DNA of 64,000 nucleotides from Solirubrobacter deserti (GTDB taxonomy: Bacteria; Actinomycetota; Thermoleophilia; Solirubrobacterales; Solirubrobacteraceae), in assembly GCF_027587175.1 (NCBI RefSeq), contig NZ_JAPCID010000015.1, positions 1-64,000 on the forward strand, written 5' to 3'. Numbering within the stretch: position 1 is the first letter of the stretch; the number at the start of each line of letters is the position of its first letter. The notes under the pieces are model-generated. The model ran no database searches, was not told the origin of the DNA, and saw only the letters and a list, made by a program, of their open reading frames with translations. Made by a program: the position numbers and the translations under genes. Of the stretch, positions 1 through 64,000 are shown piece by piece.

Positions 1-852
1 CCGCCGCACCAGACCCCGCCCGGTCACGCGGCCTACGCGAGCCCGCCGCCGCAGCCCACGCCCGTCGGCGCGCCGCCGCACGGAACGCCGCCAGGCCAGG
101 CGGGCTACGCGAGCCCGCCGCCGCAGCCCACGCCCCTGGGCGCGCCGCCGCACGGGACGCCGCCGCCGGTCATCGACGCGACCTTCTCCCCGCAGCGCCC
201 GCTCCCCACGCCGCCGCCCGGCCCGACGCCGGTCGGCGAGCGCCGCCGCGGGCGCCGGCTCGGCCTGCTGGTCGTGCTCGTGCTGCTCGCCGGCGGTGCT
301 GCCGCCGGCGCCTTCCTGGCGCGGCCCGACGGCGCCGCCGAGCAGCCGCCCGCCGCGTCCGCGACACCGGCGCCCAAGCAGGAGGCGCCGGCCGCCCAGG
401 AGCTCGAGAGCGACGCGTACCGGCTCGTGCTGCCCGCGGGCTGGTCGACGATGTGCGAGGGCGGCAACGCGGGCTACTGCCAGGCGTCGGACCAGCGGTG
501 GGAACGCGCGGCGGTGACGAGCGGGCCGATGGTGACCTGGCTCGACCACTCGCCCGAGAACCGCTGGGACCGGGGCGTCGGCCTGCAGAACGTCGCGCAG
601 ATCATCCAGTCGAACTTCAGCCTCACGCTGGACTCGTTCGAGCCCACGGATGTCGGCACGGAGACCATCGAGGGGCGCAAGGTCCGCCAGATCGTCTTCA
701 CCTACGACGACCGCCAGCAGGGACGCGTTCACGGGTTGAGCTACGTGTTCGAGGAACGCGGGACGTTCTTCGCCGTCACGGGCCTCGCGAAGGACGCCGA
801 CAGCGCCCGCCGCGCGGCGCGCGCGATCGTGCAGCCGCTCGAGCCCCGCTAG
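1..852 (+). CDS. Partial membrane-anchored protein with proline-rich N-terminal region
   Basis: The frame is open from base 1, so the 5' end lies outside the window. The visible protein begins with a Pro/Gly/Ala-rich cytoplasmic stretch containing two near-identical 24-residue repeats, then a basic stop (GERRRGRR), one transmembrane helix (nt 259-310) and an Ala/Pro linker. An exported globular domain of about 150 residues follows (from SDAYRLVLPAGW to the end), with two cysteines close together (MCEGGNAGYC). The topology resembles the tails of actinobacterial receptor-like or septal membrane proteins. I do not recognise the exported domain, so no function is assigned. Confidence 0.75.
   Translation, partial: PPHQTPPGHAAYASPPPQPTPVGAPPHGTPPGQAGYASPPPQPTPLGAPPHGTPPPVIDATFSPQRPLPTPPPGPTPVGERRRGRRLGLLVVLVLLAGGAAAGAFLARPDGAAEQPPAASATPAPKQEAPAAQELESDAYRLVLPAGWSTMCEGGNAGYCQASDQRWERAAVTSGPMVTWLDHSPENRWDRGVGLQNVAQIIQSNFSLTLDSFEPTDVGTETIEGRKVRQIVFTYDDRQQGRVHGLSYVFEERGTFFAVTGLAKDADSARRAARAIVQPLEPR
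22..165 (+). repeat. Two tandem 72-bp in-frame repeats
   Basis: Two adjacent 72-nt units (22-93 and 94-165) encode a shared 24-residue pattern with core YASPPPQPTP and ending APPHGTPP. They differ at a few bases only, which indicates recent duplication inside the proline-rich part of the first gene. More copies may lie upstream of the window. Confidence 0.85.
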
Positions 853-899
853 CCAGTTCGGCGGTTCGAGGTCGTTTGGATGCGGGTAATCCTCAGAAC

Positions 900-1064
900 A
901 TGTTGCTGTCGCGTCGCGACATCGATGTGGTCCGTCACCACGCCTTGGTGCACGGGTTGCTGCAGCCTCCGGACGCCGACCTCGAGGAGATCGTCGAGGC
1001 CCTGCGTGAAGAGGTCCGGACCCTGCGTGCGCAGCTGTCGGAGCTGCGCACCGCACAGTCCTAG
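900..1064 (+). CDS. Small helical protein, hypothetical (54 aa)
   Basis: An ATG at 900 opens a 54-residue frame beginning MLLSRRDIDVVRHHALVHGL. It ends in a heptad-like acidic and leucine-rich helix (EEIVEALREEVRTLRAQLSEL), which suggests a short coiled coil. It sits between two same-strand genes with 47 nt on the left and 78 nt on the right. There is no clear Shine-Dalgarno sequence. The residue pattern (charged amphipathic helix, no proline or arginine excess) looks coding, unlike the overlapping frames. No family is recognised and the function is unknown. Confidence 0.45.
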   Translation: MLLSRRDIDVVRHHALVHGLLQPPDADLEEIVEALREEVRTLRAQLSELRTAQS

Positions 1065-1142
1065 CTCGACCCTGCATACCAGAATTCGGCGGCCCGGGCC
1101 AGTGATTGCGCTGGCTCTCCGGAGTCTGTAGGGATCCCAAAC

Positions 1143-2114
1143 GTGGTTGGATTCCGTGAGCACCCCCGTGCGGTGCGAGTCGCTCTTCTCTTCGTGGTCC
1201 TCGCCGCCGGCTTGGCGGCCGGGTGGTTCGTCGGTGGAGGACGCGAGGCCTCCGTGGCCAAGGCGGAGGAGGTTCCCTTCATCCCCGCCTCGTCGACGCA
1301 GCTCGCCGCGTTCACGCCGCCGGCCGAGGTCAAGAGCCTCGTCACGATCAAGAGCTCCGCGCAGTTCGGGGGCACCGGCTCCAACTACGTGTGCGACCGT
1401 GAGCGGCTGGTCGCCGCGCTGGCCGCCAAGCCCGACCACCTGAAGGCCTGGGCGCGCGTGCAGGGCCAGCGCCCGACCGCGGACGCGGTCGCGGGCTACA
1501 TCCGCAAGCTGCGCGCGGTCACCCTGGTGGAGCCGACCCGCGTCACCGACCACGCGTTCGTGAAGGGCCGCGCCGAACCGGCGCAGGCGATGCTCGCCCA
1601 GGGCACCGCGGTGCTCGTGGACGCCGATGACGTCGTCCGCGTTCGCTGCCGCAGCGGCAGCCCGCTGCGCCCGCCGGTGATCGCGGAGAAGGAGGAGTGC
1701 AAGGGCTGCCCGGAGACCTTCCAGGCGCCGCCGCCGCTGCTCAGCTCCCCGTCCTACGTTGTGCACCCCGCGCCGCCGCCGGCCAAGGGCGACGTGAAGT
1801 CCGACGCCAAGCCGGTCACGCGCCCGACGACGATCCAGGTCGTCAAGCGGCTGCCCGTCCAGCAGGTCGAGCAGCGCAGCGAGACCGACGCCGAGGGCAA
1901 GACGGTGGTCAAGACCGTCACGGTCACCAAGGAGGGCACGCCCCAGCCGCCCGTCATCAAGATCAAGCGGGTCCCGGGGCCCACGCGCACCGTGATCGTC
2001 CGTCGCACCCGCACCCGCACGGTCCAGGTGCCGGTCGTGCGCACGCGCACGGTCGTGGTCGAGAAGCCCGTCATCCGCTACCGCACGCAGATCGTCTACG
2101 AGGGCTCGGGATGA
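1143..2114 (+). CDS. Membrane-anchored hypothetical protein with basic repetitive tail
   Basis: This is a 323-residue protein starting at GTG 1143. Residues about 10-32 form an uncleaved signal or anchor helix (VALLFVVLAAGLAAGWFVGGG), and the rest is predicted to be outside. The central part has four cysteines (two in a CKGC pair). The last 60 residues are dominated by alternating Thr/Arg/Val (for example RTRTRTVQVPVVRTRTVVV), consistent with an extended beta strand or a polyanion-binding tail. A TAGGGA hexamer lies about 10 nt upstream. The next secreted protein gene follows closely on the same strand. No family is recognised. Confidence 0.75.
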   Translation: MVGFREHPRAVRVALLFVVLAAGLAAGWFVGGGREASVAKAEEVPFIPASSTQLAAFTPPAEVKSLVTIKSSAQFGGTGSNYVCDRERLVAALAAKPDHLKAWARVQGQRPTADAVAGYIRKLRAVTLVEPTRVTDHAFVKGRAEPAQAMLAQGTAVLVDADDVVRVRCRSGSPLRPPVIAEKEECKGCPETFQAPPPLLSSPSYVVHPAPPPAKGDVKSDAKPVTRPTTIQVVKRLPVQQVEQRSETDAEGKTVVKTVTVTKEGTPQPPVIKIKRVPGPTRTVIVRRTRTRTVQVPVVRTRTVVVEKPVIRYRTQIVYEGSG

Positions 2115-2157
2115 CCCCGTGCTCGGTTGTTCGGTGACGGTCGCTCTTCGCGCATCG

Positions 2158-3939
2158 ATGCGCCGACTCGCCGGTCTGCTGCTGGCGCTGTGCGGCACGC
2201 TCGCCGTGGCGGGCGTCGCGGCGCCGGCGGCGAACGCGGGTGACGTGTGGCTGTGGGTCTGCCAGGGGCCTGAGGGTCAGCCGCTGCCCCAGACGGGCGA
2301 TCGCGCCTCGAGAGCCGGCGGTGACGCCGCGGCCAACCGCTGCGGTGACGCCTCCGGGCGCGCGCTGACCGCGCGCCCCGCCTCCGGCCGCGCGGGGTGG
2401 TCGTTCTCCGTGCCGAGCCCGACGACGTTGAGGAGCGTCAAGCTCAACCGGAACGTGAGCCTTACGGAGGGCCAGCGCTACCAGCTGCTGGTCGGCGACA
2501 CGCCGTTGGAGACCGCCGCCCCGGTCAACGGCGCGGCGGCGTACGACGCGACCGGCTCGCGCGTGGCCTTCGACGTCCAGTGCGTCGCCACCCGGTGCGA
2601 CACCCCGGGCGGCGCCGAGGTCTCCTCGCTCGCGATGCGGGTCAGCGACACCGCGGCGCCCACGGGCGCGGTGGCCGGCTGGCGCAACCCGGCTTCCGGC
2701 GCGATGAAGATGGAGGTCAGCGCGATCGACAACGGAGTCGGCCTCAAGGAAGCGGTGCTCGCGGTGGACGGCGTGGAGAAGGGTCGCGCCACGTTCGGCG
2801 GCCCGGACCCGGCCTGCAAGGACCTGTCCAGCGACCCGGCTTCGGTCGACCTGGCATACGGGCTCGTCGGCCAGAACGACGTCGATTTCCAGCCCGTCGG
2901 CTGCATCACCCGCGGGCGCGTGGAGCTCAACCTCGACACGACCTCGCTTCCCGAGAGCTTCACCGCGGCCGACCTGCGCGTGATCACCGTGACCGTCACC
3001 GACCACGCCGGCAACGCGACCACGGTCATGACCCGCGGCACCGAGGTCATCAACCGGCAGCTGATCGAGAACATCCCGCAGCGCTCGCTGGTGATCGGCT
3101 CGAGCTTCACCGACCCGTTGATCCCGCAGCCCGGCAGCCCGGGCGGCGGCGTCCAGGGCGCCCAGGCGTCGTCGCCGGGCACGTGCGCCAACCCCGCCCT
3201 GACGATGGTCCTCGACCAGCCGCCGCTGCGGACCACGCGCGGCGTCATCGTCCTGCGGCGCAACAAGCGCTACCGCTTCGCGGGCCGCCTGACCTGCACC
3301 GTCGGCGGCGTCCGCCGCTCGGCGCCCAAGCGCACGCGGATCGACATCCGCACCACGATCGGGGGCAGGACCCGGAACGCGACCGCCCGCACCGGCGAGC
3401 GGGGCGCGGTCCGGGCCTTCCTGCGCGCGTCCCGCTCCGGCGCGGTCGTCTTCCGCTACACCAGCCCGGGCGGCAAGCGCTCGCAGGTGACGATCCGCTT
3501 CCGCGTCGAGCAGTCCCTGCCCCGCGGCACGACGATCTACGGCCGCTGGCTGCGCTACGAATCCCCGAGCGACCGCGTCCGCTTCACCGAGCTGGAGGCG
3601 CGCAAGGTGCCCGCCGGCGCGACGGTCACCGTCCGCTGCCGCGGCAGCGCCTGCCCCGGTGCCCTGGCCCGAAGCTTCTCGGTCGGCAAGTCCGCCCGCG
3701 GGTCGATGTCGCTGCTGGCCGCGGTGAACGGTGCTTCGCTGCGCCCGGGCGCCGCGATCGACGTCACGATCACCAAGCCCGGCTTCGCGGGCATCGGCAA
3801 GCTCTACTGCGTGCGCTCGGGCCAGAAGGTCCAGACCCGCTCCTACCGGGTGGGCGAGAACCGCCCGGCCTGCAGCGCGGGCGCGAGCGCCGCGGCCAAG
3901 CGCCCGCGCATCCGCGGCGCGATCCGCGAATCGGGCTGA
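2158..3939 (+). CDS. Secreted multidomain protein with lineage-type C-terminal beta domain
   Basis: The start chosen is ATG 2158, because it directly precedes a clean signal peptide (MRRLAGLLLALCGTLAVAG, cleavage near ANA-GDV). A GTG at 2119 would add 13 residues. The mature protein is about 560 residues and Thr/Ala/Gly-rich, with Ig-like beta patterns in the middle (SDTAAPTGAV, TVTDHAGNATT). The C-terminal ~110 residues match the pattern GATVTVRC..G-x-C, then a LKPGxxIxVxVxxP-like core and a final Cys. This domain recurs in two other secreted proteins of the window (10006-11631 and 20707-22119). It is likely a cell-surface or matrix protein, but the function is unknown. Confidence 0.8.
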   Translation: MRRLAGLLLALCGTLAVAGVAAPAANAGDVWLWVCQGPEGQPLPQTGDRASRAGGDAAANRCGDASGRALTARPASGRAGWSFSVPSPTTLRSVKLNRNVSLTEGQRYQLLVGDTPLETAAPVNGAAAYDATGSRVAFDVQCVATRCDTPGGAEVSSLAMRVSDTAAPTGAVAGWRNPASGAMKMEVSAIDNGVGLKEAVLAVDGVEKGRATFGGPDPACKDLSSDPASVDLAYGLVGQNDVDFQPVGCITRGRVELNLDTTSLPESFTAADLRVITVTVTDHAGNATTVMTRGTEVINRQLIENIPQRSLVIGSSFTDPLIPQPGSPGGGVQGAQASSPGTCANPALTMVLDQPPLRTTRGVIVLRRNKRYRFAGRLTCTVGGVRRSAPKRTRIDIRTTIGGRTRNATARTGERGAVRAFLRASRSGAVVFRYTSPGGKRSQVTIRFRVEQSLPRGTTIYGRWLRYESPSDRVRFTELEARKVPAGATVTVRCRGSACPGALARSFSVGKSARGSMSLLAAVNGASLRPGAAIDVTITKPGFAGIGKLYCVRSGQKVQTRSYRVGENRPACSAGASAAAKRPRIRGAIRESG

Positions 3940-3987
3940 CGCTCGGCCGCGCGACGTTTAGCCGACGGTGGAGAAGGCGTACACCTG

Positions 3988-4150
3988 AGATCGGCGAACG
4001 GCCCGTCGGTCACCGTCGGACGACCGTCGCGCCCACGCACGGTCGTCGCGGTCGTCGCGGTCGCCGACGGCTGCAAGGGCTCGCCCTGCCACGCGATGCC
4101 GCCGCGCGAGCTCGGCGTGGAACTCGTCGAACGCCGTCACGGCCTCCAGG
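3988..4150 (-). pseudogene. Fragment of a YciI/DGPF-domain protein
   Basis: Reading the minus strand, one frame gives VTAFDEFHAELA. The neighbouring frame then gives GEPLQPSATATT, RDGRPTVTDGPFA and stops resembling the family there. This matches the middle of small YciI-related (DGPF) proteins, in which LQPSATATTVR..DGR..VTDGPFAE is the signature. The start and the C-terminal half are missing, and the two pieces are in different frames. It is therefore a decayed remnant, the first of several in 3988-5118. Confidence 0.6.
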
Positions 4151-4257
4151 AACTCCGCGGGCGGGAGCGCAGAATCGACACGCGCACGCGAAACTGGCGC
4201 GACCCCGCTCGCGGCGTCAACTGCGGGGTGACGTTCGTCCGCGCGGGCCTGTGGCGC

Positions 4258-4531
4258 TCAGCCTGGCCGGCAGGCCGTTCGGTACGGCATGGCGGGGAGG
4301 GCTTCTCGCCATTCGCGCGAGGTCAGCTCACGCCCGGCGACGCGGCAGGCGTGCTGCTTTCACACGCGGATCGAGAGGTCCCAGCGCAGTGCGGTACGGC
4401 TCGTGGAGAGCGCGAACAGGTGGCGGCCGTCCGGCGAGAGCGCAGCGGCCACGAAGTCTTGGGGCTCGACGTCCAGCGGTACGCCGACCGGTGTCCGCGT
4501 GGCCATGTCGGGGAGCTCGATCTCGCGCTGA
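4258..4531 (-). pseudogene. C-terminal WD40 fragment of a large regulator, with in-frame stop
   Basis: The minus strand reads IELPDMATRTPVGVPLD, then VAAALSPDGRHLFAL, TALRWDLSIRV, a TGA at 4360-4362, and then ACRVAGRELTSREW and ALPAMPYRTACRPG before the terminal stop. The SPDGR...L.WD pattern is a WD40 blade. The CxxAGRxLTxxEW...PYRxxC ending is the usual tail of large actinobacterial WD40 regulators with a BTAD/SARP or nSTAND N-terminus. Only the last blade and tail remain, and the TGA interrupts them. The opposite-strand fragment begins where this one ends (about 4530), so a recombination joint is likely there. Confidence 0.65.
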
Positions 4532-5118
4532 GTGCCGGCGCGCTGTGGGCAGCGAGCGCCGCGGACGACAGCGTCCTCCGGCTCGACCCGGACTCCGGCC
4601 GGCTGAGCGCTCGGATCCCGATCGCCGCGGCGGCCGGCGGGCGGGTCGCGGGGCCGTCAGCGGTGGTCGGCGGCTTCGGCTCGATCCGGGTCGCGAACAG
4701 CCTGGCCGGAACGGCCAGCCGCATCGATCCGCAACTCAACGCGGTGACCGCCACGATCCGCGTCGGCGAGCGCCCGACGCGCATCGCCGCCGGTGAGGGC
4801 GGCGTCTGGGTGCTGGACGCCGCTGACGGCAAGGTCGTTCGCATCGACCCACGACGCAACGTGCCGCTCGCAGCGCTCGACGCCCGCAGCCGCATGTCGG
4901 CCAGACGCCTGCCCGTGCCTCCGCGGCCCTCCACGCTCGCCGCCGTCGCGGCCGCCGAAGCGCTGCTCGACGCGGTCGCGCGCTCCGACGGCACGCGCGC
5001 TTCGGTCAACGCTTGGCTCCGGCGTCTGCGGACCACGACGATCATCGGCGCGGTGCGCTTCGACGGCGGCGGCGACATCGTCGGCCCTCGCTTCATGGTC
5101 ATGCGCTCCCAGGCCGGC
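4528..5118 (+). pseudogene. Fused remnants of a beta-propeller and a periplasmic-binding-protein tail
   Basis: From 4528 the plus strand encodes propeller-like repeats (SAGALWAASAADDSVLRLDP; GEGGVWVLDAADGKVVRIDP) of the YVTN/virginiamycin-B-lyase type. After about 4880 this changes to AAEALLDAVARSDGTRASV and IIGAVRFDGGGDIVGPRF. That second pattern is the usual C-terminus of a branched-chain-type substrate-binding domain. In actinobacterial SARP-type sensors both modules occur in one long protein. Here the ligand-binding core between them is missing, and nothing upstream supplies an N-terminus. The long open frame that could be called from 4096 is therefore not accepted as a functional gene. 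Confidence 0.6.
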
Positions 5119-5333
5119 GCCACCGGAGCTGCCACCGGCGTCCCCAACACCCGTGCTCGATTCGTGTGTTGACGCCCGCGACCGGGAGCGCGTCGCGCGA
5201 CGCGGGTGGGTGATCGCGGGGCCGCTCAACCCGCCGTACAGGCCCCTCCGTCGGCTGAACCGGCTTCCGTCGCGCCGTGCACCTGGTCGGACGTGCAGCG
5301 CACAGGTTCGCCGCCGCACCGTATTTTCGCCGG

Positions 5334-6842
5334 ATGAATGGTCCGGGCGCGCGCTGCACGCGCGTGCATCCCTTCGCAACGTCCGCCGCACCCGGATGGA
5401 CACCGGCCGCAGGACCGCACGGTCGCGGCCGATGGTCCGCCCGCGCGCTCGCCTGCGCACTGCTCGCACTTGCGGCTCTGGCCGTCGCCGCGGCGGCGGA
5501 GGCCGCGCCGCACTGCTTCGGCGCCGCTTCACGCGACCCCGAACGTCGCTGCCTGAACCCCGGGCTGGCCCGACTGGTCGCGCCCACCCCCGATCAGGCC
5601 CTCCTCAATCCCAACTTCGCGTGCCGTCCCCACAAGGTCACCGAGCAGCTCTCGCCGTGCACATTCGGCGCGACCCACCCAAGCGCGACCGTCGCGCTGA
5701 TCGGCGACAGCCATGCGCAGCACATGCGCCCGGCGCTCGCGGTCGTCGCCAGGCGACGCAACTGGCGAGTGGAGGACGCCTCGGTGCCGCTGTGCATGTT
5801 CTCGACGGCGACCACGGGCGCCGGGCCGCCGTTCGATCAACGCTGCCCGCAATGGAACGCCGACGTCATGTCGTGGCTGCACGACCACCCGGAGATCCGG
5901 ACGATCTTCGTCGCCGGCAAGGCCGAGCAGTTCGTCATGCCCGCGCCCGGCCAGAGCGCGCACGCCGCCCGTCTGGCGGGCTACATCGCGCGCTTCTCCG
6001 AGCTGGCCGACAGGAACGTGATCGTCGTCCGCGACGCGCCCGCGGAGCCCATCGCAACCAAGGACTGCGTCCGTCGCCGGATGGCTCACCAGCGCCCGCT
6101 CGAAGGCGCCTGCTCGTACCCGCGCCGGCTCGCTCCGGATCCAGCCGCCGCGGCCGCGCGTGCGACCGGCCGGCCGGCCATCGACCTGACACGCCAGTTC
6201 TGCGACTCGCGGCGCTGCTATCCGGTGATCGGCGGCGCGCTCGTGCACAAGGACACCGACCACCTCACGCAGGTCTTCGCCCGCACGCTCGGACCGTTCC
6301 TGGACCGCGCGCTGACCAAACACGCCGGCACGCGTCCGTCACGACCGTCGGCAGTCGCAGCGCCGGGCCACGGCCCACGATCAGGTCGGAAGGACCGCAA
6401 TGGCCTCGATCGAGACGAGGAGACCCCGCGGAAGCCGCACGTGCGCCGGAGCGGAGCGCGCCGGCGGCGGGTCGGGCATGTGCCGCGCGTACACCTCATT
6501 CAGGCGAGCGAAGTCCTCGACGTCGGCGTAGAAGATCGTCGTCTTGACCACGTCGTCCATCGACGCGCCCGCCGCCTCGAGCACGCGCGCCAGGTTGGTC
6601 AGCGCCTGCTCGGTCTGAGCCTCGATCCCCTCCGGGATCGCGCCCGTCGGATCGATGCCGGCCATCCCGGAGCAGAAGACGAGGCCGTTGGCGACGATCG
6701 CCTGGCTGTACGGACCGAGTGCTGCCGGCGCCTGCTCGCTGGACACTGCGCGTCTGGTCATCGAGCAAGTCTCCCTTACGAGCCGCCATCGCGCCACGCG
6801 CGACGACAGGTCCGCCCGCGGACATCGACCCGACCGATGTGA
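5334..6842 (+). CDS. Exported SGNH-domain protein with an abnormal C-terminal extension
   Basis: ATG 5334 precedes a long basic region and an export helix (LACALLALAALAVAAAAEA). The domain that follows has the SGNH signature: block I VALIGDSHAQHMRPAL, a Cys-rich middle, and a late block DTDHLTQVF with Asp and His. This is the SGNH fold that is often attached to OafA-type acyltransferases and handles acyl groups on surface glycans. It is alone here. The recognisable fold ends near nt 6330. The frame then runs without a stop for about 170 Arg-rich residues, antisense to the whole of ridA, so the original stop was probably lost. An alternative start exists at 5277. Confidence 0.65.
   Translation: MNGPGARCTRVHPFATSAAPGWTPAAGPHGRGRWSARALACALLALAALAVAAAAEAAPHCFGAASRDPERRCLNPGLARLVAPTPDQALLNPNFACRPHKVTEQLSPCTFGATHPSATVALIGDSHAQHMRPALAVVARRRNWRVEDASVPLCMFSTATTGAGPPFDQRCPQWNADVMSWLHDHPEIRTIFVAGKAEQFVMPAPGQSAHAARLAGYIARFSELADRNVIVVRDAPAEPIATKDCVRRRMAHQRPLEGACSYPRRLAPDPAAAAARATGRPAIDLTRQFCDSRRCYPVIGGALVHKDTDHLTQVFARTLGPFLDRALTKHAGTRPSRPSAVAAPGHGPRSGRKDRNGLDRDEETPRKPHVRRSGARRRRVGHVPRVHLIQASEVLDVGVEDRRLDHVVHRRARRLEHARQVGQRLLGLSLDPLRDRARRIDAGHPGAEDEAVGDDRLAVRTECCRRLLAGHCASGHRASLPYEPPSRHARRQVRPRTSTRPM
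6381..6761 (-). CDS. ridA: RidA family reactive-intermediate deaminase
   Basis: This 126-residue protein has the normal family length and starts at ATG 6761 with AGGGAG nine bases upstream. Family motifs are clear: GPYSQAIVANGLVFCSGMAG, IEAQTEQALTNLARVLEAAG and the C-terminal PARSAPAHVRLPRG. The latter keeps the arginine that binds the carboxylate of the 2-aminoacrylate/iminium substrate. RidA hydrolyses reactive enamine/imine by-products of PLP enzymes. The open frame of the convergent SGNH gene overlaps it completely on the other strand, but RidA is the convincing protein of the pair. Confidence 0.93.
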   Translation of the reverse strand: MTRRAVSSEQAPAALGPYSQAIVANGLVFCSGMAGIDPTGAIPEGIEAQTEQALTNLARVLEAAGASMDDVVKTTIFYADVEDFARLNEVYARHMPDPPPARSAPAHVRLPRGLLVSIEAIAVLPT

Positions 6843-6908
6843 TCGTGGGTCGCGACCTCCGGCCGGGGGAGATCGACGGCGAGGAACAGGACGCGCGTCA
6901 CGCGCGGA

Positions 6909-7157
6909 GTGACACGCCGCGGCCCGGCTGAGAGCATCCGCGTACAACGGTCGCTCAACCCTGAGCGCGCTGGACAAGCGGAGGTTCGATTCGTCGCCAC
7001 CGCTCTCGGTGGCATCGTGGCCGCGGCTTTCGCGGCCCTCCTCGGGATCTTCATCGCCCGCCCCGCCGCCGCTCAGAGCGATGGTTCCAAGCGCCCATGG
7101 CGCCGCGGACGCCACGACCACCCCGAGACCCATGATGCTGCCAACCTGCGCTCGTGA
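6909..7157 (+). CDS. Small one-helix membrane protein, hypothetical
   Basis: An 82-residue frame from GTG 6909 has a basic N-terminal part, one hydrophobic helix (VATALGGIVAAAFAALLGIF) and a His/Asp/Arg-rich tail. Its stop overlaps the start of the next small frame by four bases (GTGA), the arrangement seen for coupled genes throughout this window. No homologue is recognised, and the N-terminal 25 residues look weakly coding. Confidence 0.4.
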   Translation: MTRRGPAESIRVQRSLNPERAGQAEVRFVATALGGIVAAAFAALLGIFIARPAAAQSDGSKRPWRRGRHDHPETHDAANLRS

Positions 7158-7363
7158 CCGGCCCAAGCGCGCCGATCCGCAAGGCCTATCGCGACAGACT
7201 TCCCGCGGAAGTGGCGGAGACAGGTCGCGGCAACGAGCTCTGGTACCTGCTTCCCGAGCTGATCGACGAGCGAGAGAGGGCGGAGGCGGGCGGTGATGCC
7301 CCGTCTGCGCCCACAGACACCCCGGGCGCGCCGGCCGCAGAAACCGTCCGTACTGCGAAGTAG
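7154..7363 (+). CDS. Small hypothetical protein (69 aa)
   Basis: GTG 7154 overlaps the upstream stop by four bases. The protein has a helical, charged N-terminal half (RKAYRDRLPAEVAETGRGNE, then LWYLLPELIDERER) and an Ala/Pro/Thr-rich disordered end. Residue composition is protein-like in the first 45 positions. No family is recognised. Confidence 0.4.
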   Translation: MTGPSAPIRKAYRDRLPAEVAETGRGNELWYLLPELIDERERAEAGGDAPSAPTDTPGAPAAETVRTAK

Positions 7364-7468
7364 CGCCGTCAGGCACCAAGGTGTGGACGTCCGAGGACGT
7401 CGGTGCCGGGCTGGGTTCGCGCTCAAAGCTCGACTCCACGGGCGTGGTCGCGGTCCCTGACCCGCCGG

Positions 7469-7474
7469 TACGGT
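7469..7474 (+). promoter_or_regulatory. Candidate -10 element for a near-leaderless transcript
   Basis: TACGGT lies seven bases before GTG 7482. The spacing would put the transcript start at or next to the start codon. The same TAnnnT-to-start arrangement recurs at other operon heads in this window. Confidence 0.35.
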
Positions 7475-7481
7475 TCCGCCC

Positions 7482-8402
7482 GTGAATCTCATCCGCCGCA
7501 TCGAGACCGGTCACGGCGAGTTCCTGCTGTTCGCCCTCACGCCCCCGCGGCTGGCGACGGAACCCGGGCAGGTGCGCGAGATCGCCGACGTGACCACCGC
7601 CCGTCTGCGTCCGCTCGGCCTCGACGGCCTGATCCTCTACGACATCGCCGACGAGGCGGAGCGCAACCCGGCCGAGCGCCCGTTCCCGTTCATGCCCACG
7701 TTGGATCCCGCCGACTACCTCGCCGATCACCTCGACGCGTGGCCGACGCCGGTGATCGTGTATCGCGCGGTGGGCAAGTACGCGCCCGAGGAGCTGCGGG
7801 GGTGGCTGACGGCGCAGGATCCCGCCCGGGTCATGACGGTCCTGGTCGGAGCGGCGTCGAGCGCCGCGGCCACTCGAATGTCGCTCGCCGACGCCCAGGC
7901 GCTGCGCCGGGAGGCCAACGCGGCGCTCACGCTGGGCGGCGTCGCGATCCCTGAGCGCCACAGCCGGCGCGAGGACGAGCATCTGCGCCTGCTGGCCAAA
8001 CAGGAGTCGGGTTGCCGGTTCTTCGTCACGCAGGTCGTCTACGACTTGAACGCCGCGAAGAGCTTCGTCTCCGACTATCACTATGAGTGTCGGTCGCGCG
8101 GCGTGCCGCGGGTCCCGCTCGTCTTCACGTTCTCGGTGTGCGGATCGATGAAGACGCTGGCCTTCCTGCGGTGGCTCGGCGTCGACGTCCCGCGGTGGAT
8201 CGAGAACGACCTCCGACACGCCGCCGACCCGCTCGAAGCGTCCTACCAGCAGGCGCTGGCGACCGCCACCGAGCTGATTGCGTTCTGCCGCGCGCTCGAC
8301 GTTCCGTTCGGCATCAACGTCGAGAGCGTCTCGATCCGTCGCGTGGAGATCGAAGCGTCAGTGCGCCTCGCCGAAGCGCTCCGAGCGCAGCTCAGGAGCT
8401 GA
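7482..8402 (+). CDS. Methylenetetrahydrofolate reductase-like protein
   Basis: This 306-residue protein has the TIM-barrel layout of the MTHFR family (length near the bacterial MetF usual of ~300). Recognisable pieces are DGLILYDIADEAERNP near the N-terminus, GGVAIPERHSRREDEHLRLL, then KQESGCRFFVTQVVYDL (the GAdFfiTQ.vyD family block), and PFGINVESVSI near the end. The family reduces 5,10-methylene-THF with FAD. This one is divergent (no obvious EFFPPK-type start), so the substrate could be another folate or a methylamine-linked cofactor. No folate genes lie beside it. The 3' end overlaps the convergent pseudogene by 11 bp. Confidence 0.75.
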   Translation: MNLIRRIETGHGEFLLFALTPPRLATEPGQVREIADVTTARLRPLGLDGLILYDIADEAERNPAERPFPFMPTLDPADYLADHLDAWPTPVIVYRAVGKYAPEELRGWLTAQDPARVMTVLVGAASSAAATRMSLADAQALRREANAALTLGGVAIPERHSRREDEHLRLLAKQESGCRFFVTQVVYDLNAAKSFVSDYHYECRSRGVPRVPLVFTFSVCGSMKTLAFLRWLGVDVPRWIENDLRHAADPLEASYQQALATATELIAFCRALDVPFGINVESVSIRRVEIEASVRLAEALRAQLRS

Positions 8403-9471
8403 GAGCAGCCGACTGCAGCCGAAGCGAGACAATGCCAAGCGGTGCCGGCACGGGACCGGTGCCCCAGATCGCCACCTGGACCGCTGCTCGTTCGGCCTGG
8501 TTGAGACCGAAGCTGTTGTCGGCGTCGTAGCGCATCACGAACCTGATCATCTCCTCAAACACCATCGACGTCGTGCCCATGCGCGCGAGCGCGTCCACGG
8601 TGCTCTGTCCGTCGCGCGAGTCGACCAGTTCGTCAGCGTTCTGGTCGAGCCGGGCGAAGTGAAAGCTCGCCACGGCGGAAAAGTACGCTTCGGGAAGCGG
8701 CAGCGGGGGCGGCTGTGGCGATGGGGCAGTGGCGGTGGCGGCGGAGCCGGCGCGGGGGGCGCGGGAGGAGCAGGCACGAAGGGAGGCGGAGCAGGCGCGG
8801 TCAGGCCCCCCGGGCGACTCGCCGGCCACCCACCGAGTCGCGCCACGATGCGCTTGAGCTCGCCGCTGGAGACTCGTCCGTCGCTGCCGGCGTAGCGGCC
8901 GACGAAGGCGTGCAACTCCTGGCTCGATAGCCGGGCGTCGCGGTGGCGGGAGCCGGACCGTCGGTCGGCGGCGTCAAGCAGCCGGCCGGCGAAGGCGAAC
9001 CCGCGCGCGTCGCGCCGGTCGATCGTTCCGTCGAACGTGCGGTCGGCGGCATATCTGAGCGCCGTCACCGCGTGACGCACGCCCTCGGGTGCTCGTGGGC
9101 CGAGGTGGGCGCGGGCCAACCCCCAGCTGGTCCAGCATCGTCCGCAGTTCGCGACTGGACGTCGTCCGGTCACGTCCAGCCGCGTGCTCGACGAACCGCC
9201 GGAGCTCGCTGTGCGAGACGCGTCCGTCGCCGCCTCGATCGGCCGCGGCGACGACCGCGCCGGCGAAATCCGAGCGACTGGCATCGGCGAGCGTCACCTC
9301 GCCGTCGAACGTCACGTCAGCGGCGTACAGAAGCGCGTTGTGGATCTGGCGTGCTGGCGTCGCGTTGATCGACTGAGCGCCTTGCGCGACTGAGACACAC
9401 CTCGGAGCCGCCGCCACGACCGCGTGGTTGCGCCGTAGCTGCGGACCATCCGCGTGCGCGGAACCTCTCAC
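8392..9471 (-). pseudogene. EF-hand-like repeat protein broken by two frameshifts
   Basis: Three successive minus-strand frames give one continuous protein. First is YAADVTFDGEVTLADASRSD and AADRGGDGRVSHSELRRFV (9471 to ~9115). Then come YAADRTFDGTIDRRDARGFA and GSDGRVSSGELKRIV (to ~8755). Last are FARLDQNADELVDSRDG and FVMRYDADNSFGLNQAERAAV, to the stop at 8392. The D-x-D/N-x-D-G spacing indicates EF-hand or dockerin-like calcium loops repeated along the chain. The frame changes fall near a run of five G/C (about 9118-9122) and six G (about 8753-8758), so sequencing error is possible. The function would be calcium-dependent structure or signalling, which is inference. Confidence 0.65.
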
Positions 9472-9512
9472 CGCGCGCGAGAGCTGTCAACCGGTATCAG
9501 ATGCCCTTGCAA

Positions 9513-9800
9513 TCACCACGCCACCGTTTCGTCGCGCGTGGCGACGACCGGGACGCCGGCTTGGCGGAGCTGGTTGGCGTAGGCCTCGCCCTCGTCGCGC
9601 AAGACGTCGGCCCCGGCGGTGATGACCAGGGCCGGCGGGAGCCCGGCGAGCTGCTCGGTCCTGGCGCGCAGCGGCGAGGCCGTGATCTCCTCGCGCTGCC
9701 CGCGGGCGCCGAGACGAGCGTCACGTGCGCGCCCGAGCCCGCGAGCCGCGCGAGCAGCGCGTGCCGCGTGACCAGCGCGCGGTCCTGAGAAGGCCATACG
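9513..9800 (-). pseudogene. Chimeric remnant: LuxR/MalT-type N-terminus joined to an esterase C-terminus
   Basis: On the minus strand, positions ~9790-9695 encode [16 protein letters not shown] and [11 protein letters not shown]. This is the start of a large LuxR/MalT-type ATPase regulator just before its Walker A. The adjacent frame (~9690-9513) then encodes [20 protein letters not shown] and [19 protein letters not shown]. That is the region before the catalytic His of alpha/beta hydrolase-3 (HSL-type) esterases. It stops at TVAW, short of the HGF active-site block. Both genes are broken and out of frame with each other. Confidence 0.6.
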
Positions 9801-9893
9801 GTCGTTCGCAGCCGCGCTCCTCGGCATCCCGGACGCGAGCCACCGGAGCCCCCTGGCGATGCAAACCGCGCCGGACCGACGGCGAATCCGAAG

Positions 9894-9967
9894 CGCCCCC
9901 GGTTGGATTCGAACCAACGACCTGCGGATTAGAAGTCCGCTGCTCTATCCAGCTGAGCTACAGGGGC
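9894..9967 (-). tRNA. tRNA-Arg (anticodon UCU)
   Basis: The minus strand folds as a cloverleaf. The acceptor GCCCCTG pairs with CGGGGGC (one G-T pair), the D arm is AGCTCAGCTGGATAGAGC, and the anticodon stem-loop is GCGGACTTCTAATCCGC with anticodon TCT. The T arm is GTTGGTTCGAATCCAAC. CCA is not encoded. It reads AGA, a rare codon in so G+C-rich a genome. Confidence 0.95.
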
Positions 9968-10005
9968 CTGGCGGCGCAGCTTAGATGCTGCGCCGCCGGA
10001 TTCCG

Positions 10006-11631
10006 TTAACAGGGCACCGGCTTGGCCGCGCCCGGCGCCTGGCACTGGGTCGTGACGACCGGGGTCTTGCGCGGGAGGATCTTGAGCGTCTTGATCGCGG
10101 TGCCCATGCCGGGCTTGGAGACGGTGACGACGATCGTCGAGCCGGCCTTGAACGGCTTCTTGAGGAGCTTCTTGAGGGAGACGGTGCCGGAGGCGTTGGT
10201 CTTCTTGAACCCCTTGGTGGAGACGGTCGCGCCGTCCGGGACGCCCTTGAGGACCAGCGAGGTGAGCTTGGTCTGCTTCTTGGTCGAGTTGCTGAAGGTG
10301 AAGGTCAACGTGACGTTGATCTGCGGCGCCGACTTGCCGGTGGCGTTCAGGCCCGGGATGGTCGAGCCCGTGGGGCCGGACGGGCCGGCGGGACCGGCGG
10401 GCGGAGCCGCGGGCGCGGGCGCGGGGACGACCGTGAACGTGCGCTTGACCGGGGCGGTCTCGACGTTGCCGGCCGCGTCGGTCGCCTGGACCTCGAACGT
10501 GTAGACGCCCGGGGAGAAGCCCGCGGCGGTGTGGGCGCCGGCCGCCGAGCACGGGGCGAACGCGCCCGGGGTCAGCGCCGCCGGGTACACGCGGCAGGCG
10601 AACGCCGCGTTGGGCTCGTCTGCGCCGAACGCCCACGTCAGCGCCGTGTCGGAGGTCGTGGCGCCGTCGGCGACGCCGGCGCTCACCGCCGTCTTGGGCG
10701 CGACCTCGTCGATCGCGAACGCGCGGGCCACGTCGGTCACGTTGCCCGCCTTGTCGGTCACGCGCGCGGTGAACACGTAGGCGCCGTGTGGCTTGCCGGA
10801 CACGCTGTGGGCGCCGGCGGCGCTGCAGCTCGAGAAGGCGGCCGGCGCGCCGGCCGGGACGACGCTGCAGGCCACGGAGGCGACGCCGGTGGTCGCGTCG
10901 GACGACTGGATCGTCCAGGACTGCGTGCCACCGGAGCGGAACACGGCACCGTTCGGGCCGCCGACGGTGACGGACGGGGCGGCGTTGTCGATCACGGTGT
11001 TCACGGCGGGCGAGGTCTTGGTCCGGCCGGCGGTGTCGACCGCGGTGGCGACGGCGGTCACGGTCCCGTCCTTGAGCGCCGCGGTGTTGAAGGTGGCGGA
11101 GTACGGCGCGACCGGGTCGCTGATCGTCACGCCGCCGAGGGTGAAGTCGACCCGGGCCACCCCGCCGTTGTCGGTCGCCGTCGACTGCAGCGTGACGGCG
11201 CCGCGTACGGTCGGAGTGACCCCTCCGAACGTGATCCCCGGGTCCTGGATGTCCTTGAAGACCGCGGTCACGTCGAAGCTCCGGGTCATCGACAGCGTGC
11301 ACGTGACCTCCTGGTTGGAGCAGGCGCCGGACCAGCCGTCGAAGATGAAGCCGTTCGCCGTGCCGTGCGCGGTCAGCTCGACGATCGCCGGGATCTCCTT
11401 GCACGTCGGCCGCGGGCCGGTCGTGCACTGCAGCGTGCCCTGGTAGGCGCCTGAGCACGTGCCCTTCGGAGCCTGGCCGCCCGGCGCACGCTCGCAGGCG
11501 ATGCCCCCCGACCCGGTGACCTCACCCGCTCCGGAGATGTCCACCTGCAGGGTGCCGCCCGCGAACGCCGGGGAGGCGGTCGCGGCGAACACAGCGATCA
11601 ATATCAGGGCGAGACGACTGGCAATGGACAC
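10006..11631 (-). CDS. Secreted Ig-like repeat protein with shared C-terminal beta domain
   Basis: GTG 11631 is chosen because AAGGA sits nine bases upstream and a signal peptide follows at once (SIASRLALILIAVFAATASP, cleavage near AFA-GGT). The order is: a region ending FDGWSGACSN...TCTLSMTRSF..TAVF, typical of divergent InlB B-repeat domains; a bacterial Ig-like domain (VARVDFTLGGVTI...ALKDGTVTAVATAVDTAGR); and two CxVxP..F.PCSAAGAH repeats of about 95 residues. A collagen-like linker (GPAGPSGPTGS) leads to the C-terminal domain (LKGVPDGATV...GTVSLKKLL...KAGSTIVVTVSKPG). It is probably a surface or matrix adhesin (inference). Confidence 0.85.
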   Translation of the reverse strand: MSIASRLALILIAVFAATASPAFAGGTLQVDISGAGEVTGSGGIACERAPGGQAPKGTCSGAYQGTLQCTTGPRPTCKEIPAIVELTAHGTANGFIFDGWSGACSNQEVTCTLSMTRSFDVTAVFKDIQDPGITFGGVTPTVRGAVTLQSTATDNGGVARVDFTLGGVTISDPVAPYSATFNTAALKDGTVTAVATAVDTAGRTKTSPAVNTVIDNAAPSVTVGGPNGAVFRSGGTQSWTIQSSDATTGVASVACSVVPAGAPAAFSSCSAAGAHSVSGKPHGAYVFTARVTDKAGNVTDVARAFAIDEVAPKTAVSAGVADGATTSDTALTWAFGADEPNAAFACRVYPAALTPGAFAPCSAAGAHTAAGFSPGVYTFEVQATDAAGNVETAPVKRTFTVVPAPAPAAPPAGPAGPSGPTGSTIPGLNATGKSAPQINVTLTFTFSNSTKKQTKLTSLVLKGVPDGATVSTKGFKKTNASGTVSLKKLLKKPFKAGSTIVVTVSKPGMGTAIKTLKILPRKTPVVTTQCQAPGAAKPVPC

Positions 11632-11715
11632 GGGAGGACATCCTTGGCTCGGGTGCCGCGCAAGCAAAGCCGCGCGGGCTTGCCGCATCCTTGGCGGGAC
11701 CTTGGCGCGCGCCGT

Positions 11716-12375
11716 CTACACGCGGCGGTAGAGCCGGCCGGGCCGCCCCGGCCCTTCCGAGCGCTGGGAGCCCGTGTCCTCGAGCAGCCCGGTGGCGCGC
11801 ATGTCGCGGCGGAAGTTCGCCGCGTCCACCACTTCCCCGCGCAGCGCCTCGTACAGCAGCTGCGCCTGCTTGAGGGTGAACGGCTCCGGGAGCAGCGCGA
11901 GCGCCTTGCGCACGAACCAGACCTTGTCGGCGACGCGCGCGTGCAGGCGCCAGATGCCATCGTCGACGATCGTCGCGTGGTCGAGCGCCAGCTCCGGCAG
12001 CCGGTCGACGGGATGCCAGGACGCTTCGCGCTCCGCCGGCCCGTCCTCCGGCAGCGTCTCGGGTCGCACCAGGGCCATGTAGGCGATCGACGGCAGCCAG
12101 CCGCGCGGGTCGCGCGACGGATCGGCGTACGTGCGCAGCTGCTCCAGGTGCACGCTCCCGACGCCGGTCTTCTCGCGCAGCTTGCGCTCGGCGGTCTCGC
12201 TGGGGCTCTCGCTCGCGCCCACGAACCCGCCCGGGAGCGAGAAAAGCCCGCGCTGCGGCTCCTCCAGCCGGCGCGCGAGCAGCACGCACAGGCGCCCGTC
12301 GAGCAGCGTGAACACCACGGGATCGGCGGTCAGGCCGATCGGCGCCTCGTAGCCCGCGGTGTTCGTGGCCTTCAC
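11716..12375 (-). CDS. Nudix-domain regulator, NrtR-like
   Basis: This 219-residue protein has an N-terminal Nudix fold (LFSLPGGFVGASESPSETAE) followed by a C-terminal winged-helix part (FTLKQAQLLYEALRG, VDAANFRRDMRATGLL, GRPGRLYRRV). This is the two-domain architecture of NrtR, the ADP-ribose-sensing repressor of NAD genes. The Nudix box deviates at the metal-binding positions: RKLREKTGV stands where REUxEExGU is expected, so two glutamates are lysine and hydrolysis is unlikely. Its GTG overlaps the stop of the upstream fusion gene (GTGA). The regulated genes are not evident in this window. Confidence 0.8.
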   Translation of the reverse strand: MKATNTAGYEAPIGLTADPVVFTLLDGRLCVLLARRLEEPQRGLFSLPGGFVGASESPSETAERKLREKTGVGSVHLEQLRTYADPSRDPRGWLPSIAYMALVRPETLPEDGPAEREASWHPVDRLPELALDHATIVDDGIWRLHARVADKVWFVRKALALLPEPFTLKQAQLLYEALRGEVVDAANFRRDMRATGLLEDTGSQRSEGPGRPGRLYRRV

Positions 12376-13955
12376 TGCACCGCGGCGCCGACGACGTTCT
12401 TGACCGCGGCGACGAACGCGTCGACGTCCTCCTCGGTCGTGTCCCAGGAGCACATCCAGCGCACCTCGCCGGTGTGCTCGTTCCAGACGTAGAACTTGAA
12501 CTCGCGCTGGAGCTCCTCCGCCGCGCCCGGCGGCAGGATCGCGAACACGCCGTTGGCCTGGACGGGCTGGGTGAGCTGCACCACCTCGCGCACGCCGTCG
12601 GCGAGCCGGGCCGCCATCGCGTTGGCGTGGCCGGCCGAGCGGCGCCACAGGTCGCCCTCGAGCAGCGCGAGCAGCTGCGCCGAGATGAAGCGCATCTTCG
12701 ACGCCAGCTGCATCGACTGCTTGCGCAGATACAGCAGCGAAGGCGCGATCTCCGGGTGCAGGACGACGACCGCCTCCGCCGCGAGCAGGCCGATCTTCGT
12801 CCCGCCGAAGGAGACGACGTCCGCGCCCTCGACCACCTCGCGCAGGGAGACGTCCAGCGACGCCGCCGCGTTGGCCAGCCGCGAGCCGTCGATGTGGAAC
12901 AGCATTCCGTGCGCGTGCGCGTGATCGGCCAGCGCGCGCAGCTCGTCGACGCTGTAGAGCGTTCCGAGCTCGGTCGACTGGGTCACGGAGACCACGCCGG
13001 GCTGCACCGAGTGCTCATCGCCGATCCGGATCACGCGTGTGTCCACGAGCTCCGGCGTCAGCTTGCCGTCGGGTGTGGCGACCGTGAGCAGCTTGATGGC
13101 GCCCATGACCTCGGGCGCGCCGCCCTCATCCACGTTCAGGTGCGCGGTCTCGGCGCACACGACGCCCTGCCACGGCCGCAGCATCGCCCGCAGGCCGACC
13201 ACGTTCGCGCCCGTGCCGTTGAAGACGGGATAGATGTCGCGCGTGCCGAAGACGTCCTCGGCCCGGTCGCGCAGCTGGTCGGTCCACTCGTCGGCCCCGT
13301 AGGAGACGGCGTGCCCGGTGTTGGCCGCCGCGATGGCCTCCAGCGCTTCGGGGAGGATCGGGGCGTAGTTGTCGGAGGCGAAGGCGCGCATCGGCGGTGA
13401 CTTTAGGACGCGCACGGTCACGGTTCCCGGCGGGACCTCCGTCAGGCCCGCGTCGCGCACCTCGGCGACGCAGTTGTCCATCGCGTCCCAGCGTTCCGGG
13501 ACGATCACCCGCGCGCGGCTCACGTCGAGGCCGAGCGCGTCCGCCATCACCGCGGCGTGCGCGATCTGGGCGAGCGTCTTGCCCGTGCTCATGTGGACAT
13601 CCGGGTTGATGGCGTAGACGACGGGCGCGGACGAGCTGGACGGCGGCGGGTCGAGCTCGGTCGACATCGCCTGGATCTTGGTCAGCGTCTCCGAGCGCTC
13701 CGAACGCCGCCGCGGCGGCAGCGCGATCACGCCGTCCCCACCGCTCGCGTGCGGCTCTTCCAGCAGCCGCGCGAACTGCGAAGGCTGGCGCGCCCGCAGC
13801 ACGACCTTCCCCGCCCGCCGCCGCCACTCGTCCGGCAGCTCGAACTGCTTGGTCGCCCGCACGGCCGCGAGCCCCACCATCCGTCCACCCTCGCTCAACG
13901 ACGTGAACGCGCCGCGCCGGATGACGATGTACATCCGGTAGGGATCGTCGGTCAC
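12372..13955 (-). CDS. Fusion of peptidyl-tRNA hydrolase (PTH2-like) and threonine aldolase
   Basis: GTG 13955 overlaps the upstream stop by four bases. Residues 1-190 resemble the two-part actinobacterial peptidyl-tRNA hydrolase: RMYIVIRRGAF and EWRRRAGKVVLRAR, a Pro/Ser linker, then MSTGKTLAQIAHAAVMADAL and VRDAGLTEVPPGTVTV. From about residue 193 (MRAFASDNYAPILPEAL) a full PLP fold-type-I threonine aldolase follows. It has FHIDGSRLANAAASL and the PLP lysine in SFGGTKIGLLAAEAV. No stop separates the two halves, and there is no convincing ribosome-binding site before the internal ATG. Proteins like these are normally separate, so this is either a true bifunctional protein or loss of a stop codon. 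Confidence 0.8.
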   Translation of the reverse strand: MTDDPYRMYIVIRRGAFTSLSEGGRMVGLAAVRATKQFELPDEWRRRAGKVVLRARQPSQFARLLEEPHASGGDGVIALPPRRRSERSETLTKIQAMSTELDPPPSSSSAPVVYAINPDVHMSTGKTLAQIAHAAVMADALGLDVSRARVIVPERWDAMDNCVAEVRDAGLTEVPPGTVTVRVLKSPPMRAFASDNYAPILPEALEAIAAANTGHAVSYGADEWTDQLRDRAEDVFGTRDIYPVFNGTGANVVGLRAMLRPWQGVVCAETAHLNVDEGGAPEVMGAIKLLTVATPDGKLTPELVDTRVIRIGDEHSVQPGVVSVTQSTELGTLYSVDELRALADHAHAHGMLFHIDGSRLANAAASLDVSLREVVEGADVVSFGGTKIGLLAAEAVVVLHPEIAPSLLYLRKQSMQLASKMRFISAQLLALLEGDLWRRSAGHANAMAARLADGVREVVQLTQPVQANGVFAILPPGAAEELQREFKFYVWNEHTGEVRWMCSWDTTEEDVDAFVAAVKNVVGAAVQ

Positions 13956-14308
13956 AGGTTCACGCCGAGCCAGACGATCACGAGCGAGACGAGCAGGATC
14001 GCGCCCTGCAGCCAGTGGGCGGCACCCCACTTCAGGTGCGCCAGGATCAGCCCGCCGGCGACCACGAACAAGGTGAGCTTCGCGTGCAGCGTCGAGTCGT
14101 CCCACAGATCGCGATCGCTCGCCATCCACGCGCCCGTCGCCAGCAGCACGGCCAGCGCGGCCAGCGACATCCAGCCGAACCGCCGCGCGACGGCCCGCAG
14201 CCCTTCCCGGTCGCGGCCGCGCAGCCCCGGCACCACCGCGAGGCCGAGGACCAGCTGCCCGCCGACGAACGTCGCCATGGCGAGCAGGTGTAGATAGAGC
14301 GCGAGCAT
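13952..14308 (-). CDS. Four-helix membrane protein, hypothetical
   Basis: ATG 14308 gives 118 residues, nearly all membrane: LYLHLLAMATFVGGQLVLGL, WMSLAALAVLLATGAWM, HAKLTLFVVAGGLILAHL and GAILLVSLVIVWLGV. The layout, with an early histidine in helix 1 and a loop GRDREGLRAVARRFGW, resembles CopD/DUF2269-type small integral membrane proteins. Its stop overlaps the start of the downstream fusion gene (GTGA), so the two are probably translated together. The function is unknown. Confidence 0.75.
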   Translation of the reverse strand: MLALYLHLLAMATFVGGQLVLGLAVVPGLRGRDREGLRAVARRFGWMSLAALAVLLATGAWMASDRDLWDDSTLHAKLTLFVVAGGLILAHLKWGAAHWLQGAILLVSLVIVWLGVNL

Positions 14309-14330
14309 CGCGGGATTCGTAGCACGGGCG

Positions 14331-15158
14331 TCAGAGACGCACGCGCCGCATGAACGCGGGATCCCGGGGGGCACGGCCGAGCATGCGATCGACGAGGCTC
14401 GGCCGCGGCGCGGGCGACACGCTGCGGCCCGCCCACAACGCGGCGTAGTCACTCTCCTGCGGCGGAATCCGCAGCGGCTCGGTCAGGTCCACTCGGCGCG
14501 CCTGCGCGTAGATCAGCATTGGGCGCCGGCGCGGGAGGACCGGCCGGCGACCGACCTCAAGCGGATCCGACAGCTCCCACCAGCGTTCTGCGCCCTCGGA
14601 CACCAGCACCCGCTCGAGCTCGTACCCGTTCTCGCGGGTGAACGCTCGGAACGGGACCTCTGGGCCCAACTGATAGAAGCCATGGCCCGCGTAGTGGTCG
14701 AACGGGCTGATCGTGATCAGATGCCCGCCCTGGGCGACCATCCGCATGCAGCTGCGCAGCGCCGTCGGGAACTCGAACACGTGCTCGAGCGTGCCGCCGT
14801 CGAAGACGCAGGAGAACTGAGCGTCGAGCGTGTCGACCGGCCGGTTGAGGTCGGCGACGATCGTCGCGCCCTCGTAGTCGGACGCGTCGAGCGACGACAC
14901 CGACCCGGCGCCCAGCCGCTCAAACAGCGGCTCCGCCCAGCGGTCACCGGCGAGTAACTCCCGTGCGTCGTGCGCCGCCAGCGGCCGCCCATGATCGCGG
15001 AACGCCGCCTCCAGCGCGTCCTGCTCCAGGAATAGCTGCTGACGGCCGATCGTAAGTGTGCGGGCCAGATCGACGCCTGTCGCGGTCAGTAAGAACCGCA
15101 GTCCCGCGGCATCGACACCCACCGTCAGTGCTGGATTCGGGTCGGCATGAGCCGACAC
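14331..15158 (-). CDS. SAM-dependent methyltransferase-like protein
   Basis: Longer frames would run into the tRNA-Pro gene, so I use GTG 15158 (275 residues). The centre carries a class-I methyltransferase pattern: SSLDASDYEGATIVADLNRP, FSCVFDGGTLEHVFEFPTAL and RMVAQGGHLITISPFDHYAG, which fits motifs II-IV and the post-motif loop. The expected GxGxG motif I is weak (ERLGAGSVSSLDAS). Sugar or surface-glycan methylation is usual for this look, but no substrate is shown. It leads a four-gene minus-strand run toward the Nudix regulator. Confidence 0.65.
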   Translation of the reverse strand: MSAHADPNPALTVGVDAAGLRFLLTATGVDLARTLTIGRQQLFLEQDALEAAFRDHGRPLAAHDARELLAGDRWAEPLFERLGAGSVSSLDASDYEGATIVADLNRPVDTLDAQFSCVFDGGTLEHVFEFPTALRSCMRMVAQGGHLITISPFDHYAGHGFYQLGPEVPFRAFTRENGYELERVLVSEGAERWWELSDPLEVGRRPVLPRRRPMLIYAQARRVDLTEPLRIPPQESDYAALWAGRSVSPAPRPSLVDRMLGRAPRDPAFMRRVRL

Positions 15159-15166
15159 GCTAGTGA

Positions 15167-15241
15167 TCGGGGCGCCCGGATTCGAACCGGGGACCTCGTG
15201 CTCCCAAAGCACGCGCGCTAACCAGGCTGCGCCACGCCCCG
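15167..15241 (-). tRNA. tRNA-Pro (anticodon UGG)
   Basis: The minus strand gives acceptor CGGGGCG pairing with CGCCCCG, D arm GGCGCAGCCTGGTTAGCGC, anticodon stem-loop CGTGCTTTGGGAGCACG (anticodon TGG), and T arm CCCGGTTCGAATCCGGG. The discriminator is A and CCA is not encoded. It reads CCA and, by wobble, other proline codons. Confidence 0.95.
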
Positions 15242-15317
15242 TCAGAGGTCAGTATCGCAGCGGGCTAATGATTTGCCGCCAGCTGCCGATCAAGTAGGCA
15301 ACAACTCGTTCCATCTC

Positions 15318-15392
15318 CCGACAAAGGCAAACCATCCGCGAGGACGGGGCGCAAAGCCACGGGGCTCTCTGAGCCAGCCGGGCTACCGAAGG
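15318..15392 (+). promoter_or_regulatory. Cyclic di-GMP-I (GEMM-I) riboswitch aptamer
   Basis: The sequence carries the class-I signature in order: AAAGGCAAACC at 15323-15333, a P1b stem CCATCC/GGACGG closed by the GNRA loop GCGA, GGCGCAAAGCC, a second hairpin GGGGCTC/GAGCC, and the tetraloop-receptor side AGCCGGGCTACCGA. The order and spacing match the Vibrio-type GEMM aptamer. It lies 75 nt upstream of the CAP-domain gene on the same strand and is probably its switch. Whether binding turns expression on or off cannot be read from the aptamer alone. Confidence 0.88.
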
Positions 15393-15411
15393 ATTCGTGC
15401 CTGCACGGCAC

Positions 15412-15440
15412 GTCGGGTCGACGGAACGCACTGACCCGAC
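15412..15440 (+). promoter_or_regulatory. Hairpin between riboswitch and start codon (candidate expression platform)
   Basis: GTCGGGTC (15412-15419) pairs perfectly with GACCCGAC (15433-15440) across a 13-nt loop. A smaller GTGCC/GGCAC hairpin precedes it (15397-15411). There is no U-tract, so a Rho-independent terminator is unlikely. Control of access to the GGAG site at 15454 is the simpler possibility. Confidence 0.45.
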
Positions 15441-15466
15441 CACTGACCGAGACGGAGCCGTCAGCC

Positions 15467-16144
15467 GTGCACGCCAAGAAGATCTTCACTCGCATGATCC
15501 CCGCCGTGGCCGTCGCCGCCGGCCTCGTGTTCGCCGCGCCCGCCTCCGCCGCTCCGGCGAAGAAGGGCAGCAAGGCGACCAAGACGATCACGGCCAAGAT
15601 CGCGCTCGGCGACAAGCGCTCCACCAAGGCCAAGGCGAAGGCGACGAAGGCCAAGAAGGTCCAGGCCAAGGCCTCGCTCGCGCCCTGCTCGAACACGACG
15701 ATCACGCCGGACGCCGCCAACCTCGAGGTCGTGCGCGCCGCGATCCTGTGCCTGCACAACCAGATCCGCAACACCGCGGGCCTGCCGCTGCTCAAGGACA
15801 ACGCGAAGCTGCGCAAGGCCGCCGCGGGCCACTCGGACGACATGGTGGCCGACGGCTTCTTCGACCACACCAGCCCGGACGGCGACACGTTCGTCGACCG
15901 CATCCTGGCCGCGGGCTACGCCAAGCGCAACGACGCGTGGACGATCGGTGAGAACCTCGCGTGGGGCACGGGCGAGCTGAGCACCCCGCAGGCGATCATG
16001 GACGCCTGGATGAACTCGGCCGGCCACAAGGCCAACATCCTCAAGAAGTCCTACAAGGAAGTCGGCATCGCGATCCGCCTCGGCGTGCCGAGCGACGCGG
16101 GCGTCGGCGCCACCGTGACGGCCGACTTCGGCGCCAAGGCCTGA
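15467..16144 (+). CDS. Secreted CAP-domain (SCP/YkwD-like) protein under riboswitch control
   Basis: GTG 15467 has GGAG nine bases upstream. A signal peptide (MIPAVAVAAGLVFAAPASA) and a Lys/Ala-rich linker precede a bacterial CAP domain. The CAP motifs are present: LHNQIRNTAGLPLLK, the His of AAGHSDDMV, FFDHTSPDGDTF, the Glu of IGENLAWG, and AWMNSAGHKANIL. Two cysteines flank the N-terminal edge. Such YkwD-type proteins are exported and often linked to surface or biofilm change, and their enzymatic role is unsettled. The cyclic di-GMP riboswitch upstream ties it to the motile/sessile switch. Confidence 0.92.
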   Translation: MHAKKIFTRMIPAVAVAAGLVFAAPASAAPAKKGSKATKTITAKIALGDKRSTKAKAKATKAKKVQAKASLAPCSNTTITPDAANLEVVRAAILCLHNQIRNTAGLPLLKDNAKLRKAAAGHSDDMVADGFFDHTSPDGDTFVDRILAAGYAKRNDAWTIGENLAWGTGELSTPQAIMDAWMNSAGHKANILKKSYKEVGIAIRLGVPSDAGVGATVTADFGAKA

Positions 16145-16148
16145 CCCC

Positions 16149-16154
16149 TATCCT
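16149..16154 (+). promoter_or_regulatory. Candidate -10 element
   Basis: TATCCT is eight bases before ATG 16163, in the short gap after the CAP gene. It would start the SerK-like operon with almost no leader. Confidence 0.4.
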
Positions 16155-16162
16155 CGACGTCG

Positions 16163-17365
16163 ATGGCCGACGTCGAGCCCCTTCTGGCACTGCACTACGA
16201 CCTGGTGAAGGTCGGCGGGCTCCAGCCCGTAGCCGCCCCGCCCTATGACGTGATCGATTCGGCCCAGCGAGCGGCGCTCCTGGGCCGTTCGCCGTACAAC
16301 GTCGTCGAGATCGATCTTCCCTTCAGCGACTCCGACCCGTACGCGCACGCTGCGCAGACGCTCACCGCCTGGACGACCGAAGGCATCGTCACCCGCGACA
16401 ACACCCCGGCTCTGTGGGCGCTCGCACAGGACTACACCGGGCCCGACGGCCGGCAGCGCACCCGCCACGGCGTCTTCGCGCGCGTGCGCGTGGAGGACTA
16501 CGGCCCCGGCCGCATCCGCCCGCACGAGCGCACGCATCCCGGCCCGAAGGAGGACCGGCTGCGGCTCACGCGCGCCACACGCACGAACCTGTCGCCGATC
16601 TTCAGCCTCTACGACGACCCGCAGAACGCCGCGTGGAAGGCGATCGCGCCGTTCACGCAATCGGCGCCCTGGGGCGAGGTCAGCGACGACGAGGCCACCA
16701 CGCACAAGCTCTGGCGCGTCGATGACCCGCAGGCGATCGAAGCCTTCAAGGCCGCGCTCTCGGGCACCGAGCTGCTGATCGCCGACGGCCACCACCGCTA
16801 CGAGACCGCGCGCGTCTACCAGCAGGAGAACCCGGCCGCGACCCACGTGCTGATGTGCCTGGTCGCCCTGCAGGACGAGGGCCTGACCGTCTTCCCGACC
16901 CACCGCCTGGCCACGAACGCCGACATGGAAGCGCTCACCGCCGCGTTCGGGCGCGACTGGACCACCGAGCCGCGTGCCACGCTGAGCATCGGGTACTACG
17001 CCAACGGTGAGCTCTCCACGCTCTACCTCAAGGACTGGGAGGTCGCCGACGCGGCGCTCATCGGCAAGCCGGAGCCGTACCGGCGCCTGGACACGGCCGT
17101 GCTGGAGAAGCTGATCCTGATGGACGCGCTCGGGCTCACCGAGGACGACATCTCCCACCTGCACGGCCTCGACTACGCGCGCACGCCGGAGCAGGCCAAG
17201 GCGAAGGTGGACGCGGGCGAGGCCGACGCGGCCTTCCTGATGAACGCGAGCCCGGTCGAGCGCGTGCGCGACGTCGCCGTGGCGGGCGAGAACATGCCGC
17301 CGAAGTCGACCTATTTCTTCCCGAAGGTGCTGACGGGGATGGTGTTCAATCCCCTGGAGGACTGA
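16163..17365 (+). CDS. DUF1015 family protein (SerK-like kinase family)
   Basis: The 400-residue length is normal for the family. Family blocks are PVAAPPYDVIDSAQRAALL near the start, RPHERTHPGPKEDRLRL, NLSPIFSLYDD, and the hallmark IADGHHRYETARVY in the middle. Archaeal members are ADP-dependent serine kinases that make O-phosphoserine for cysteine synthesis, but the bacterial activity is largely inferred. The stop overlaps the ATG of the osmC-like gene (TGATG), so they form one unit with the following Nudix gene. Confidence 0.88.
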   Translation: MADVEPLLALHYDLVKVGGLQPVAAPPYDVIDSAQRAALLGRSPYNVVEIDLPFSDSDPYAHAAQTLTAWTTEGIVTRDNTPALWALAQDYTGPDGRQRTRHGVFARVRVEDYGPGRIRPHERTHPGPKEDRLRLTRATRTNLSPIFSLYDDPQNAAWKAIAPFTQSAPWGEVSDDEATTHKLWRVDDPQAIEAFKAALSGTELLIADGHHRYETARVYQQENPAATHVLMCLVALQDEGLTVFPTHRLATNADMEALTAAFGRDWTTEPRATLSIGYYANGELSTLYLKDWEVADAALIGKPEPYRRLDTAVLEKLILMDALGLTEDDISHLHGLDYARTPEQAKAKVDAGEADAAFLMNASPVERVRDVAVAGENMPPKSTYFFPKVLTGMVFNPLED

Positions 17366-17799
17366 TGGCACTCATCAACCGGTCAGAGAAGACCTCGTCC
17401 CAGGCGATGCGGGCCGTCGCGCGCAAGCGCGAGCGCTACACGCATGACGTCAAGACGGGACGGCACACGATCACCGTCGACGAGCCGGAGAACCAGGGCG
17501 GGCAGGACATGGGCCCGAGCCCGCAGGAGCTGCTGGCCGCGGCGCTCGCCGCCTGCACGGCGGTGACGATGGAGATGTACGCCGAGCGCAAGGGCTGGAA
17601 CGTGGACGGCCTCGAGGTCGACTGCCGCTACTCCCCCGCCCAGCGCGGCTGCCCAACCCGCTTCGAGATGGTCATGCGGATGCCGGCCCACCTGAGCGAG
17701 GAGCAGGTCGAGCGCCTGCAGGTGATCGCCGCCAAGTGCCCGGTGCACCGCACCCTCGAGGGCGAGGTCGCCTTCGACGAGCGGGTCGAGCTCACCTGA
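17365..17799 (+). CDS. OsmC family protein
   Basis: This 144-residue protein shows the OsmC/Ohr fold pattern: a GPSPQELLAAALAACTAVTM helix with the first conserved cysteine and a second one in VIAAKCPVHRTLEGEV. Between them is an acidic strand pair (DGLEVDCRYSP). The two cysteines are the peroxidatic and resolving thiols of organic hydroperoxide reductases. The family also has non-peroxidase members, so the exact substrate is open. It is translationally coupled to the upstream DUF1015 gene. Confidence 0.9.
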   Translation: MALINRSEKTSSQAMRAVARKRERYTHDVKTGRHTITVDEPENQGGQDMGPSPQELLAAALAACTAVTMEMYAERKGWNVDGLEVDCRYSPAQRGCPTRFEMVMRMPAHLSEEQVERLQVIAAKCPVHRTLEGEVAFDERVELT

Positions 17800-17852
17800 C
17801 CACGCGCGAGCAGCTGCAGGCGCGCCTCCTGGACCCCGAGGAGGCGCTCGGC

Positions 17853-18392
17853 ATGGCCGTCTACGGCGGGCGGACGCACTCCGCCGTGCTCGTGCCGCTG
17901 TTCACCGACCACGCCGGGCGGCTGCACGCCGTCTTCACCAAGCGCCGCGAGGACCTCTCCCGGCACGCCGGCGAGATCTCGTTCCCGGGCGGCCGCCGCG
18001 ACCCCGGCGAGAGCCTCGAGGAGACGGCGCTGCGCGAAGCCCACGAGGAGATCGGGCTGCCGCCGTCGGAGGTGGACGTGATCGGCGCGCTCGTGCCGGT
18101 CGGAACGGTCGCCACCGACTACGCCATCTATCCGTTCGTCGGCCTGATCGAGCCCGGGTTCGCGTGGGTGATGCAGGAGACCGAGGTCGCGGAGGTGCTC
18201 GAGCTCGCGCTCGACGACCTCGTCGCCGGCCATTCCCTCAAGCGGATGGTGCGGCGCGGGATCGCGTTCCGGACCGACGTCTACGAGGTCGACGGCCACA
18301 TGGTCTGGGGCGCGACGTCGCGCATCCTGACCGACCTGCTCAACCGCCTAGAAGTCGGTCCACGGCGGCCTTGGCGTCTTGAGCGGGAGTGA
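17853..18392 (+). CDS. Nudix hydrolase, CoA-pyrophosphatase type
   Basis: The Nudix box is complete (GGRRDPGESLEETALREAHEEIGL). The block before it (FTKRREDLSRHAGEISFPGG) is the signature of the NudL/YeaB CoA pyrophosphatases, which cut CoA to 3',5'-ADP and 4'-phosphopantetheine. I use ATG 17853 because GAGGAGG sits eight bases ahead. The upstream codons (TTREQLQARLLDPEEALG) also look coding, so initiation at the CTG overlapping the osmC stop (17798), or at GTG 17736, is possible. The last 17 residues overlap the convergent gene. Confidence 0.85.
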   Translation: MAVYGGRTHSAVLVPLFTDHAGRLHAVFTKRREDLSRHAGEISFPGGRRDPGESLEETALREAHEEIGLPPSEVDVIGALVPVGTVATDYAIYPFVGLIEPGFAWVMQETEVAEVLELALDDLVAGHSLKRMVRRGIAFRTDVYEVDGHMVWGATSRILTDLLNRLEVGPRRPWRLERE

Positions 18393-18750
18393 CGACCTCC
18401 AGCGGGATCTGCCAGGTCTCCGAGCTGCGCCGCGCCAGCGCCTCGAACGCGCCCTCGTAGACCACGCCCCGCACGTGCGTGTCGACGAGCTTCTCGAAGA
18501 ACATCCGCAGCCGGCCTTCGGGGATCTCGATCGTGCCGGCCAGCCAGCACACGATCGTGACGCCGTGCAGCGCGTCCATCAGCGTCGCGATCCGGTCGGG
18601 ATCGCCGACGTAGGGCTCCGCCCCGGCCGCACGGATCTCCTCCACATGGGCGCCGCGCGTGGTCCCGCGCACGGCGTGGCCGTCGGCCCGCAGCGCCGAC
18701 GCCAGCGCGCGCCCGCGGCAGCCGCAGGGCACGATCAGGACGCGCGCCAC
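18340..18750 (-). CDS. Short Rossmann-type NAD(P)-binding protein
   Basis: This 136-residue protein begins MARVLIVPCGCRGRALASAL with a divergent glycine-rich nucleotide loop. It continues with DGHAVRGTTR (the usual end of strand 2 in NAD-dependent epimerases and SDRs) and EPYVGDPDRIATLMDALHGV. It then jumps to a shortened C-terminus. Normal epimerases are about 300 residues, so the catalytic half is missing and this is a binding or reduced member. It overlaps the small membrane-protein gene by 16 bp and the convergent Nudix gene by 53 bp. Confidence 0.7.
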   Translation of the reverse strand: MARVLIVPCGCRGRALASALRADGHAVRGTTRGAHVEEIRAAGAEPYVGDPDRIATLMDALHGVTIVCWLAGTIEIPEGRLRMFFEKLVDTHVRGVVYEGAFEALARRSSETWQIPLEVVTPAQDAKAAVDRLLGG

Positions 18751-18989
18751 TCGTCCTCGATGTCCTCGAGCGTGCGCTCGGGCTTGCCGCGGCGGCGCCG
18801 CAGCTCGTTCTGCGCGGCGACCATCTGCTCGATGTCGTCGAGCTCGTTCTCAGCCTCGACCTCGGGCGAACGGGTCGGCTTCCAGTCCAGGATCTCGTGC
18901 GTCGACCGTTTGCTGAAGAGTCCTAACAGCAACACGGTCACGACGAGCGCGCCGACCAGTACGGTCGAGACCACAGTGAACGTGTCCAC
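18735..18989 (-). CDS. Small single-helix membrane protein (84 aa)
   Basis: GTG 18989 opens MDTFTVVSTVLVGALVVTVL and one membrane helix. A charged, probably coiled cytoplasmic tail follows (EVEAENELDDIEQMVAAQNE, LRRRRGKPERTLEDIEDEWR). TACACT lies six bases before the start, suggesting a leaderless transcript. The layout, one helix and an acidic coiled tail, is common in actinobacteria. No function is known. Confidence 0.75.
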   Translation of the reverse strand: MDTFTVVSTVLVGALVVTVLLLGLFSKRSTHEILDWKPTRSPEVEAENELDDIEQMVAAQNELRRRRGKPERTLEDIEDEWRAS

Positions 18990-19043
18990 GCCGCGAGTGT
19001 AGGCTCGCCGCTCCGATCGCCCTCCCCAGGTGTTGAGCTTCCC

Positions 19044-20684
19044 GTGACCCGAGCCGTCCTTGCCGCCACTCTCGCCCTGCTCGTGAGCGCTCCTGCAGCG
19101 CACGCCGCCCTGCCGGAGCTCCCGAACCAGCTCCCGGGCGACGTGACCGCCTCGTCGGTGCGTTCGGATCCTGACACTTGGCTCGTCGGTGCCACACCGG
19201 GCGCAGCGTCGGCGAAGATCGCGGAGCGCTTCGGCGCCCGCCACTCCGGCCTCGGGAACTACGTGGTCGAGCGCTCGCAGGCCAAAGCGCTCGCGGCCGC
19301 GCTGGAGAAGGCGGGCCTGCTGCTCTACGCGCAGGCCAACACGATCCTGGACACCAAGCAGTCGGTGCCGGACGACCCGCTCTCGACGCCGCCGAACGCG
19401 TGGCGCGCGAAGGTGGCGCCGCCGAGCTTCGTCCCGCCGGTGGTCGCGCCGACCAGCCCGCTCGTCGCGCTCGTGGATGCGGCGGCGGACCCGTCGCACC
19501 CTGACCTGGCCGGCAACCCGAACTTCAGCGCGCTGCCGGGCGTCCCGATCACCAGCTCGCACGGCACGGCGACCGCCGCGGTCGCGTCGGCGCCGCAGAA
19601 CAACGTCGGCATCCTCGGCGTCTGGCCCGGCGCGCGAGCGGTCAACGTCCCGCTGCCCGTCGCCGCGGGCACCGAGGGCGGGATCACGTGCGCGTCCTCG
19701 GGCGAGGCGATCGGCAAGGCGATCCAGGCCGGCGCCGCCGTGATCAACATGAGCTACGGCTCGCCGTCGCGCTGCGCCGCGGAGTGGGTGCAGCTGTACT
19801 TTGGGATCGCCAAGGGGATCATCCCGGTGGCCGCCGCGGGCAACGAGTTCCAGGAGGGCAACCCGCTCGAGTTCCCGGCCTCGCTGCCGCACGTCGTCAC
19901 CGTCGCGGCCACCACGCCGGACGACCGCAGCGCGATCTTCTCCAACGCCAACACGGCGGTGGACCTGAGCGCGCCGGGCGTGGGCATCCTCACCGCGGTC
20001 CCGCCTTCGCTGGACGGGGACGGCGTCCAGGACGGCTACCAGGCGATGGACGGCACGAGCTTCTCGGCGCCGATGGTGTCGGCCGCGATGGCCTGGGTCC
20101 GTGCCGCGCGGCCCGACCTCTCGCCCGATCGCGTGGTCGAGGCCGTCAAGCGCAGCGCGACCGACGTGGTCGCGCCGGACGGCGTGAACCGCCCGGGCTG
20201 GGACCCGCTGACCGGCTTCGGCGTCCTCAACGTCGGCGGGGCGCTGACCAAGCCGGCCGAGCAGCTGCCGATCCAGGACCCGGTGGAGCCCAACGACAAC
20301 CTCGTGTGGGTGGACGGCACCGCGTTCGGCAAGCCCGCGACGCCGATCTGGTCCGGCGGCAAGGGCGTCGAGCTCAGCGCGCTGCTGGACAAGACCGAGG
20401 ACCCGGTGGACGTCTACCGGATCGTCATCCCGGCCCGCGAGTCCGCCCGGATCACGGTCCTGCCGCGCTTCGGCGACCCGGCGCTGGAGGTCTTCACGAC
20501 CGACGCGATCTCGGTCAACGACGTCGACGGGCGCGTGGCGCGTTCGCGCAACTCGGGCACCAAGAAGGCCGAGCGCGTGACCGTCCGCAACCGCGGCTCC
20601 AAGAAGCGCTCGTACTTCATCGCCATCAAACCTCAGGGCAGTTCGCGCTACCAGGAACGCCAGTATTCGTTGCGCGTTCGCTGA
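19044..20684 (+). CDS. Secreted subtilisin-like serine protease (S8)
   Basis: GTG 19044 starts a signal peptide (AVLAATLALLVSAPAAHA). A propeptide-like segment of about 110 residues precedes the S8 domain, with the triad at Asp in SPLVALVDAAADPSHPDL, His in SSHGTATAAV and Ser in DGTSFSAPMVSAAM. The oxyanion Asn is in VAAAGNEFQEG. After the domain a ~120-residue region (DPVEPNDNLVW...VDVYRIVIPA) resembles bacterial pre-peptidase C-terminal domains, which aid export or anchoring. The next gene, a secreted propeller-like protein, follows within 25 nt. Confidence 0.92.
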   Translation: MTRAVLAATLALLVSAPAAHAALPELPNQLPGDVTASSVRSDPDTWLVGATPGAASAKIAERFGARHSGLGNYVVERSQAKALAAALEKAGLLLYAQANTILDTKQSVPDDPLSTPPNAWRAKVAPPSFVPPVVAPTSPLVALVDAAADPSHPDLAGNPNFSALPGVPITSSHGTATAAVASAPQNNVGILGVWPGARAVNVPLPVAAGTEGGITCASSGEAIGKAIQAGAAVINMSYGSPSRCAAEWVQLYFGIAKGIIPVAAAGNEFQEGNPLEFPASLPHVVTVAATTPDDRSAIFSNANTAVDLSAPGVGILTAVPPSLDGDGVQDGYQAMDGTSFSAPMVSAAMAWVRAARPDLSPDRVVEAVKRSATDVVAPDGVNRPGWDPLTGFGVLNVGGALTKPAEQLPIQDPVEPNDNLVWVDGTAFGKPATPIWSGGKGVELSALLDKTEDPVDVYRIVIPARESARITVLPRFGDPALEVFTTDAISVNDVDGRVARSRNSGTKKAERVTVRNRGSKKRSYFIAIKPQGSSRYQERQYSLRVR

Positions 20685-20693
20685 TCTCGTGAT

Positions 20694-20699
20694 TAGAGT
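20694..20699 (+). promoter_or_regulatory. Candidate -10 element
   Basis: TAGAGT lies seven bases before ATG 20707, in the gap after the protease gene. This supports ATG 20707 over GTG 20689 as the true start. Confidence 0.4.
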
Positions 20700-20706
20700 C
20701 GGCGGG

Positions 20707-22119
20707 ATGCGCCGAGCCGTCGTCTTTGCTCTCGCCGCGCTCGCGCTCTCGTGCGCGGCGCCTGCGTACGCCACCCGCACCGTCGCGCTCGACGCCGCCG
20801 GCGCCGTGCACGCGTACGTCGTCGGCAGCGACGGCGCGCTCTACCACGCGCCCCCCGGCGGCGTGCTGACGCGGCTCGGCGGTGAGCAGCTGGCGCAGCA
20901 GCCGGTCGCGGTCGAGCGTGACGCCACCGGCACCCTGCTGGTCGCCGCGCGCGCCGAGGACGGCACGGTCTACGCGCTGCCGGACGGCGAGTGGTCCGCG
21001 CGCGTACCGATCGGCACCGGCGCGGCGGGCCCGCCCGATCTGCTGCTCGACGACGGTCGCCTCGCGGCCTTCTACCGCGGCGTGGACGGCAAGCTCTGGA
21101 CCGCGACGCAGGCGGCGACGGGCTGGAGCGCGCCCGAGGCGCTGGCCGAAGACGTCGCCGGCGAGCCGGCCGCGATCCTCGACCGCAACGGCGACCGGGT
21201 CGTGACCGTCCGCGCGGGCGACGGCACGCTCACCACCGCCTGGCACACCGGCGCCGCGTGGGCGCGCGACTCGCTGGGCGGCCCGGTCACCGGTGACCCG
21301 GCGCTCGTGCGGCACCCCGACGGTCGGCTCGAGGTCTTCGCGCGCGGCACGGACGGTGCGCTGTGGCGCAGCGCCCAGGAGCCGCCGGCGTTCGCGTTCA
21401 GCGCGTGGGCGCCGCTCGCGCCCGACGCGATCGCGGGTTCCCCCGCCGCCGCGCTGGACGGCGCCGGCCACCTCCACGTCTTCGCGCGCGACGCCGCCGG
21501 CGCGCTGCGCCTGTTCAGCGGCGGCACGGTCGAGTCGCTCGGCGGCGCGCTCACCGGCGACCCCGCCGCGATCCGCGCCGGCTCCTCGCTGATCCACGTC
21601 GTCGCGCCGGGCGAAGGCGCGCGCTGGTTCGTGCGCTCGCAGGCCGGCCTGCTGACGTGGGAGCCGCTCTTCCGCGCGCTCGGGGAAGCCGCTCCGCCCA
21701 AGGCGCCGGACCCGGTCATCGTGGTCCCCGCGCCGCCGCGCGCGCCCGAGGTCGTCTCCCCCGTCTACGCACCCAAGCGCCTGCTCGTCGACCTGCGGGC
21801 GAACGCGAAGAACGGCGTGTTCAAGGCGCTCACGCTGCGCGGCGTGCCCGCGGGCGCGACCGTCACGGCCACGTGCGCGAAGGGCTGCAAGCGCCCGTCG
21901 CTGACGTTCACCAACGTCAGCGGGACCGTGTCGCTGAAGGCGTTCTTCGCCAAGCGGGCCAAACAGGGAACGCTCAAGGCCGGCACCAAGATCCGCGTGG
22001 TCGTGTCGGCGCCGAACATGATCGGCGCCGTCAAGACGCTCACGGTGCGGGCGCGCAAGGCTCCGTCGGTCGCCACGCGGTGCCTGGCACCGGGCGCGAC
22101 GACCGAGTCGCTCTGCTAG
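20707..22119 (+). CDS. Secreted lectin/propeller-like repeat protein with shared C-terminal domain
   Basis: ATG 20707 precedes a signal peptide (MRRAVVFALAALALSCAAPA). About seven repeats of roughly 45 residues follow, each with a VxxDGxLxxxxxxxWS-like turn (DGALYHAPPGG; DGRLAAFYRGVDGKLWTAT; DGALWRSAQEP). This is typical of PLL/tectonin-like sugar-binding propellers. A proline linker (PAPPRAPEVVSPV) leads to the C-terminal beta domain (LRGVPAGATVTATCAKGCK...GTVSLKAFF...KAGTKIRVVV). The protein probably binds surface glycans, which is inferred from fold pattern only. Confidence 0.75.
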   Translation: MRRAVVFALAALALSCAAPAYATRTVALDAAGAVHAYVVGSDGALYHAPPGGVLTRLGGEQLAQQPVAVERDATGTLLVAARAEDGTVYALPDGEWSARVPIGTGAAGPPDLLLDDGRLAAFYRGVDGKLWTATQAATGWSAPEALAEDVAGEPAAILDRNGDRVVTVRAGDGTLTTAWHTGAAWARDSLGGPVTGDPALVRHPDGRLEVFARGTDGALWRSAQEPPAFAFSAWAPLAPDAIAGSPAAALDGAGHLHVFARDAAGALRLFSGGTVESLGGALTGDPAAIRAGSSLIHVVAPGEGARWFVRSQAGLLTWEPLFRALGEAAPPKAPDPVIVVPAPPRAPEVVSPVYAPKRLLVDLRANAKNGVFKALTLRGVPAGATVTATCAKGCKRPSLTFTNVSGTVSLKAFFAKRAKQGTLKAGTKIRVVVSAPNMIGAVKTLTVRARKAPSVATRCLAPGATTESLC

Positions 22120-22682
22120 CCGGCCCGCTCGTAGGTCGCGGTGAACGTGCCGCGCGCGACGGCGCCCTCGAGCTTGTCCAGCACGGCCTGCGGCTCCGCG
22201 CCCGCTTCCAGCGCCGAGGCGTCCTTGAGCGCATACATGCTGAACACGTAGCGGTGCGGTCCGTCGCCCTCAGGCGGGCACGGCGCCGCCCAGCCTTCCT
22301 TGCCGGCGGAGTTCTTGCCGTACTTCGTGCCCGTCGGGAACTGGCCGTCCGGCGCGAGGCCGGCGCCGGTGGCGGCCGAGATGCCGAACGCGGTCCAGTG
22401 GATGAACGGGCCGTCCTCGGCGTCGGGGTCCTCGACCACGAGCACGGTCTCGACGGCCTGCCCGGCCGGAACCTCACGCCACACGATCGTGGGGATCGTG
22501 CCGGCGCCGTCGCACGTGTTGGCGGCCGGCAGCTTGCCGTCCTTCACGACGGGCGAGGAGAGCTTGATGGTGTTCGGCGCGGTCGGCAGCGTGCTGGCCG
22601 CGGGCTCGTCGTCGCCGCCGCAGCTCGAGACGCCGAGCGCGGCGGCGGCGAACGCCGCTAGGAGCGGGCGGCGGGCGCCCAC
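22116..22682 (-). CDS. YbhB/YbcL (PEBP, Raf-kinase-inhibitor-like) lipoprotein
   Basis: GTG 22682 begins a lipoprotein signal (LLAAFAAAALGVSSC; Cys lipidated) followed by a GGDDEP linker. The PEBP fold is clear from TIPTIVWREVPAGQAVETVL, VVEDPDAEDGPFIHWTAFGI and HRYVFSMYALKD, with the ligand-site residues DPDA and FIHW. Bacterial members are thought to bind anionic or phospho ligands, and their role is unknown. The start lies inside the 3' end of trxB (25-bp overlap), so it is probably co-transcribed with it. Confidence 0.88.
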   Translation of the reverse strand: MGARRPLLAAFAAAALGVSSCGGDDEPAASTLPTAPNTIKLSSPVVKDGKLPAANTCDGAGTIPTIVWREVPAGQAVETVLVVEDPDAEDGPFIHWTAFGISAATGAGLAPDGQFPTGTKYGKNSAGKEGWAAPCPPEGDGPHRYVFSMYALKDASALEAGAEPQAVLDKLEGAVARGTFTATYERAG

Positions 22683-23671
22683 TGCTCTTCGGCCAGGTTG
22701 CCGGTCCCCTCGAGGGCCTTCGGCGTCGGAACGGCGGGGTTGTCGCGCAGGTACCACTCGGCGTCCAGGGCGGCCTGGCAGCCGGAGCCGGAGGCGGTGA
22801 TGGCCTGGCGGTACGTGTGGTCGACGAGGTCGCCGGCGGCGAACACGCCCGGGATGTTGGTGCGGGTGGAGCGGCCTTCGACCTTCACGTAGCCGTCTTC
22901 GTCGGTCTCGATCAGGCCGTCGACGATCGCGGACTGCGGCTCATGACCGATCGCGATGAAGGCACCCGCCATCGGCACCACCAGCTCTTCACCGGTCTCG
23001 GTGTTGATCAGGTCGGCACGGTCCAGCTGGCCGTTGTCGCCGGCCAGGAAGGCCTTGACGACGTAGGGCGTCAGGAACTCGATGTTCTCGGTCTTCTGCG
23101 CGCGCTCGAGCATGATCTTCGAGGCGCGGAACTCGTCGCGCCGGTTGACGATCGTGACCTTCGAGGAGAACTTCGCGAGGAAGATGGCCTCCTCCATCGC
23201 GGAGTCGCCGCCGCCGACGATGATCGTCGTGCGGTCCTTGTAGAAGGCGGCGTCGCAGGTCGCGCAGTAGGACACGCCGCGGCCGCCGAGCTCCTCCTCG
23301 CCGGGCACGCCGAGCTTCTTGTGCTCCGCGCCCATCGCGAGGATCACCGTGCGGGCCTTGTACTCGTCGTCCTCGACCCAGACCGTGTGCGGCTCGCCTT
23401 CGGCACCGGGCTCGAACCGCGTCACGTTGTCGGTGATGAAGCGCGTGCCGAAGCGCTCCGCCTGGTCGCGGAACTTCTGCATCATGTCCGGGCCCATGAT
23501 CCCCTCGGGGAAGCCCGGGTAGTTCTCCACGTCGGTCGTCTGCTGCAGCAGGCCACCCCAGAGGAAGCCCTCGATCACGAGCGGGTTCAGATTGGCTCGG
23601 GCCGTGTACAACGCCGCCGTGTACCCGGCGGGTCCACTGCCGATGATGATCACGTTCTCGACGTCTGCCAT
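22658..23671 (-). CDS. trxB: Thioredoxin reductase
   Basis: This 337-residue protein is of normal family length. It has the FAD motif IIGSGPAGYTAALYTAR, the redox pair in SYCATCDAAFY (CxxC), the NADPH motif VVGGGDSAMEEAIFLAKF and the second FAD motif GVFAAGDLVD. It reduces thioredoxin with NADPH. GGAAAGGGA lies nine bases before ATG 23671, and TACTAT/TATACA hexamers lie about 35-40 bases upstream. The gene therefore has a normal leader, unlike many neighbours. The thioredoxin gene itself is not next to it. Confidence 0.97.
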   Translation of the reverse strand: MADVENVIIIGSGPAGYTAALYTARANLNPLVIEGFLWGGLLQQTTDVENYPGFPEGIMGPDMMQKFRDQAERFGTRFITDNVTRFEPGAEGEPHTVWVEDDEYKARTVILAMGAEHKKLGVPGEEELGGRGVSYCATCDAAFYKDRTTIIVGGGDSAMEEAIFLAKFSSKVTIVNRRDEFRASKIMLERAQKTENIEFLTPYVVKAFLAGDNGQLDRADLINTETGEELVVPMAGAFIAIGHEPQSAIVDGLIETDEDGYVKVEGRSTRTNIPGVFAAGDLVDHTYRQAITASGSGCQAALDAEWYLRDNPAVPTPKALEGTGNLAEEQWAPAARS

Positions 23672-23687
23672 TCGTCCCTTTCCACGC

Positions 23688-24800
23688 TCACGCTTTACTT
23701 TGTATAGTAGCGCCGCGTTCCCGGCGCCATGTTTCCACGCGCGCGCGAAGCTTGAAGAAGGAGATCACTCCTGGGAGCAGTGGTAGCCAGAACGTGAGGG
23801 CGCGGAACACCAGGACCGCGACGACCGCGAGCCCGGCGTCCACGCCGAACGCCGCGAAGGCGCCGATCATGCCACCTTCGACGCCGCCGACGCCGCCCGG
23901 GATCGGCAGCAGGTTGCCGAGCATCCCGACGAAGAAGGCCTGGATCAGCACGGCGACCGGCGGCGCGTCGCCAAAGGCGCGGAACGCCGCCCACAGCACG
24001 GCGATCTGCGCGGCCCAGAACAGCAGCGCGCCGAGCAGAGCCGGGTCCCGGCTGCGCAGGTGCGCGAGCGCGTCGTGCAGGCCGGCGCTCGACGCGGCGG
24101 GGATGGACGCGAGCCGCTGGGCGATCCGGCCGAGCATGCCGGTGCGGCGCGCGAAGCCGTCGAGGCGGCGCTGGAGGTCGGTCGGGACGAGCAGGATCAG
24201 TGCGGCGACGCCCATCATCACGGTCGCGATGATGGCCGGGACGACGGTCATCGGGAACGGCGCCTCACCGGGGAACAGGCCGACGCGCAGGCCCACGCCG
24301 CAGATGATCACGGCCGCCGCGTAGGGGAAGTAGGTCAGGACGAGGAAGCTGATCGTCTTGTCGGCGACGACGCGCTTGGGCAGGCCGGCCTGGCGCAGCG
24401 CCCACGCCTGCAGGACGAGCCCGCCGGCGCCGCCCGCGGCGAAGATGCGGCTCGCGGCCAGGCCCGCCATCGTGATCAGGAAGCTCTCGGTGCGCCCGAT
24501 CACGCCGTCGCCGACCTTCGAGAACACGCCGCGGAACATCTCGATGTAGCCCCAGAACATGCCGAGCGTGAGCAGCAGGGCGAGCACGATCCAGAACGGC
24601 GAGCCGTCCTCGATCCGGCTCCACGTGTCGTCCAGGCCGGTGAGCTGCGGCAGCAGCAGGTAGAGCCCGAGGATCATCGCGGCGAGAAAGCCGCACAGGG
24701 TCAGGACGCTGCGGCCGGTGAACTCCAGCCCGCGGTCATCGTCGTCGTGCTCGTCGCCGGGCGGGCGGGGATCCACCGTCTGCTCCGGCGCGCGGGTCAT
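23688..24800 (-). CDS. Flippase-like membrane protein (LPG-synthase TM/UPF0104 family)
   Basis: This 370-residue protein has an acidic cytoplasmic start (PPGDEHDDDDRG) and about eight helices. Family signs are ASRIFAAGGAGGLVLQAWAL with a KRVVADK loop, and the late PIPGGVGGVEGGMIGAFAAF, equivalent to the GGxGxxE block of lysylphosphatidylglycerol-synthase transmembrane domains. Stand-alone members are thought to move lipids or lipid-linked sugars across the membrane. The ATG overlaps the stop of the PAP2 gene (ATGA), suggesting a joint role in lipid-phosphate handling. Confidence 0.85.
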   Translation of the reverse strand: MTRAPEQTVDPRPPGDEHDDDDRGLEFTGRSVLTLCGFLAAMILGLYLLLPQLTGLDDTWSRIEDGSPFWIVLALLLTLGMFWGYIEMFRGVFSKVGDGVIGRTESFLITMAGLAASRIFAAGGAGGLVLQAWALRQAGLPKRVVADKTISFLVLTYFPYAAAVIICGVGLRVGLFPGEAPFPMTVVPAIIATVMMGVAALILLVPTDLQRRLDGFARRTGMLGRIAQRLASIPAASSAGLHDALAHLRSRDPALLGALLFWAAQIAVLWAAFRAFGDAPPVAVLIQAFFVGMLGNLLPIPGGVGGVEGGMIGAFAAFGVDAGLAVVAVLVFRALTFWLPLLPGVISFFKLRARVETWRRERGATIQSKA

Positions 24801-25729
24801 GCCCGGGCCCTCGCCTCGAGCTGTTGCAGCGTCCGGCTCAGCCGCGTCGCCGTGGGAGCGACCTTCGGCGTCGCCACGCGGATGCCCTCCGCGAGCGCCA
24901 GCCCGGCCGCGAGGTCGGTCACGTAGTGCTCGCCCAGGTACACGAGCGCGAGCCCGAGCGTGCTGGCGTAGATCCAGCCGAGCAGACCCGCGACACGGCC
25001 CGTGTCGCTGAGCACGTGCGCGGCCGTCACGGACGTGGCGAAGTGCAGCGACGGCATGGCGGCCAGGGGGTTGCCTCCGAGGACACCGTACAGGGGCGCC
25101 CAGCCCTGCCTCCAGAACTGCTCGCCGTACTCGACCATCATGCGGCGCAGCTCCGGCGTGCGGCCGTCCTCCATCAGGCCCTGCTGGGCCGCGTACCACG
25201 GCGGGGCCGTCGGGATCGCCCAGTAGCCGATCACGCCGACGTCGAAGGTCGCGTAGATCCGCGCCGCCGCGCTCGGGAACTGGTCGCGGTGCTTGAACAG
25301 GACGTAGGCCACGGTCCCGTGCGGGAACGCGAACCACACCCAGTGCGACCACACCAGGACCTTCTCCCACAGCTTGAACCCGTTCTCGGTCCCGAGCGCG
25401 CGCTGCAGCCGCATCGTGGGCGTCGTGCCGAAGCCGATCAGCCGGTCCAGCACGACCGGGTACTTGACCCGCACCCGCGCCTCGAGCTTGGCCGGGTCGT
25501 CGTTGGGCATCTGGTACGTGGCCAGATAGGCGTACATCTGCAGCACGCACATGCCGAAGTCCCGCCCGCGGCTGCGCGGCAGCAGCGTTCCGAGGGCGAA
25601 GGGCGTAGCCGCCGCAGCGGCGATCACCACGGGTGGCTTCAGGCGGAGCCGACGGCGGAGCAGCGGCGCCGCGAGGCCGACGGCGAGCACCGTGCAAGCG
25701 GCCGCGCGGGTGGCGGTCGAACGGGGCAC
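24797..25729 (-). CDS. PAP2-family membrane phosphatase/transferase (inositolphosphotransferase-like)
   Basis: This 310-residue membrane protein carries the PAP2 C2 and C3 motifs (AAMPSLHFATSV and YLGEHYVTDLAAGLAL) in the arrangement of Aur1/inositolphosphorylceramide-synthase-like PAP2_3 proteins. The N-terminal part has two helices and a conserved-looking HWVWFAFPHG. It would transfer or remove phosphate on a lipid or polyprenyl carrier at the outer face of the membrane. It is coupled by ATGA to the flippase-like gene. TAAGTT nine bases before GTG 25729 may be its -10. Confidence 0.85.
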   Translation of the reverse strand: MPRSTATRAAACTVLAVGLAAPLLRRRLRLKPPVVIAAAAATPFALGTLLPRSRGRDFGMCVLQMYAYLATYQMPNDDPAKLEARVRVKYPVVLDRLIGFGTTPTMRLQRALGTENGFKLWEKVLVWSHWVWFAFPHGTVAYVLFKHRDQFPSAAARIYATFDVGVIGYWAIPTAPPWYAAQQGLMEDGRTPELRRMMVEYGEQFWRQGWAPLYGVLGGNPLAAMPSLHFATSVTAAHVLSDTGRVAGLLGWIYASTLGLALVYLGEHYVTDLAAGLALAEGIRVATPKVAPTATRLSRTLQQLEARARA

Positions 25730-25738
25730 GGACTCAAG

Positions 25739-25744
25739 AACTTA
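25739..25744 (-). promoter_or_regulatory. Candidate -10 element
   Basis: On the minus strand TAAGTT lies nine bases before GTG 25729, the first gene of the PAP2/flippase pair. Confidence 0.35.
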
Positions 25745-25813
25745 TCGAGTCGCTCGGATGGGCTGGTACGGGCAGCCCTAGTCCCCACGCTGGGGCGTGC
25801 TGGCGTGCGGCCG

Positions 25814-26548
25814 CTACGCCGCGACCAGCGCGGCTTCCGAGACGAACGAGCGCACGACCTGCGAGCGCGGGTCGACCTCCGGGTGCCACTGCACCCCGAG
25901 CGCCCACGACGCGTCCGGGAGCTCGATCGCCTCGACGAGGTCGTCGAGCACCGACCATCCGCTCGCGACGATCCCGTCGCCGAGCTCGTCCACGGCTTGG
26001 TGGTGGTGCGACTTGGTCGCGTGCAAGGTCTCCCCGCACGCCCGCGCGGCCAGCGACCCCGGCTGGAGCCGGACGTCGTGGTCGGCGTTGTCGAAGGAGC
26101 CGAGCGACCGGCGGTGGTCGGTGTGGCCGACGTCGTCCGGGAGGTGCTGGATCAGCGTGCCGCCGCGCGCGACGTTGATCAGCTGCATCCCGCGGCAGAT
26201 GCCCAGCACGGGCAGGTCGCGCTCCAGCGCTCGGGTGAACAGCGCGATCTCGGCGCGGTCACGGTCCACGCGCGTGTTGGTGACCTTCGGGTGACGTGGG
26301 CCGCCGTAGCTGGAGGGGTCGATATCGGCGCCGCCGGCCAGCATCAGGCCGTCGAGGCCGCCCAGGACGTCGTCCGGATGGTCGGCGACCCATTCGTCGG
26401 GCGGCAGCATCATCGCGATCGCGCCGGCGCCCTGCAGAGCGTCGACGTAGGCGCGCGAGAGCAGGAAGGCCTCGCGGTCCCAGACGGTCCAGCGAGCCCG
26501 CTCCAGAGCGGTGCAGAGCCCGATCCGTGGTCTGCGCCCGTCGTCCAT
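25814..26548 (-). CDS. Class-I glutamine amidotransferase-like hydrolase (peptidase C26, PuuD-like)
   Basis: ATG 26548 gives 244 residues. The nucleophile elbow is PVLGICRGMQLINVARGG and the His-Glu pair is in LGVQWHPEVD. A GLMLAGGADIDPSSYGG loop and HATKSHHHQAVDELGDG match gamma-glutamyl-gamma-aminobutyrate hydrolases. Those enzymes cleave gamma-glutamyl amides in polyamine breakdown, but no other puu gene is nearby, so the substrate is uncertain. It is divergent from the enoyl-CoA hydratase gene with a 39-bp shared gap containing GGGTAC on its strand. Confidence 0.88.
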   Translation of the reverse strand: MDDGRRPRIGLCTALERARWTVWDREAFLLSRAYVDALQGAGAIAMMLPPDEWVADHPDDVLGGLDGLMLAGGADIDPSSYGGPRHPKVTNTRVDRDRAEIALFTRALERDLPVLGICRGMQLINVARGGTLIQHLPDDVGHTDHRRSLGSFDNADHDVRLQPGSLAARACGETLHATKSHHHQAVDELGDGIVASGWSVLDDLVEAIELPDASWALGVQWHPEVDPRSQVVRSFVSEAALVAA

Positions 26549-26587
26549 GAGGCTATGGAGTACCCACCTTTCCAGCACAATCACACC

Positions 26588-27370
26588 ATGAGCGTCCTAA
26601 CCGAGCGCGACGGCGCCGTGACCACGATCACGCTGAACCGGCCGGAAGCGATGAACGCCGCCAACACGGACCTTCGCGACGGCCTCCGGCAGGCCGTGGA
26701 GGAGGCCGCGGCCGATTCTCACACGCGGGCCGTGATCCTCACGGGCGCGGGGAAGGCGTTCTGCTCGGGCGCGGACCTCAAGTCCGGCTTCGAGCCGGCC
26801 GAGGACGGCATGCCGGACATCCACACGGCGCTCGACCAGCACTTCCACCCGATCATCCGCGGCCTGCGGACGATGCCCAAGCCCGTGATCAGCGCGGTCA
26901 ACGGCCCGGCGGTGGGCATCGGGATCTCGTTCGCGCTCGCCTGCGACCTCGTGCTGGCGGCCGAACGCGCCTACTTCATGCTCGCGTTCGTGAACATCGG
27001 CCTGGTGCCGGACGGCGGGTCCAGCTTCCTGATCCCGGAGCGGATCGGCTTCGCCCGCGCGACCGAGATGGCGATGCTGGGCGAACGCGTCCCGGCCAGC
27101 CAGGCGCTCGACTGGGGCCTGATCAACCGGGTGGTCGCCGACGACGAGCTGCAGGCGCGGGCGCACGAGCTGGCAAGCCGGATGGCGCAGGGCCCGACGC
27201 GCTCCTACGCGGGCTCCAAGCGCCAGCTCAACGCGTGGTCGTTCGGGCGCCTGGAGCAGCAGCTCGAGCTCGAGGCGGACCTCCAGCACGAGGCCGCCCG
27301 GACCGCCGACTTCCTCGAAGGCGTCACCGCGTTCGTCGAGAAACGACCCCCGAATTTCACGGGTTGTTAG
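26588..27370 (+). CDS. Enoyl-CoA hydratase/isomerase family protein
   Basis: This 260-residue crotonase-fold protein has ITLNRPEAMNAANTDL, the first oxyanion loop GAGKAFCSGADLKSG and the second VNGPAVGIGISFALACDLVL. At the acid/base region it reads FVNIGLVPDGGSSFLIPERIG. The usual first catalytic Glu is replaced by Asn, while the later Asp remains. That pattern resembles PaaG-type ring-epoxide/oxepin isomerases more than true hydratases. The reaction is therefore probably an isomerisation of an acyl-CoA. It stands alone, without other beta-oxidation genes. Confidence 0.88.
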   Translation: MSVLTERDGAVTTITLNRPEAMNAANTDLRDGLRQAVEEAAADSHTRAVILTGAGKAFCSGADLKSGFEPAEDGMPDIHTALDQHFHPIIRGLRTMPKPVISAVNGPAVGIGISFALACDLVLAAERAYFMLAFVNIGLVPDGGSSFLIPERIGFARATEMAMLGERVPASQALDWGLINRVVADDELQARAHELASRMAQGPTRSYAGSKRQLNAWSFGRLEQQLELEADLQHEAARTADFLEGVTAFVEKRPPNFTGC

Positions 27371-27470
27371 ACGGCTGCATGCAGGGACGTGCACGCAACG
27401 GCGTCAAGTTCTGGAGCCCCACTTGACCGTCATCAGGCCGACCGCGCCGCGAAGGCGTCCTCTCGCTCCT

Positions 27471-27476
27471 TATACT
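27471..27476 (+). promoter_or_regulatory. Candidate -10 element of the aa3 oxidase operon
   Basis: TATACT, a near-perfect -10, ends ten bases before GTG 27487. A transcript from it would have a leader of only a few bases. No good -35 lies 16-18 bp upstream (a TTGACC at 27423 is too far). Confidence 0.5.
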
Positions 27477-27486
27477 CCCGGCCCTC

Positions 27487-28392
27487 GTGTCCGAAGGTCG
27501 TAATCGTCGACGCCTGCTGCTCGCGCTGCCCCTTGCGCTGGTGGCCGCGCTCCTTGCCGCACCGGCCGCCAAGGCTGGTCTGCTGTTTCCCGAAGCCGGC
27601 GGCTCGCCGAACGCGGACAGCATCAAGACGCTCTACATCATGGTGTTCATCCTCGCGTTGTTCATCTTCGTGGGGGTCGAGGCGACGCTGCTGTGGGCGC
27701 TGTTCAAGTTCAAGGCCAAGAAGGGCCGCACCGCGGCCCAGATCCACGGCAACACGAAGCTCGAGATCGGCTGGACGGTCGGCGCGTTCGTGATCCTGAT
27801 CTTCATCACGGTCTTCACCTTCATCCAGCTGCCGTCGATCAAGAACCCGCCGCGATCGCTGATCGACGAGAACGGCAACCCCGTCGCCAACGTCGAGAAC
27901 GTCCAGTACGCCGCGACGAACCAGTCCGCGCCGGACGGCCCGTCGATGACGATCGAGGTCAACGGCCAGCAGTACGTCTGGCGGTACCTGTACCCGGGCA
28001 ACGACCGGCTGCTGACCTACACGGACATGGTCGTGCCCGTCGGCATGACGGTCCTGCTCGACATCACCGCCGACGATGTCGCGCACTCATGGTGGATTCC
28101 CAAGCTCGGCGGCAAGATGGACGCCGTCCCGGGCTACACGAACAAGCTTTGGTTCCGGATCCCGCCGGACGCCATTCCGGAGGGCGAGTCGCAAGTTGTG
28201 TACACGGGTCAGTGCGCCGAGCTGTGCGGGCGCAACCACGCCAACATGTACGGCCGCGTGATCGGCATGCGCATGGAGGACTACAAGCGCTGGTACGCCG
28301 AGAAGGTCCAGCAGGTCAAGACCGCTGAGACCAACGTCACCGAGCAGCAGAAGCAGCTGAACGAGCAGCAGTCCGCGGGCGGCGAGAACTGA
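27487..28392 (+). CDS. ctaC: Cytochrome c oxidase subunit II (without cytochrome c domain)
   Basis: This 301-residue protein has a signal peptide (LLLALPLALVAALLAAPAAK), two membrane helices and a periplasmic CuA domain. Copper ligands are the His in DDVAHSWWIPKLGG and the C-x3-C...H...M set in CAELCGRNHANM. The tail is a Gln/Lys-rich coil (QQKQLNEQQ). It receives electrons from cytochrome c for the oxidase encoded next. The stop overlaps the ctaD start (TGATG). No heme motif is present, in contrast to the second subunit II at 35642. Confidence 0.95.
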   Translation: MSEGRNRRRLLLALPLALVAALLAAPAAKAGLLFPEAGGSPNADSIKTLYIMVFILALFIFVGVEATLLWALFKFKAKKGRTAAQIHGNTKLEIGWTVGAFVILIFITVFTFIQLPSIKNPPRSLIDENGNPVANVENVQYAATNQSAPDGPSMTIEVNGQQYVWRYLYPGNDRLLTYTDMVVPVGMTVLLDITADDVAHSWWIPKLGGKMDAVPGYTNKLWFRIPPDAIPEGESQVVYTGQCAELCGRNHANMYGRVIGMRMEDYKRWYAEKVQQVKTAETNVTEQQKQLNEQQSAGGEN

Positions 28393-30083
28393 TGGCCGAT
28401 CAGACCATGGTCGGGCGTCCGCAGATCATCGCCCGCGCGATCGACGACCCGGACAAGACCCGCGGCTGGACCTCGTGGTTCACCACCACCGATCACAAGA
28501 AGATCGGGATCATGTACCTCGCCACGGTGCTGGTCTTCTTCGTGCTGGGCGGTGTCGAGGCGCTGCTGATCCGCACGCAGCTCGCCGTGCCGGACAACAC
28601 GCTGCTCACGCCTGAGCGGTACAACCAGATCCTCACGATGCACGGGACGACCATGGTCTTCCTGGTCATCGTGCCGGTGTGGGCGGGCTTCGCGAACTAC
28701 CTGCTGCCGCTGATGATCGGCGCGCGCGACGTCGCCTTCCCGCGCCTGAACGCGTGGTCGTACTGGATGTACCTGTTCGGCGGCCTCGCCCTCTACGGGT
28801 CGATGCTGTTCTCCCCGCCGGAGGCCGGTTGGTTCTCGTACGTCCCGCTCAGCCTCAAGCAGTACTCGGGCACCAACGGCCAGGAAGCGTGGATCTACAT
28901 GGTCCACCTCACCGGCCTGAGCTCGATCATCGGCGCGATCAACTTCATCGCCACCATCCACAACATGCGTGCGCCCGGCATGGGCTGGGGCCGCATGCCG
29001 CTGTTCGTGTGGACGATCCTGATCTACGCCTATCTGGTGATCGTCGCGCTGACGTCGCTCGCCGCGACCGTGACGATGCTGCTGCTGGACCGCAACTTCG
29101 GCACCGGCTTCTTCGACCCGTCGCAGGGAGGGTCGGCGCTGCTGTGGCAGCACCTGTTCTGGTTCTTCGGGCACCCCGAGGTGTACATCCTCGTGCTGCC
29201 GGCGTTCGGCGTCTTCTCGGAGATCCTGCCGGTGTTCGCGCGCAAGCCGATCTTCGGCTACAAGGCGATCGCGGCCGCCACGGTCGGCATCGCCTTCCTC
29301 GGCATGCTCGTGTGGGCGCACCACATGTTCGCCACACCGATGTCGACGACCGTGCTCGCGTTCTTCATGTTGATGTCGTTCGTGATCGCGGTGCCGACGG
29401 GCGTGAAGATCTTCAACTGGATCGCCACGCTGTGGCGCGGAACGGTCGAGTGGACGACGGCGCTGCTGTACTGCGTCGGCGGCATCGCCACGTTCACGAT
29501 GGGCGGCATCACCGGCATCTTCCTGGCCGTCTTCCCGATCGACTGGCAGCTGACGGACACCTACTTCGTCGTCGCGCACTTCCACTACACGGCGTTCGGC
29601 GCCTCCGCCTTCGCCATGGTCGCGGCGCTGTACTTCTGGTGGCCGAAGATGACCGGCCGGATGCTGAGCGAGCCGCTCGGCAAGCTCGGCTTCGCGCTGA
29701 TGTTCATCGGCTTCCACATGACCTTCCTGATCCAGCACTCCGCGGGCCTGTCGGGCATGCCGCGACGGATCTACGAGTACTCCGACGAGAGCTGGACGGT
29801 CTACAACTTCATCTCCACGATCGGCGCGTTCATGATCGCGCTGAGCGTCGCGGTGACGATCTTCGGCGTGGTCTGGTCGCTCAAGCGCGGCGCGATCGCC
29901 GGCCCGGACCCGTGGAAGGCGAACACGCTCGAGTGGTTCACGCCGTCGCCGCCGCCGGAGAACAACTTCGACGTCATCCCGCGCGTGCGCTCGGTGGAGC
30001 CGATGAAGGACATCCGCCGCGAGATCGAGCAGCGGACCAACGCCGAGCAGCGCTACCGCTCCGGACAGCCCTTGATGCGGTAG
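28392..30083 (+). CDS. ctaD: Cytochrome c oxidase subunit I, A1 type
   Basis: The 563-residue, twelve-helix protein has all haem-copper ligands: His in TMHGTTMVF, the CuB/cross-link block FFGHPEVYILVLP, WAHHMF, and HFHYTAFG. The Glu in GHPEVY is the D-channel glutamate that defines type A1 oxidases. It reduces oxygen to water and pumps protons in the cytoplasmic membrane. It is followed by the haem O synthase gene after four bases. No subunit III gene lies in this cluster. Confidence 0.96.
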   Translation: MADQTMVGRPQIIARAIDDPDKTRGWTSWFTTTDHKKIGIMYLATVLVFFVLGGVEALLIRTQLAVPDNTLLTPERYNQILTMHGTTMVFLVIVPVWAGFANYLLPLMIGARDVAFPRLNAWSYWMYLFGGLALYGSMLFSPPEAGWFSYVPLSLKQYSGTNGQEAWIYMVHLTGLSSIIGAINFIATIHNMRAPGMGWGRMPLFVWTILIYAYLVIVALTSLAATVTMLLLDRNFGTGFFDPSQGGSALLWQHLFWFFGHPEVYILVLPAFGVFSEILPVFARKPIFGYKAIAAATVGIAFLGMLVWAHHMFATPMSTTVLAFFMLMSFVIAVPTGVKIFNWIATLWRGTVEWTTALLYCVGGIATFTMGGITGIFLAVFPIDWQLTDTYFVVAHFHYTAFGASAFAMVAALYFWWPKMTGRMLSEPLGKLGFALMFIGFHMTFLIQHSAGLSGMPRRIYEYSDESWTVYNFISTIGAFMIALSVAVTIFGVVWSLKRGAIAGPDPWKANTLEWFTPSPPPENNFDVIPRVRSVEPMKDIRREIEQRTNAEQRYRSGQPLMR

Positions 30084-30087
30084 GTCG

Positions 30088-30978
<891 letters not shown>

Positions 30979-30988
30979 CTCACGCCAG

Positions 30989-31099
30989 ATGGATCGCAAG
31001 CTCGCTCGCAGAAACCTCCGTACGGCGTTCTACGCCAGCATCGTGGGGCTGCTCTTCTTCGCCATGACGTTCGTCGCTGCCTGGATCTATCTCCAGTAA
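30989..31099 (+). CDS. Tiny single-helix membrane protein in the oxidase operon (36 aa)
   Basis: ATG 30989 opens MDRKLARRNLRTAFYASIVG, then a hydrophobic helix (LLFFAMTFVAAWIYLQ) and TAA at 31097, which overlaps the next ATG (TAATG). It has a basic N-terminus and one helix, the shape of small oxidase accessory subunits. The tight coupling between ctaB and the subunit-IV-like gene supports it as real. It is too short for most gene finders. Confidence 0.75.
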   Translation: MDRKLARRNLRTAFYASIVGLLFFAMTFVAAWIYLQ

Positions 31100-31350
31100 T
31101 GACCGAGCACACCGAAGACCTCAACGGCCACGGCGCCACTCCTCCCGTCGGGGAGGAGATCCACATGCCGGCCCCGAGCATCCTGCCGTTGGTCAACTCG
31201 GCGGCGCTCGCGGCCGCGATCGTGTGCATCACCCTGTCGTGGATCCTCGTCGCGATCTTCGTCGCGGTGTTCCTGATCACGACGATCCGCTGGGTCGCGG
31301 ACGTCCGGCGAGACATCGCCGAGCTCCCGCTGGATCATTCGCATCACTAG
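31099..31350 (+). CDS. Cytochrome c oxidase small subunit (IV-like)
   Basis: This 83-residue protein carries HMPAPSILPLVNSAALAAAI, the HxPxPSxxP motif seen in small subunit-IV-type proteins of actinobacterial oxidases. One long or two short helices follow (ITLSWILVAIFVAVFLITTI), with a His-rich end (DHSHH). The start overlaps the tiny upstream gene. It probably belongs to the A1 oxidase and stabilises it. Confidence 0.75.
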   Translation: MTEHTEDLNGHGATPPVGEEIHMPAPSILPLVNSAALAAAIVCITLSWILVAIFVAVFLITTIRWVADVRRDIAELPLDHSHH

Positions 31351-31355
31351 TCGCG

Positions 31356-31361
31356 TAGGGT
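31356..31361 (+). promoter_or_regulatory. Candidate -10 element of the stressosome operon
   Basis: TAGGGT lies nine bases before GTG 31371, inside the 20-bp gap after the oxidase operon. It would give the rsb genes their own near-leaderless transcript. Confidence 0.45.
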
Positions 31362-31370
31362 TCCGCTGAG

Positions 31371-32810
31371 GTGGGGCCCGACGACGGCACCAACGGCGCA
31401 TCCGCGCTCACAGCTCGCTACTCGGCGGCCTTCTCCGCGTACCTCGCGGACGGCAGCGAGTCGGCGCTCGGCGTCGCCTATGACCTGGGACGCGAGGCGG
31501 TCGCGGCTCAGCTGAGCGTGCTCGACCTCGCCGAGGCGCATCACGCGGCCCTGCGCGCGGCCAACGTCCACGACGAGAAGGGGCTGCTGGCCTCGGCCGA
31601 CTTCCTGCGCGAGAGCCTGTCGATGTTCGAGACCGTACACCGCGGATACCTCGAGGTGCAGGAGGTCGCACGGCTCGAGCACGAGTACGTCGAGCAGCTG
31701 CGCGCGCTCGCGGACGCGTCCGTGGCGATCAACCTGTCACTGACGGTCGAGGCGATCCTGCAGCTCACGGCGGACGCCGCGCGCGGCATCCTGCGCTCCG
31801 CGCGGGCCACCGTGGCCGTCCTGGCCCCCGACCCGCGCCTGCGCCCGCTCACGGCCACCTCTCCCCCGCGCCTGGGCGGCGGCGAACCGCAGCCCGCGCG
31901 GCTCTCCGCGCAGCTCACGGGCCGCGGGAAGGAGCTCGGGATGGTGGAGGTCATCGACAGCCACGAGCGCGAGTTCACCGCGCGCGACGAGGCCGTGCTC
32001 ACACAGCTCGCCCAGCTCACGTCCGTGGCGATCTCCAACGCGCAGCTGTACGAGCGCGAGCGGACGATCGCGCGCACGCTTCAGCGCAGCCTGCGCCCCG
32101 GTGGCCTGCCGCCCGTGCCCGGGCTGAGCGCCGCCGTCCGCTTCCGGCCCGCGGGCGAGGGAATCGAGCTCGGCGGCGACTTCTACGACCTCTTCGGTGC
32201 CGGCGACGGCGCGTGGACCGCGCTGATCGGCGACGTCCAGGGCAAGGGTCCGGACGCCGCCGCCGTCACCGCGCTGGCCCGGCATACGATGCGCGCCGCC
32301 GCGGCCTACGAGTCGCGGCCGAGCGGCGTCCTCGCGCTCCTGCATCGCGCGCTGCGCGACCAGACCGGCGACGAGGGCCGCTTCTGCACGGTCTGCTACG
32401 CCCACCTGCGCGTCAACGGACGCACCGTGAACCTCGAGCTGGCGTGCGGCGGGCACCCGCTTCCGCTCGTGGTCGCGCCCGACGGCAGCGTGACGCCGGT
32501 CGGGCGCCTGGGCACGCTGCTGGGCTCCGACATCGACCCGTTGCTGACGGACGTCTCGGTCGAGCTGGCACCGGGCGAGGTGCTCGTGTTCTACACCGAC
32601 GGCGTGACCGAGGTCCGGCGCCGCCGCCAAGAGGTGTTCGGCCACGGGGAGCTCGTCGCCCTGCTCAGGACGTGCGCCGGGCTGCCGCCGGACGCGGTCG
32701 CCGACCGCGTCGAGGCAGCCGTTATCACCGCCTCGGACGGTCGCCTGCGCGACGACATGGCGATCCTGGCCTTCGGCCCCACCCCTCAACCCAAGGAGAA
32801 CGATGGCTGA
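31371..32810 (+). CDS. rsbU: RsbU-like phosphatase with RsbT-binding and GAF-like domains
   Basis: The 479-residue protein has three parts. The N-terminal ~85 residues (YLADGSESALGVAYDLGREA, LSVLDLAEAHHAALR) match the RsbU N-terminal domain that RsbT binds to activate the phosphatase. A GAF-like sensor follows (residues ~100-225). The PP2C/SpoIIE domain has GGDFYDLF, GDVQGKGPDAAA, YTDGVTEVRRR and DDMAILAFG. In Bacillus RsbU dephosphorylates the anti-anti-sigma RsbV. Here the target is not encoded nearby. The stop overlaps the rsbR start by 8 bp. Confidence 0.9.
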   Translation: MGPDDGTNGASALTARYSAAFSAYLADGSESALGVAYDLGREAVAAQLSVLDLAEAHHAALRAANVHDEKGLLASADFLRESLSMFETVHRGYLEVQEVARLEHEYVEQLRALADASVAINLSLTVEAILQLTADAARGILRSARATVAVLAPDPRLRPLTATSPPRLGGGEPQPARLSAQLTGRGKELGMVEVIDSHEREFTARDEAVLTQLAQLTSVAISNAQLYERERTIARTLQRSLRPGGLPPVPGLSAAVRFRPAGEGIELGGDFYDLFGAGDGAWTALIGDVQGKGPDAAAVTALARHTMRAAAAYESRPSGVLALLHRALRDQTGDEGRFCTVCYAHLRVNGRTVNLELACGGHPLPLVVAPDGSVTPVGRLGTLLGSDIDPLLTDVSVELAPGEVLVFYTDGVTEVRRRRQEVFGHGELVALLRTCAGLPPDAVADRVEAAVITASDGRLRDDMAILAFGPTPQPKENDG

Positions 32811-33687
32811 CCCGACCGCCGACCCCTCACCGGACGCTCGGGACGACCTGCTGCGCGAGTTGGTCGCGCACCTCCGCAACAACCGCACCGAGCTGCGCCA
32901 GGACTGGGCGCGCCGCATCGGCGAGGCACAGCTGCTCACGGCGCTGACCGAGGAGGAGATCTTCTCGGAGGCGACCTCGGTCTACGACAACTACGTCGAG
33001 GTGCTCGAGACGGGCTCGGTCGAGGCCCTGCGCGGCTACGCGCGCAACCTGTCCGAGCGCATCATCCCGCGCGGTGTCGAGACCGACGAGGTGCTCGGCA
33101 TCGTGCTGCTGCTGCGCGACGTCCTCTCGCGCTCGCTGTTCAAGAAGTACCCGGACGACATCTTCCGCGTGCTCGACGTCTACGAGCCGGCGGCCAACCG
33201 GATCGCGAACACGGTGGCGATCAACTTCGTGACCGAGCGCGAGCGCGTCATCCGCCAGCAGCAGGAGGCGATCCGCGAGCTCTCCACGCCGGTGCTCCAG
33301 GTGCGCGAGCGGCTGCTGATCCTCCCGATCATCGGCGTGCTCGACGGCCAGCGCGCCCGTCAGCTCACCGAGCAGCTGCTGCGCGGCATCCGCACCAACC
33401 GCGCCCGCGTGGTCGTGATCGACATCACGGGCGTGCCCGCGATCGACTCCACGGTCGCCAACCACCTCGTGCAGACCGTCGACGCCTCGCGCCTGATGGG
33501 CGCCTCGGTGATCATCACCGGCCTGTCCTCGGAGATCGCCCAGACGCTCGTGACGCTCGGCGTGGACCTGAGCAAGGTCAACGCCGTGGGTGACCTGCAG
33601 GGCGGCATCGAGGAGGCCGAGCGGCTGCTGGGCTACACGGTGATCTCGGGCGCGGTCACCTCCGAAAAGGCCGAAGACAGAGGGTGA
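32803..33687 (+). CDS. rsbR: RsbR-like stressosome protein (RsbRD-type N-terminus plus STAS)
   Basis: The 294-residue protein has an all-helical N-terminal domain (ELRQDWARRIGEAQLLTALT ... RGVETDEVLGIVLLLRDVL) of the RsbRD type rather than a globin. A signalling linker (RERVIRQQQEAIRELSTPVL) leads to the STAS domain. The STAS loop VVIDITGVPAIDSTVANHLV holds Thr/Ser at the places where RsbT phosphorylates RsbR. It forms the stressosome core with RsbS. The helical sensor suggests a different input from the haem-globin RsbRs. Confidence 0.92.
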   Translation: MADPTADPSPDARDDLLRELVAHLRNNRTELRQDWARRIGEAQLLTALTEEEIFSEATSVYDNYVEVLETGSVEALRGYARNLSERIIPRGVETDEVLGIVLLLRDVLSRSLFKKYPDDIFRVLDVYEPAANRIANTVAINFVTERERVIRQQQEAIRELSTPVLQVRERLLILPIIGVLDGQRARQLTEQLLRGIRTNRARVVVIDITGVPAIDSTVANHLVQTVDASRLMGASVIITGLSSEIAQTLVTLGVDLSKVNAVGDLQGGIEEAERLLGYTVISGAVTSEKAEDRG

Positions 33688-33697
33688 GAGGCGCGCC

Positions 33698-34057
33698 ATG
33701 GCCGTTCCGATCCTCAAGCAGGGGCCGTTCCTGATCGCGTCGATCCAGTCCGCGCTGACCGACACCGACGTGCTCCAGCTGCGCGACGACGTGATGGCGC
33801 AGGTCACGCGCCACCGGTCGCGGGGGATCATCGTCGACGTCACGTCGCTGGACGTGATGGACTCGTTCGTCTCGCGCTCGCTGCAGGGCATCGCCCGGAT
33901 GACCCGGCTGCGCGGCGCGGAGACGGTGATCGTCGGCATCCAACCCGAGGTCGCCTTCGCGATGGTCCAGCTCGGCATGAGCTTCGAGGACGTCCAGACG
34001 GCGCTCGATCTGGAGGAAGGGCTCGCGCTCCTAGAGGCGGGGTTCGGTGGCACCTGA
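33698..34057 (+). CDS. rsbS: RsbS, STAS-domain stressosome scaffold
   Basis: This 119-residue single STAS domain starts MAVPILKQGPFLIASIQSAL, a typical RsbS beginning. The phospho-acceptor serine is in IIVDVTSLDVMDSFVSRSLQ, the equivalent of Bacillus RsbS Ser59. It holds RsbT in the complex until phosphorylated. Its end overlaps the rsbT start by 11 bp. Confidence 0.94.
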   Translation: MAVPILKQGPFLIASIQSALTDTDVLQLRDDVMAQVTRHRSRGIIVDVTSLDVMDSFVSRSLQGIARMTRLRGAETVIVGIQPEVAFAMVQLGMSFEDVQTALDLEEGLALLEAGFGGT

Positions 34058-34460
34058 CGCGGTCGAGCGGATCGCTATCGAATCCGACGCAGACGTGGTC
34101 ACTGCGCGCCAGCGGGCGCGAGCGCTCGCGGTCACGCTCGACATGCCGAGCACCGACCAGACGCTGCTGGCGACCGCGATCTCGGAGATCGCCCGCAACA
34201 TCACGACCTACGCCAAGCGCGGCGAGGTCTGCATCGAGCTCGTCCGCGACGCGAACGGCCGCCGCGGCGTGAAGGTCGTGGCGCGCGACCACGGCCCGGG
34301 GATCGCCGACCTCGAGCGCGCGCTGACGGACGGCTACACGACCGGCGGCGGGCTGGGTCTCGGCCTGCCCGGCGCGCGGAGGCTCGTGGACGAGTTCGAC
34401 ATCCAGACGGCGCCCGGCGAGGGCACGACGGTGACGCTGGTGAAGTGGACCCGTGGCTGA
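34047..34460 (+). CDS. rsbT: RsbT, switch serine kinase
   Basis: The 137-residue GHKL-type kinase has the N box ATAISEIARNITTYA, the DHGPGIAD G1 loop and GGGLGLGLPGARRL G2 loop. It phosphorylates RsbR and RsbS and then leaves the stressosome to activate RsbU. GTG 34047 lies inside rsbS and the end overlaps rsbX by 8 bp, so stoichiometry is probably set by coupled translation. Confidence 0.95.
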   Translation: MAPDAVERIAIESDADVVTARQRARALAVTLDMPSTDQTLLATAISEIARNITTYAKRGEVCIELVRDANGRRGVKVVARDHGPGIADLERALTDGYTTGGGLGLGLPGARRLVDEFDIQTAPGEGTTVTLVKWTRG

Positions 34461-35049
34461 GTGGCCGCAGGCGCTGGACCGGGGCGTCGCGGGGGCGCCG
34501 CTCGCGGGTGAGGAGCGCTCGGGCGACAAGGCCGTGTTCGTGCCGACCGCGACCGGCGCGCTGGCCGGGCTGATCGACGGCCTGGGGCACGGGCCCGAGG
34601 CGGCCGACGCGGCCGAGCTGTGCGCGGGCATCGTGCGTCAACTTGCCGAGGCAAGCGCGCAAGAGCTCTTGCAGGCGTGCCACCAGGCGCTGGTGGAGAC
34701 GCGCGGCGTCGTGATGACCCTCGCCTGGTTCGACCTCGAACGCTCACTGCTGACGTGGGCGGGGGTCGGCAACGTCGACGCGCGGCTCGTGCACCAGGGG
34801 CCGGAGCGGCGCGAGGACGTGGCACTCGTGTTCGGCGGCGTGCTCGGCTATCGCCTGCCGAACGTACGCCCAGCCACGATGGCGCTGGAGCGCGGCGACC
34901 TGCTGGTGATGATCACGGACGGCATCGAGAGCGCGATCTCCCCGGCCCTCGCCGGCGGCGGCGCCGCGCAGACGCTGGCCGACCGGATCTTCGACCAGCA
35001 CGGCAAGGGCACCGACGACGCCCTGACCGTCGTGGTCAGATATCGATGA
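34453..35049 (+). CDS. rsbX: RsbX-like PP2C phosphatase
   Basis: This 198-residue compact SpoIIE/PP2C domain has no sensor: LAGEERSGDKAVFV, GLIDGLGHGPEAADA, VGNVDARLVH, MITDGIESA and a final GTDDALTVVV. Its size and place after rsbT match RsbX, which dephosphorylates RsbS and RsbR to reset the stressosome. It closes the operon. Confidence 0.9.
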   Translation: MAEWPQALDRGVAGAPLAGEERSGDKAVFVPTATGALAGLIDGLGHGPEAADAAELCAGIVRQLAEASAQELLQACHQALVETRGVVMTLAWFDLERSLLTWAGVGNVDARLVHQGPERREDVALVFGGVLGYRLPNVRPATMALERGDLLVMITDGIESAISPALAGGGAAQTLADRIFDQHGKGTDDALTVVVRYR

Positions 35050-35136
35050 GGCTGGGAGCGTCAACATGCCAAAAGTGGCGCGTAGGCGACCTATGAACAT
35101 CCGAACCGGGGTTTACTGCGTACTAGATACGTGCCC

Positions 35137-35553
35137 ATGCAACGAGCCTCAACCATTCGCTTGCGCACCTCGCTGTTCCAGGAGGCCGCTGAGATCGTCG
35201 ATCGAGAGTACGCCTCCGACCTGTCGCTCGACGACATCGCCCGCCGCGTCGCGTCATCCCGCCGCCAGTTGCAGCGGGCTTACGCGGAGATCGGGGAGAC
35301 AACGTTTCGCGACCACCTGACCCGGGTGCGGATGCAGAAGGCGGCCGAGATGCTGTCGACGCGCGCGCTGACGGTCCGGGAAGTGGCGCATCGCGTCGGC
35401 TACCGCCAACCCGCCCAGTTCGCGAAGGCCTTCCGCCGCTATCAGGGGGTGGCTCCGTCCGACTTCCGCGCCGGTGGCCGGCCCGAGACGACTCCCGCGC
35501 GCCCCGCCCAGGCGCGCCGCTTCGAGCCGCGCCCGGCGTACCGCGCGGCGTAG
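35137..35553 (+). CDS. AraC-family DNA-binding protein without ligand domain
   Basis: From ATG 35137 (or GTG 35131) comes a ~138-residue protein that is essentially the double helix-turn-helix of AraC regulators. The elements are LSLDDIARRVASSRRQLQRA, RMQKAAEMLSTRALTVREVA and VGYRQPAQFAKAFRRYQGVAP. A Pro/Arg-rich tail follows. No sugar- or ligand-binding domain is attached, so it may act constitutively or with a partner. It lies between the stressosome genes and the second oxidase operon and could regulate either (inference). Confidence 0.88.
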   Translation: MQRASTIRLRTSLFQEAAEIVDREYASDLSLDDIARRVASSRRQLQRAYAEIGETTFRDHLTRVRMQKAAEMLSTRALTVREVAHRVGYRQPAQFAKAFRRYQGVAPSDFRAGGRPETTPARPAQARRFEPRPAYRAA

Positions 35554-35626
35554 CTCAAAGCTCCCCCTAAGCGCCAAATTGTTCGCCGGACGACGGTCCG
35601 GCTCCGCGTCCGACGCCGCGCTCCCT

Positions 35627-35632
35627 TAGGAT
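35627..35632 (+). promoter_or_regulatory. Candidate -10 element of the caa3 oxidase operon
   Basis: TAGGAT lies nine bases before ATG 35642, the first codon of the second oxidase operon. It is the same hexamer as before the cytochrome c/cupredoxin gene at 43327. Confidence 0.45.
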
Positions 35633-35641
35633 GCCGCGACG

Positions 35642-36739
35642 ATGGGGCTTGAGGAGAGGAGTCTCGCGCAGACCGGTCCACGGCCGGAGCGCCCGCACGC
35701 ACGTGCGGACTGGAAGCAGATGCTCGGCATCGGGATCGTCGCGTCGATCCTGGGCGTTGTCGCCGGCCTGCTCATCGACTGGTTTCCGATCGCCGCCTCC
35801 AACGAGGCGAAGCCGATCGACACGTTGTGGGACGTCCTGATCATCGCGTCCGTCCCCGTCTTCGTCGGGGTGTGCGTGGTGGTGCTGTTCAGCGTCATCA
35901 AGTTCCGGATGCGCGACGGCGAGGAAGAGCTCGACGGCCCGCCGATCCACGGCAACACGCGGCTGGAGGTCATCTGGACCGCGATCCCGGCGATTCTGCT
36001 GGTGGGCCTGTGCACCTACGCCTTCATCGTCCTCGAGGACGTCGAGAAGGCGCAGGCGAACACGATGGAGGTCCGCGTCGTCGGAGAGCAGTTCGCGTGG
36101 ACGTTCTTCTATCCGAACCCGGACGGCAGCGGCGAAGAGATCGCGGCCACGCGCGGCGAGCTGTACCTGCCCGTCAACCAGCCGATCAAGTTCAACCTGC
36201 AGGCCAAGGACGTGTTGCACGACTTCTGGGTGCCGGCCTTCCGCATGAAGAAGGACGCGGTGCCGGGCATGACCGTCAGCTACCGCGTCACGCCCAACCG
36301 GATCGGCCGCTACCCGATCGTGTGCGCCGAGCTCTGCGGCCTCGGCCACGCGACGATGCGCGCCACGGCCGTGGTCGTGTCCCGGGAGGACTTCGACGCC
36401 TGGCTCGAGGAGCAGGCGAACCCGCCCGAGCCCACGCCCGCCGCGGGCGGCGGCGGCGGTTCCGGCGCGGCGGCGGACGGCAAGCAGCTGTTCACGGCCA
36501 ACTGCGCCAGCTGCCACACGCTGTCCGACGCCGGCGCCAACGGCACCACGGGCCCGAACCTCGACGAGACGCTGCCCGGGCAGGACGCGGCCGCCATCAG
36601 GACTTCGATCGCGGAGCCGTCGGTGGAGATTGTCGACGGGTACACGAACATCATGCCCAACGACTACGAGCAGCGGCTGGGTGCCGAAGGCGTCGATGCG
36701 TTGGCTGAATACCTCGCGGAAGTGACCAAGGAGGGCTGA
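35642..36739 (+). CDS. ctaC: Cytochrome c oxidase subunit II fused to cytochrome c (caa3 type)
   Basis: The 365-residue protein has two helices and a CuA domain with His in DVLHDFWVPAF and CAELCGLGHATM. A Gly-rich linker (AGGGGGSGAAADG) leads to a C-terminal cytochrome c with CASCH and a distal Met in NIMPNDYE. The built-in cytochrome lets the complex accept electrons directly, as in Thermus and Bacillus caa3 oxidases. The stop overlaps the next start (TGATG). Confidence 0.95.
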   Translation: MGLEERSLAQTGPRPERPHARADWKQMLGIGIVASILGVVAGLLIDWFPIAASNEAKPIDTLWDVLIIASVPVFVGVCVVVLFSVIKFRMRDGEEELDGPPIHGNTRLEVIWTAIPAILLVGLCTYAFIVLEDVEKAQANTMEVRVVGEQFAWTFFYPNPDGSGEEIAATRGELYLPVNQPIKFNLQAKDVLHDFWVPAFRMKKDAVPGMTVSYRVTPNRIGRYPIVCAELCGLGHATMRATAVVVSREDFDAWLEEQANPPEPTPAAGGGGGSGAAADGKQLFTANCASCHTLSDAGANGTTGPNLDETLPGQDAAAIRTSIAEPSVEIVDGYTNIMPNDYEQRLGAEGVDALAEYLAEVTKEG

Positions 36740-38661
36740 TGACGGCTCGACTGCGCGCACCAGGACTGACACGGGCGGGGCTGTTCCTCGTCCTCGGCAC
36801 GCTGTTCTGCGCGGCGATCATCGTCGCCGTGCGCGAGGCGTACGGGTATCCGGTCTTCGCCGACGGCGGGATCGTGCCCAAGGCCCAGAACGCGATCCTG
36901 CTGCTCTCGCTGCTGATCGCGCCGCTGTGGTTCCTCGTCGGCCTCGGCGCGTTCGACTACTGGTTCTACTGGGCCGCGGGCAAGCGCACGCGGCCCGAGG
37001 ACCACTCCGGTCACGGCGCGACCTCGTGGAAGGACTACTTCCGCGTCAACACCGATCACAAGGTGATCGGCATCCAGTACGTGGTCACGTCGTTCTTCTT
37101 CATGCTGATCGGCGGCCTGCTGGCGATGCTCGTGCGCGCGGAGCTCGCCGCGCCCGGCTCACAGTTCGTGGACGCGAACGCGTTCAACGGGCTCTTCAGC
37201 GTGCACGCGTCGCTGATGATCTTCCTGTTCATCATCCCGGTCTTCGCCGGGCTGGCGAACTACGTGCTGCCGCTGATGATCGGCGCGCCGGACATGGCCT
37301 TCCCGCGCCTGAACGCGCTGTCGTTCTGGATGCTGCCGATCGCGGGCGTGATGATGACCGCGTCGTTCTTCGCCCCCGGCGGCTCGTTCTCGACCGGCTG
37401 GACCGCGTACGCGCCGCTGTCCACGAGCGCGCCGATCGGCCAGATGTTCTTCACCATCGGCGTGCAGTTCGCGGGCGCGTCATCGATCGCGACCGCGCTG
37501 AACTTCCTGGTCACGATCATCACGATGCGCGCGCCGGGCATGTCGTTCTGGCGCATGCCGCTGCTGGTGTGGGCGAACTTCTCGACGTCGCTGCTGGTCG
37601 TGATCGCGACGCCGTTCATCGCCGCGTCGCAGTTCTTCGTGCTCTTCGACTACGCGCTGGGCTTCAACTTCTTCCGCCCCGAGCGCGACGGCGACATCCT
37701 GATGTACCAGCACGTCTTCTGGTTCTACTCGCACCCGGCGGTCTACATCATGATGCTGCCGGGCTTCGGGATCATCTCCGAGGTCCTGGCGGTGAAGGCA
37801 CGAAAGCCGATCTTCGGCTACCGGATGATGGCGTTCTCGCTGCTGGCCATCGTGCTGCTCGGGTTCACGGTGTGGGCGCACCACATGTTCGTCTCCGGCA
37901 TGCAGGACTGGATCCGGATCCCGATGATGGTCACCACCGCGATCATCGCCGTGCCGACCGGCATCAAGATCTTCAGCTGGCTCGCGACGCTCTGGAAAGG
38001 CGTGCTCCACATGGACACGCCAATGCTGTGGGCGCTGGGGTTCATCACCATGTTCACGCTCGGCGGGATCTCGGGCGTGGTGCTGGCGATGGTGCCGATG
38101 GACATCTACGTCTCGGACACGTACTTCATCGTCGCCCACATCCACTACGTGCTCTACGGCGGGTCGCTGTTCACGATCTACGCCGGCGTCTACTACTGGT
38201 TCCCGAAGATGACGGGCCGGATGTTCGACGAGCGGCTCGGCAAGATCCACTTCTGGATGACGTTCGTGTCCTTCAACGCGACGTTCGGGCCGATGCACCT
38301 GGTGGGCGTGAAGGGCATGCCGCGGCGGGTGGCCGACTACGCCGAGGAGTTCGCGGCGTGGAACCTGTTCATCTCGCTGAGCTCGTTCGTGCTCGGGCTC
38401 TCGACGCTGGTGTTCATCTACAACATGGTCGCCTCGTGGCGGGGCGGGCGGCGCGCGTCGGCCAACCCGTGGCGGGCGCTCACGCTCGAGTGGCAGGTCA
38501 CGTCCCCGCCCCCGGTGTTCAACTTCGACCGCATCCCGACCGTGGTCGGCGGCCCGTACGAGTACGGCGTGCCGGGCCACGTGCACGGGATCATGGAGCC
38601 CGCCGAAGAGGCGCGGCCAAAGCAAGCAGCCGGCGCGTCGTCGGCTGAGGAAGGGGTCTGA
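36739..38661 (+). CDS. ctaD: Cytochrome c oxidase subunit I, A2 type, with extra N-terminal helices
   Basis: The 640-residue protein has about 75 additional N-terminal residues with two extra helices (AGLFLVLGTLFCAAIIVAVR; ILLLSLLIAPLWFLVGLGAF) before the usual subunit I core. Metal ligands are present (SVHASLMIF, WAHHMF, HIHYVLYG). Helix VI reads FWFYSHPAVYIMMLP: the D-channel Glu is replaced by Ala and a Tyr-Ser pair stands before HP, which defines type A2. It therefore differs in proton path from the A1 enzyme at 28392. It pairs with the cytochrome-c-bearing subunit II. Confidence 0.95.
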   Translation: MTARLRAPGLTRAGLFLVLGTLFCAAIIVAVREAYGYPVFADGGIVPKAQNAILLLSLLIAPLWFLVGLGAFDYWFYWAAGKRTRPEDHSGHGATSWKDYFRVNTDHKVIGIQYVVTSFFFMLIGGLLAMLVRAELAAPGSQFVDANAFNGLFSVHASLMIFLFIIPVFAGLANYVLPLMIGAPDMAFPRLNALSFWMLPIAGVMMTASFFAPGGSFSTGWTAYAPLSTSAPIGQMFFTIGVQFAGASSIATALNFLVTIITMRAPGMSFWRMPLLVWANFSTSLLVVIATPFIAASQFFVLFDYALGFNFFRPERDGDILMYQHVFWFYSHPAVYIMMLPGFGIISEVLAVKARKPIFGYRMMAFSLLAIVLLGFTVWAHHMFVSGMQDWIRIPMMVTTAIIAVPTGIKIFSWLATLWKGVLHMDTPMLWALGFITMFTLGGISGVVLAMVPMDIYVSDTYFIVAHIHYVLYGGSLFTIYAGVYYWFPKMTGRMFDERLGKIHFWMTFVSFNATFGPMHLVGVKGMPRRVADYAEEFAAWNLFISLSSFVLGLSTLVFIYNMVASWRGGRRASANPWRALTLEWQVTSPPPVFNFDRIPTVVGGPYEYGVPGHVHGIMEPAEEARPKQAAGASSAEEGV

Positions 38662-38664
38662 GTC

Positions 38665-39495
38665 GTGCCGACGGTGCTGATCCTCGCCAACGAGACGATT
38701 GCGGGCGGAGCGCTGCTCGAACGCATCAAGGAGCGCGCGGAACAGGGCGCACGCTTCTTCGTCGTGGTGCCGCAGACCCGCCCGCGCCACGGCAACGTGA
38801 TCTACGACGACGTCGTGCGCGACTCGGCGCAGGTGCGCATGGAGCTGGCGGTGGAGTACATCCGCGACCTCGGAGCCGTCGGCGACGGCGAGGTCGGCGA
38901 CACCGACCCCTTCAACGCGGCGATGGACGCCTTCCGCGCGCAGCCGATCGACGAGATCATCATCGGCACCAAACCGGTCGAGGCCTCCTCCTGGATCAAG
39001 CGCGACCTCGTCGAGCGGCTCGAGGAGGCGACCGACGTCCCGGTCGAGCACGTCATCGTCGACATCGACAAGGACGGCCTGCCGTTCGAGGTCACGCTCG
39101 TGGTGGCGAACCTGACGAGCGCCGCGCCGGAGCTGCTCGAGCGCCTGAAGGCGATGGCCGACGCGACCGAGAAGCCCAAGCGCTACATCCTGATCGTCCC
39201 CCAGGACGGCACCGAGGGCCACCGCGTGCGCGAGGCGCGCCAGCGCGGCCGGCGACTGCTCGCCTCGCTGGACGACGCCGGCATCATCGCCGCGGGCATG
39301 ATCGGCGACCCCGATCCGTACACGGCGATCATGAACGCCGTCCAGTACTTCTACATCCACGACATCCTGATCTCGACGCTGCCCGAGGGCTCCTCGCAGT
39401 GGGTGGCGGACAAGCTCGTCGAGCGCGTCCGCGACTCGACGCACCTGCCCGTCGAGCACATCGAGGCCCGCGCGACCGAGCCGGCGGAGGCCTAG
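38665..39495 (+). CDS. Tandem universal-stress-like protein inside the oxidase operon
   Basis: The 276-residue protein starts at GTG 38665. Two similar halves each begin with a hydrophobic strand (TVLILANETIAGGALLERIK; RYILIVPQDGTEGHRVREAR). Each contains a DPFNAAMDAF or DPYTAIMNAV helix and a DEIIIGTKP or DILISTLPEGSSQW strand. Each ends with an ERLxxxTDVPVEHV or ERVRDSTHLPVEHI strand. The halves thus repeat a Rossmann-like USP fold. The usual USP nucleotide loop GxxGxxxxxxxGS is only faintly present. Its place between ctaD and ctaE suggests sensing of, or attachment to, the caa3 oxidase. Confidence 0.75.
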   Translation: MPTVLILANETIAGGALLERIKERAEQGARFFVVVPQTRPRHGNVIYDDVVRDSAQVRMELAVEYIRDLGAVGDGEVGDTDPFNAAMDAFRAQPIDEIIIGTKPVEASSWIKRDLVERLEEATDVPVEHVIVDIDKDGLPFEVTLVVANLTSAAPELLERLKAMADATEKPKRYILIVPQDGTEGHRVREARQRGRRLLASLDDAGIIAAGMIGDPDPYTAIMNAVQYFYIHDILISTLPEGSSQWVADKLVERVRDSTHLPVEHIEARATEPAEA

Positions 39496-40116
39496 GTGGC
39501 AGCCGCCGCGCACCTCGGCTCGCACGAGCACGAAGACCACCACCATCACGGCCCGCCGGAGGCCAACCGCTCCTCGCGGGTGGACCCGGCGACGCTCGGG
39601 ATGATGCTTTTCATCATCTCGGAGATCATGGTCTTCGGGGCCTTCTTCACGGCCTACTTCTTCATCCGGGTCGTGGGCGGGGCCGAGTGGCCGGCGGAGG
39701 GTGACCATCTGCCGAAGCTGATCGCGGGCTTCAACACCGCGATCCTGGTGTCCTCGTCGTTCACCCTGCACTACGCGCAGGAGGCGATCCGCAAGGACAA
39801 CCGGCGCGGCCTGCAGCTGGGCATGCTCGTGACGTTCCTGCTGGGCGCCACGTTCCTGTTCATCCAGATCAACGAGTACGTCCACGTCGGGTTCTCGCCG
39901 CAGGACCACGCGCAGGGCACGATCTTCTACGGGCTCACGGGCCTGCACGGCGCGCACGTGACGATCGGCCTGGTGCTGCTGCTGTTCGTGGTCATCCGCT
40001 CGTTCCGCGGCCACTACTCGTCGCAGAGCCACCTCGGCATGGAAGTGCCGGGCATCTACTGGCACTTCGTCGACGTCATGTGGATCGTCGTCTACCTCAC
40101 CGTCTACATCATTTGA
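39496..40116 (+). CDS. ctaE: Cytochrome c oxidase subunit III
   Basis: The 206-residue, five-helix protein has a His-rich N-terminus (HEHEDHHHHGPPEA). Family blocks are GMMLFIISEIMVFGAFF with the conserved Glu, FYGLTGLHGAHVTIGLVLL, and the end YWHFVDVMWIVVYLTVYI. It supports oxygen delivery and stability of subunit I. It is the only subunit III gene in the window although two subunit I/II pairs are present. GTG 39496 directly follows the previous stop. Confidence 0.94.
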   Translation: MAAAAHLGSHEHEDHHHHGPPEANRSSRVDPATLGMMLFIISEIMVFGAFFTAYFFIRVVGGAEWPAEGDHLPKLIAGFNTAILVSSSFTLHYAQEAIRKDNRRGLQLGMLVTFLLGATFLFIQINEYVHVGFSPQDHAQGTIFYGLTGLHGAHVTIGLVLLLFVVIRSFRGHYSSQSHLGMEVPGIYWHFVDVMWIVVYLTVYII

Positions 40117-40232
40117 GCGACGACCGTTTCAATCCCTTGAAGTACGAGCGGGACGCGTTCCGCGTCCTGCTCTACGTGCTCGGCGTCGCGGCGGTCGTGC
40201 TCGTCGTGGCGCTGGTCATCCAGGCGTTGTAG
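40113..40232 (+). CDS. Tiny single-helix oxidase-associated membrane protein (39 aa)
   Basis: A TTG at 40113 overlaps the ctaE stop (TTGA). The protein reads MSDDRFNPLKYERDAFRVLL and then YVLGVAAVVLVVALVIQAL, one helix with a charged amphipathic start. It ends at TAG 40232. Small single-helix subunits at this place are usual in oxidase operons. No family name is assigned. Confidence 0.7.
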   Translation: MSDDRFNPLKYERDAFRVLLYVLGVAAVVLVVALVIQAL

Positions 40233-40245
40233 AACTTCGCGTCAA

Positions 40246-42606
40246 ATGACGCGGTCCTCGACGCGCGAGTTCGTCGGTCAGTTCGCCGCCCCGCTGCGCA
40301 GCTACCTGCACACGGAGACGGGCGGCGCCGGGCTGCTGCTCGCCGCCACGATCCTCGCCCTCGTGTGGGCGAATTCCCCGCTCTCGGGCCTCTACGAGGA
40401 CCTGTGGGGAATGCACATCTCGATCAGCTTCGGGGACTTCTTCGACTACGACCACGACCTGCGGCACTGGGTCAATGACGGGCTGATGGTGCTGTTCTTC
40501 TTCGTCATCGGCCTCGAGCTGCGGCGCCAGCTCTCGATGGGCGAGCTGACCGACCGCAGCCGCTTCACGATCCCGGCCCTCGGCGCGATCGCCGGCCTGA
40601 TCGTGCCCGCGGTCGTCTACCTGGTGTTGAACCCGAGCGGCGAGGAGGCGCGCGGTTGGGGCATCGCGATGGCCACCGACACCGCGTTCGTGCTCGGCGC
40701 GCTGGCGGTGGTGGGACCCGCGTTCCCCGCGCACCTGCGCGTCTTCATGCTGTCCCTTTCGGTGGTGGACGACATCGGCGCGCTGCTGGCGATCGCCGTC
40801 TTCTACTCCGACGACGTGTCGTTGACGCCGATCGTGGTCGCGGCCGCGTGCGTGGCCGCGATGGCGCTGGTGAGCCGCGCGCTGGTCTTCCGCGGGCCCG
40901 TCTACCTCGTGGTCGGCCTCGTGCTGTGGGTGGCGATGGTCGAGTCGGGCATCCACCCCACGCTGGCGGGTGTCGTGCTCGGCCTGCTGGTGTCCGCCTT
41001 CGCGCCCAGACCCGAGGACGTGCGCGAGGCGGGCGCGCTCGCCCGCGCGTTCGGCCAGTCCCCGCTGCCCGCGCTCGCGCGCTCGGCGAAGCTGTCGGTC
41101 GAGCGCGCGGTGTCCCCGAACGAGCGCCTGACCGAGCTGCTGCACCCGTGGTCGAGCTTCTTCGTCGTCCCCGTGTTCGCGCTGGCCAACGCCGGCGTCG
41201 CGATCGACGGCGAGCTGATCGAGCGCGCGGTCAGCTCCACGGTCACCTGGGGCGTGATCGCCGGCCTCGTGTTCGGCAAGCTGGCCGGGATCGGCGCCAT
41301 GAGCCTCGCCGGCGTGCGCTTCGGCCTCGGGCACCTCCCCGGGCGGATCCGACCGGGCGAGCTGCTCGGCGGCGCTGCGCTGGGCGGGATCGGCTTCACG
41401 ATCTCGTTGTTCGTGGCCGACTTGGCGTTCGATTCCGCCGCGCTGGCCGACGAGGCGCGCGTCGGCATCCTGGCCGCGTCGCTGCTCGCGCTCGGCGTCG
41501 CGTGGGCCATCTTCGCGCTGGACAAGCGGCTGGCCGCGGACGAGGACGACGCGCCGATCATGGTGCTCGACCGGCCCGTCGACCCCGCGGTCGACCATAT
41601 CCGCGGCCCGGTCGACGCACCGCTCGAGCTTGTCGAGTACGGCGACTTCGAGTGCCCGTTCTGTGGGCGCGCGACCGGCGCGGTGGAGGAGCTGCGCGAG
41701 CGGCTCGGGGACCGGCTGCGCTACGTCTTCCGCCACCTGCCGCTGCCCGACGTGCACCCGCACGCCGAGCTCGCGGCCGAGGCGGCGGAGGCCGCCGCCG
41801 AGCAGGGCGCGTTCTGGGAGCTGCACGACCGGCTGTTCGCCCACCAGGACCAGCTGTCCCCGACCGATCTGGTGGATCACGCGCAGGTGCTCGGGCTGGA
41901 CGTGGAGCGCTTCGCGCGCACGCTCGGGTCGGGCGAGCACGCGGCGCGGGTGCGCGAGGACGTCGCCAGCGCCGAGGCCAGCGGCGCCGAGGGCACGCCG
42001 ACGTTCTTCGTCAACGGCCGCCGGCTGATCGGCCGCTACGACGCGGACGCGCTGGAGGCCGCGCTGCTCGGCGGCGGCGAGCTGCCGCCGCTGCCCGCCA
42101 CCGAGCCGGAGATCGAGCGGGTGCGCATGCCCGACGACGGCTCTGGGCCGAGCGAGCTGGTGCTCGACGACTTCGACGAGGAGCCGGCGAGCGACGCGTT
42201 CCCGCGCCTGTCGGACGGGCACATCGCGACGCTCAGCGCGTTCGGCGAGCGCCGGCCGATCACGCGCGGCGAGCCCGTCTTCGGAGACGGGACGCCGACC
42301 GCGGACTTCGTCGTGGTGCTGAGCGGCGCGGTCGCGATGGTCGTCGGCTACGGCGAGCGCAACCTGGTCGGGCGCGTGCACGGGCCGCGCTCGTTCGTGG
42401 GCGAGCTGGCGCTGCTGCGCGGCGAGCTGATGCTCACGACCGCCGTCGCCGCGCGTGACGGCGAGGTGCTCGTCGTGCCCGCCGAGCGCTTCGCCGACGG
42501 GCTGGCTGCGGACCTCGAGCTGCGCGACATCATCTCCCGCGCCTACCTGCTGCGCCGCTCCATCCTGCTGTCGATGCAGGCGGGCGGCGACCCTACTCGA
42601 CCGTGA
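40246..42606 (+). CDS. nhaA: Fusion: NhaA Na+/H+ antiporter, DsbA-like thioredoxin, cNMP-binding-like domain
   Basis: The 786-residue protein has three modules. Residues 1-430 are NhaA: FFFVIGLELRRQL, ATDTAFVLGALAVVG and the paired aspartates of SVVDDIGALLAIAV. Residues ~445-625 are a DsbA-like thioredoxin fold with CPFC in YGDFECPFCGRATGAVEEL and the cis-Pro in GTPTFFVNGRRLIG. Residues ~660-780 form a cyclic-nucleotide-binding-like beta roll (GEPVFGDGTPTADFVVVLSG, HGPRSFVGELALLRG). The expected phosphate-binding Arg is missing (GELMLTTAVA). NhaA-thioredoxin fusions are known in actinobacteria, and the third domain is less usual. It follows the caa3 operon after 13 bp. Confidence 0.92.
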   Translation: MTRSSTREFVGQFAAPLRSYLHTETGGAGLLLAATILALVWANSPLSGLYEDLWGMHISISFGDFFDYDHDLRHWVNDGLMVLFFFVIGLELRRQLSMGELTDRSRFTIPALGAIAGLIVPAVVYLVLNPSGEEARGWGIAMATDTAFVLGALAVVGPAFPAHLRVFMLSLSVVDDIGALLAIAVFYSDDVSLTPIVVAAACVAAMALVSRALVFRGPVYLVVGLVLWVAMVESGIHPTLAGVVLGLLVSAFAPRPEDVREAGALARAFGQSPLPALARSAKLSVERAVSPNERLTELLHPWSSFFVVPVFALANAGVAIDGELIERAVSSTVTWGVIAGLVFGKLAGIGAMSLAGVRFGLGHLPGRIRPGELLGGAALGGIGFTISLFVADLAFDSAALADEARVGILAASLLALGVAWAIFALDKRLAADEDDAPIMVLDRPVDPAVDHIRGPVDAPLELVEYGDFECPFCGRATGAVEELRERLGDRLRYVFRHLPLPDVHPHAELAAEAAEAAAEQGAFWELHDRLFAHQDQLSPTDLVDHAQVLGLDVERFARTLGSGEHAARVREDVASAEASGAEGTPTFFVNGRRLIGRYDADALEAALLGGGELPPLPATEPEIERVRMPDDGSGPSELVLDDFDEEPASDAFPRLSDGHIATLSAFGERRPITRGEPVFGDGTPTADFVVVLSGAVAMVVGYGERNLVGRVHGPRSFVGELALLRGELMLTTAVAARDGEVLVVPAERFADGLAADLELRDIISRAYLLRRSILLSMQAGGDPTRP

Positions 42607-43327
42607 GCGTGCCCTCCATGCCGCCCTCGCGGTGGCCCGGCACCGAGCAGTAGAACGAGTACTCGCCCGGCTGCAGATCCACGGTGATCTCCGAGACGCC
42701 GCCGGCTTCCACGACGGGGCCCTTCTCGTCGAGGCCGTTGCCGTCGACCGCGATGTTGTGCGGGACGCTCTGGGGGTTCGCGGACGTGAAGCGGACGCTG
42801 CCGGCGGGGGTACGCGCGTCCGCGAAGCGATAGGCGAGGCCGGCCTCGGCGACCGGGATGTCGAGCACGCCGTTCTCGGCCTCAGCCGTGCCTTCGGCCT
42901 GGGCGGCGCCGACGGAGGCGAGCTGGCCCTTGTCTTCGCCGGGCACCGCGGCGGCCTGCGCGACGTAGGCCGCGACGTCCTTCGCGTCCTGGCCCGTCAC
43001 CAGGTCCGCGGGCATCTGCTGCGTCGTCTCGCGCCGATTCGCAGGGTTGAGTTGAGGGTTACGGTTCGGGTGCAGGATCTGCGTGTAGACCACGCCCTCG
43101 AACGTGCTCTCCCCCAGGCCGTCCTTGCGCGACTGCGCGAACGCGGCGTCCAGGTTGGGACCCGCGGTGCCGGTCGTGCCGGCGCGCGACAGCACGTGGC
43201 AGGCGCCGCACTCCTGCACGAACAGCTGCTTGCCGTTGACGACGTTCGCGTTGTCCTTCAGCTGGCAGCCCGTGAGTACGGACGAAGCCGAAATCACCCC
43301 GACGATCAACGCCAGCTCTCTCCTCAT
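42593..43327 (-). CDS. Lipoprotein with cytochrome c and cupredoxin domains
   Basis: The 244-residue protein starts at ATG 43327 with a lipobox (SSVLTGC). Residues ~35-115 are a class-I cytochrome c: GKQLFVQECGACHVLSRAG (CGACH) and a distal Met in TTQQMPADLV. The C-terminal ~100 residues are a cupredoxin with copper ligands in SVPHNIAVDG and SFYCSVPGHREGGMEG (His, Cys, His, Met). It is an outer-face electron carrier that could feed the oxidases encoded before it. It ends convergently with the nhaA fusion, overlapping by 14 bp. Confidence 0.92.
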   Translation of the reverse strand: MRRELALIVGVISASSVLTGCQLKDNANVVNGKQLFVQECGACHVLSRAGTTGTAGPNLDAAFAQSRKDGLGESTFEGVVYTQILHPNRNPQLNPANRRETTQQMPADLVTGQDAKDVAAYVAQAAAVPGEDKGQLASVGAAQAEGTAEAENGVLDIPVAEAGLAYRFADARTPAGSVRFTSANPQSVPHNIAVDGNGLDEKGPVVEAGGVSEITVDLQPGEYSFYCSVPGHREGGMEGTLTVE

Positions 43328-43334
43328 TGGCGGC

Positions 43335-43340
43335 ATCCTA
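43335..43340 (-). promoter_or_regulatory. Candidate -10 element
   Basis: On the minus strand TAGGAT lies seven bases before ATG 43327 of the cytochrome/cupredoxin gene. It is identical to the hexamer before the caa3 operon. Confidence 0.45.
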
Positions 43341-43381
43341 ACCGGACGCGGGGACGTGGGCGCCGCCGGTGCGCCCACGTG

Positions 43382-44851
43382 TCATACGCGTGGCAAATCG
43401 TCCAGCTCGCCGCGTCCCGCGGCGATGACGGTGCGGGCGACGCCGTCCCACGAATAGCGCTCGCGGGTGACGGCCACGATCGCCTCGCGCGTGCGCTCCC
43501 GCAGGTCCTCCGGCGCGGCCAGCCAACCCGAGAGCGCGTCGGCGAGCTGGGTGACGGACTGATCGCCGAGTTCGAACGAGAGCCAGCCGCGCGCCTCCTC
43601 GGGCACGGCCTCGCGCAGCGTCCGCGCGACCTCGCCCAGCCCGGAGTGGTCGGCCACCACGGGCAGCGCGCCGCACGCCGCCGCCTCGGCCGCGACCATG
43701 CCGAACGCCTCGGGCGTCGTCGACGGCACCGCCATCGCCTCCGCGGCGGGCAGCAGCGCCGTGAGCTCGTCGTGGTCGAGCCGGCCGGCGAAATGGACGC
43801 GGTCGGCGATCCGCGCGTCCGGTAGCTCGGCGTCGTTCATGAAGGCCGCCAGCTGGGGCAGCTCGCGGCCGTCCTCCCCGCGCAGCTCGCTGCGGTCGCC
43901 CGCGTCGAGCTGAGCGACGAACTGCTCCAGCCGCTCCCGGAAGGCGCCGAAGCCGACGATCAGCAGCCGCGCGCGCGGCTCGCGCGCGAGCACGGCCGGG
44001 AACGCCGCCAGCAGCAGCTCCACGCCTTTGGAGGCGATCAGCTTGCCGACGAACACGATCAGCCGGTCGCCGGGCTCGATCGCGTCCAGCGCCGCGACGG
44101 CTTCCCGCGGGTCACGGGCGAACGAGGAGCCTTCGGTCGGCGCGGTCTGCTCGAGGCGGGCGCGCAGGCCGGCGAGGTCGCCCTGGTCTGGGCCGAAGCG
44201 CTCCACGTCCACGCCTGGCGGCCCGAGCCGCGTGCGCTCGGCGAGCTCGTGGCCGAGCTGGTCCCACAGCACCTCGCCCGTGTGGCGGGAGCCGACGAGC
44301 AGCCCGCGGGCCTTCTCCGCACCCTCCGCGGCCGCCGGCCGGAAGCGCGGGTACGGGTTCACGACGTAGGTGAGGTCGCTGCCGTGGACCTTTACGGCGT
44401 ACGGGACGGCGCCGTTCAGCGCCCGCGCGAGGATCACCGGACCCATCACCAGGTGGTTGGCGAGCGCGACCTCCGGCTGGGCGCGTTCGACGACGTCGCG
44501 GACGGCGCGCACGTTGAGCTCGATGTAGCGCTCGACCTCCTCGTCGCTGAGCTGGGGGAACGGGCGCGCGTCGAAGCCCGCGTAGTGGTCGGCGACGTAC
44601 AGCGGCAGCACACCGGCGATGTCGGGCCGGTAGACGGTCGCGCGCGCGGGCTGCCGGCGTGCCTGCACCTGCAGCTCGCCGCTGTCCCAGTCGCCGGTCG
44701 CGTCGACCCAGGGCAGCGAGTACGGGTCCGATTCCTGGCAGAGCAGGTGCAACTCATGGCCGCCGCGCACGAGCGCGGCGCCGAGCTCGGCGTTGTAGAT
44801 GTTCGACCCCGTGCCGTGCAGCAGGTAGCCGTGGAAGACGAGAATGCGCAA
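43382..44851 (-). CDS. Glycosyltransferase family 4 (GT-B fold)
   Basis: The 489-residue protein begins RILVFHGYLLHGTGSNIYN from a TTG at 44851. It has the C-terminal nucleotide-sugar region with IVFVGKLIASKGVELLLAAF, VHFAGRLDHDELTALLPAAE and the E-x7-E motif in PEAFGMVAAEAAACG. It is a retaining GT4 transferase for surface or small-molecule glycans. Acceptor and donor cannot be told. It is about 90 residues longer than many GT4 enzymes, with extra sequence at 150-260. It stands alone and divergent from the zinc-ribbon gene. Confidence 0.9.
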   Translation of the reverse strand: MRILVFHGYLLHGTGSNIYNAELGAALVRGGHELHLLCQESDPYSLPWVDATGDWDSGELQVQARRQPARATVYRPDIAGVLPLYVADHYAGFDARPFPQLSDEEVERYIELNVRAVRDVVERAQPEVALANHLVMGPVILARALNGAVPYAVKVHGSDLTYVVNPYPRFRPAAAEGAEKARGLLVGSRHTGEVLWDQLGHELAERTRLGPPGVDVERFGPDQGDLAGLRARLEQTAPTEGSSFARDPREAVAALDAIEPGDRLIVFVGKLIASKGVELLLAAFPAVLAREPRARLLIVGFGAFRERLEQFVAQLDAGDRSELRGEDGRELPQLAAFMNDAELPDARIADRVHFAGRLDHDELTALLPAAEAMAVPSTTPEAFGMVAAEAAACGALPVVADHSGLGEVARTLREAVPEEARGWLSFELGDQSVTQLADALSGWLAAPEDLRERTREAIVAVTRERYSWDGVARTVIAAGRGELDDLPRV

Positions 44852-44895
44852 GAGAAGCCGAACAGCCTACGCCCCGCGGACGCCGAGCCCGCTGC

Positions 44896-44901
44896 TAGGC
44901 T
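44896..44901 (+). promoter_or_regulatory. Candidate -10 element
   Basis: TAGGCT lies eight bases before ATG 44910, giving the zinc-ribbon/lipoprotein pair a near-leaderless transcript. Confidence 0.4.
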
Positions 44902-44909
44902 CCCCGCCG

Positions 44910-45179
44910 ATGTCCGAGGGCCAGCTCTACCGCCTGCGCGCGCCGTCCACCGGTCGCGAGCTGCTGCTCCCCGCCGTGCCCGGCAAGGTCTACCGCGACC
45001 AGGACACGGGCGAGGAGCTCGAGGTGGTCGGGAAGGTCCTTCCGCTGCCGCCGTCGAAGTCAAGCCTGCCATGGGCCGTGGAGACACTCCGTTTTTGCAA
45101 CTGGTGCGATCAGCCCGCCCAGAAGGACCTGAACGACTGCCCCACGTGCGGCCGCCGCATGGCCGCGCTGCCCCGCTGA
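44910..45179 (+). CDS. Small zinc-ribbon protein
   Basis: The 89-residue protein begins MSEGQLYRLRAPSTGRELLL, a beta-rich part of about 50 residues. It ends in a treble CxxC zinc ribbon: RFCNWCDQPAQKDLNDCPTC, with pairs CNWC and CPTC. Such small ribbons bind nucleic acid or act as partner modules. No specific family is recognised. The lipoprotein gene follows after 14 bp and is probably in the same transcript. Confidence 0.8.
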   Translation: MSEGQLYRLRAPSTGRELLLPAVPGKVYRDQDTGEELEVVGKVLPLPPSKSSLPWAVETLRFCNWCDQPAQKDLNDCPTCGRRMAALPR

Positions 45180-45193
45180 GAGGAGGTCGCTGC

Positions 45194-45586
45194 ATGCGCC
45201 TCGCGCCGCGCCTTGCCGCTGCTTTTGTTGTGCTCCTGCTGACCGTCGCCGGCTGCGGCGGCGCGAACGTCGCCTACCGCGAGGTCCCGGGCGGCCCCGT
45301 CAACCTCGACGTCCCCGGCGACGGCGCCGCGATCGGCGGCGCCGCCACCCCGACCCCCACGGCCGAAGCCGACGCCGAGGAGACCCCGGAGGGCGAAGAG
45401 GGCGCGGACGCCGCCACCTCACAGCCGGAAGAGACCCCCGCGCCGGACGCCGCCGGCGACGAAGGCGCGGCCGACGGCGGAGCCGAAGCGCCCCCCGCGC
45501 AGGAGCCCGACGACACCGCTCCTCCGGCCGAGACGCCGGACGCAGGGTTGGACGACTACTGCGCCGCGAACCCGGGCGCCTGCTGA
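45194..45586 (+). CDS. Small acidic lipoprotein, disordered
   Basis: ATG 45194 has AGGAGG at 45181-45186. The lipoprotein signal ends LLLTVAGC. The mature part is ~110 residues of Glu/Ala/Pro/Thr (PTPTAEADAEETPEGEEGAD and similar) with a final DDYCAANPGAC. It is an extended acidic chain on the outer face of the membrane, possibly a spacer or ion-binding coat. No family is recognised. Confidence 0.75.
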   Translation: MRLAPRLAAAFVVLLLTVAGCGGANVAYREVPGGPVNLDVPGDGAAIGGAATPTPTAEADAEETPEGEEGADAATSQPEETPAPDAAGDEGAADGGAEAPPAQEPDDTAPPAETPDAGLDDYCAANPGAC

Positions 45587-46034
45587 GTTCAGTCCACCGC
45601 GTGTGGTGGACGCTGGCCCCAAGGGGAGTGATGTACAAACGGGTCCTCTCAGGACCCGTTTGTACATCACCCCCTTTGTCCGAACCGCGGTTGAGCCCGA
45701 GCGTGCTCGTTTCGGTCCCGGAACAGGACGAAACGACCACTCCCGCACCACGTGGTCTCCGTAGCCCGTACCTTGACGGTACGCAGCACGCGGAGGTTCG
45801 CGCCACGCGGGGCTCGGAGGCGCTGAGTCCGGGCGCGCGGGGAAACGCCGCCCCCTTCCCTCTCGGTGAGCCGTTGTCAGCGCCCGTACCGCACCCTGGC
45901 GCGCTGGGACGTGAGCGCTACGCCGCGCGTACGCCCCGCGCGCGCGGGTATGGGGAGCTCAAGTAGGACGTGGATCGGCCGATTACTCCGGTCCACGGAA
46001 GGCATACACACTGCGCACCGCAACCGACACCAGC
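45587..46034 (+). other. Hairpin-rich 448-bp intergenic region
   Basis: I see no credible gene here. The region instead holds a series of inverted repeats. These are GTCCACC/GGTGGAC at 45592-45611, the long hairpin 45621-45677 (listed separately), and CGTTTCGGTCC with GGACGAAACG at 45708-45735 (one bulge). There is also the palindrome ACCACGTGGT at 45747-45756, CGTACC/GGTACG at 45767-45783, and GTGGATCGG with CCGGTCCAC at 45971-45997 (one G-T pair). The last lies 38 nt before the GGDEF gene and may fold in its leader. The density suggests a structured RNA or a processed spacer. Confidence 0.6.
45621..45677 (+). terminator. Very long hairpin after the lipoprotein gene
   Basis: GTGATGTACAAACGGGTCCT (45628-45647) is followed, after CTC, by its exact complement (45651-45670), a 20-bp perfect stem with a 3-nt loop. 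Across one mismatch the stem continues for six more pairs (AAGGGG with CCCCTT, one G-T). A long stem with a short loop downstream of a stop suggests transcription termination or mRNA protection. A U-tract is lacking, so RNA processing or a protein-binding site is also possible. Confidence 0.6.
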
Positions 46035-48167
46035 GTGGGCGCGGCGAGTCCGCTCGCCCGCGTCGCACAGGAGGCCGCCTCGGCGACGAAGCCGGGCGCG
46101 CTGACCGCTGCGCTGGAAGCCGCGCTGAGGGCGGTGCTGGACGCCGATCACGTCCGCCTGCTCGAGATCAGCCAGGACCGGCGCGGGGCGAGCGACGAGG
46201 GCCAGGGCGCGGACGCCTACGTGCGCTTCGAAGACGGTCCTTCGGGCACGGAGCGCGTGCTTGAGACCGGCCGGCCGTTCGCGGTGCCGGACGCGCGCAA
46301 CAGCGACGCGATCGTCGCGGACCGCGCCGCGCAGTACGGGATCGCCTCGGCGCTGTTCGTGCCGCTGGTGTGGGGCGGTCAGATCCGCACCGTGCTCTTC
46401 GTCGCGTGGAGCGCCTCGCGGGAGATCTCCCAGGCCGACATCGCCGACGCACGGCTGCTGGCTGACCAGGCCGCCGCGGGCTTCGCGCGCCTGGAAGCCG
46501 AGGAACGCCGCGCCGCGGGCTCCGTCCAGGACCGCGCCGTCGTCCGCGCCGCGCGGGCGCTCGGGCGCTCGCTGGACCTGCAGGAGATCCTGGAGACGCT
46601 CGTCGAGGAGGCGGCGCTTGCGCTGGACGCGGACATGTCCGGCTTCTACCTGGCCGACCTCGAGCACGGCGGCGCCGTCGCGACGGCCGGGTTCAACGTG
46701 CCGTCGACCTGGGTGGGCCTCCGTGTCGAACCCGGTGAGGGCGCCGCGGGCCGCGTGCTGGAGACGGGCCAGGCGTTCATCAGCCACGACTACCAGCTGC
46801 TCGCCGGCCAGCTCGACCACCCGATCGGTGACGAGCTGCTGTCGGCGCTGTCGGTGCCGATCGCGTGGGACGACCAGCTGCGCGGCGCGCTGTCGGTGGC
46901 GTGGAAGACCCGCCGTCACATGCACGACGAGGACCTGCGCACGCTGGAGGCGATCGCCGGCCTCGCCACGGTCTCCTGCCGCAACGCCGAGGCGTTCGAG
47001 CACGTCCAGCACGTCGCCCGCACCGACGCGCTGACCGGCGTGCTCAATCACGGCGCGATGCAGCTGCGCATCCGCGAGGAGATCGCCCGCGCGCGCCGCG
47101 ACGGGCACCCGCTCGGCGCCGTCATCCTCGACCTCGACGACTTCAAGGGCGTCAACGACACCCAGGGCCACGCCGCCGGCGACGAGCTGCTGCGCACCGT
47201 CGCCCGCGCGCTGCAGGGCGAGCTGCGCCCCTACGACCAGGTCGCGCGCTACGGCGGCGACGAGTTCGTCCTGCTCCTCCCGGGCTCCGACGAGGCCGAG
47301 ACGGCCGCGGTCGCCGAGCGCTGCCGCGACGCGATCGGCGGCAAGTGCTCGATCGGCGTCGCCGCCTGGCACGAGGGCCTGGACGCCGACGGGCTGCTCG
47401 AGCAGGCCGATCGCGCGCTGATGCTGGCCAAGCGCACCGGCAAGGGCCGCGTCGCGGTCGCGAACCCCGAGGTCGAGCGCGAGCTGGCGCTGCTGCAGTC
47501 GCGCTCGGGCTCGCCCGCCGCGGTGCAGGCGCTCGCGGCCGCGATCGAGGAGCGCGACAACTACACGCACGAGCACACGCAGGAGCTCGTCCGGCTCGCC
47601 CGCGGCGTCGCGATGATGCTCGGGCTCGACGTCGACCATGTGGAGCGGATCGCACACGCGGCGCTGCTGCACGACGTCGGCAAGCTCGCGATGCCCGAGG
47701 AGCTGCTGGAGAAGGACGGCCCGCTCACCCGCGAGGAGTGGGAGGTCATGTCCGAGCATCCGATCGTCGGCGAGCGCATCCTCGCCCGCACGAAGGAGCT
47801 CGCGGCGCTCGCGCCGATCGTCCGCCACGAGCACGAGCACTGGAACGGCACGGGCTATCCGGACGGGCTCGAGAAGACGCGCATCCCGGTCGGCTCGCGC
47901 GTGATCCTCGCCTGCCACGCGTGGGTGGCGATGACGACCGAGCGGCCCTACCGCGCCGCGCTCACGCCCGCACGCGCCGTCAGCGAGCTGCGCGCCGGCG
48001 CCGGCTCCAAGTACGACCCGGACGTGATCGAGGGTCTGCTGGACCTGCTCGGCCACGACAAGCCGCAGGTGCCCGACCGCGCGGCCGGCGTGAAGCTCGC
48101 GGCCGCGCCGCCGAAGGAGCCTACGTCCCGGCGGGGGCGTTCTTCGGAGTGGGCACCGGGCGGGTGA
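46035..48167 (+). CDS. GAF-GAF-GGDEF-HD-GYP cyclic di-GMP enzyme
   Basis: The 710-residue protein has two GAF-like sensors (residues ~20-160 and ~175-325). A GGDEF domain with intact YGGDEFVLLLPG and an inhibitory-site RPYD five residues ahead follows at ~330-490. The HD-GYP domain at ~500-690 has LLHDVGKLAMPEELL, HEHEHWNGTGYPDGL and RIPVGSRVILACHAWVAMTT. Both synthesis and hydrolysis of cyclic di-GMP are therefore possible. GAF signals probably choose between them. It is a candidate source for the ligand of the riboswitch at 15318. No membrane segment is seen. Confidence 0.93.
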   Translation: MGAASPLARVAQEAASATKPGALTAALEAALRAVLDADHVRLLEISQDRRGASDEGQGADAYVRFEDGPSGTERVLETGRPFAVPDARNSDAIVADRAAQYGIASALFVPLVWGGQIRTVLFVAWSASREISQADIADARLLADQAAAGFARLEAEERRAAGSVQDRAVVRAARALGRSLDLQEILETLVEEAALALDADMSGFYLADLEHGGAVATAGFNVPSTWVGLRVEPGEGAAGRVLETGQAFISHDYQLLAGQLDHPIGDELLSALSVPIAWDDQLRGALSVAWKTRRHMHDEDLRTLEAIAGLATVSCRNAEAFEHVQHVARTDALTGVLNHGAMQLRIREEIARARRDGHPLGAVILDLDDFKGVNDTQGHAAGDELLRTVARALQGELRPYDQVARYGGDEFVLLLPGSDEAETAAVAERCRDAIGGKCSIGVAAWHEGLDADGLLEQADRALMLAKRTGKGRVAVANPEVERELALLQSRSGSPAAVQALAAAIEERDNYTHEHTQELVRLARGVAMMLGLDVDHVERIAHAALLHDVGKLAMPEELLEKDGPLTREEWEVMSEHPIVGERILARTKELAALAPIVRHEHEHWNGTGYPDGLEKTRIPVGSRVILACHAWVAMTTERPYRAALTPARAVSELRAGAGSKYDPDVIEGLLDLLGHDKPQVPDRAAGVKLAAAPPKEPTSRRGRSSEWAPGG

Positions 48168-48798
48168 CGAGCGTCGCGCTGTAGGTGAGCCGCGCCTTGT
48201 AGAGGCAGCGGTACTGCGTGACCAGATCGAGCCGCTGCTGGGCCGTCTGCGTGCCCGTGTCGTTGCACTTGCCCTTCGCCCGTGAGGCACGCCAGGAGCT
48301 CTGATCCGTGAGCAGCGGAGTCAGCGCCGGCGCCCAGGTCGGGACTGTCAGTGCAATGACATATCCCTTCTTGACGTTGAGCGCGCGGCCCAGCGGGAAC
48401 TGCACCGTCTGGCCGAAGAACGGCTCGAGCTTCTGCACCGGGGTCTGCGTGACGGTGCGCGAGTACAGCGTCCGGCCCTGGCGCAGCACGGTCAACCGCG
48501 CGGACGCCTCACCGCCCAGGTTCATGTCGAAGTAGGCGATCTGTTCCGCCGACGGCGTCCCGAGCGCGATCGACCAGGCGACGATCTTCCCGTCCTCGGG
48601 CACGGTGAACGCGTTGCGCTCCGCGCCGACCTTGATCTGGTAGCCGGTGGTGCGAGACACGGCCAGGCAAGGTGCAGCCGGGCAGGCCGGCGCAGCGTCG
48701 GTGCGACCGACCTCGATGACCTTCCCCGAGGCGGGCGCAGACGCGGCCAGCGCCGCGGCAAGCGTCGCCGCGGCCAGCAAGAGCGTGCGATGGGCCAT
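48121..48798 (-). CDS. Secreted hypothetical protein
   Basis: ATG 48798 (an alternative ATG lies nine bases upstream) begins a signal peptide (LLLAAATLAAALAASAPASG). The mature protein of ~200 residues is beta-rich with four cysteines (ACPAAPCLAV; KGKCNDTG; QYRCLYK). A central FTVPEDGKIVAWSIALGTPS and FFGQTVQFPLGRALNVKKGY suggest a jelly-roll or lectin-like sandwich. Its relatives appear confined to related actinomycetes as far as I can judge. The 3' end overlaps the convergent GGDEF gene by 47 bp. Confidence 0.75.
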   Translation of the reverse strand: MAHRTLLLAAATLAAALAASAPASGKVIEVGRTDAAPACPAAPCLAVSRTTGYQIKVGAERNAFTVPEDGKIVAWSIALGTPSAEQIAYFDMNLGGEASARLTVLRQGRTLYSRTVTQTPVQKLEPFFGQTVQFPLGRALNVKKGYVIALTVPTWAPALTPLLTDQSSWRASRAKGKCNDTGTQTAQQRLDLVTQYRCLYKARLTYSATLVTRPVPTPKNAPAGT

Positions 48799-48822
48799 CA
48801 CACGCATTCAACACGACGAGGC

Positions 48823-48846
48823 CCCGGGGGATGCGGTTCCCCCCGG
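48823..48846 (-). terminator. GC hairpin downstream of the cold-shock gene
   Basis: On the minus strand CCGGGGGGAA pairs with TCCCCCGG across a short loop, 14 nt after the cold-shock stop codon. There is no clear U-tract. It is a plausible terminator separating this gene from the secreted protein gene downstream. Confidence 0.35.
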
Positions 48847-48859
48847 TTCCACGGCGTCG

Positions 48860-49075
48860 CTACAGCTTCTGGACGTTGATCGCCTTCGGACCCTTGTCGC
48901 CGTTCTCCTCTTCGAACGTGACCTTGGCGCCTTCGCTCAGCGATCGATATCCGTCGCCGGTGATGCCGGAGAAATGAACGAATAGGTCACGCCCACCCCC
49001 ATCAGGCGTGATGAAGCCGAAGCCCTTCTCGTCTGAGAACCACTTGACCGTACCGGTGCCCACAGATGACCCCAC
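48860..49075 (-). CDS. Cold-shock protein (CspA family)
   Basis: The 71-residue single cold-shock domain starts at GTG 49075 ([20 protein letters not shown]). RNP1 is KGFGFITP and RNP2 is DLFVHFSGI. It ends [19 protein letters not shown]. It binds single-stranded RNA/DNA and melts mRNA structure. A sigma-70-like promoter lies about 75 bp upstream, leaving a leader of ~65 nt, longer than those of most genes here, as usual for cold-shock mRNAs. Confidence 0.95.
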
Positions 49076-49150
49076 TTGACTACTGCTCGGCGTCTAACCA
49101 CGCCGCACTAATTTCGACCGGTCGGTGCGTCCGGCCCCAACGGGGGAGAC

Positions 49151-49178
49151 GCTATACATGTCTGGGAGCGCGGCGCAA
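49151..49178 (-). promoter_or_regulatory. Promoter of the cold-shock gene
   Basis: On the minus strand TTGCGC (49173-49178) and TATAGC (49151-49156) are separated by 16 bp, a good match to a housekeeping sigma promoter. It would start the cold-shock transcript near 49143. Confidence 0.5.
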
Positions 49179-49210
49179 CTGCGTTCGCTGAACGCTGGCC
49201 GTTGAGATGT

Positions 49211-49624
49211 CTACGCGCTCAGGGCTTCGGCCGCTCGCGCGATCTCGTCCCGGTCCCCCGGAGCGGGCTGCCACGGCAGCCGCAGCGGGTCCCCGTCGTA
49301 GCGCGGGATCACGTGGATGTGGAAGTGGAAGACGGTCTGCCACGCCTTCGGCCCGCAGCTGTTGATCAGGTTGATCCCGTCCGCCTGCAGCGCGTCTTTG
49401 GCCTTTCGCGCCATCACCTGCGCCGTGCGCGCGCACGCCGCCAGGTCCTCAGGGTCGATCTCGAGCAGGTCCTTCGCGTGCTCGCGCGGGATCACCAGCA
49501 GGTGCCCGCGCGTGCCCGGGTTGATGTCCATGAAGGCGATCGTCCGCTCGTCCTCGTAGACGCGCGTGGACGGGATCGCACCGGCGACGATCTTGCAGAA
49601 CAGGCAGTCGGGATCAGCGGCCAT
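49211..49624 (-). CDS. HIT family nucleotide hydrolase
   Basis: The 137-residue protein begins with a zinc-type CLFCKIVAGAIPSTRVYED and has GHLLVIPREHAKDLLEI. The HIT triad is in FHFHIHVIPRYDGD. The architecture matches the HINT/Hit branch that cleaves adenosine phosphoramidates and related nucleotides. TAGGCT six bases before ATG 49624 may be its -10. It directly follows the helicase gene on the same strand with a 13-bp gap. Confidence 0.94.
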   Translation of the reverse strand: MAADPDCLFCKIVAGAIPSTRVYEDERTIAFMDINPGTRGHLLVIPREHAKDLLEIDPEDLAACARTAQVMARKAKDALQADGINLINSCGPKAWQTVFHFHIHVIPRYDGDPLRLPWQPAPGDRDEIARAAEALSA

Positions 49625-49637
49625 GACCGCAGCCTAA

Positions 49638-51305
49638 TCAGCGGCGGGGCGACGTGAAGCGCTCGCGGCGGACGGTCGCCTTCTTGCCCTTGATCGTGGT
49701 GCCGCGCAGGGCGCTGATCACGTGGTCGAGGGCGTCGGCCGGGACCTCGACGAGCGAGAAGCGGTCGGCGATCTCGATGCCGCCGATGTCGCGGCCCGCG
49801 AGGCCCGCCTCGTTGGTGATGGCGCCGACGAGGTCCTTCGGGCGGATGCCGGCGACGCGGCCGGCGCCGACGAACACGCGCGCCATGCTCTCGTCCCCAC
49901 GCTGAGCGGGCTTGGCGGGGCGCTTCGGGCGGTCCTTGGGCGGCGGCGCGACTTCGGGGATCTCCTCCTCGTCGACCGTGACCCCGCTCGCCTCGTGCGC
50001 GAGCTTGACCGCGGCGGCGGCGACGTCCATCACGTCGTAGGACTCGGCGAGGGTCTCGACGACGACGCGGAAGTGGTCGAGGTCGCCGTCCTCGAGCAGG
50101 GACTCCTCCAGGCTCGCGCGGGTCAGCTCCAGCCGGCGCGCACGCAGGTCCGCGACCGTCGGGAGCTTCTCGAACGAGATCCGCTGCTTGGTGATCTTCT
50201 CGACCGTCTTGAGGTAGCGGTGCTCCCGCGGCTGGGCGAGCGTGATCGCGGTGCCCTCACGCCCCGCGCGGCCGACGCGGCCGATGCGGTGCACGTAGGA
50301 CTCGGGGGAGGACGGCACGTCGTAGTTGATGACGTGGGTCAGCAGGTCGATGTCGAGGCCGCGCGCCGCGACGTCGGTCGCGAGCAGGAGGTCGGCCTGC
50401 CCGCCGCGCAACCGGTGCATCACGCGGTCGCGCTGCTGCTGGGACAGGCCGCCGTGCAGCGCCTCGGCGCGGTAGCCGCGGCCGTTGAGCGTCTCGGTGA
50501 GCGTGTCGACCTCGTCGCGGGTCCGGCAGAAGACGAGGGCGGCCGTGGGCTGCTCGACGTCCAGGATGCGACCGAGCGCCGCCGCCTTGCTGGCGCGCGG
50601 GACGATGTACGCGCTCTGTCGCACCCGCTTGGCCTCAGCCTCGACGTCGGCACGGCCGATCTCGATGACCTGGGGCTCGCGCAGGTGGCGCTTGACGATC
50701 CCGTTCAGCCGCGGCGGCATCGTCGCGCTGAAGAGCACGGTCTGGCGCGACTCGGGCACCGCCTCCAGCAGCGCCTCCAGGTCCTCGGCGAAGCCCATGT
50801 CGAGCATCTCGTCGGCCTCGTCGAGCACGACGGTCTCGACCGTGTCCAGGTTCAGTGTGCCGCGATTGAGGTGGTCGATCGCGCGGCCCGGCGTGGCGAC
50901 CACCACGTCCACGCCGCGGTCCAGCGCCTTCAGCTGGCGGACGATCGGCTGGCCGCCGTACACCGGCAGCACGCGCACGCCGAGCTGGCGGCCGTACTTG
51001 TGCATGGCCTCGGAGACCTGCATCGAGAGCTCGCGCGTGGGCACCAGCACGAGCGCGGCGGGCTCGCGGGTGCGGCGCCCCGGCTCCATGCGCTGCAGGA
51101 TCGGGAGCGCGAACGCGGCGGTCTTACCCGTGCCGGTCGCGGCCTGGCCGAGCAGGTCGCGGCCTTCGACCAGCGGGCCGATGGCCTCGCGCTGGATCGG
51201 GGTCGGCTCCTCGTAGCCCAGGTGGGTGAGGGCGCTCAGCAGCTCCTCTCGAAGGCCGAGGTCCGCGAAGGTGGGTGCGATCTCGTCTTCGGCCACGTCG
51301 CCCAC
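49638..51305 (-). CDS. DEAD-box RNA helicase with DbpA-type RNA-binding end
   Basis: The 555-residue protein has the Q motif (EEPTPIQREAIG), Walker A AATGTGKTAAF, VLVPTRELSMQV, the VLDEADEMLDMG DEAD box, LFSATMP, ATDVAARGLDID and YVHRIGRVGRAG. The C-terminal ~75 residues (ARVFVGAGRVAGIRPKDLVG, GGIEIADRFSLVEVP) form the DbpA/CsdA RNA-binding fold. It is probably a DeaD/CsdA-type helicase for ribosome assembly and mRNA unwinding. It lies near the cold-shock gene, which fits a cold-response role. Confidence 0.95.
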   Translation of the reverse strand: MGDVAEDEIAPTFADLGLREELLSALTHLGYEEPTPIQREAIGPLVEGRDLLGQAATGTGKTAAFALPILQRMEPGRRTREPAALVLVPTRELSMQVSEAMHKYGRQLGVRVLPVYGGQPIVRQLKALDRGVDVVVATPGRAIDHLNRGTLNLDTVETVVLDEADEMLDMGFAEDLEALLEAVPESRQTVLFSATMPPRLNGIVKRHLREPQVIEIGRADVEAEAKRVRQSAYIVPRASKAAALGRILDVEQPTAALVFCRTRDEVDTLTETLNGRGYRAEALHGGLSQQQRDRVMHRLRGGQADLLLATDVAARGLDIDLLTHVINYDVPSSPESYVHRIGRVGRAGREGTAITLAQPREHRYLKTVEKITKQRISFEKLPTVADLRARRLELTRASLEESLLEDGDLDHFRVVVETLAESYDVMDVAAAAVKLAHEASGVTVDEEEIPEVAPPPKDRPKRPAKPAQRGDESMARVFVGAGRVAGIRPKDLVGAITNEAGLAGRDIGGIEIADRFSLVEVPADALDHVISALRGTTIKGKKATVRRERFTSPRR

Positions 51306-51338
51306 CTACGCTAGCGGGCGACGTGGATCCAGCAGGAT

Positions 51339-51434
51339 TCAGGAGTGGTGCTGGCCCGCCCACGCCATCATGGCGAAGAACGCGGCGGCGCCACACACGA
51401 TGAGGACGGCGGCGATCTGGGTCATGTCCCCCAT
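51339..51434 (-). CDS. Very small membrane peptide (31 aa), hypothetical
   Basis: On the minus strand ATG 51434 opens MGDMTQIAAVLIVCGAAAFF, then AMMAWAGQHHS and a stop at 51339. One helix with a short polar end fits small membrane peptides. It lies in the gap between the helicase and the DUF2934 gene and uses otherwise empty sequence. There is no strong ribosome-binding site, so this is a candidate only. Confidence 0.4.
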   Translation of the reverse strand: MGDMTQIAAVLIVCGAAAFFAMMAWAGQHHS

Positions 51435-51509
51435 GATCGGCCGCAACCCCGAAAACTTGCTGAAGGTCACCTCAAAGGTTCCATAAGGCGGCGACCTTCC
51501 CGCGGGGTG

Positions 51510-51890
51510 CTAGGCGGTCGTGAGCTCGCGCTCGGCCGTCAGCCAGTGGTGGACCGGGTCGCCGCCCTGCTCGAGCGCGAGGAAGTACGCGCGAGTGGCG
51601 ATGTCCTCGTGCGTGACCTTGATCGTCGCCGTGATCCCGTCCTCGGTGACGTGCGTCTCGACGACCTCGACCTCGACGGCGGTCGGAGCCGCGGGCGCGG
51701 CGGCCGGCGCGGCGTCCGCGAAGCGCGCGCGCCACTCGGCGACGCCGCCGTGTTTGCCCATGGCGGTGCTCAGGCCACCGAGACCGCGCTCGGAGAGCTC
51801 CTCGCGCTTCGGGAAGCGGCCCAGTTCAGCGACGATCGGCTCGAGGGTGGCGTGGATGGTTTCAGGATCCCACTTGCGACGGGTAGTCAT
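51510..51890 (-). CDS. DUF2934 protein with HNH-repeat-like N-terminus
   Basis: ATG 51890 gives 126 residues. The N-terminal ~50 (KWDPETIHATLEPIVAELGR, FPKREELSERGLGGLSTAMG) have the W..e.I...l..i..elGr.P...el..rGL pattern of homing-endonuclease-associated repeats, a small DNA-binding helical fold. After an Ala/Pro linker, the end ATRAYFLALEQGGDPVHHWL matches the short DUF2934 motif. The pairing suggests a small DNA-linked regulator. Its role is unknown. Confidence 0.7.
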   Translation of the reverse strand: MTTRRKWDPETIHATLEPIVAELGRFPKREELSERGLGGLSTAMGKHGGVAEWRARFADAAPAAAPAAPTAVEVEVVETHVTEDGITATIKVTHEDIATRAYFLALEQGGDPVHHWLTAERELTTA

Positions 51891-51965
51891 ACGCGCGAGT
51901 ATCGCCCGCGTTAGCGGAATCGTCTGCTGCAATGGGTGAAGAAACCCCCTGAACGGGGGCGATGG

Positions 51966-52133
51966 TCAGCGCTGAGACCCTGGGCTCGCCTCGTCGTCGA
52001 GATCGAGCAGCGCGTCTATGGCCGCGACCAGCGACGAGGACTGCCGCGTGCCGACCTGCAGCAGGACCTCGCGACAGGCCATCAGCAGCTCGTCGCGCAG
52101 CTCCAGCGCTTCGGCGAGATCATCCGTGGCCAC
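51966..52133 (-). CDS. Small helical protein (55 aa), hypothetical
   Basis: GTG 52133 on the minus strand opens MATDDLAEALELRDELLMAC, then REVLLQVGTRQSSSLVAAID and an acidic end. Two amphipathic helices are predicted. It begins 19 nt after the stop of the membrane protein of the sigma-factor operon and is probably its third gene. No ribosome-binding site is obvious and no family is recognised. Confidence 0.45.
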   Translation of the reverse strand: MATDDLAEALELRDELLMACREVLLQVGTRQSSSLVAAIDALLDLDDEASPGSQR

Positions 52134-52152
52134 GCCCGCGACGTTAGACGGC

Positions 52153-52845
52153 CTACCGGATCACATCGTTCCACGGGGTCGGCACGACGGCACAGTTGGC
52201 GCGTGCGTAGGCCCGCACCGGGCCCGCGTCGCGAGCCAGCGCCGCGGGCGCGACGGCGTTCCAGCCCTGCGTGCGCTCGTACGGGTCCTGGAGCGAGGCG
52301 CGCAGCGTCGGCCAGTGCGGGACGTCCTGCAGGACGGCCGTCGCGCTCGCCAGCGCGGACTCGTTGCCCTGCTCGAGCGCGAACAGCCAGAACGTCGCCC
52401 ACGCGCAGCCCGCGCGGAACTCGACCAGGAACTGGACCGTGCCGCGATCGTTGATCGAGGCCATGTCGGTCGGCCCGGGCGGCGTGCCCTCCCAGTCCAT
52501 CGACTCGCCCGCGCCGGGCGGGTACGGCACGCGGGCGGCGATCTCGCCCGCCGCCGCGCGCAGCTCCGAGTGTTCCAGCCGCTCGGTGCGCGCGTTCAGC
52601 GGCGCGGCGGGGGCCGCGACCAGCGCGTCCGAGCGCGCGAGCGCGGCGGCGGGCACGGTGACCGGCGGCGGAGCGGCCGGCCCCGTGGCCTCGCGCTCCG
52701 GGACCAGCGCGACGACCAGCGCGGCCGCGCCGGCGGCCAGTGCCGGTGCCGCCGCCCAGCGGACCCAGACGCGCCGGCGGCGGCCGCGGTAGCGGCGGTG
52801 GGCGGCCGCGTCGAGCGCGGACTCCAGCTCCGGGAACACGCTCAT
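52153..52845 (-). CDS. Membrane protein partnered with an ECF sigma factor
   Basis: The 230-residue protein has ~30 basic cytoplasmic residues (MSVFPELESALDAAAHRRYR), one helix (AAAPALAAGAAALVVALVP) and an exported ~150-residue domain with two cysteines. The ATG overlaps the sigma-factor stop (ATGA). This gene order and topology are typical of membrane anti-sigma factors. The cytoplasmic part is short and lacks a zinc anti-sigma motif (HxxxCxxC), so regulation of the sigma factor is inference. Confidence 0.65.
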   Translation of the reverse strand: MSVFPELESALDAAAHRRYRGRRRRVWVRWAAAPALAAGAAALVVALVPEREATGPAAPPPVTVPAAALARSDALVAAPAAPLNARTERLEHSELRAAAGEIAARVPYPPGAGESMDWEGTPPGPTDMASINDRGTVQFLVEFRAGCAWATFWLFALEQGNESALASATAVLQDVPHWPTLRASLQDPYERTQGWNAVAPAALARDAGPVRAYARANCAVVPTPWNDVIR

Positions 52846-53381
52846 AGAAGCTCCCTCAACGTCGTCAGCCCGCGGCTCACGCGCTTGCGCACGACCGCCT
52901 CGGAGACCTGCACGGACGCGGCGATGTCCTTGTAGGAGCGCTCGTCGAGCACGTGCGCGCGGATCGCCTCGGCCTGGTCGGCCGGGAGCCGGTCGAGCAG
53001 CTCGACCGCCCGCTCCTCCCCCGCGAGCCGCTCGATCCGCTCGATCAGCTCGTCGTCGACCTCCAGGCGCGGCATCGCGAGCTTGCGCCGCGCGCGGTCC
53101 TCCACCCGCCCGCGCTCGAACGAGCGCATCAGCCGGTGGCGGGCGATCCCGTACAGCCACGCGACCGCGTTGCCGTCCCCGCGGAAGCGGGACGCCCCCA
53201 GCAGCGCCGCGGCGAACGTCTCGGCGGCGAGGTCGGCGGCGAGCTCGGCGTCGCCGGTGCGGCGCATGAAGTAGCCGAGCATCGGCCCTTCGTGGCGCCG
53301 GTAGAAGACGGCGAACGCCGCCGGGACCGAGGGGGTCTCGGTCAGAAGGCGCTCATCGCTCCAGCCGTCCACACCCCCCAA
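52842..53381 (-). CDS. ECF-type RNA polymerase sigma factor
   Basis: The 179-residue protein has region 2 (FAVFYRRHEGPMLGYFMRRT, ELAADLAAETFAAAL, GNAVAWLYGIARHRLMRSFE). Region 4 includes the helix-turn-helix RSYKDIAASVQVSEAVVRKR. It directs RNA polymerase to a small regulon in response to an envelope or other signal. It is the first gene of the operon with the coupled membrane protein. Confidence 0.93.
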   Translation of the reverse strand: MGGVDGWSDERLLTETPSVPAAFAVFYRRHEGPMLGYFMRRTGDAELAADLAAETFAAALLGASRFRGDGNAVAWLYGIARHRLMRSFERGRVEDRARRKLAMPRLEVDDELIERIERLAGEERAVELLDRLPADQAEAIRAHVLDERSYKDIAASVQVSEAVVRKRVSRGLTTLRELL

Positions 53382-53444
53382 TACCGCGAGAGGTGTGGAT
53401 TTGTGACGGTCGTATCGCGAGGGCGCGCGCCGCCGTGCGAATCG

Positions 53445-53822
53445 CTACACGTCCGCTTCGACCAGACGGCGGATCGCGTCGAGCGTGCCCATGACCTCGG
53501 GATCGGGTGCGTCGCCGTGCACGGTCGCGACGAACAACGTGAGCCGCGAGCCCTGCTCGTCCGGGTCGACCTGCAGCCAGCCGTGGTAGTCGCTGCCCTC
53601 GGCGCCCCACTCGATCCGGCGCTTGGAGTCGTCGGTCTTGAACCACCCCTCGCCGTGCTGGGTGTGGCCCTGGTAGCGCGCCTCGACGGTGACCTTGTCG
53701 CCGTCGTGCGGCTCGGCCTTGGTCATCTGCGGCACGTAGTGCGGCAGGTTGCGGATGTCCGCGAGCGCGGCGTACACCTTGTCGGCATCCGCGGCGACGT
53801 GATGGGTGTGCTCGTGCTTCAC
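53445..53822 (-). CDS. SRPBCC (START-like) family protein
   Basis: GTG 53822 overlaps the stop of the amidotransferase gene (GTGA). The 125-residue protein begins EHTHHVAADADKVYAALADI, a usual polyketide-cyclase/dehydrase-type start. It continues with RIEWGAEGSDYHGWLQVDPD and SRLTLFVATVHGD, and ends in a helix (EVMGTLDAIRRLVE). Members hold a hydrophobic ligand in a helix-grip cavity. The ligand is unknown. Confidence 0.88.
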   Translation of the reverse strand: MKHEHTHHVAADADKVYAALADIRNLPHYVPQMTKAEPHDGDKVTVEARYQGHTQHGEGWFKTDDSKRRIEWGAEGSDYHGWLQVDPDEQGSRLTLFVATVHGDAPDPEVMGTLDAIRRLVEADV

Positions 53823-54499
53823 GCGCCGGAGGCTACAGCCACGAGGCCCGCGCGGGCGGCGAACCCGTCGAACAGGACCTCGGCGGCCCGCGCGGCGTCG
53901 GCCGCATGGGGCGCCGGATCCAGGTCCTCCGCCGTCACCCCTGCCCGCTCCATGTCGGCGTGATCGCTGCTCGCCCAGCGCTCGACGATCGGCGGCGTGA
54001 CCTCCGGGTGGAACTGCACGCCGAGGTGGCGACGGTCGCAGAACGCCTGCACGCCGAACGCGTTGGAGGCGAGCTCGTAGGCGAGCGGCGGGAGCGTGAA
54101 TCCGTCTTCGTGCCACGCCATCCACGGGCCGGGCGGGATGCGGTCGGTGTCGCTGGAATTGACCGTCACCCATCCGACCTCGGGCACGGTCAGCCGGTGC
54201 ACCGTGCCGCCGAGCGCGGCGGCCAGCACCTGCGATCCGAAGCAGATGCCGAGCACGGGCACGTCGGCGGCGTCCGCCGCGCGCAGGAACTCGATCACGC
54301 GGCCGACCCACTCCGGCCCGCCGCCCGCGGCGCTCGCGCTCGACCCGAGCGCGACCACGAACTCGAACTCGCGCGGGTCGGGATAGGGGTCCTTCCCGTC
54401 GACGCGCAGCGTCCGGAGCGTGAACCCGCGCCGCCGCGCCCAGTCCTCGAGCCGCCCGGCCGGGGCGTCCGCCTGGGTCTGCAGCACGAGGCCGGTCAT
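53819..54499 (-). CDS. Class-I glutamine amidotransferase-like protein
   Basis: The 226-residue protein has an early FVVALGSSASAAGGGPEW and the nucleophile elbow VPVLGICFGSQVLAAALGG. The His-Glu pair lies in HLGVQFHPEVTPP. The look is that of stand-alone GuaA-type amidotransferase domains acting on a gamma-glutamyl or similar amide. The ATG overlaps the sulfatase stop (ATGA) and its stop overlaps the SRPBCC start. The three genes are thus translationally coupled, which hints at a common substrate. Confidence 0.88.
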   Translation of the reverse strand: MTGLVLQTQADAPAGRLEDWARRRGFTLRTLRVDGKDPYPDPREFEFVVALGSSASAAGGGPEWVGRVIEFLRAADAADVPVLGICFGSQVLAAALGGTVHRLTVPEVGWVTVNSSDTDRIPPGPWMAWHEDGFTLPPLAYELASNAFGVQAFCDRRHLGVQFHPEVTPPIVERWASSDHADMERAGVTAEDLDPAPHAADAARAAEVLFDGFAARAGLVAVASGA

Positions 54500-55770
54500 C
54501 GGGCGATCACCGTCGGCTCGTCCGGTGAGATCTGATCCGGCAGGTTGATCTCGACGCCCTCCTCCGGCTCGATCGGGCCGTGCAGCAGCGGGTCGTCGGT
54601 CGCCTGCATCCAGTCCAGCAGGCGCCCGCGCAGCTCGGCGAGCACGTCCGCGTGCCCCGGGTCCTCGGCGAGGTTGCTCGCCTCGCCCGGATCGAAGACG
54701 AGGTCGAACAGCTCCTCCTCCGCCGGGCGCCGGTCCGCGAGCCCGTGGGCGAGCAGATAGTCCTTGCTCGGGCTGTCGTCGATGTTCGCGAGCACGGGGC
54801 CCTGGTGACCGTTCTCGAAGCGCCGGATGTACTTGTACCGCTTCGTGCGCACCGCGCGCTGCGGCTCGTACGCCGCGTGGAACGTGATCTCCGCGAACAC
54901 CGCGTCGTTGCGCTCGGCGGCCAGCAGCGACCGCCCGCGCACCCACTCCGGCCGCTCGATCCCCGCCAGCTCGCAGATCGTCGGGAACAGGTCGATCTGC
55001 GAGACGAGGTCGTCGGACACCTTGCCGCCCTCGAACCCCGCGCCGCGGATGATCAGCATGACGCCGATCCCGCGGTCGCTCAGCGTCGCCTTCGAGCCCG
55101 GGAACGCGAGCCCGTGATCGGTGGTGAGGATCACCAGGGTGTTGTCGGGCAGCGCGTCGAGCACCGTGCCGACGCCCTGGTCCAGCGACCGCGCGCTCGC
55201 CTTGTAGGCCGCCATGTCCCGCCGGGTCTCCGGCGTGTCCGGCAGGTTCGCCGGCGGGAGCGAGTACAGCGCGTCACGCGCCGAGGTGGGCTCGAAGTAG
55301 TCGCGGTGGGTCTCGAAGAAGCCGACGCTCAGGAAGAACGGCTGCTCGTGCGCCTCGCGCAGCACGCCCGCCGCCGCGGGGGCGACGTGCGCCGCGTGCG
55401 AGCTGTCGATCTCGACGATCCGGTCATAGCCGATGTCGGCCGGGTCCGACGACAGGTGCTGCTCGCCGATCAACGTCGACGTGTAGCCCGCGGCACGCAG
55501 GGTGTGGACGAGGTGATGGTCGTAGTCCGCGAGCCGGTAGCCGCGGTGCGCGAGGCCGAGCATCCCGTTCGTGTGGCTGTACTCGCCGGTCAGCAGCGCC
55601 GCGCGGGAGGCGGAGCAGACGGGCGCCGCGCTGAACGCCTGCCGGAACAGCACCCCCTGGTCCGCGAGGCGCTGGATGTTGGGCGTCGGGACCTGGTGGC
55701 CGTAGGGCTGGATGTGCCGTCCCGTGTCATGCGAGTGGAGGTACACGATGTTCGGTTCCCGCAAAGTCAT
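54496..55770 (-). CDS. Sulfatase, N-sulfoglucosamine sulfohydrolase-like
   Basis: The 424-residue protein begins EPNIVYLHSHDTGRHIQPYG and PTPNIQRLADQGVLFRQAFS, the start typical of SGSH-like sulfatases. The modification site reads PVCSASRAALLTG. The Cys to be oxidised to formylglycine and the Arg are present, but the Pro of CxPxR is Ala. Metal and sulfate residues appear in ILTTDHGLAFPGSK. It would remove sulfate from sulfamates or sulfate esters. No signal peptide is seen, so it may be cytoplasmic. The formylglycine-generating enzyme nearby is broken. Confidence 0.9.
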   Translation of the reverse strand: MTLREPNIVYLHSHDTGRHIQPYGHQVPTPNIQRLADQGVLFRQAFSAAPVCSASRAALLTGEYSHTNGMLGLAHRGYRLADYDHHLVHTLRAAGYTSTLIGEQHLSSDPADIGYDRIVEIDSSHAAHVAPAAAGVLREAHEQPFFLSVGFFETHRDYFEPTSARDALYSLPPANLPDTPETRRDMAAYKASARSLDQGVGTVLDALPDNTLVILTTDHGLAFPGSKATLSDRGIGVMLIIRGAGFEGGKVSDDLVSQIDLFPTICELAGIERPEWVRGRSLLAAERNDAVFAEITFHAAYEPQRAVRTKRYKYIRRFENGHQGPVLANIDDSPSKDYLLAHGLADRRPAEEELFDLVFDPGEASNLAEDPGHADVLAELRGRLLDWMQATDDPLLHGPIEPEEGVEINLPDQISPDEPTVIAR

Positions 55771-55785
55771 GTAATCCTATCGAGA

Positions 55786-56400
55786 ATGTCTGGATTGATC
55801 GTCTGCGCCGCGCTGCGCAGCGGAAGCACGCTGCTGTGCGAGCTGCTCAAGGCGACGGGGGTCGCCGGCGTCCCCAACGAGTGGTTCCAGCACTTCAAGG
55901 ACACAGGGCTCGCCGACCAGCCGCGCCAGTACCTGGCCGGGCTCGACGATCCGCTGGTCAACTCGCTGCTCCCCCCACTGGACCCTGGTACCCCGCAAGC
56001 GGCGTTCGACTTCGACGCCGTGCGCCGCGCCGGGACGACGCCCAACGGCGTGTTCGCGGCGAAGATCATGTGGAGCCACACGGATGACCTGTGGGCGCGG
56101 CTCGGCGGGCGCTCGCTCGAGGACGTGTTCGGGCCGCTGCGCTACTTCCAGGTGCTCCGGCGCGACAAGGTCGCGCAGGCCGTGTCGCTGTGGACGGCGA
56201 TCCAGACGCAGGCGTGGCGCGACGGCGACGCGACGCAGGCCCAGCCGGTCTACTCGCACGCGGCCATCCGGCATTTGATCGAGTGGCTGACGCTGCTCGA
56301 AGTCCGCGGCCACCTCCCGCATGACGTACACGGCCTCGGCCTCGAGCGCCTGCAGGTGCGTGAGGGTCCTCACGCGGCCTGCGCGGTCTCGGCGTGGTAG
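55786..56400 (+). pseudogene. Stf0-type sulfotransferase, N-terminal half (split by inversion)
   Basis: ATG 55786 is only 15 bp from the divergent sulfatase start. The sequence has the PAPS 5'-phosphosulfate loop CAALRSGSTLLCELLKATG, VPNEWFQHF, FAAKIMWSHTDDLWARL, and FQVLRRDKVAQAVSLWTAIQ, all Stf0 features. It proceeds to AAIRHLIEWLTLLE at about 56300 and then leaves the family. The missing C-terminal half lies inverted at 56370-56565. Stf0 enzymes sulfate trehalose or similar sugars. Confidence 0.8.
56290..56373 (-). pseudogene. cysD: First codons of cysD (sulfate adenylyltransferase small subunit)
   Basis: On the minus strand GTG 56373 overlaps the stop of the sulfotransferase C-terminal fragment (GTGA). 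It reads RTLTHLQALEAEAVYVMREV then AADFEQ, the well-conserved start of CysD (LxxLEAEsihImREVaAeFe). At about 56292 the match ends at the joint with the plus-strand sulfotransferase half. Only 27 codons survive. Confidence 0.75.
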
Positions 56401-56565
56401 CGCGCGACCCACGCGGCCGAGTGCCCGTTCGCCTGCCGCCGCATCGGCGCCGGCGGAGCGGGCACGCCCGCCAGCGCCTCGATCACCGGCGACGGGTCGC
56501 GCACGAAGTCCTCGTAGACGACGACGTCGGGGTCGCGGTGCGCGAGCCACGCCGGCCAGGCACGC
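56370..56565 (-). pseudogene. Stf0-type sulfotransferase, C-terminal half (inverted)
   Basis: The minus strand reads RAWPAWLAHRDPDVVVYEDF, VRDPSPVIEALAGVP and RRQANGHSAAWVARYHAETA before the stop at 56370. This is the usual end of Stf0 sulfotransferases (W..w......d...v.YEd.v.dP....WvaRY). Placed after the LLE end of the plus-strand half it restores a continuous protein. It therefore appears that about 290 bp carrying this end and the cysD start were inverted. Confidence 0.75.
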
Positions 56566-56572
56566 TCCCCCG

Positions 56573-56821
56573 CGCGGCAACGCGTTCCGGGGCGAGTTCC
56601 CGCACGGCGAGGCCGGCGCCGTCCCGGTCGACGCGTACGAGCCGAACCCGAACGGGCTCCACACCGTCGTCGGCAACGTCTGGGAGTGGACGGTCGGCGG
56701 GCGTCCAACGCGGCGGCTCCTCCCTCTGCCACCCGTCCTACTGCCGGCGCAACCGGCTCTTCGGCCGCAGCACCGGCGACGCGCCGGTGGGCCACGTGGG
56801 CTTCCGCGTAGTCTCCGCCCC
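56573..56821 (+). pseudogene. Formylglycine-generating enzyme, C-terminal fragment with deletion
   Basis: The plus strand reads RGNAFRGEFPHGEAGAVPVD, AYEPNPNGLHTVVGNVWEWT and, in another frame, RGGSSLCHPSYCRRNRLFGR and TGDAPVGHVGFRVV. These are the end of the FGE/SUMF1 domain, including the two active-site cysteines (CHPSYC). About 20-30 residues between WEW and RGGS are missing, the frame changes, and nothing before RGNAF is present. It ends at the start of the aldo/keto reductase gene. Confidence 0.8.
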
Positions 56822-57769
56822 ATGGAGCAACGGGAACTCGGCGACTCCGGGCTGAAGGTCTCCACCGTCGCGCTCGGGTCGTGGTTGACCTACTCGGGCG
56901 GGATCGGGCGCGAGCAGACCGAGGCGTGCACGCGGGGGGCGTTCGACGCCGGCATCACGCTGTTCGACACCGCGAACGTGTACGGGACGGGCGCCGCGGA
57001 GCGGGCGTGGGGCGAGATCCTGCGCGACTACCCGCGGGACTCGTACGTGCTCGCGACGAAGGTCTTCTTCCCCATGGGCCCGCGCGACCGCGGCCTCTCG
57101 CGCCAGCAGATCCTCAAGCAGATCGACGGGTCACTGGAGCGGCTGCAGACCGACTATGTCGACCTCTACCAGTGCCACCGCTACGACTCGTCCGTGCCGC
57201 TGGAGGAGACGATGGGTGCGCTGACGGAGGTCGTCGAGGCGGGCAAGGCGCGCTTCATCGGCTTCAGCGAGTGGCCGGCGGACAAGATCCAGGCCGCGCT
57301 GGATCTCCCCGGCGTGGCGAAGTTCGTCTCCAGCCAGCCGCAGTACAGCGCGCTGCACCGGACGCCCGAGGCCGAGGTGATCCCGGTGTGCGAGGCGAAC
57401 GGCATCAGCCAGATCGTGTGGTCGCCGCTCGCGCAGGGCGTGCTCACCGGCAAGTACCTGCCCGGCGCGAAGGTCCCGGCGGACTCGCGCGCGGCGAACA
57501 AGTCCATGAACCGCTTCATCAAGCAGTGGCTCGACGACGAGACGCTGACGGCCGTGCAGGCGCTGCGGCCGATCGCCGATCAGGCGGGCGTCAAGCTCTC
57601 GCAGCTCGCGCTGGCGTGGGTGCTGCACCAGCGCAACGTCACGTCCGTGATTATCGGCGCCACGCGGCCCGAGCAGGTGCACGAGAACGCGGCCGCAGCC
57701 GAGGTGCAGCTGTCCGAGGACACGCTGGCCGCGGTCAACGACACGCTCAAAAGAGCGGCGGTGTTGTGA
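56822..57769 (+). CDS. Aldo/keto reductase (Kv-beta-like group)
   Basis: The 315-residue TIM-barrel protein has the AKR tetrad in FDTANVYGTGAAERAWGEIL (Asp, Tyr), LATKVFFPMG (Lys) and YQCHRYDSSVPLEETM (His). The C-terminus has WSPLAQGVLTGKYLPGA and the NADPH-binding IIGATRPEQVHENAAAA. The pattern EQTEACTRGAFDAGITLFDT fits the group of potassium-channel beta subunits and YghZ-like reductases. The substrate is unknown. The 3' end overlaps the convergent kinase gene by 23 bp. Confidence 0.94.
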   Translation: MEQRELGDSGLKVSTVALGSWLTYSGGIGREQTEACTRGAFDAGITLFDTANVYGTGAAERAWGEILRDYPRDSYVLATKVFFPMGPRDRGLSRQQILKQIDGSLERLQTDYVDLYQCHRYDSSVPLEETMGALTEVVEAGKARFIGFSEWPADKIQAALDLPGVAKFVSSQPQYSALHRTPEAEVIPVCEANGISQIVWSPLAQGVLTGKYLPGAKVPADSRAANKSMNRFIKQWLDDETLTAVQALRPIADQAGVKLSQLALAWVLHQRNVTSVIIGATRPEQVHENAAAAEVQLSEDTLAAVNDTLKRAAVL

Positions 57770-58196
57770 GCAGCGGCTCGATCCGCCAGCCATCCGAGCC
57801 GGCGGTGGCGTGCCAGAGCGCGTCGAAGCCCTCCTGCGGGGTGGGTGTGACGAGCCGCTTGGCGACGTCACCGAGGCCCGCCATCGGCACCACGCGCTCG
57901 CGCGTGGCGTTGCGGGCCCGCGCGGTGGCGAAGTCGACGTCCACGAAGTAGCCGACGACCGTGAACCCCGCCTCCCGCGCCGGAGCGACGTAGCGAGCGC
58001 GCTCGGCGACGGTCGGGTTCGTGTTGTCGACCACGAACGGCATCTTGGTCTCCAGGCAGACGCGCAGGAACGCCGCCTCGCGAGCGCGCGTGCGCAGCAG
58101 GTCCATCGAGATCCGCACGTGCGTCTCCAGGAACCGCTCGCGGTACAGCGTCGTCTTGCCGGACGCCTGCAGCCCGCAGAGGATCACCGCTTCCAT
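57747..58196 (-). CDS. P-loop kinase-like ATPase (polynucleotide-kinase-like)
   Basis: The 149-residue protein begins MEAVILCGLQASGKTTLYRE with Walker A GLQASGKT. It continues with HVRISMDLLRTR, PFVVDNTNPTVAERARYVAP and VGYFVDVDFATARARNATRE, the pattern of AAA_33/T4-Pnk-type small-molecule or nucleic-acid kinases (D.NT.......R). It is shorter than T4 Pnk and lacks the phosphatase domain. The substrate is unknown. Confidence 0.88.
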   Translation of the reverse strand: MEAVILCGLQASGKTTLYRERFLETHVRISMDLLRTRAREAAFLRVCLETKMPFVVDNTNPTVAERARYVAPAREAGFTVVGYFVDVDFATARARNATRERVVPMAGLGDVAKRLVTPTPQEGFDALWHATAGSDGWRIEPLLTTPPLF

Positions 58197-58460
58197 GCGC
58201 GCATGATGGCGGGGGTCCTCGACGATCCCGCCGGCGGCCGGCTCACGACGCTGAGGGCGTGCGTCCGGACGCACGGGTCGTCCGCGACCGCGACCAGGTC
58301 CAGGCGGCCTGGGAGCGCACGTTCCCCGACAAGTGGTGAAGCCGCACCCGGGGCGTGCGTGCGATCCTGCGCGGATGCCCCGGCTCGCCGCACCGATCCG
58401 ACGTCCAAGGGCTGACGCGACGGGGGAAGCCACTGGATTCCCGCGCTCGACGGGCGTAGC
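58197..58460. other. Intergenic region, 264 bp
   Basis: It separates the divergently transcribed kinase (minus) and ParB-like (plus) genes. One plus-strand frame ends VRDRDQVQAAWERTFPDKW before a stop at about 58340 and reads like the tail of a protein, but it has no start codon or family match. No clear promoter or hairpin is seen. It is possibly a gene remnant. Confidence 0.4.
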
Positions 58461-59372
58461 GTGGGCGCAACGGTGAGCACCGGCCTCCCGAGAGAAGACG
58501 CGAAGATCGCCTTCGACCGCGAGCGGCGGCGGCGCGTGCTGTCGCAGCTGGCGTCGCGCCTGCGGTTCGAGCCCGACGACGTGAGCCACATGCTTCCGTT
58601 CGACGAGGTCGTGGCCGCGCTCGGCGCGACGTCGCGGGTGGACCTCGGTGAGCAGGTGATCTCGCTGGACTCGATCGTCGGCACCGTGGACCGCCGGCGC
58701 GGGGAGTTCGACCGCAACTTCCGCCCCTCCCCCGGCACGCGCGGCCGCTGGGAACGGATCGCCGAGGCCCGCAAGCGCGGCGAGGCGATGCCGCCGATCG
58801 ACGTCTTCCGGATCGGCGACCTGCACTTCGTCCGCGACGGCCACCATCGCGTGTCCGTCGCCCGCGCGCTCAAGGAGAAGGACATCAACGCGCGCGTGAC
58901 GGAGGTGCGCACGAAGCTCGGGGCGGGGCGCGAGCTGCAGATGGCCGACCTGCCGCTCAAGCGCCACGAGCGCGTCTTCCACGAGCGCGTGCCGCTGGCG
59001 CCGGACAAGCGCGCCCGCATCCAGCTGTCCGACGAGTGGCGCTACGCGCAGCTGGCGACGCTCGTGGAGGGCTGGGGCTACCGCGTGTCCCTGGACCGCG
59101 AGCGCCTGATCGGCCGCCGCGAGCTCGCCGAGCTGTGGTTCGACGAGGAGTACGAGCCCGTCGTCAACGTCCTGCGCGAGGCCGGCCTCGGCGGCGGCGG
59201 CACCGAGACCGAGCGCTACCTGCGGATCGCGATGCTGCGCTTCCTGCTGCTGCAGACGCACGACTGGTCCGACGAGATCGCCGAGAAGCTGGCCGGCGAG
59301 GTGAAGTCACCGAGCGCCGCCTCCGAGGCGGACACGATGACCCACCAGATCATCAAAGAGCTCCGCGACTAG
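58461..59372 (+). CDS. ParB-like domain protein
   Basis: The 303-residue protein starts at GTG 58461 (GTG 58473 is an alternative). The ParB/Srx-type core has EQVISLDSIVGTVDRRRGEF, PPIDVFRIGDLHFVRDGHHR and VSVARALKEKDINARVTEV. The DGHHR..A motif is the nucleotide-binding loop of this fold. The C-terminal half is helical with WFDEEYEPVVNVLREAG. It is not a partition ParB (no helix-turn-helix domain). Similar proteins are widespread in actinobacteria without known function. Confidence 0.85.
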   Translation: MGATVSTGLPREDAKIAFDRERRRRVLSQLASRLRFEPDDVSHMLPFDEVVAALGATSRVDLGEQVISLDSIVGTVDRRRGEFDRNFRPSPGTRGRWERIAEARKRGEAMPPIDVFRIGDLHFVRDGHHRVSVARALKEKDINARVTEVRTKLGAGRELQMADLPLKRHERVFHERVPLAPDKRARIQLSDEWRYAQLATLVEGWGYRVSLDRERLIGRRELAELWFDEEYEPVVNVLREAGLGGGGTETERYLRIAMLRFLLLQTHDWSDEIAEKLAGEVKSPSAASEADTMTHQIIKELRD

Positions 59373-59378
59373 GCGCGC

Positions 59379-61277
59379 GTGCAGAACGTCCACGCGATGC
59401 GCGCCCGGGTGCGCGCGGACTACGAGGCGGCACTGCGGTGGGCGGAGGGCGACGACGCGTTCGCGGTGCGCTTCGAGCGCTTCTTCACCGAGCTGCGCGA
59501 CCCGCTGGTGGCGTTGTACGGGGACGACGCGCGGTTCGCGAGCGCGTGGGAGCGGCTGCTGCGCGCGATCGCCGCGACCGCCGCCGAGCGCCCGCGCGCG
59601 CTGCGGATGCTCGACCACGAGCGCGAGGTCACGCCGGACTGGCTGCAGCGCGAGCAGGCCGTCGGCTACGTGACCTACGTCGACAAGTTCGCGGGGACGC
59701 TCGCCGGCGTGCGCAAGCGGTTGCCGTACCTGCGCGAGCTCGGCGTCACCTACCTGCACCTGATGCCGCTGCTGGCGGCGCGGCCGGCGCCCAACGACGG
59801 CGGCTACGCGGTGGTGGACTACGGCGCCGTCGAGCCGGCGCTGGGGACGATGGACGACCTGCGCGCGCTGGCCGACGACCTGCGGGAAGCCGGGATGGCG
59901 CTGTGCGTGGACCTCGTGCTCAACCACGTCGCGGCCGAGCACCCGTGGGCCCGCGATCCCGCGTTCCTGCGCACGTCCCCGGACCGCGAGCAGCCGGACG
60001 CGTTCGAGCGCACGCTGCCCGACGTGTTCCCGGACACCGCTCCCGGCTCGTTCACGTGGAGCGACGAGCACCAGCGCTGGGTCTGGACGACGTTCAACTC
60101 CTACCAGTGGGACCTCGACTACACGAACCCGGACGTGTTCGTCGCCATGGCGGAGGCGATGCTCGGCCTGGCCGCGGTGGGCGTCGACGTCCTGCGCCTG
60201 GACGCCGCGCCGTTCCTGTGGAAGCGGCTCGGCACCAACTGCCAGAACCAGCCCGAGGTCCACGAGCTGCTGCAGGCGTTCCGCGCGGCCATGCGGATCG
60301 CCGCGCCCGCCGTCGCGTTCAAGGCCGAGGCGATCGTCGCGCCGCAGGACCTCGTCCCCTACCTGGGCACGGGCAAGCACGAGGGCAAGGAGTGCGACCT
60401 CGCCTACCACAACGTGCTCATGGTCCTGCTCTGGAGCGCGCTCGCCAGCGGGCGCGTGGAGCTGATGACCTCGACGCTGCTGGCGATGCCCCCCGTCCCG
60501 CCCGGCGCCGGCTGGCTCACCTACGTGCGCTGCCACGACGACATCGGTTGGGCGATCACACCCGACGACGCGGCGCGCGTGGGCGAGGACGCGTACCTGC
60601 ACCGGCGCTTCCTCGCCGACTGGTACGCCGGTGAGTTCCCGGGCACGTTCGCGCGCGGCGGCCGTTTCCAGCCCGACCCGCGCACGGGTGAGGCGCGCAC
60701 GTCCGGCACCTGCGGCTCGCTGGCCGGGCTCGAGAGCGCGCCGGACGAGCCGGCGGTCGAGCTCGCGATCCGCCGCGTGCTGCTGCTGCACGCGATCGCG
60801 TTCGCGCACGGCGGGCTGCCGTTGATCTACATGGGCGACGAGCTCGGTCTGCTCAACGACGCCTCCTACCGCGACGAGCCGGACAAGGCCGACGACAACC
60901 GCTGGATGCACCGGCCGGCGATGGACTGGGACGCCGCCGCGCGCCGCCACGACCCCGACTCGGTGCAGGGACGGCTGTGGGCTGGGCTGCGGCGGCTGAT
61001 CGCGGCGCGCCGCGCGACCCGCGCGATCCACGTTCAAGGCGTCGTCGAGCCGCACTGGACCGGCAACGAGCATGTCTTCGGCCTGTTGCGCGAGCAGGCC
61101 GGCGAGCGCTTGCTCGTGCTCGGCAACTTCACCCCCACGCCGCAGGCGGTCACGTCTGAAGCGCTGCGCGGCTTTGCGGTGGACGCCGCCGCGGGCGAGG
61201 TCGACGGGCGCCCGGTCGAGCTCCACGAGGCTGCCGTGGTGCTGGCGCCCTATCAGCACCTCTGGCTGCATGGCTAG
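59379..61277 (+). CDS. Amylosucrase-type alpha-amylase family enzyme (GH13)
   Basis: The 632-residue length matches amylosucrases. The helical N-terminal domain is followed by the (beta/alpha)8 barrel: VGYVTYVDKFAGTLAGVRKR, YLHLMPLLAARPAPNDGGYA, MALCVDLVLNHVAAEHPWAR. The catalytic Asp is in VDVLRLDAAPFLWKRLGT, the acid Glu in AFKAEAIVAPQ and the transition-state Asp in VRCHDDIGWAI. Such enzymes build alpha-1,4-glucan from sucrose or hydrolyse it. The start lies six bases after the ParB-like stop, so the two are probably in one transcript. Confidence 0.92.
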   Translation: MQNVHAMRARVRADYEAALRWAEGDDAFAVRFERFFTELRDPLVALYGDDARFASAWERLLRAIAATAAERPRALRMLDHEREVTPDWLQREQAVGYVTYVDKFAGTLAGVRKRLPYLRELGVTYLHLMPLLAARPAPNDGGYAVVDYGAVEPALGTMDDLRALADDLREAGMALCVDLVLNHVAAEHPWARDPAFLRTSPDREQPDAFERTLPDVFPDTAPGSFTWSDEHQRWVWTTFNSYQWDLDYTNPDVFVAMAEAMLGLAAVGVDVLRLDAAPFLWKRLGTNCQNQPEVHELLQAFRAAMRIAAPAVAFKAEAIVAPQDLVPYLGTGKHEGKECDLAYHNVLMVLLWSALASGRVELMTSTLLAMPPVPPGAGWLTYVRCHDDIGWAITPDDAARVGEDAYLHRRFLADWYAGEFPGTFARGGRFQPDPRTGEARTSGTCGSLAGLESAPDEPAVELAIRRVLLLHAIAFAHGGLPLIYMGDELGLLNDASYRDEPDKADDNRWMHRPAMDWDAAARRHDPDSVQGRLWAGLRRLIAARRATRAIHVQGVVEPHWTGNEHVFGLLREQAGERLLVLGNFTPTPQAVTSEALRGFAVDAAAGEVDGRPVELHEAAVVLAPYQHLWLHG

Positions 61278-61333
61278 GGAATTTCCGCGTACTGGACGTT
61301 TGTACGGCGACTTCCCCCGGCCCGTGTCACATC

Positions 61334-61585
61334 ATGGCTCGCATGACGCACGGGGGCTGGGCCGACGAAGACGCCGACATCATCGCGATGGACGAGCATT
61401 CCGCGCTCTGCCTCGCCGCGCACGAGGCCGGCAGCCCGCTGTGGCGCGCGCTGGTGGAGGGCACCAGCCTCGAGAAGCTCGTCGAGTCCGTGTCGGCGCA
61501 GTACGCCGCCGCGCCGAACCAGCTGGCGTCGGACGTCGACGAGCTGTTCGCCGTCTTCGACGCGCGCGGGCTACTGAACGGGTAG
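61334..61585 (+). CDS. PqqD-like small protein
   Basis: The 83-residue protein has the winged-helix PqqD pattern: [20 protein letters not shown] (where members read G.iWell.G), [15 protein letters not shown] and [18 protein letters not shown]. PqqD-like domains hold leader peptides for radical-SAM or other maturases of ribosomal peptides. No such partner or precursor gene is near, so it is an orphan. Its end overlaps the convergent eda by 15 bp. Confidence 0.7.
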
Positions 61586-62185
61586 CGCCGCGGCCTCGGC
61601 CGCGAGACGCTCGACGTCGCCCTTGGTCATCCAGGACCCGCCCACGCACACGACGTTCGGCAGGGCCAGGTACTCGGGCGCCTTCGCCGCGTCGATGCCG
61701 CCGGTCGGGCAGAAGCGCATCTGCGGGAACGGGCCCGCCAACGCCTTCAGCGCCTGCACCCCGCCGTTGACCTCCGCGGGGAAGAACTTGGCGTGGGTGA
61801 TCCCGCGCTCGAGCAGCGCCATGACGTCCGACGGCGTCGCCGTGCCGGCCAGGAACGGCACGCCGCTGCCCTGCAGCGCGTCCAGCAACGCGGGCGTGGC
61901 GCCAGGGGAGACGAGAAAGCGCGCGCCCGCGCTGAGCGCGTCGTCGACCTGCTGGCGCGTGGTGACGGTGCCGGCGCCGACGACGGCGCCTTCGACCTCG
62001 GCCGCGATCCGCTCGATCGCGGCGAGGGCCGGCTGCGTGCGCAGCGTCACCTCGATCGCCGGGAGGCCGCCGCGCACGAGCGCGGCGGCCAGCGGGACGG
62101 CGTCGTCGAGCTCGTCGATCACGACCACCGGGACGACCGGGGCCAGCGCGACGAGTGCTTGCGTGGTGAGAGTCACGGTCGTCAT
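61571..62185 (-). CDS. eda: KDPG aldolase (Entner-Doudoroff)
   Basis: The 204-residue class-I aldolase has [20 protein letters not shown] with the catalytic Glu, [35 protein letters not shown], and the Schiff-base Lys in [35 protein letters not shown] binds phosphate. It splits 2-keto-3-deoxy-6-phosphogluconate into pyruvate and glyceraldehyde-3-phosphate. The ATG overlaps the edd stop (ATGA), so the pathway pair is coupled. Confidence 0.96.
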
Positions 62186-63987
62186 GCAATCACCACCTGG
62201 GGAGGAAGGCTGGGCGCGAATACGGAGGCGCCCTCGTCCGGACGGCCGACGCGCTCGCGGAAGCCCGCGAACAGCTCGCGGCCGGTGCCGTGCGTGGCGT
62301 ACTCGGGGAACCACGGCTCGCGCTCGTTGAGGTCGACGTCGATGTCCAGACGGCCGGCCTCGGCGTCGACGCGGATGACGTCGCCGTCGCGCACGCGGGC
62401 GAGCGGGCCGCCCGCGGCGGCCTCGGGCGTGCAGTGGATGGCGGCCGGGACCTTGCCCGAGGCGCCGGACATGCGGCCGTCGGTGACGAGTGCGACGCGG
62501 TGGCCGCGATCCATCAGCACGCCGAGCGCCGGGGTGAGCTTGTGCAGCTCCGGCATGCCGTTCGCGCGCGGGCCCTGATGGCGGATGACGGCCACGAAGT
62601 CGTGGTTGAGCTCGTCGCGGTCGAACGCCGCCAGGAAGTCGAGCTGGTCGTCGAACACGCGCGCGGGCGCGGTCACGACGCGGTGCTCGGGCGCCACGGC
62701 GCTGACCTTCATGACGGCGCGGCCGAGCGCGCCGTCCAGGACGCGGATGCCGCCGTCGGGCGCGAACGCCTCGGCGACCGGCCGCAGCACCGACTCGTTC
62801 TTGGACCCGCGCGCGGCCGGGCGCCAGTCCAGCGTCCCGTCCTCGTGCAGGAACGGCTCATCGCGGTAGCGGCCGAGGCCGTGCCCGGCGACGGTGTCCA
62901 CGTCCGGATGCATGAGGCCGGCGTCGAGCAGCTCGCCGATCAGAAACGGCATGCCGCCCGCCTGCTGGAAGTGGTTGATGTCCGCGGCGCCGTTCGGGTA
63001 CACACGGGCCAGCAGCGGGACGTGCGCGCTCAGGTCGTTGAAGTCGTCCCAGGTGAGCGTGATGCCGGCGGCGGCCGCGGTCGCCACGAGGTGCATCGTG
63101 TGGTTGGTGGAGCCGCCCGTGGCGAGCAGCGCGACGACGCCGTTGACGACGACCCGTTCGTCGACGATCTCGCCGATCGGCGTGGCGTCGAGCACCGCGC
63201 GGCCGGCGTGCTCGGTCAGGGCGCGGCGCAGCGGCGTGCCAGGGTTGACGAAGCTCGCGCCCGGCAGGTGCAGGCCCATCGCCTCGAGCACGAGCTGGTT
63301 GGAGTTCGCCGTGCCGTAGAACGTGCACGTGCCGGCGGAGTGGTAGGACGCCGACTCGGCCTCCAGCAGCTCCTCGCGGCCCACCTTGCCCTCGGCGTAG
63401 AGCTGGCGGATGCGGCTCTTCTCGGTGTTGGGCAGGCCGCTCGGCATCGGGCCGGCCGGGACGAAGATCGTCGGCAGCTGCCCGAAGGAGAGCGCGCCGA
63501 TCAGCAGCCCGGGGACGATCTTGTCGCACACGCCGAGCATCAGCGCGGCGTCGAACATGTCGTGGCTGAGCGCGACGGCCGTGCTCATGGCGACGACGTC
63601 GCGCGAGAACAGGCTGAGCTCCATGCCGGCGCGGCCCTGCGTGATGCCGTCGCACATGGCGGGCACGCCGCCGGCGAACTGGGCGACGCCGCCGGCCTGC
63701 AGGACGGCCTTCTTCAAGATCGCGGGGTAGCGCTCCAGCGGCTGGTGCGCAGAGAGCATGTCGTTGTAGGCGGAGACGATCGCCACGTTGCGGCGCTCGG
63801 CGCCCATCAGGTGGAGCTTCTCGTCGGGCCCGCAGGCGGCGAAGCCGTGGGCGAGGTTGGCGCAGCCCAGGGCTCCTCGCGCCGGTCCTTCGGCGGCGGC
63901 CGCCCGGATGCGCTGCACGTACGCGCCGCGGCGCTCGGCGGAGCGGGCCGCGATACGGGCAGTGACCTCGGCGATGACGGGGTGCAT
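62182..63987 (-). CDS. edd: 6-Phosphogluconate dehydratase (Entner-Doudoroff)
   Basis: The 601-residue member of the IlvD/Edd family is full length (E. coli Edd has 603). Iron-sulfur cysteines lie in [38 protein letters not shown] and [15 protein letters not shown]. Other family blocks are [14 protein letters not shown] and [19 protein letters not shown]. It removes water from 6-phosphogluconate to give KDPG, the eda substrate. The ATG is 13 bases from the right edge, so any upstream operon gene lies outside the window. Confidence 0.97.
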
Positions 63988-64000
63988 GGGTCTGACGGTA

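What the first reader, a model, noticed from the sequence alone, without database searches (positions are those of the whole stretch)
12372..13955. In-frame fusion of peptidyl-tRNA hydrolase and threonine aldolase
Residues 1-190 match the actinobacterial PTH2-type peptidyl-tRNA hydrolase, and residues from about 193 match a complete PLP threonine aldolase. No stop lies between VTVRVL and MRAF, and the internal ATG lacks a clear ribosome-binding site. Linking tRNA recycling to threonine/glycine metabolism has no textbook precedent. The alternative is loss of a stop codon between two coupled genes.
Basis: partly seen in the sequence, partly recalled or inferred. Interest (0 to 1): 0.65.

Follow-up and report, generated by a model that had tools for sequence, protein, structure and literature searches.

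The report
Inverted gene fused to threonine aldolase
In one group of Solirubrobacter soil bacteria, a tRNA-recycling enzyme gene flipped around and became joined, without a stop codon, to its neighbour, a threonine-splitting enzyme; a hidden promoter right at the seam probably lets the cell still make the second enzyme on its own.

Summary
On the minus strand (13955 to 12372) one 527-codon frame encodes a PTH2-type peptidyl-tRNA hydrolase followed by an L-threonine aldolase. It is not a sequencing error: the frame is open in five assemblies of four Solirubrobacter species (87-100% identical). It was not found elsewhere: in two other Solirubrobacter the genes sit head-to-head, and in other genera they are unlinked.

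Trees and gene order point to one event. The PTH2 gene was inverted in place between a membrane-protein gene and the aldolase gene, which left it without its own stop.

The seam carries a nucleotide-level signal. TANNNT, the actinobacterial -10 box, occurs once in each ~1.59-kb gene, always exactly 8 nt before the aldolase ATG. It includes a rare Leu codon (CTA, 0.7% of Leu codons) kept in all four species. Internal start codons almost never have this (3 of 2986), whereas gene starts often do (22 of 163), as do 19 of 42 unfused aldolase relatives.

Best reading: one locus, two products. These are a PTH2-aldolase fusion translated from the upstream operon, and free aldolase from an internal leaderless promoter. 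A tRNA-recycling/threonine link is not supported. RNA and protein tests are needed.

The parts
12372..13955 (-). Fused ORF PTH2-threonine aldolase, 527 aa, GTG start, TGA stop
   Evidence: Translation; open in 5 assemblies of 4 species
13404..13955 (-). Two-part actinobacterial PTH2-type peptidyl-tRNA hydrolase, residues 1-184; core motifs GKTLAQIAHAA (from residue 125) and RDAGLTEVPPGT (from residue 167)
   Evidence: PF01981; PDB 1rzw, 1wn2 matches; purifying selection, dN/dS 0.10-0.32; motif positions
13392..13406 (-). Junction: CTA AAG TCA CCG CCG (residues 184-188), Leu codon CTA plus a 4-codon linker
   Evidence: Same length in 4 species, linker residues vary
13400..13405 (-). TAAAGT, predicted -10 box (TANNNT) of an internal leaderless promoter, 8 nt before the aldolase ATG
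   Evidence: Only TANNNT in the gene in each of 4 species; background 3/2986 internal starts against 22/163 gene starts
13422..13427 (-). GGAACC, 16 bp before the -10 box; holds one of only two A/T-ending fourfold codons conserved in all 4 species; possible upstream promoter element (inference)
12375..13391 (-). L-threonine aldolase (PLP fold type I, Lys387 in GGTK), with its own ATG at 13391-13389
   Evidence: PF01212; 5vye E 3.1e-75; many unfused relatives in the same family begin at the same place
13952..14308 (-). Small membrane protein gene upstream (start at 14308 chosen by similarity to relatives); its TGA overlaps the GTG start of PTH2 (GTGA)
   Evidence: overlap present in all four fused species
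11716..12375 (-). NUDIX-type protein gene downstream; its GTG overlaps the stop of the aldolase (GTGA)

Best explanation
In the ancestor of one Solirubrobacter clade, the PTH2 gene, which stood head-to-head with the aldolase gene, was inverted in place. Its 3' end, probably already without a nearby stop, now ran in frame into the aldolase. The locus now makes two proteins: (a) a PTH2-aldolase fusion, translated from the operon by coupling to the upstream membrane-protein gene (GTGA overlap); and (b) free aldolase, from a leaderless mRNA started by a -10 box (TANNNT) embedded in the last codons of PTH2, 8 nt before the aldolase ATG. Shown: the open frame, its conservation, the gene orders, the tree, the conserved box and its rarity inside genes. 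Inferred: the direction of the inversion, promoter activity, the presence of both proteins, and retained enzyme activity. The simplest functional view is two independent enzymes on one chain, with the internal promoter allowing untagged aldolase to be made as well.
For: Fusion: full-length 1-527 matches without stops in G000/G133, G138, G134 and G135. PTH2 there has no stop of its own yet stays under purifying selection, so any functional PTH2 must come off the ribosome attached to aldolase. Inversion: G137 has membrane(-), PTH2(+), aldolase(-), while the fused clade has all three on one strand. G136 is also head-to-head, and the PTH2 tree puts G137 next to the monophyletic fused clade with G136 outside. 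The junction bases GTCCTAGTG are shared by G137 and G135. Stand-alone PTH2 genes end in their own stop in other genera. Promoter: TANNNT is found once per gene, at gap 8, in all four species. It is enriched before gene starts but not internal starts (22/163 against 3/2986, Fisher p about 2.5e-26). Only 2 of 276 fourfold columns keep A/T in all four species, both just upstream of the ATG. CTA is 0.7% of Leu codons. 19 of 42 unfused aldolases have TANNNT 5-11 nt before a candidate start, against 0.4% at random positions. Literature: TANNNT about 12 bp before the start (counted from its first T) marks leaderless genes in Actinobacteria (PMC3160421); in M. tuberculosis new TANNNT motifs often create start sites, and a two-domain gene has an internal start before its second domain (PMC3898074).
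Against: No RNA or protein data. The four fused species are one clade, so conservation counts one origin; a rough estimate gives the 4-codon linker about even odds of staying free of stops without selection. The gap of 8 nt is slightly longer than the commonest gap of 6-7 nt, so the mRNA may carry a 1-2 nt leader. No convincing -35. The start-codon calibration used mechanically chosen starts from 400 kb of one congener. The aldolase tree does not resolve the G136/G137 branching.
Confidence: 0.66

Rival explanations
1. Only the long fusion protein is made, as a bifunctional enzyme selected for linking the two activities; the TANNNT at the seam is a leftover with no function.
For: Open frame and constant linker length in four species; both parts under purifying selection.
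Against: The rare CTA codon and the -10 box are conserved although the antisense stop codon that explains CTA in G137 is no longer opposite it. No linkage of the two genes was seen outside this genus. No pathway is known to join the two reactions.
Confidence: 0.15
2. Mostly free aldolase is made; the PTH2 part is little translated or dispensable, and the fusion is a harmless by-product.
For: A canonical Pth1 gene exists in the genome; PTH2 is patchy in the order, 21 of 232 genomes.
Against: The PTH2 part keeps dN/dS of 0.10-0.32 and the GK...H and DAGLTE motifs in the fused clade.
Confidence: 0.14
3. A +1 frameshift at GTC-CTA ends PTH2 at the out-of-frame TAA/TAG that overlaps the -10 box, so separate PTH2 is also made.
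For: TAA, TAA, TAG, TAG are present in the +1 frame in the four species.
Against: No known slippery sequence; the purine after TA could be chance; the same bases are explained by the -10 box, and G137 has CTAG there for another reason.
Confidence: 0.03
4. Assembly or sequencing error joins two separate genes.
For: Only that the window is from a draft assembly.
Against: Five assemblies of four species have the same open frame, with substitutions but no indels at the junction.
Confidence: 0.01

Closest known systems
Actinobacterial PTH2-type peptidyl-tRNA hydrolase (PF01981)
   Same: Core motifs GKTLAQIAHA and DAGLTEVPPGT; the two-part layout recurs in stand-alone relatives in the family, and other Actinomycetota have matches spanning about residues 42-181
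   Different: No stop of its own; continues into an aldolase
L-threonine aldolase of the 5vye / 1v72 group (PF01212)
   Same: Aligned from the third residue after the internal ATG nearly to the end, including the GGTK lysine
   Different: Carries a 188-residue N-terminal extension made of PTH2 in the long form
Leaderless genes of Actinobacteria (PMC3160421, PMC3898074)
   Same: TANNNT about 8 nt before the start, no Shine-Dalgarno
   Different: The box lies inside the coding sequence of the fused upstream domain
Lineage-specific bacterial gene fusions, e.g. M. tuberculosis chimeras from deletions (PMC7671302)
   Same: Structural change joins neighbouring genes in frame; one example shown by mass spectrometry there
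   Different: Here the join is attributed to inversion of a single gene, not deletion

Membership tests
PTH2 peptidyl-tRNA hydrolase | Match to PF01981 above the gathering score | tested here: met
   37.4 bits against 23, though the match is broken up and no single stretch passes on its own; the profile search of the whole genome missed it
PTH2 peptidyl-tRNA hydrolase | Conserved GK(x)3Q(x)2HA and DAGLTE(V/I)PPGT motifs | tested here: met
   Residues from 125 and 167, aligned with 1rzw and 1wn2
PTH2 peptidyl-tRNA hydrolase | Hydrolysis of peptidyl-tRNA | not testable with these tools
   Needs an assay
L-threonine aldolase | PLP fold type I with the catalytic lysine | tested here: met
   PF01212; 5vye E 3.1e-75 with GGTK aligned
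L-threonine aldolase | Substrate specificity for threonine | not testable with these tools
   Below the NCBIfam cut-offs of the PRK10534 and GntG models; nearest solved relatives are called L-threonine aldolase
Conserved fusion gene | Same in-frame join in independent genomes | tested here: met
   Four species, five assemblies
Conserved fusion gene | Independent recurrence outside one clade | tested here: not met
   No further full-length fusion among 232 order genomes or 399 class genomes
Leaderless gene (aldolase) | TANNNT close before the start and no Shine-Dalgarno | tested here: met
Leaderless gene (aldolase) | Transcript 5' end at the start codon | not testable with these tools
   Needs 5'-end mapping

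The most novel reading that the evidence does not exclude
A single-gene inversion built a fusion gene that yields two proteins under selection: a PTH2-aldolase chimera from the operon and free aldolase from a leaderless promoter whose -10 box is written into the reading frame through a protected rare codon. The two may assemble into mixed aldolase oligomers carrying a tRNA-binding enzyme.
Probability: 0.4. Interest if true: 0.62.

Novelty: new variant of a known kind. Interest (0 to 1): 0.45.

Why it matters
Fusions between enzymes are often read as evidence of a shared pathway. Here the history is visible in living relatives (stand-alone, head-to-head, antisense overlap, fused), and it points to a chromosomal accident made tolerable by an internal promoter. 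It offers a testable model of how leaderless initiation lets Actinobacteria survive, and perhaps exploit, accidental gene fusion. It also warns against inferring function from domain fusion alone.

Tried and rejected
AlphaFold2 on the fusion: the aldolase folds with fair to good confidence, but the PTH2 part has block pLDDT mostly 21-37, probably because only three PTH2-bearing rows were in the alignment, so nothing is claimed on domain geometry. Whole-genome profile search with PF01981 in the own genome found nothing at E 0.001, although the protein scores above the curated cut-off, so family-profile absence elsewhere is not used. Apparent longer matches in G118, G121 and G152 were set aside: the PTH2-only search found no PTH2 there. 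An inverted repeat at the breakpoints was looked for by eye in G137 (GCGCAC/GTGCGC), but it does not reproduce the present junction exactly, so it is not claimed. Laying the whole genome for a larger promoter statistic was not possible, so 400 kb of congener G134 were used. Literature on a PTH2-threonine aldolase fusion: none found in the held library. An ECF-type promoter (GGAAC at 13427) was considered; the spacing to a typical ECF -10 does not fit well.

Full report
1. Observation. The finding's coordinates hold an open frame on the minus strand, GTG 13955 to TGA 12372, of 527 codons. Residues 1-184 are the PTH2 part (PF01981; motifs from 125 and 167), and residues 189-527 match beta-eliminating lyase/threonine aldolase (PF01212, E 2.9e-52). 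By sequence the best solved relative of the second part is the L-threonine aldolase 5vye (E 3.1e-75), and of the first part archaeal Pth2 (1rzw, 1wn2). There is no stop between VTVRVL and MRAF.

2. Not an error. The window is a Solirubrobacter (100% to strain CPCC 204708). The same full-length frame without stops occurs in five assemblies of four species: G000/G133 (100%), G138 (91%), G134 (87%) and G135 (87%). Junctions: GTC CTA AAG TCA CCG CCG ATG; GTC CTA ATG TCA CCG CCG ATG; GTC CTA GAG TCG AAG CCG ATG; GTC CTA GTG TCT GAG CCG ATG. Linker residues vary; length does not.

3. Where it is not. In G136 and G137, of the same genus, the genes are neighbours but head-to-head. In other genera with PTH2 (G020, G025, G005, G006, G010, G011) PTH2 stands alone with its own stop; where both genes were found, the aldolase lies on another contig or far away. 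No further full-length fusion appeared in 232 genomes of the order searched with PTH2 or 399 of the class searched with the fusion. A survey of 396 genomes of the phylum found 16 PTH2 carriers; fusion to aldolase was not examined in those.

4. How it arose. In G137 the order is membrane protein (minus), PTH2 (plus), aldolase (minus); in the fused clade all three share a strand. So the PTH2 gene alone has changed direction. The PTH2 tree places G137 beside the fused clade (100/100) and G136 outside; the fused group is one clade (98/99; 100/98 in the aldolase tree), so head-to-head is most simply ancestral. In G137 PTH2 already lacks a nearby stop and runs 49 codons past its conserved end, antisense to the membrane gene; its CTA codon there is the reverse of that gene's TAG stop. 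G135 still shares the bases GTCCTAGTG with G137. After inversion, the PTH2 start overlaps the membrane gene's stop (GTGA) in all four species, and its tail runs into the aldolase.

5. A second signal at the seam. Each fused gene (about 1590 bp) contains exactly one TANNNT, and in all four it ends 8 nt before the aldolase ATG (TAAAGT, TAATGT, TAGAGT, TAGTGT). Its TA lies in the codon CTA, 0.7% of Leu codons in genes from 400 kb of G134 and the only CTA in the gene in each species. Of 276 fourfold columns with unchanged residues, only two keep A or T in all four species, alignment columns 178 and 185, both in the 40 nt before the ATG (chance about 0.002). In 400 kb of G134, TANNNT lies 5-9 nt before 22 of 163 first start codons but only 3 of 2986 internal ATG/GTG. 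Among 42 unfused aldolase loci of the family, 19 have TANNNT 5-11 nt before a candidate start, against 0.4% at random positions, including both head-to-head congeners (TATCGT). Zheng et al. (PMC3160421) interpret such boxes as leaderless genes, and Cortes et al. (PMC3898074) mapped them in M. tuberculosis, including an internal start in a two-domain gene.

6. Mechanism. The fused clade therefore probably makes a PTH2-aldolase fusion by translational coupling from the operon, and free aldolase from the embedded leaderless promoter. PTH2 has no other in-frame stop and stays under purifying selection (dN/dS 0.10-0.32 by halves), so a working PTH2 must be tolerated with the aldolase attached. A canonical Pth1 gene is present elsewhere, so PTH2 is unlikely to be the only peptidyl-tRNA hydrolase. 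The open linker alone is weak evidence for selection on the fusion: by rough estimate (not a tool result) a stop would have appeared only about half the time.

7. Verdict. The conserved intragenic promoter box is the more interesting part and is directly testable.

Noticed in passing
L042 6834-7535 (G137): PTH2 of G137 has no stop near its conserved end and extends 49 codons antisense through the 3' end of the neighbouring membrane-protein gene: a convergent coding overlap.
   Followed up: partly
L052 around 3170-3900 (G136): In G136 PTH2 ends with its own stop, followed directly by a sequence that looks like a tRNA gene (by eye, not run through ARAGORN); the PTH2 3' end may hold its promoter.
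   Followed up: no
window 13404-13955: The PTH2 protein looks like two PTH2-like halves in tandem, the first degenerate (a possible pseudo-dimer); the layout recurs in stand-alone relatives in the family.
   Followed up: no
window 11716-12375: NUDIX protein with a C-terminal region resembling a winged helix (NrtR-like, from memory), overlapping the aldolase stop by GTGA.
   Followed up: no
G000:C109:4115-4882: A second, distant aldolase homologue (28% identity) exists in the genome, so the fused aldolase may not be the only one.
   Followed up: no
L072-L091 (400 kb of G134): TANNNT 6-9 nt before start codons is common in Solirubrobacter, indicating many leaderless genes in this little-studied class.
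   Followed up: partly
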